From contig JAHDCN010000065.1 of NCBI GenBank assembly GCA_020629815.1, positions 1 through 11,389 on the forward strand: a stretch of DNA of 11,389 bases, read 5' to 3'. Positions 1 through 11,389 of this stretch are shown in pieces (position 1 is the first letter of the stretch; each line of letters opens with the position of its first letter). Under the pieces are notes generated by a model. That model was not told where the DNA came from and did no database searches. It worked only from the letters and a program-made list of their open reading frames with translations. The stretch is from Verrucomicrobiota bacterium. GTDB lineage: Bacteria; Verrucomicrobiota; Verrucomicrobiia; Verrucomicrobiales; DEV007. Both the position numbers and the translations under genes were made by a program.

Positions 1-14
1 TTCGAAACCGCTGA

Positions 15-3000
15 TCACTCGTCTCTTTCGGTTGCTTTGCTGCGGACCAAATCACTGAGAGCGATGGCGGTGATGACGTCGGCGTAGGTGCCGCCGTTTT
101 TTGCGGCTTCCTGATGGGCTTTGCGCAAGAGCTCTGAATCGCTGGCGATGAGTGGCCTGCCGAGGGCGAACTGGGCAATTTTCCAACTCAGGGTTTCCGC
201 TACGCGGTCACTCTCTGCGAGCAGGTCCATAAGCTCTGCTGTTTTTTGGTAAGCGATCGATTCTTCATTTCCGGGGATCAGAATTTCACCATCCTCACGG
301 AGCGGGTTTCCGTGTTCGTCATTCTCATGAAAGCTGCCGAGGCCGTTGAATTTTTCCAGGCCGAAAGCAAGCGGTTCGAATTTGGCATGACAGACGCCGC
401 ACGATTTCTTCGCGATTCGGTCTTCGGCAATGCTGCGCTGGGTCAGGCCCGGTTCGGAGGCGACCGGGGTGGTATCAACGCAGGGTGGGGGATCAGAAAC
501 GATGCCCCGCAGAATGTCGTGCAAGACAAACAGGCCACGGGTCACCATAGAGGCTTCGTCTCCGCCTTTGGTGAGAACAGCTCCCTGAGTGAGTAGACCA
601 CCGCGCCCGGGTTCGTTGCTAAGATCAACGCGGACCAGCCCGCCGTTTTCGGAATGAGGGATGTTCTGAAAGCCGTAGTGCGTTGCCAGTGCCGGGGTGA
701 CAAAGGCGACGGGAGTATTGAGTAAATCAGCCAAGGGGCGTTGTTGTTCCCACACGATCTCACGGAAGTAGGCGCGGGTCTCGCGTTTCATATCTTCCGC
801 GAGCTGCGGATTCCAATCGGGAAACTTTTCCGGGGCGGGGCGCAAGTTATCCAGGCTGTCGAGATTGAGCCAGTCGCTGACGAATTCCACCGATCGTTCA
901 ATTGCGCGCGGATCCGACATCATGCGAACGACGTGTTGTTTGATGGCATCGGCGCTGGTGAGTTCGCCCCGGTCGGCGGCCTGCATGAGCTGTTCATCCG
1001 GCGGTGCACCCCAAAGCAGGTAGCTGATTCGCGAAGCCATTTCGTAATCGGTGACTGGCCAGGCGCTACCGTCGCCACGCTGATTTTCTATGCGGTAGAG
1101 AAAGCGGGGCGATTGCAGCATGGCTTCGAGGATGAAGGCTGTGGCATCGTCGAAATCACCACCGGCGCTGGCCACGGAAGTTGAGATGCCCCGGAAGGAG
1201 ACGAGCTCGTATTCGTCGAGCGGCCCCCGCAATACCCACTTACCCATCGCCTCGAGAAACTTGCGCATTTGTTTGTCGGTAAGGCTGCGGCTGTTGGAGA
1301 AACGGGCGGCGAAGGCGGCGACGTCCATTTTCTCGACAATCTTTTCCGCCAGCTGCGCATAGGATTCGATGTGTTTCAGATCGACGGATAGATTGTAGGC
1401 GGTGTTCCGAAATCCGTCGGCCCGCAGATCTGGTGGTAGGATTTCCCTCGCTTCTTTGGCGATATCGACACCGACACTGGCCTTCACGGTTTCAATATAT
1501 TCATTGATTGTGAGTCGGCGGGCCCAGACTCTAGCGGCGCTGTCGGGAAAGGCATAGTCGGCCGCATCGATCTGCTGAATTGGCCAGGTCGCACCATCAT
1601 CGATCCATTGTTTCACGGCTTGTTTTTCTTCGGCCGAAAGCGGCGGCCGATCATGCGGCATTTCGTCGGTTTCGATGGATTCCCAAAGCAGGCTGTTGGC
1701 GGCATTTCCTTTGCTGATCATGCCTGCGGAGGCAAACGCTGTATCCGCGCGGGAAAGGTCGAGTTTGCCTTTGCGGGTGGAGGGATCATGGCAGTCGAGG
1801 CATTGGCGCGCGAGAATCGGAGCTATCTTTTTGCGGAAGTGAGCAGCGTTGGCTTCGGTCAGTAATTCTTCCGGAGTTTTGCTTTTGCCGATCACTTCTC
1901 CATCTTTGGGCCCGGCGCGAAAGTTGGTGGCGACTTCTTTGGGGCTTAGGTCGCGACTGTAGATCGCAACCAGGTGGAACGAGCCCAGCCAGTGGCGGCC
2001 GTAGTTGAGCTCATCGGCCAAAGCGAGCCGGAAATTGCCTGCCCAGTTGGAGGTGTCTCCCTCGACATTGCGTGTATTGTTTGGTTTGCCGTCGAGGTAA
2101 AGCGTCGCTTTTCCCGACCGATCCCGGGTGTAGACCACATGTTGCAGCTGTGGTTTCACGGCGCCGGGTTTGGAGGCAAGAGAAGGCATCCCGTTGGGCC
2201 CGGAACGATTGGTGCGAAACCGGACATCGAACCGGTCTTTCTCCTGTCCGAGGGTAAAGTTCCGGTTGGTAGAATCCTGCGACAGTGTAACGATTCGGGC
2301 TGGTCCCTCCTGGTCGGTTCGCGCCGTGCGCAGCCAGGCTTCGATTGTGACTTCGCCGGATTCGCGAACTGCGGCAATCAATCTCCGTGGGGCTTCGTCG
2401 GTGCGCAGTTGGGATTTTCCAAAGACCAACAGGGATCCGTTTTCTTCCCACCGAATTTTGTCGGGGTTGGCAATGCTGAGATCGGCAGGCGGGGTGAGTC
2501 CGGACCGATCCTTGACCTGGGTGCCGCTGGCTTCGGAAAAATCATACAATACCTGCAGTCCGGATCGAACCCGTTCACCTTGCCATTCTGGCGAAGCCGG
2601 GGCCGTAACGGCGGGGTGCGTTTTCGTCAGGGCGGGGGGGGCAGGAGCGGCTTCGATTCCGGCGGTAAAATTGTCGCGAACCTGGTCGGGTGTCAGCGCG
2701 CGATCGTAAACGGCTGCCAGATAAATCGTGCCCAGCCAGGGGCGGTCACCGGTGGCTTCATTGCCGAGTAAAAAAGAGAATGAATCATTCCAGTGGGCAA
2801 TGCTTCCGGGAGTCTGTGTTTCCGAGTTTTGCTCTCCATTGACGAATAGCCGGGCGGTGCCGTTGGCTGCTTTCGTGTAGAGCAGGTGAGTGAGTTTCGC
2901 TTTGGCGGAATCTTTCTGACCGCGCAACTCAGGTTGGCCATTGCTGGAATTTTGATCCGTGCTGAACCGCATTTCGTAGCGGTTACGTTCCTGCAAAAGC

Positions 3001-3380
3001 GAAAACCAACGGTTGGTGGAATTCTGTGAGAAGGAGATGATGCGCGCGGGCCCATCCTGTTCGAGATTGGCGGGCTGGATCCACGCCTCGACCGAGACAG
3101 CATTGCTTTTCTGCAGGGTTTCACGCAACCGGGTTGTCGCGCCGGTTGCCTTGATCGTAGTGGGGCGAATGATTTGTAACGTCCCTTTTGAACGCTTCAC
3201 ATTCTCCGGGTTGGCGATCTTGAGGCGCAACGCCGGAAGCTGACCGGAGCGATCTTCCACAAGGCTGCCTGCGGGGTTGGAAAAGTCGTAGAGAACTACC
3301 AGACCTTCCTGATGCCGGTCTGCATAGCCGACACTTGGCAGAATAAACAGAAGCAGGATTAGGTAGGGAAGGTGTTTCAT
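15..3380 (-). CDS. Secreted double-LamG, di-heme planctomycete-type cytochrome (PSCyt1 / DUF1587-1595-1592-1588-1585)
   Basis: Protein of 1121 residues, predicted exported. Residues 1-20 form a signal peptide ending near GYA. Two LamG/concanavalin-like domains follow (about 25-240 and 272-489), joined by a Pro/Ala-rich linker (about 244-265). The C-terminal half has the fixed order of this family: PSCyt1 (about 515-600) with heme motif C527-L-D-C530-H531 and a likely axial Met in the M574-P pair, then DUF1587 (about 620-685), DUF1595 (about 695-755), DUF1592 (about 760-895), DUF1588 (about 925-1020) with a second C994-G-V-C997-H998 motif, and DUF1585 (about 1035-1110). The family is typical of Planctomycetes and Verrucomicrobia. 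Its biochemical role is not settled; extracytoplasmic redox or polysaccharide-linked functions have been proposed. The LamG domains suggest glycan or ligand binding, which is inference. ATG start at 3380 is supported by the signal peptide; no clear Shine-Dalgarno is seen. It lies 75 bp downstream of the SUFU gene. In related genomes a DUF1552 gene commonly follows; that would be outside the window. Confidence 0.93.
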   Translation of the reverse strand: MKHLPYLILLLFILPSVGYADRHQEGLVVLYDFSNPAGSLVEDRSGQLPALRLKIANPENVKRSKGTLQIIRPTTIKATGATTRLRETLQKSNAVSVEAWIQPANLEQDGPARIISFSQNSTNRWFSLLQERNRYEMRFSTDQNSSNGQPELRGQKDSAKAKLTHLLYTKAANGTARLFVNGEQNSETQTPGSIAHWNDSFSFLLGNEATGDRPWLGTIYLAAVYDRALTPDQVRDNFTAGIEAAPAPPALTKTHPAVTAPASPEWQGERVRSGLQVLYDFSEASGTQVKDRSGLTPPADLSIANPDKIRWEENGSLLVFGKSQLRTDEAPRRLIAAVRESGEVTIEAWLRTARTDQEGPARIVTLSQDSTNRNFTLGQEKDRFDVRFRTNRSGPNGMPSLASKPGAVKPQLQHVVYTRDRSGKATLYLDGKPNNTRNVEGDTSNWAGNFRLALADELNYGRHWLGSFHLVAIYSRDLSPKEVATNFRAGPKDGEVIGKSKTPEELLTEANAAHFRKKIAPILARQCLDCHDPSTRKGKLDLSRADTAFASAGMISKGNAANSLLWESIETDEMPHDRPPLSAEEKQAVKQWIDDGATWPIQQIDAADYAFPDSAARVWARRLTINEYIETVKASVGVDIAKEAREILPPDLRADGFRNTAYNLSVDLKHIESYAQLAEKIVEKMDVAAFAARFSNSRSLTDKQMRKFLEAMGKWVLRGPLDEYELVSFRGISTSVASAGGDFDDATAFILEAMLQSPRFLYRIENQRGDGSAWPVTDYEMASRISYLLWGAPPDEQLMQAADRGELTSADAIKQHVVRMMSDPRAIERSVEFVSDWLNLDSLDNLRPAPEKFPDWNPQLAEDMKRETRAYFREIVWEQQRPLADLLNTPVAFVTPALATHYGFQNIPHSENGGLVRVDLSNEPGRGGLLTQGAVLTKGGDEASMVTRGLFVLHDILRGIVSDPPPCVDTTPVASEPGLTQRSIAEDRIAKKSCGVCHAKFEPLAFGLEKFNGLGSFHENDEHGNPLREDGEILIPGNEESIAYQKTAELMDLLAESDRVAETLSWKIAQFALGRPLIASDSELLRKAHQEAAKNGGTYADVITAIALSDLVRSKATERDE

Positions 3381-3455
3381 CCGAATTGGCGCATCGCTAT
3401 TTGTAGCAAGTTCCCTACCGCAGCAGAAGTCGCGTTTGCGTGATGAGTGTTTGGA

Positions 3456-4628
3456 CTATACTTGAAATCCTTCGACCTCCAGTAGATCCGCAAGGGACTG
3501 AATCGATGCCTTCTCCTCTTTGCTGATCTTGCTGCCAAAGCCAAGAAAGCCCCCACTTGCGGCTGCAATTTCTTTGGCGAGAAAAAGGAGCGAAAGCTTG
3601 TAGTCATTCTTTTCCCCGGGATTCGAGATCGCCGTTTCCAGGACTCCTTTTGCGCTGGCCATGTGAATGGGCAGATTCGGTAAATCATTCGTCATCACAT
3701 CCTCCAGAATACCGGGATTGTTCATGATTTCGCGAGCTCCTTCACGGAAGACTGCGGAAGGGGCTCCGTCGCCGGAGGCGATCAATTCGAAAAATTTGTT
3801 CATCTCCTTCTTATCGACTTTGCCGTCTGCACCTGCGATGAAGAAGAAGACATAGATTGGCATTTTGGTCAGGAAGGCCCGGCTGTCCTGGTCGAGATCG
3901 ACTGAAGCCATTTCACTGCCTAATGAGCTGGGACGTGACGGGTCGAGCAATTCATAGACGTTGTGTTTCTCAAAACCGTCGTACAAAGCTTCGGTGCCTT
4001 TGGCCAGCTTGAGATTCATTTCATCTTCGTGCAGTGGAATCACGCCGTGGAAGTGAATTGTTTTTTCCTCATCGATTTTTAATTCGTAAAAATCAGGCGG
4101 CAGCATCACCGGACTTACCAGCATGGCGCAACTCAAACCGGAATTCTCCGTGAACGGTTCCGGTGGATTGCCGTTGGGCACGGTATGTCCCATCCACAGC
4201 CAGGTTTTGTATTCGTGAGGAAAACGGGACAGGAACTTGAGCATCCGGATCGGCCAGTAGTTTCTTTCATCCTGAAATTCCTCTTCACCCATTTTCCAGT
4301 CGGGAGGCAGGCAGATGTAGAGTTCCGAAAATTGCAGCTCCTCGGCACCTTCCGGCGCGGTCATCGCACGGTCACTCATGCCTGAGGTGACCAATGTATA
4401 GTAGTTACGTTCTGCGGTGGGCTCTACGATATGAATGTCGATATGAACCAAGTCGGATACTAGTTCGTGAAAAACATTCTTCACTGGTCCGACGTGTGCC
4501 TCGATATGGTCCGAGATGCGTTCGATATTTTCAGAATCACCGATTGCCAGTTCCAATTTTCGGTCTTCCTGTTCCTCGTGTCTATAGATAGGTGCACCCG
4601 ACTCTGAACGTTCCTGCTCGTCTTCCAT
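3456..4628 (-). CDS. Suppressor-of-fused (SUFU) domain protein with TerB-like C-terminal domain
   Basis: Probably a cytoplasmic protein of 390 residues with no signal peptide or membrane segment. The first 45 residues are highly charged. A bacterial SUFU domain covers about 48-228; its signature parts are L103-Y-I-C-L-P-P-D-W and the W143-to-P156 stretch containing the family's G-H-T-x-P-N-G-N-P-P pattern. The C-terminal part (about 250-390) resembles a TerB/tellurite-resistance-like helical domain: A265-G-A-D-G-K-V-D-K-K-E, then a second helical block at about 345-385. Bacterial SUFU proteins are known mainly as presumed immunity proteins of polymorphic toxin systems, but no toxin gene is visible here, so the role is open. 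I chose the ATG at 4628; a TTG at 4664 would add 12 polar residues that look unlike conserved sequence. Neither start has a good ribosome-binding site. The gene follows the DUF4350 gene by 72 bp and could be cotranscribed with it. Confidence 0.85.
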   Translation of the reverse strand: MEDEQERSESGAPIYRHEEQEDRKLELAIGDSENIERISDHIEAHVGPVKNVFHELVSDLVHIDIHIVEPTAERNYYTLVTSGMSDRAMTAPEGAEELQFSELYICLPPDWKMGEEEFQDERNYWPIRMLKFLSRFPHEYKTWLWMGHTVPNGNPPEPFTENSGLSCAMLVSPVMLPPDFYELKIDEEKTIHFHGVIPLHEDEMNLKLAKGTEALYDGFEKHNVYELLDPSRPSSLGSEMASVDLDQDSRAFLTKMPIYVFFFIAGADGKVDKKEMNKFFELIASGDGAPSAVFREGAREIMNNPGILEDVMTNDLPNLPIHMASAKGVLETAISNPGEKNDYKLSLLFLAKEIAAASGGFLGFGSKISKEEKASIQSLADLLEVEGFQV

Positions 4629-4700
4629 AGAATTAGTCTGATTGATAGATTTGCGGGATGGCAATTCTAATAACCGCTGAATCGCGGGAGACGAGGTCCG

Positions 4701-6014
4701 CTATCGCTTCCGCAAAGCCTGCGAAATGGCCCGGTAGGTTTCGACTATCGAAACAGACTTTGGATCCTGGGTGTGTGCATGAAGCAGGGCGTCTACTTTT
4801 TGGTCCTGCTCTTTACTGGAGGAACGGCGACCTTTACGAAGTGTTTCCACACAGCGGGGCAGCAACTCTTTGGTCGGGATGCTTCGCTTGAGCAAGTTGA
4901 CGAATCCTTTTCCTGATTGTTCCCCGGCGACGGATGATCCTCCGATCAGCCCGCGCTCGACTGACTCATCTCCCGGGGCGAGTGATGTGGCGGATCGCCA
5001 GGCCCACAGCCCGATGAAAAGAAACAGGCCGAAGAAAAATCCATGCAGTCGATAGCGGCGGATCAATTTCATCGCTCCACCGGTTTCCAGTGAGCCGTGA
5101 ATTGTCTCATCAAAAACGATGTGCGTTTTGCCGCCCAACAACCAGATGAGAAACTGAGGATCGCCACCGGCATGCAGCGATTCGTTGCTGGTGAAATAAC
5201 TGTCGGTTGCGATCACGACACTTCCTTTGCCGAATTTTCGCTCGGCAACGACAGGTTTCTTATCGAGGGTGACGGAATTTTTCCAGGACTTGTGCCCGGG
5301 GCTCAGGCGAAACTGGGAATACCACATGGGCAGGGCTGAAGGAACTCCTTTTCCAGCTTTGACCAGCCAACCTTCGTCGGGTCGCATGAACTCGCCGGCC
5401 TGGCGGGCGACGGTGATGCCGAGTCGATCTTCGAGGCGCGAGCCCAGTGCGTCACTCATGGAAATCTCAAAGTCTTTCTCCTCTTCGGACTCCTTCTCTT
5501 CTTTCTCTTTGTCGTCCTTGGTTTCAGATTCTGGATCAGTTTTTCCGGACCTTTCCCGCGCGAGTTTTTCCCGCAGTTTCCGGCGTCGCTCAAACCAGCT
5601 TTCTTCTTCGTCGGTTTTCTTGGAGCGGAATTGCAAGGGAACCTGCTTTGGGTTCAGAGTGATGATCAATCGAGCGCCTTCTTCTTTCACCGCCTGCAAA
5701 ACGGGGGAGTCATCTTTGGCGCGAAGGTCTTCAAATTCGTCCCACGGGAGACCGAGTAACAACAATGCGCTTTCCCCATCGAGGCCCTGAATGGCTGTGA
5801 GTGCCTTCAGGTTTTGCTCGGTCCGGAGATCTTCCATGCGGGACAGCGATTGATACAGAGCGCTGGTGCCGAGCGGATCACTCCGAAAGCTGGCATAGTG
5901 CGGATACATGTCGCCGGAGGCGAATCGCATATCGAGAACCCGCGCGAACACGACGATAAATCCAAGTGCCAAAAGGGCGAGGCCGACCCAGGGAAGTATT
6001 TTGGCGGCCTTCAT
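4701..6014 (-). CDS. DUF4350 domain membrane protein
   Basis: Protein of 437 residues with a membrane anchor at about 7-25, a large extracytoplasmic DUF4350 domain (about 36-305), a second membrane segment at about 324-343, and a cytoplasmic tail of about 95 residues. The domain shows the family's typical elements: Y37-P-H-Y and G-T-S-A-L-Y near the start, the G262-K-G-S-V-V-I-A-T-D-S strand followed by T-S-N-E-S-L, and H298-I-V-F-D-E-T-I-H-G near the end. DUF4350 proteins commonly neighbour DUF4129, MoxR ATPase and DUF58 genes and are thought to belong to a membrane-associated complex; no enzymatic activity is established. A Lys/Glu/Asp/Ser-rich stretch (about 156-183) looks like a disordered insertion. 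The ATG start overlaps the TGA of the upstream DUF4129 gene as ATGA (6014-6011), indicating translational coupling. An in-frame alternative start at 6116 would lie well inside the upstream gene and adds no membrane-protein-like sequence. Confidence 0.88.
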   Translation of the reverse strand: MKAAKILPWVGLALLALGFIVVFARVLDMRFASGDMYPHYASFRSDPLGTSALYQSLSRMEDLRTEQNLKALTAIQGLDGESALLLLGLPWDEFEDLRAKDDSPVLQAVKEEGARLIITLNPKQVPLQFRSKKTDEEESWFERRRKLREKLARERSGKTDPESETKDDKEKEEKESEEEKDFEISMSDALGSRLEDRLGITVARQAGEFMRPDEGWLVKAGKGVPSALPMWYSQFRLSPGHKSWKNSVTLDKKPVVAERKFGKGSVVIATDSYFTSNESLHAGGDPQFLIWLLGGKTHIVFDETIHGSLETGGAMKLIRRYRLHGFFFGLFLFIGLWAWRSATSLAPGDESVERGLIGGSSVAGEQSGKGFVNLLKRSIPTKELLPRCVETLRKGRRSSSKEQDQKVDALLHAHTQDPKSVSIVETYRAISQALRKR

Positions 6015-7756
6015 TTCGCGGCAGGGGGTTCGGTTTCGACTTCTGCTGAGATTCTTTCGTAGTTGGCGAGAAAATGCTGAATGGCTTCTTCTCCAATTTG
6101 ATGCAGCCCATACCAAACGCGCTCAAACAGTCCGGTGTTTTCTTCGAAAGCTTCGCGGAGGTCGTTCTCCATGCGGGCTCTCAGTTCGAGCTCGCGTCGG
6201 TAGTCGCGATTTGATTTGAAGCGGGCAATTTTCAACAAGCCCCGGTCACCGAGGTTCGCCAGACTGGCAAGAAAAAGTGCTCGAATCGCCAATCGGCTTT
6301 CGCCCTGAGCGATCTGTTCACGAGCGAGTTTCATCCATTCATCCTCCGGCAGGTCGGAGGCAACGATGGCTTCGCTCTCAAGATCGATGTCGGCGATGGA
6401 GAGGCCTTCCTCGGGCTCGATGGTCGGCGGCGGACGGTAGTTTCTGACCAGCAGAAAAATGAGCCAGCCAACCAGAGCTGCCGCCACAATAATCAGTCCG
6501 ATGGAAAGGGTATTGCTCAAGCCGGCAAACTGCGAAGAGGAACTGTTGCCGCTTTTCCGGCTACTGCGATTCTGGCGGCGCGACATTTCATCCATCCAGT
6601 CGCGGAGTTGCTGAAAGGAGCGCTCCACCGAGTCGGCAAATTCTCTCATTTTCTGCGCCAGCCAGGTTTGCTCTGCCGCCTTCAGCTCTTCCGGGTCGAG
6701 CCGGGAAATTTTCCACTGATACTGCTTTTGCTCCATCGTTTCGGAGATGGCCTGTTCCAGTCGATTCTCCGAACTGGCGGAATTGTTCTGAGCGTTTGCT
6801 GTTTGCAGGCAAAAGAACAACAGCAGGGGAGCGATCACTGTTGCAGATTTTTTTCGGCTTGTTTGAGGAAGTGGGGACGCCTCCCGTGCGGCCTGCAATT
6901 CGCGAGTTGCTTTTGCGCTGGCGAGGCGACTGAGCAGGTCATCACCGGTTTCCCGGGCAGTGGCGTAAAAGCAGCGCAGAACACAGGCAGCTTTTAGCAG
7001 AGGGGAAAAGATTAACCAGGTAATGATCGCCGTTCCGAAAAGAAACGTGGTGTTTAGAATGGCCGCCTCAGGATTACTGGTGAACAACGAGTCGATGCCG
7101 AAGAACGATTTCGCGAAGGTGGGCAGAATCACACAAGTCACGACTACGTTCACCCACATCAACAGCGACAGAAACGTGAGGATGAGAAGAACGCCATGGT
7201 TCTGCGCCCATTCGTAGTGGGAATTTTTCAGACTGTCTGCGACCAGTCGACGCAGTGGTTGTCGCCCAAAGTCTCGAGAAAAAACGAGCACGGTCGAATT
7301 TTGCAGAGCGGCGATGATCCAGCCCAGCGGTACAAGGAAAAAGACTCCAGCAATCAGAGCGGGCAGGGAAAAGGCCTGAATCAACCAAAGTGCTGCGAGG
7401 TAGCGGAATTTTTGCCAGCCGCTGTGTTGCGGATTGTTCCCCGGATTGACTGAGTCCCACAGGATGCTGCAAAAAATTGCCTGAAAGGTTTTCAGCCAAA
7501 AATACATGACGGTGAGAAGCAGTGCCGCGATAGCGGCGTCCCTCGCTGCATGGCTGCTCCCGCTCATGTCGGCGATGAAGTACATCAGCGCCGCGGCAAA
7601 AGGAATGCTTCCCAGATAATAGAGCAACAGTCCTTTGGCAGGACAGGTGCGGAGAAGGTGAAAGGCTTCCTCCAGAAGTTGGAGGGAACTTTTCTCTTTC
7701 GCGTCTCGCTTACGCCTGCGACTGGCGCGCTTGGGTTGTTCAGCCGTGGAAGACAT
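6011..7756 (-). CDS. Polytopic membrane protein fused to DUF4129 protein (possible two-gene fusion)
   Basis: A 581-residue open frame with two distinct halves. Residues 1-300 form an integral membrane protein: a basic N-terminus (RASRRRKRDAK), then hydrophobic segments near 41-62, 74-98, 118-152 (probably two), 186-212 and 231-252. Residues 300-323 look like a complete signal peptide (basic R-K-K, hydrophobic core, A-N-A cleavage-like end). An Arg/Ser-rich extracytoplasmic segment (about 324-410), a membrane span (about 415-437) and a cytoplasmic DUF4129 domain (about 470-565) follow, the last ending in the typical F544-E-R-V-W-Y-G. DUF4129 usually accompanies DUF4350 and MoxR/DUF58 genes in envelope-associated complexes of unknown function. 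The halves meet at an A7 tract (6848-6854); losing one A would create a TGA overlapping a GTG start (6838) for the second half. ATG at 7756 lies 10 bp after the upstream stop, with a distant GGGAG as weak ribosome-binding site. Confidence 0.85.
   Translation of the reverse strand: MSSTAEQPKRASRRRKRDAKEKSSLQLLEEAFHLLRTCPAKGLLLYYLGSIPFAAALMYFIADMSGSSHAARDAAIAALLLTVMYFWLKTFQAIFCSILWDSVNPGNNPQHSGWQKFRYLAALWLIQAFSLPALIAGVFFLVPLGWIIAALQNSTVLVFSRDFGRQPLRRLVADSLKNSHYEWAQNHGVLLILTFLSLLMWVNVVVTCVILPTFAKSFFGIDSLFTSNPEAAILNTTFLFGTAIITWLIFSPLLKAACVLRCFYATARETGDDLLSRLASAKATRELQAAREASPLPQTSRKKSATVIAPLLLFFCLQTANAQNNSASSENRLEQAISETMEQKQYQWKISRLDPEELKAAEQTWLAQKMREFADSVERSFQQLRDWMDEMSRRQNRSSRKSGNSSSSQFAGLSNTLSIGLIIVAAALVGWLIFLLVRNYRPPPTIEPEEGLSIADIDLESEAIVASDLPEDEWMKLAREQIAQGESRLAIRALFLASLANLGDRGLLKIARFKSNRDYRRELELRARMENDLREAFEENTGLFERVWYGLHQIGEEAIQHFLANYERISAEVETEPPAAK
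6848..6854 (-). other. A7 homopolymer / potential slippery site at the junction of two protein modules
   Basis: On the coding strand the codons of R301-K302-K303 read CGA AAA AAA, so seven A residues lie in the phase of a heptameric slippery site (A AAA AAA). With six A residues the frame would read ...AAT CTG CAA CAG TGA and stop at 6837-6835; that TGA overlaps GTG at 6838-6836, the codon of V307. A ribosomal -1 shift, or one extra A, would instead enter a frame that stays open to a stop at 6588. The tract and the phases are seen directly; functional slippage is not shown by the sequence. Confidence 0.7.
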
Positions 7757-7766
7757 TTCGTTTTGC

Positions 7767-8093
7767 TTACTCCCAGATCGTGCCGTTGTGAAAATCGTGA
7801 GGGATTTCGAGAATGGTTTGCGCCAATAGGTAAAAAATCACCCAGGCAGCTGCCACTGCCAGCAGCAAATGCAACACCGGCATCAGCTGAAAGAATCGGG
7901 AAATGCTGCCCTTTGATTCGGTAGGAGCATTTTCGGCGCTCAGGCACTTGGCACAGGTGAGGCGGCCTTCGTGCTCGGTGATGCACTCGGAGCAATAGAA
8001 AACGGAGCAGGATGGGCAACGGGCCGATGCCGGCCGCATCGGATGCAACGAGCACGTTGATTGAGAAACTGTGCTGGCGTCGAGCGTGGCCAT
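7767..8093 (-). CDS. Small B-box-like zinc-finger protein with C-terminal membrane anchor
   Basis: Protein of 108 residues. The N-terminus carries a dense metal-ligand pattern: C14-x2-H17-x8-C26-x2-C29-x4-C34-x2-C37-x3-H41-x5-C47-x2-C50, which fits a B-box-type zinc finger able to bind two zinc ions. A polar linker (51-68) leads to one hydrophobic span (about 70-94) and a short tail. It is probably anchored in the inner membrane with the finger in the cytoplasm, acting in protein interaction; that is inference, and I know no named gene for it. The ATG start is firm: it overlaps the preceding stop codon (TAATG, 8095-8091) and has the strong GGGAGGA site 7 nt upstream. Its place between two polytopic membrane protein genes suggests it is part of the same complex. 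Confidence 0.85.
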   Translation of the reverse strand: MATLDASTVSQSTCSLHPMRPASARCPSCSVFYCSECITEHEGRLTCAKCLSAENAPTESKGSISRFFQLMPVLHLLLAVAAAWVIFYLLAQTILEIPHDFHNGTIWE

Positions 8094-9109
8094 TATTCAT
8101 TCCTCCCTGCAGACGTGATTCTATTTTTCCAACGGATCGTGCTGACGATGCCCAGGACCGAAACGATAACAATTCCCAGCAAGAGGAAGAGAAACACGAG
8201 GTAGAAAACAATTCCTCCTTCGGTGGTAATCGCAGCGAAAGCCTCCAATGGACCAGAGAGGTCAAGTGTGTAGACAGGATTGTAGGTCACGACATAAATC
8301 AGATATACCGATGCGGATGCGACAAAGAGGAATCCGAGACCTAGCAAACTCCACAGCAAGGTGCGGATGGTGTCCGGAGATTGCTTACGAATCGAAGTGA
8401 TCAGTGTGGCTGTCTGAAAAGCCGATCCCAACAGCATCAGAACCAAACAGGCTCCCACGAGGAAAAAACTACCTAGATGCAATGCTGCTAAGCCGAGAAT
8501 CCCAAACAACGCAAAGAGGCAGAAATTTGGCAGGACAGGGGGCGGTATCGATAAGCTGATTCTGGAGTCGGAGTTTTCACTCTGAGAGCCGGCACTGACG
8601 GTTGTTCCGCCTTTCTCCAAATCAGCCTGAGCAGCGGAGATTTTTCCCGAAATCGTATCGAGACTTTGCCGGGCCTGATGAAGTCTGGTAATCGGGCGAA
8701 TGCGTTCGCTTTTCAGGCTGGTATGAATATCGCAGCGACAAGTCGGGCCAAGAATCCAGTGCCTGGCCAGTAGGAACAGGAACCAGCCTGCGAATACGGC
8801 CAACACCCCCAGCATGGACACGGTGAAGCCACTCATCGCGCCCGGCTCCCTGGCTGTAACAATAGCGGCAAGCAGCGATAGGAAAAACACCGCGCACAAA
8901 ATGTAGAGCAGAAACAGCCAGACCCGACTGGTCGGCGTGATGGTAAATGCCTGAATATCGCGATACCGATAGCGCCGGTAGTCCTCGGTATACGCTTGGA
9001 CAAACCCTTCACCACGAACGTGGACAAGGTGGTCCTCGCCCAGCCACAAGCTGGACATGCCGAGAAAGCTCCGCGCAAGGCGGGTGTAATTGTCAAAAGA
9101 GGTCTTCAC
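8093..9109 (-). CDS. Polytopic inner-membrane protein of unknown family
   Basis: Protein of 338 residues, not assigned to a named family. An N-terminal soluble stretch (1-60; W-L-G-E-D-H-L-V-H-V and a Tyr/Arg-rich Y44-R-R-Y-R-Y-R-D-I-Q-A-F) precedes two membrane spans (about 63-85 and 94-117). A cytoplasmic loop follows (118-190), starting with C124-R-C-D-I-H-T and containing R-L-H-Q-A-R plus a predicted helical stretch. Then come about four more spans (193-211, 212-231, 250-273, 299-323) and a basic C-terminus. The start is GTG at 9109 with a weak GGAA nearby; an in-frame stop at 9140-9142 limits any extension, and M18 is a shorter alternative. It is the first gene of the coupled module and overlaps the zinc-finger gene's start by one base. 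The 54-bp gap upstream shows no convincing terminator or promoter. Confidence 0.82.
   Translation of the reverse strand: MKTSFDNYTRLARSFLGMSSLWLGEDHLVHVRGEGFVQAYTEDYRRYRYRDIQAFTITPTSRVWLFLLYILCAVFFLSLLAAIVTAREPGAMSGFTVSMLGVLAVFAGWFLFLLARHWILGPTCRCDIHTSLKSERIRPITRLHQARQSLDTISGKISAAQADLEKGGTTVSAGSQSENSDSRISLSIPPPVLPNFCLFALFGILGLAALHLGSFFLVGACLVLMLLGSAFQTATLITSIRKQSPDTIRTLLWSLLGLGFLFVASASVYLIYVVTYNPVYTLDLSGPLEAFAAITTEGGIVFYLVFLFLLLGIVIVSVLGIVSTIRWKNRITSAGRNE
8101..8107 (-). promoter_or_regulatory. Strong ribosome binding site for the B-box zinc-finger gene
   Basis: The coding strand reads GGGAGGA, followed by a 7-nt spacer and the ATG at 8093. It lies inside the last codons of the upstream gene and is the best Shine-Dalgarno match found in the window. 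It fixes the start of the zinc-finger gene. Confidence 0.8.
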
Positions 9110-9163
9110 CAGTTCCGCAAACAGTGAACACGTGAGGACCTATAGGAGTCAAGCAGGGATGAC

Positions 9164-10396
9164 TCAATCGTCGAGTGTGTAGACGAATAAACCGGAGCGT
9201 AGTTTTGGCTCAAACCAGGTGGATTTGGGAGGCATGATCTGGCCTGCGTCGGCAATATCAATCAACTGATCGACCGTGGTCGGATACATGGAGAAGGCAA
9301 CTTCCCAGTCTCCTGACTCGACGCGTTTTTCCAGCTCACCCGTTCCGCGGATTCCACCAACGAAGTCGATACGCTTATCGGTCCGTGGATCACCGACCCC
9401 AAGGAGTGGATTCAGAATTTCGTCCTGTAGAACAGAAACGTCGAGGACATCGACTGGATCTTCTGACTGGGGCGGATCCCAACTGACGGTATGCCAGGCT
9501 CCGTCGACATATACGCAAACGGTCTCGCCTTTTTCGGGAGCGGCCTGACCATTGGATTCGACCTGAAATTTACTGCGCAGCTGCTGAAGGAAATCTTCCG
9601 CGCTCAATCCGTTGAGATCTTTCACCACCCGGTTGTAAGGAAGGATTTTCAGCTGGCTGGCTGGAAACAGAACCGCAAGGAACCAGTTGTAGTTTTCCGA
9701 TCCGTCGTGGTTTGGGTTGGATTCGCGGCGCTCGCTTCCTACCCGGTGGGCGCTGGCACTACGATGGTGACCATCGGCCACGTAGGAAAGCGGCACGCTG
9801 GTGAAAGTGTCGAGAATCGGAGAGGCATCTGATTGCGGCACACGCCAGACGACATGCTGGACTCCGACATCATCGACAAAGTCGACTGTTGGTTCGTTTG
9901 CCTCGCACCACTCGCTGACAAAGGTGTCGATTGCGGCTTCGTCCTTATAGGTAAGAAAAACCGGACCGGTGTTCGCGCTGAGAACGTCGGTCAATTTGGT
10001 TCGATCGTTCTCTTTGTCCGGCCGGGTCTTCTCGTGCTTGCGGATAATGTCGTTTTCGTAGTCGTCGATATGGCAGCAAAGGGTGACACCAATCTGAAAG
10101 TGATCGCCCATTTTCTGTCCGTAAAGATAGACGCAGTCTTCCGGCTCCCGAACCAGCAGTCCCTTCTCCTGCAGTGCTGCCAGATTCGCTTTCGATTTCT
10201 GGTAAATTTCCTCACCGTAGGGATCTGTTCCCGCAGGGAAATCGATTTCGGCGCGGACTACGTGAAGAAAACTGTTCTCGTTGTCACCGGCAAGCGCGCG
10301 GGCCTCTTCCGTGTTTACGACGTCGTAGGGAACCGAAGCAATCGCTTCTGCTTTGCCTGTGGCAGGAACGAGGGAGGGAAAGGCTTTTACTTTCAT
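9164..10396 (-). CDS. DUF1015 family protein
   Basis: Soluble protein of 410 residues covering the whole DUF1015 family length. Hallmarks are V22-P-Y-D-V-V near the start; R119-K-H-E-K-T-R-P-D-K-E-N-D-R; the Y205-V-A-D-G-H-H-R-S-A-S-A motif; G333-V-G-D-P-R-T-D-K-R-I-D-F-V-G-G; and the C-terminal M388-P-P-K-S-T-W-F-E-P-K block. The strongly conserved charged and His motifs suggest a catalytic or nucleotide-binding role, but I cannot name the reaction from sequence. In some other bacteria, as I recall, DUF1015 genes lie next to serA/serC (serine synthesis); no such gene is here. I chose ATG at 10396, giving the family-typical M-K-V-K-A-F N-terminus; a GTG at 10429 would add 11 residues. No clear ribosome-binding site is seen. 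The gene is 57 bp downstream of the lipoprotein gene. Confidence 0.93.
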   Translation of the reverse strand: MKVKAFPSLVPATGKAEAIASVPYDVVNTEEARALAGDNENSFLHVVRAEIDFPAGTDPYGEEIYQKSKANLAALQEKGLLVREPEDCVYLYGQKMGDHFQIGVTLCCHIDDYENDIIRKHEKTRPDKENDRTKLTDVLSANTGPVFLTYKDEAAIDTFVSEWCEANEPTVDFVDDVGVQHVVWRVPQSDASPILDTFTSVPLSYVADGHHRSASAHRVGSERRESNPNHDGSENYNWFLAVLFPASQLKILPYNRVVKDLNGLSAEDFLQQLRSKFQVESNGQAAPEKGETVCVYVDGAWHTVSWDPPQSEDPVDVLDVSVLQDEILNPLLGVGDPRTDKRIDFVGGIRGTGELEKRVESGDWEVAFSMYPTTVDQLIDIADAGQIMPPKSTWFEPKLRSGLFVYTLDD

Positions 10397-10453
10397 CGCG
10401 GCATTTCTACACCGGATCGATTCGATCACAAGCCGGAATCCGCGAAAACTCTG

Positions 10454-11038
10454 TCACGGTTTTTCCGGCTGATAGAAACGGGCACCTTTTTCCTGAGTAG
10501 CATCAGGATCGGGAAACTCCTCATACCAAACCTGCATGGTCACTGCATATTCGGCAGCCGGACTTCGCGCTCCTTCATAAAGAATCTTCCACAAGCCTGG
10601 CTTTACCGGGATCCCATTGTCGGACTCCATCAGGGTTTTTACTCCTTCGCCGAAAACCAGAGCGCTTTTTTCGATGCAGAAGTCTTTGCCGGCAAAAGCA
10701 TTGTCAGTGAGCTCCTGAAACATCCAATCGTGGATGATATAGGCCGGTGCATAATTCATCGGGGAAAAATCCTTTTTCACTCGCAGAAATCGGGGCAGAG
10801 ATCCGGAGTCCGTGAAAAAAGTCTCGGGCTCAATTACTTCGCCGTCTGCCCGGGTGAAACGAAATGGATCGTTCGTGTCTTTGATGTAAACAAAGCGATC
10901 AGGTCCAATCCACTGGAGTCGAAGTTTGCCATCAAATTCGCCAACGTTCACAGAATTATAGGAACGGCTGGTCGCGCAAGATGAGAGGGCAAAAATGGAT
11001 AGTAAAACTAATAGAGAAGCGATCACCAGGTTCCTCAT
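10454..11038 (-). CDS. Lipoprotein with DUF1353-like domain
   Basis: Protein of 194 residues. A lipoprotein signal peptide (R2, hydrophobic 4-17) ends in the lipobox L18-S-S-C21, so it is predicted to be lipidated and envelope-anchored. The mature part resembles DUF1353: an early beta-strand region, then T76-D-S-G-S-L-P-R-F-L and A100-Y-I-I-H-D-W-M, which match the family's typical (T-D)-x-(A/G)-S-(I/L)-P-R and I-H-D-W core. DUF1353 proteins are mostly short, of unknown function and often phage-linked; a lipidated version of 194 residues is longer than usual. The ATG at 11038 has TAGGGG 7 nt upstream, better than a TTG at 11056. The gene is the first of the leftward series, and a candidate promoter lies about 32 bp upstream of its start. 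Confidence 0.8.
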   Translation of the reverse strand: MRNLVIASLLVLLSIFALSSCATSRSYNSVNVGEFDGKLRLQWIGPDRFVYIKDTNDPFRFTRADGEVIEPETFFTDSGSLPRFLRVKKDFSPMNYAPAYIIHDWMFQELTDNAFAGKDFCIEKSALVFGEGVKTLMESDNGIPVKPGLWKILYEGARSPAAEYAVTMQVWYEEFPDPDATQEKGARFYQPEKP

Positions 11039-11045
11039 AGATCGG

Positions 11046-11051
11046 CCCCTA
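11046..11051 (-). promoter_or_regulatory. Ribosome binding site of the DUF1353-like lipoprotein gene
   Basis: The coding strand reads TAGGGG with a 7-nt spacer before the ATG at 11038. This supports that start over the upstream in-frame TTG at 11056, which would overlap the site. Confidence 0.6.
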
Positions 11052-11069
11052 GACAAGAGACGAGTTCGA

Positions 11070-11097
11070 TTTGTATTGCAAGAAATTTGAGATCAAA
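11070..11097 (-). promoter_or_regulatory. Candidate leftward promoter for the lipoprotein gene and downstream series
   Basis: On the minus strand a -35-like TTTGAT (11097-11092), a 16-bp spacer and a -10-like TACAAA (11075-11070) sit just upstream of the lipoprotein gene. Transcription would begin near 11063, leaving a leader of about 25 nt that contains the TAGGGG ribosome-binding site. The -35 match is only partial, so this is a placement by position and pattern, not a firm call. Confidence 0.4.
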
Positions 11098-11240
11098 CAA
11101 AGGTCGCACACCCTCCTTTTGTTTTGAGGGGATTACTTAATGGTGAATTACTTATGCAGATATTCACGAAAGCTTAAATTTTTGGAAGTAGAGGCTAGAG
11201 AGAATTACAAAAAACCTAGAAAATTTCTCATTTTTTTGCC
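11098..11240. other. AT-rich divergent intergenic region, no supported gene
   Basis: Between the leftward promoter and the rightward promoter the DNA becomes clearly AT-rich, especially 11131-11240, with runs such as AAATTTTT, ACAAAAAACC and ATTTTTTT. A weak inverted repeat (CCCTC at 11111-11115, GAGGG at 11126-11130, 10-nt loop) is present but has no T-run typical of a terminator. The A/T tracts just upstream of the plus-strand -35 could serve as an UP element or a binding site for nucleoid proteins; that is inference. Confidence 0.5.
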
Positions 11241-11268
11241 TTGCATAGACGATTCAGCTGCCTACAAT
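11241..11268 (+). promoter_or_regulatory. Candidate rightward promoter
   Basis: TTGCAT (11241-11246), 16-bp spacer, TACAAT (11263-11268). The -10 hexamer matches the sigma-70 consensus at five of six positions; the -35 matches only its TTG. The AT-rich stretch directly upstream fits a strong promoter. Transcription would start near 11275 and leave an untranslated leader of about 84 nt before the ATG at 11359. Confidence 0.5.
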
Positions 11269-11281
11269 GCGGCACCTCAAC

Positions 11282-11302
11282 GGGAGAGATCGTGGATCTC
11301 CC
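11282..11302 (+). promoter_or_regulatory. Stem-loop near the 5' end of the rightward leader
   Basis: GAGATC and GATCTC pair around a 3-nt GTG loop, and two further G-C pairs extend the stem past one bulged A. It has no following T-run, so it is not an intrinsic terminator. Its position at the start of the predicted transcript suggests a role in mRNA stability or as part of a regulatory fold. Confidence 0.45.
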
Positions 11303-11336
11303 AAGACTGTATCCGGCGGTTCGGTTGGTAAGCTTT

Positions 11337-11362
11337 CCATAAGTTTCGGGGGTTTCTTATGG
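11337..11362 (+). promoter_or_regulatory. Hairpin that would sequester the rightward start codon
   Basis: CCATAAG (11337-11343) and CTTATGG (11356-11362) are perfect inverted repeats of 7 bp around a 12-nt loop, TTTCGGGGGTTT. The right arm contains the ATG at 11359 and the loop holds a GGGGG tract in Shine-Dalgarno position. A partly overlapping near-palindrome (GGTAAGCTTTCC, 11327-11338) could compete for the left arm. The pairing is seen directly; regulation by it is inference. Confidence 0.5.
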
Positions 11363-11389
11363 CAGGTTCAATCGGGCCGCCGCCTTCTT
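11359..11389 (+). CDS. Start of a possible rightward gene, cut by the window edge
   Basis: Only ten full codons are visible, ATG followed by A-G-S-I-G-P-P-P-S, open to the end of the window. Support comes from the rightward promoter at 11241-11268 and a GGGGG tract 6 nt before the ATG. The product cannot be recognised from so little. The transcript might instead be a non-coding RNA, so this is a tentative call. Confidence 0.35.
   Translation, partial: MAGSIGPPPS

What the first reader, a model, noticed from the sequence alone, without database searches (positions are those of the whole stretch)
6835..6856. A7 tract joins what look like two coupled genes; one A fewer restores a GTGA stop/start overlap
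Seen: the 581-residue frame has a membrane half, then a basic/hydrophobic/A-N-A segment like an N-terminal signal peptide in its middle (about 300-323). Just before it lie seven A residues in slippery phase. Removing one A gives an immediate TGA (306-residue first protein) overlapping a GTG start of a 275-residue signal-peptide plus DUF4129 protein. The same operon uses ATGA and TAATG overlaps at other junctions, so the two-gene arrangement is a very natural ancestor. Options: a sequencing homopolymer error, a recent natural fusion, or transcriptional slippage that makes both separate and fused products.
Basis: partly seen in the sequence, partly recalled or inferred. Interest (0 to 1): 0.75.

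Follow-up and report, generated by a model that had tools for sequence, protein, structure and literature searches.

The report
Ancient fused gene, internal signal peptide
A bacterial gene suspected of being two genes joined by a sequencing slip looks like a genuine, old fusion of a membrane protein with a second protein that kept its own export signal in the middle, where a signal-removing enzyme may cut the product in two.

Summary
The sequence facts are right: minus-strand gene 7756-6011 (581 aa) has A7 at 6848-6854, and one A fewer would give a TGA overlapping a GTG. But the A7 is not special (2 in the window, 4.46 expected) and did not make the fusion. Both halves share one frame in 106 of 123 loci read (window included); 7 have two genes; 10 are broken or incomplete (L149 corrected). 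Of 78 fused genes, 2 have an A7 near the junction, the window being one. Error, recent fusion and slippage are very unlikely.

In 7 relatives the halves are neighbouring genes, six with a 4-base ATGA/GTGA overlap. In fused genes the internal segment keeps a basic run, a core of median 15 residues and an A-x-A|Q/E/D-like site that scores like lineage N-terminal signal peptides and above the other membrane segments; two weaker tests were less clear. No hidden internal start is seen. Best reading: an old fusion with an internal signal peptide, probably cut by signal peptidase I into a membrane protein and a DUF4129 protein. Cleavage is inferred, not shown.

The parts
6011..7756 (-). whole fused gene, 581 aa
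   Evidence: one frame in 106 of 123 loci read (L149 corrected)
6857..7756 (-). first half: membrane domain, residues 1-300; probably six helices (count inferred)
   Evidence: hydropathy; model confident for residues 21-290
6848..6854 (-). A7 run, codes part of the basic stretch R-K-K
6835..6838 (-). GTGA: GTG is V307 in frame; TGA lies in the +1 frame
6791..6859 (-). internal signal-peptide-like segment, residues 300-322, with candidate cut after A320-N321-A322
6014..6790 (-). second half after the candidate cut, residues 323-581
6458..6517 (-). transmembrane helix, residues 414-433
   Evidence: hydropathy
6059..6274 (-). DUF4129 domain, residues 495-566
   Evidence: Pfam PF13559, 32.4 bits, cut-off 24.8
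4701..6014 (-). next gene, DUF4350, ATGA overlap at 6014-6011
   Evidence: Pfam PF14258, 33.4 bits, cut-off 30.4
7767..8093 (-). preceding gene, B-box-like zinc protein, 108 aa
   Evidence: Pfam

Best explanation
The 581-residue frame is genuine and old. It joins an integral membrane protein to a DUF4129 protein that has its own Sec signal peptide, now internal (residues about 300-322). The segment enters the translocase from the cytoplasmic side and passes residues 323-413 across the membrane; helix 414-433 re-enters and leaves DUF4129 in the cytoplasm. Signal peptidase I most likely cuts after A320-N321-A322, giving two proteins in equal amounts from one message, probably parts of a MoxR/DUF58/DUF4350-linked membrane complex. 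Shown by sequence: the fusion, its spread, the two-gene form in relatives, the signal-peptide-like make-up. Inferred: topology, cleavage, equal amounts, complex. The A7 is a chance run within the basic stretch.
For: One frame across both halves in 106 of 123 loci (L149 corrected on inspection); 4 of the 10 unresolved loci (L023, L024, L062, L092) also cross the junction in one frame. Seven two-gene relatives, six with ATGA/GTGA overlap, the second gene starting at or up to about 60 residues before the same hydrophobic segment. A cleavage matrix trained on 34 N-terminal signal-peptide-like ORFs of the lineage gives the internal segments a median of 5.48 (64% above 4), the training set itself 3.86 (47%, leave-one-out), the six other membrane segments 0.49-2.62 (6-22%); AQ[DETNS], A[DE]E or AAE in 37 of 78 against 0-4 of 78 for each other segment. 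Mean net charge +2.15 in the 15 residues before the core. No excess of internal starts. The genome encodes a signal peptidase I. The model is poor at residues 291-330 between two confident domains.
Against: No protein data. The simple motif tests are weak: 56 of 78 against 46.1 +- 3.9 in shuffles, the largest shuffle also 56, while segments TM1 (58 against 48.5) and TM6 (62 against 46.2) also exceed theirs. With a matrix from recalled E. coli signal peptides the internal segment holds the best site in only 34 of 78 proteins, and its median (3.87) is only a little above TM1's (3.08). With two of the three patterns, TM1 does as well as or better than the internal segment (53 and 62 of 78 against 42 and 62). 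TM2's core is shorter (median 13). About 8% of 106 fused rows score under 2. Among the split genes two to three second genes have poor sites in the same scoring (L148, L149, L155).
Confidence: 0.65

Rival explanations
1. The internal segment is an uncut signal anchor: a membrane helix that links the two domains in one finished protein.
For: Same topology without cleavage; fused in most relatives; the weak motif tests.
Against: Cleavage-matrix scores like lineage signal peptides and above the other membrane segments; natural two-gene forms show the halves can be made apart.
Confidence: 0.3
2. The A7 is a sequencing or assembly error, or a recent insertion, and the organism has two genes (306 and 275 aa).
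For: Draft genome in 599 contigs, 69% complete; relatives with a GTGA or ATGA pair exist.
Against: The genus, family and order have the fused frame without needing an A-run; no two-gene form was found among the order's loci read, though L060/L061 (one genome) and L063 end at contig edges.
Confidence: 0.02
3. Slippage at the A7 during transcription or translation makes both separate and fused products.
For: A7 with a +1-frame stop near by, as in Thermus dnaX with nine A (PMC1088944, passages).
Against: The run is not conserved: 2 of 78 with A7, 4 of 78 with six or more A. Selection against slippage is evident at nine nucleotides in a large proportion of genomes, though the paper says shorter runs may slip in some bacteria.
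Confidence: 0.02
4. An internal start codon makes the second half separately.
For: GTG at V307 in the window.
Against: In-frame ATG/GTG in the 14 codons before the core in 26 of 78 genes against 40.6 expected from the rest of the same genes; with a Shine-Dalgarno-like sequence 4 against 5.3, the window not among the 4. TTG was not counted.
Confidence: 0.02

Closest known systems
FbcH of Bradyrhizobium japonicum, cytochrome b/c1 precursor (recalled; no paper on its processing was seen)
   Same: A membrane protein followed by a second protein with its own signal peptide in one frame; recalled as cut by signal peptidase.
   Different: Unrelated proteins; here cleavage is not shown.
DUF4129 (PF13559) proteins
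   Same: The second half matches the family over its cut-off.
   Different: Here fused behind a membrane domain that has no Pfam or NCBIfam name.
DUF4350/MoxR/vWA neighbourhood predicted as a secretion or membrane-remodelling complex in archaea (PMC5898192, section 3.2 read)
   Same: DUF4350 next door here; MoxR and DUF58 beside the gene in relatives.
   Different: Bacterial; DUF4129 is not named in that paper's main text; the window has only DUF4350 next to the gene.
Slippage genes such as Thermus dnaX (PMC1088944, passages)
   Same: A-run with a stop close by in the shifted frame.
   Different: Seven A, not nine, and not conserved.

Membership tests
DUF4129 (PF13559) | profile match over the curated cut-off | tested here: met
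   32.4 bits against 24.8
FbcH-type precursor cut at an internal signal peptide | signal-peptide-like segment between a membrane protein and a second protein in one frame | tested here: met
   weaker
FbcH-type precursor cut at an internal signal peptide | cleavage by signal peptidase | not testable with these tools
   needs protein data; enzyme gene present
FbcH itself (cytochrome b/c1) | cytochrome domains | tested here: not met
   no cytochrome family among the Pfam matches of the protein
programmed slippage gene | conserved slippery run | tested here: not met
   A7 in 2 of 78 fused genes
HEPN fold (DUF4129 part) | structural match to solved HEPN domains | tested here: inconclusive
   [not shown]

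The most novel reading that the evidence does not exclude
A phylum-wide natural bacterial polyprotein: one message makes a membrane protein and a DUF4129 protein that signal peptidase I separates at an internal signal peptide, and evolution has switched repeatedly between this and a two-gene, ATGA-coupled form, so that cleavage and translational coupling are interchangeable ways to equal amounts.
Probability: 0.55. Interest if true: 0.55.

Novelty: new member of a known kind. Interest (0 to 1): 0.4.

Why it matters
If the internal site is cut, this is a widespread example of a bacterial precursor processed by signal peptidase, with natural fused and split forms to compare. It also warns annotators that a signal peptide in mid-protein beside a homopolymer is not proof of a frame error, and gives experimenters two defined partners in a poorly known MoxR-linked membrane operon.

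Tried and rejected
Slippage and error readings: rejected on conservation. Internal start: tested and not supported.

Loci not counted as split, 10 of 123: L023 and L024 cross the junction in one frame, then end at a contig edge or lose the C part; L062 has a frame break inside the first half and L092 unread bases after the junction, and both cross it in one frame; L060 and L061 are one genome broken by contig ends; L063 and L157 end at contig edges; L094 and L152 show the first half with no clear second half. L149 was counted as fused by the script and in the tree; its sequence shows two genes with a GTGA overlap, and the row was dropped, with L156 (very long branch). L153 counts as fused though part of its first half is missing. 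Fifteen genomes with weak or part-only matches were not fetched (G036, G060, G148, G175, G188, G194, G243, G297, G336, G395, G529, G738, G762, G811, G843). P0001 and P0026 (both on contigs of 23416 bases) looked like a split in a near relative, but the first piece looks frame-broken at its ends, so I gave it no weight.

The training set (34 of 311 ORFs, chosen by basic start, core and no later helix) holds some pilin-like and other anchors; it was not cleaned. Its sites were set by a short iteration started from the A-x-A rule.

Papers: sought the internal-signal precursor idea; they listed 0, 1, 3, 1, 10 (of 29) and 12 (of 53) papers, none with a title or abstract on the point, and none was opened (PMC12456017 names fbcH). 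The library lacks most subscription journals, so this is no proof of novelty. DUF4129 is named in 2 papers (listing only). PMC3711429: abstract and outline only.

Full report
Observation. The gene lies on the minus strand, 7756-6011, 581 residues. The A7 is at 6848-6854, read cgA AAA AAA. The ATGA overlap with the next gene (6014-6011) and the TAATG overlap at 8093 are there. By itself the A7/GTGA is unremarkable: two A7 in the window against 4.46 expected, seven in-frame ATGA/GTGA in the gene, and a +1-frame stop within four codons from 17.8% of positions.

Is the fusion real? Relatives were sought nearby (33 of 56 genomes with a match), in the order (62 of 288), the class (36 of 286; 52 of 384 with a profile) and the phylum (43 of 387); these sets overlap and include the window's genome. 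Of 123 loci read for frame structure (122 genomes), 106 including the window have one open frame across both halves, 7 have two genes, and 10 are broken, incomplete or unresolved (one search gives 107 and 16; L149 was moved from fused to split on inspection). In 78 fused genes examined at the junction, an A-run of six or more occurs in 4 and an A7 in 2, the window being one. The nearest relative found, 54-55% identical, is fused with no run of five or more there. No same-species genome was found, so A6/A7 variation could not be looked at.

The two-gene form. In L091, L093, L148, L150 and L151 the first gene's stop overlaps the second gene's start as ATGA, in L149 as GTGA; in L155 the junction is TGA-GGA-ATG. 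The second gene begins at, or up to about 60 residues before (L148), the hydrophobic segment that is internal in the fused form. On the tree of 112 rows the split state needs 5 changes, 4 if only well-supported branches count; no split was found among the order's loci, L060/L061 and L063 being unresolved. The direction of change is not settled: the root is unknown and the tree was a quick one with several long branches.

What the internal segment is. It follows a conserved G-x-D-L motif and a variable, often basic linker, and precedes an invariant W (W348 in A1). The hydrophobic core has a median of 15 residues, with a mean net charge of +2.15 in the 15 residues before it; the other membrane segments have cores of 13-33. 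A cleavage matrix trained on 34 N-terminal signal-peptide-like ORFs from 20 stretches of related genomes gives the internal segments a median of 5.48, with 64% above 4; the training set itself, leave-one-out, 3.86 and 47%; the six other membrane segments medians of 0.49-2.62 and 6-22%. AQ[DETNS], A[DE]E or AAE follows the core in 37 of 78, in 13 of 34 of the training set, and in 0-4 of 78 for each other segment. Against this, with two looser patterns of the same call TM1 does as well as or better than the internal segment (53 and 62 of 78 against 42 and 62). Over all 106 fused rows the median is 4.7, with 60% above 4 and 8% under 2. Two earlier tests were weaker: 56 of 78 against 46.1 +- 3.9 shuffled, with TM1 and TM6 also above their shuffles, and the best site of the protein in only 34 of 78 with a recalled E. 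coli matrix. The sequence case for a signal peptide is good, and for cleavage fair.

Topology and structure. Hydropathy shows a membrane-rich first half, the internal segment, a stretch of about 95 residues, one helix at 414-433 and the DUF4129 domain. Six helices before the internal segment is my count, reading a long segment as a hairpin. The AlphaFold model (mean pLDDT 84.7) is confident for residues 21-290 and 461-570 and poor at 291-330, with a short helix 302-316.

How it most likely works. The fused protein starts as an ordinary membrane protein; the internal signal peptide opens a second export step, and signal peptidase I, encoded in this genome, probably releases the DUF4129 part. 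A start inside the gene is unlikely: 26 of 78 genes have an ATG/GTG in the 14 codons before the core against 40.6 expected, and 4 against 5.3 with a Shine-Dalgarno-like sequence. The result would be equal amounts of two partners. In relatives the gene sits with DUF4350, MoxR, DUF58 and RDD (L185 and L189, fused; SpoIIM in L185), with DUF4350 and MoxR (L187, split) or, among the four proteins scanned, with DUF4350 (L188, split); the window has DUF4350 next to it and then a SUFU-domain protein, with DUF58 matches elsewhere in the genome. A DUF4350/MoxR/vWA neighbourhood was predicted to be a secretion or membrane-remodelling complex in archaea (PMC5898192, section 3.2 read).

Comparison. The arrangement resembles the cytochrome b/c1 precursor FbcH of Bradyrhizobium (recalled; no call returned a paper on its processing). 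The proteins are unrelated. Without protein data the case stays a prediction.

Verdict. The remaining interest is the conserved internal signal peptide.

Noticed in passing
[not shown]
   Followed up: partly
L149 (reverse strand, ORF 1090-4497): The split second gene continues in one 1135-aa frame beyond DUF4129, so it seems fused to the next gene while split from the first half.
   Followed up: no
window 3456-4664: A SUFU-domain protein (PF05076, E 8.4e-43) follows DUF4350, where relatives L185, L187 and L189 have MoxR.
   Followed up: no
window 7767-8093: A 108-aa protein with a B-box-like zinc motif precedes the gene; a similar small protein ending HDGTIWE precedes it in L032, L033 and L035.
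   Followed up: no
window 2634-2641: A G8 run, the longest homopolymer of the window; 0.58 expected, so not beyond chance.
   Followed up: no
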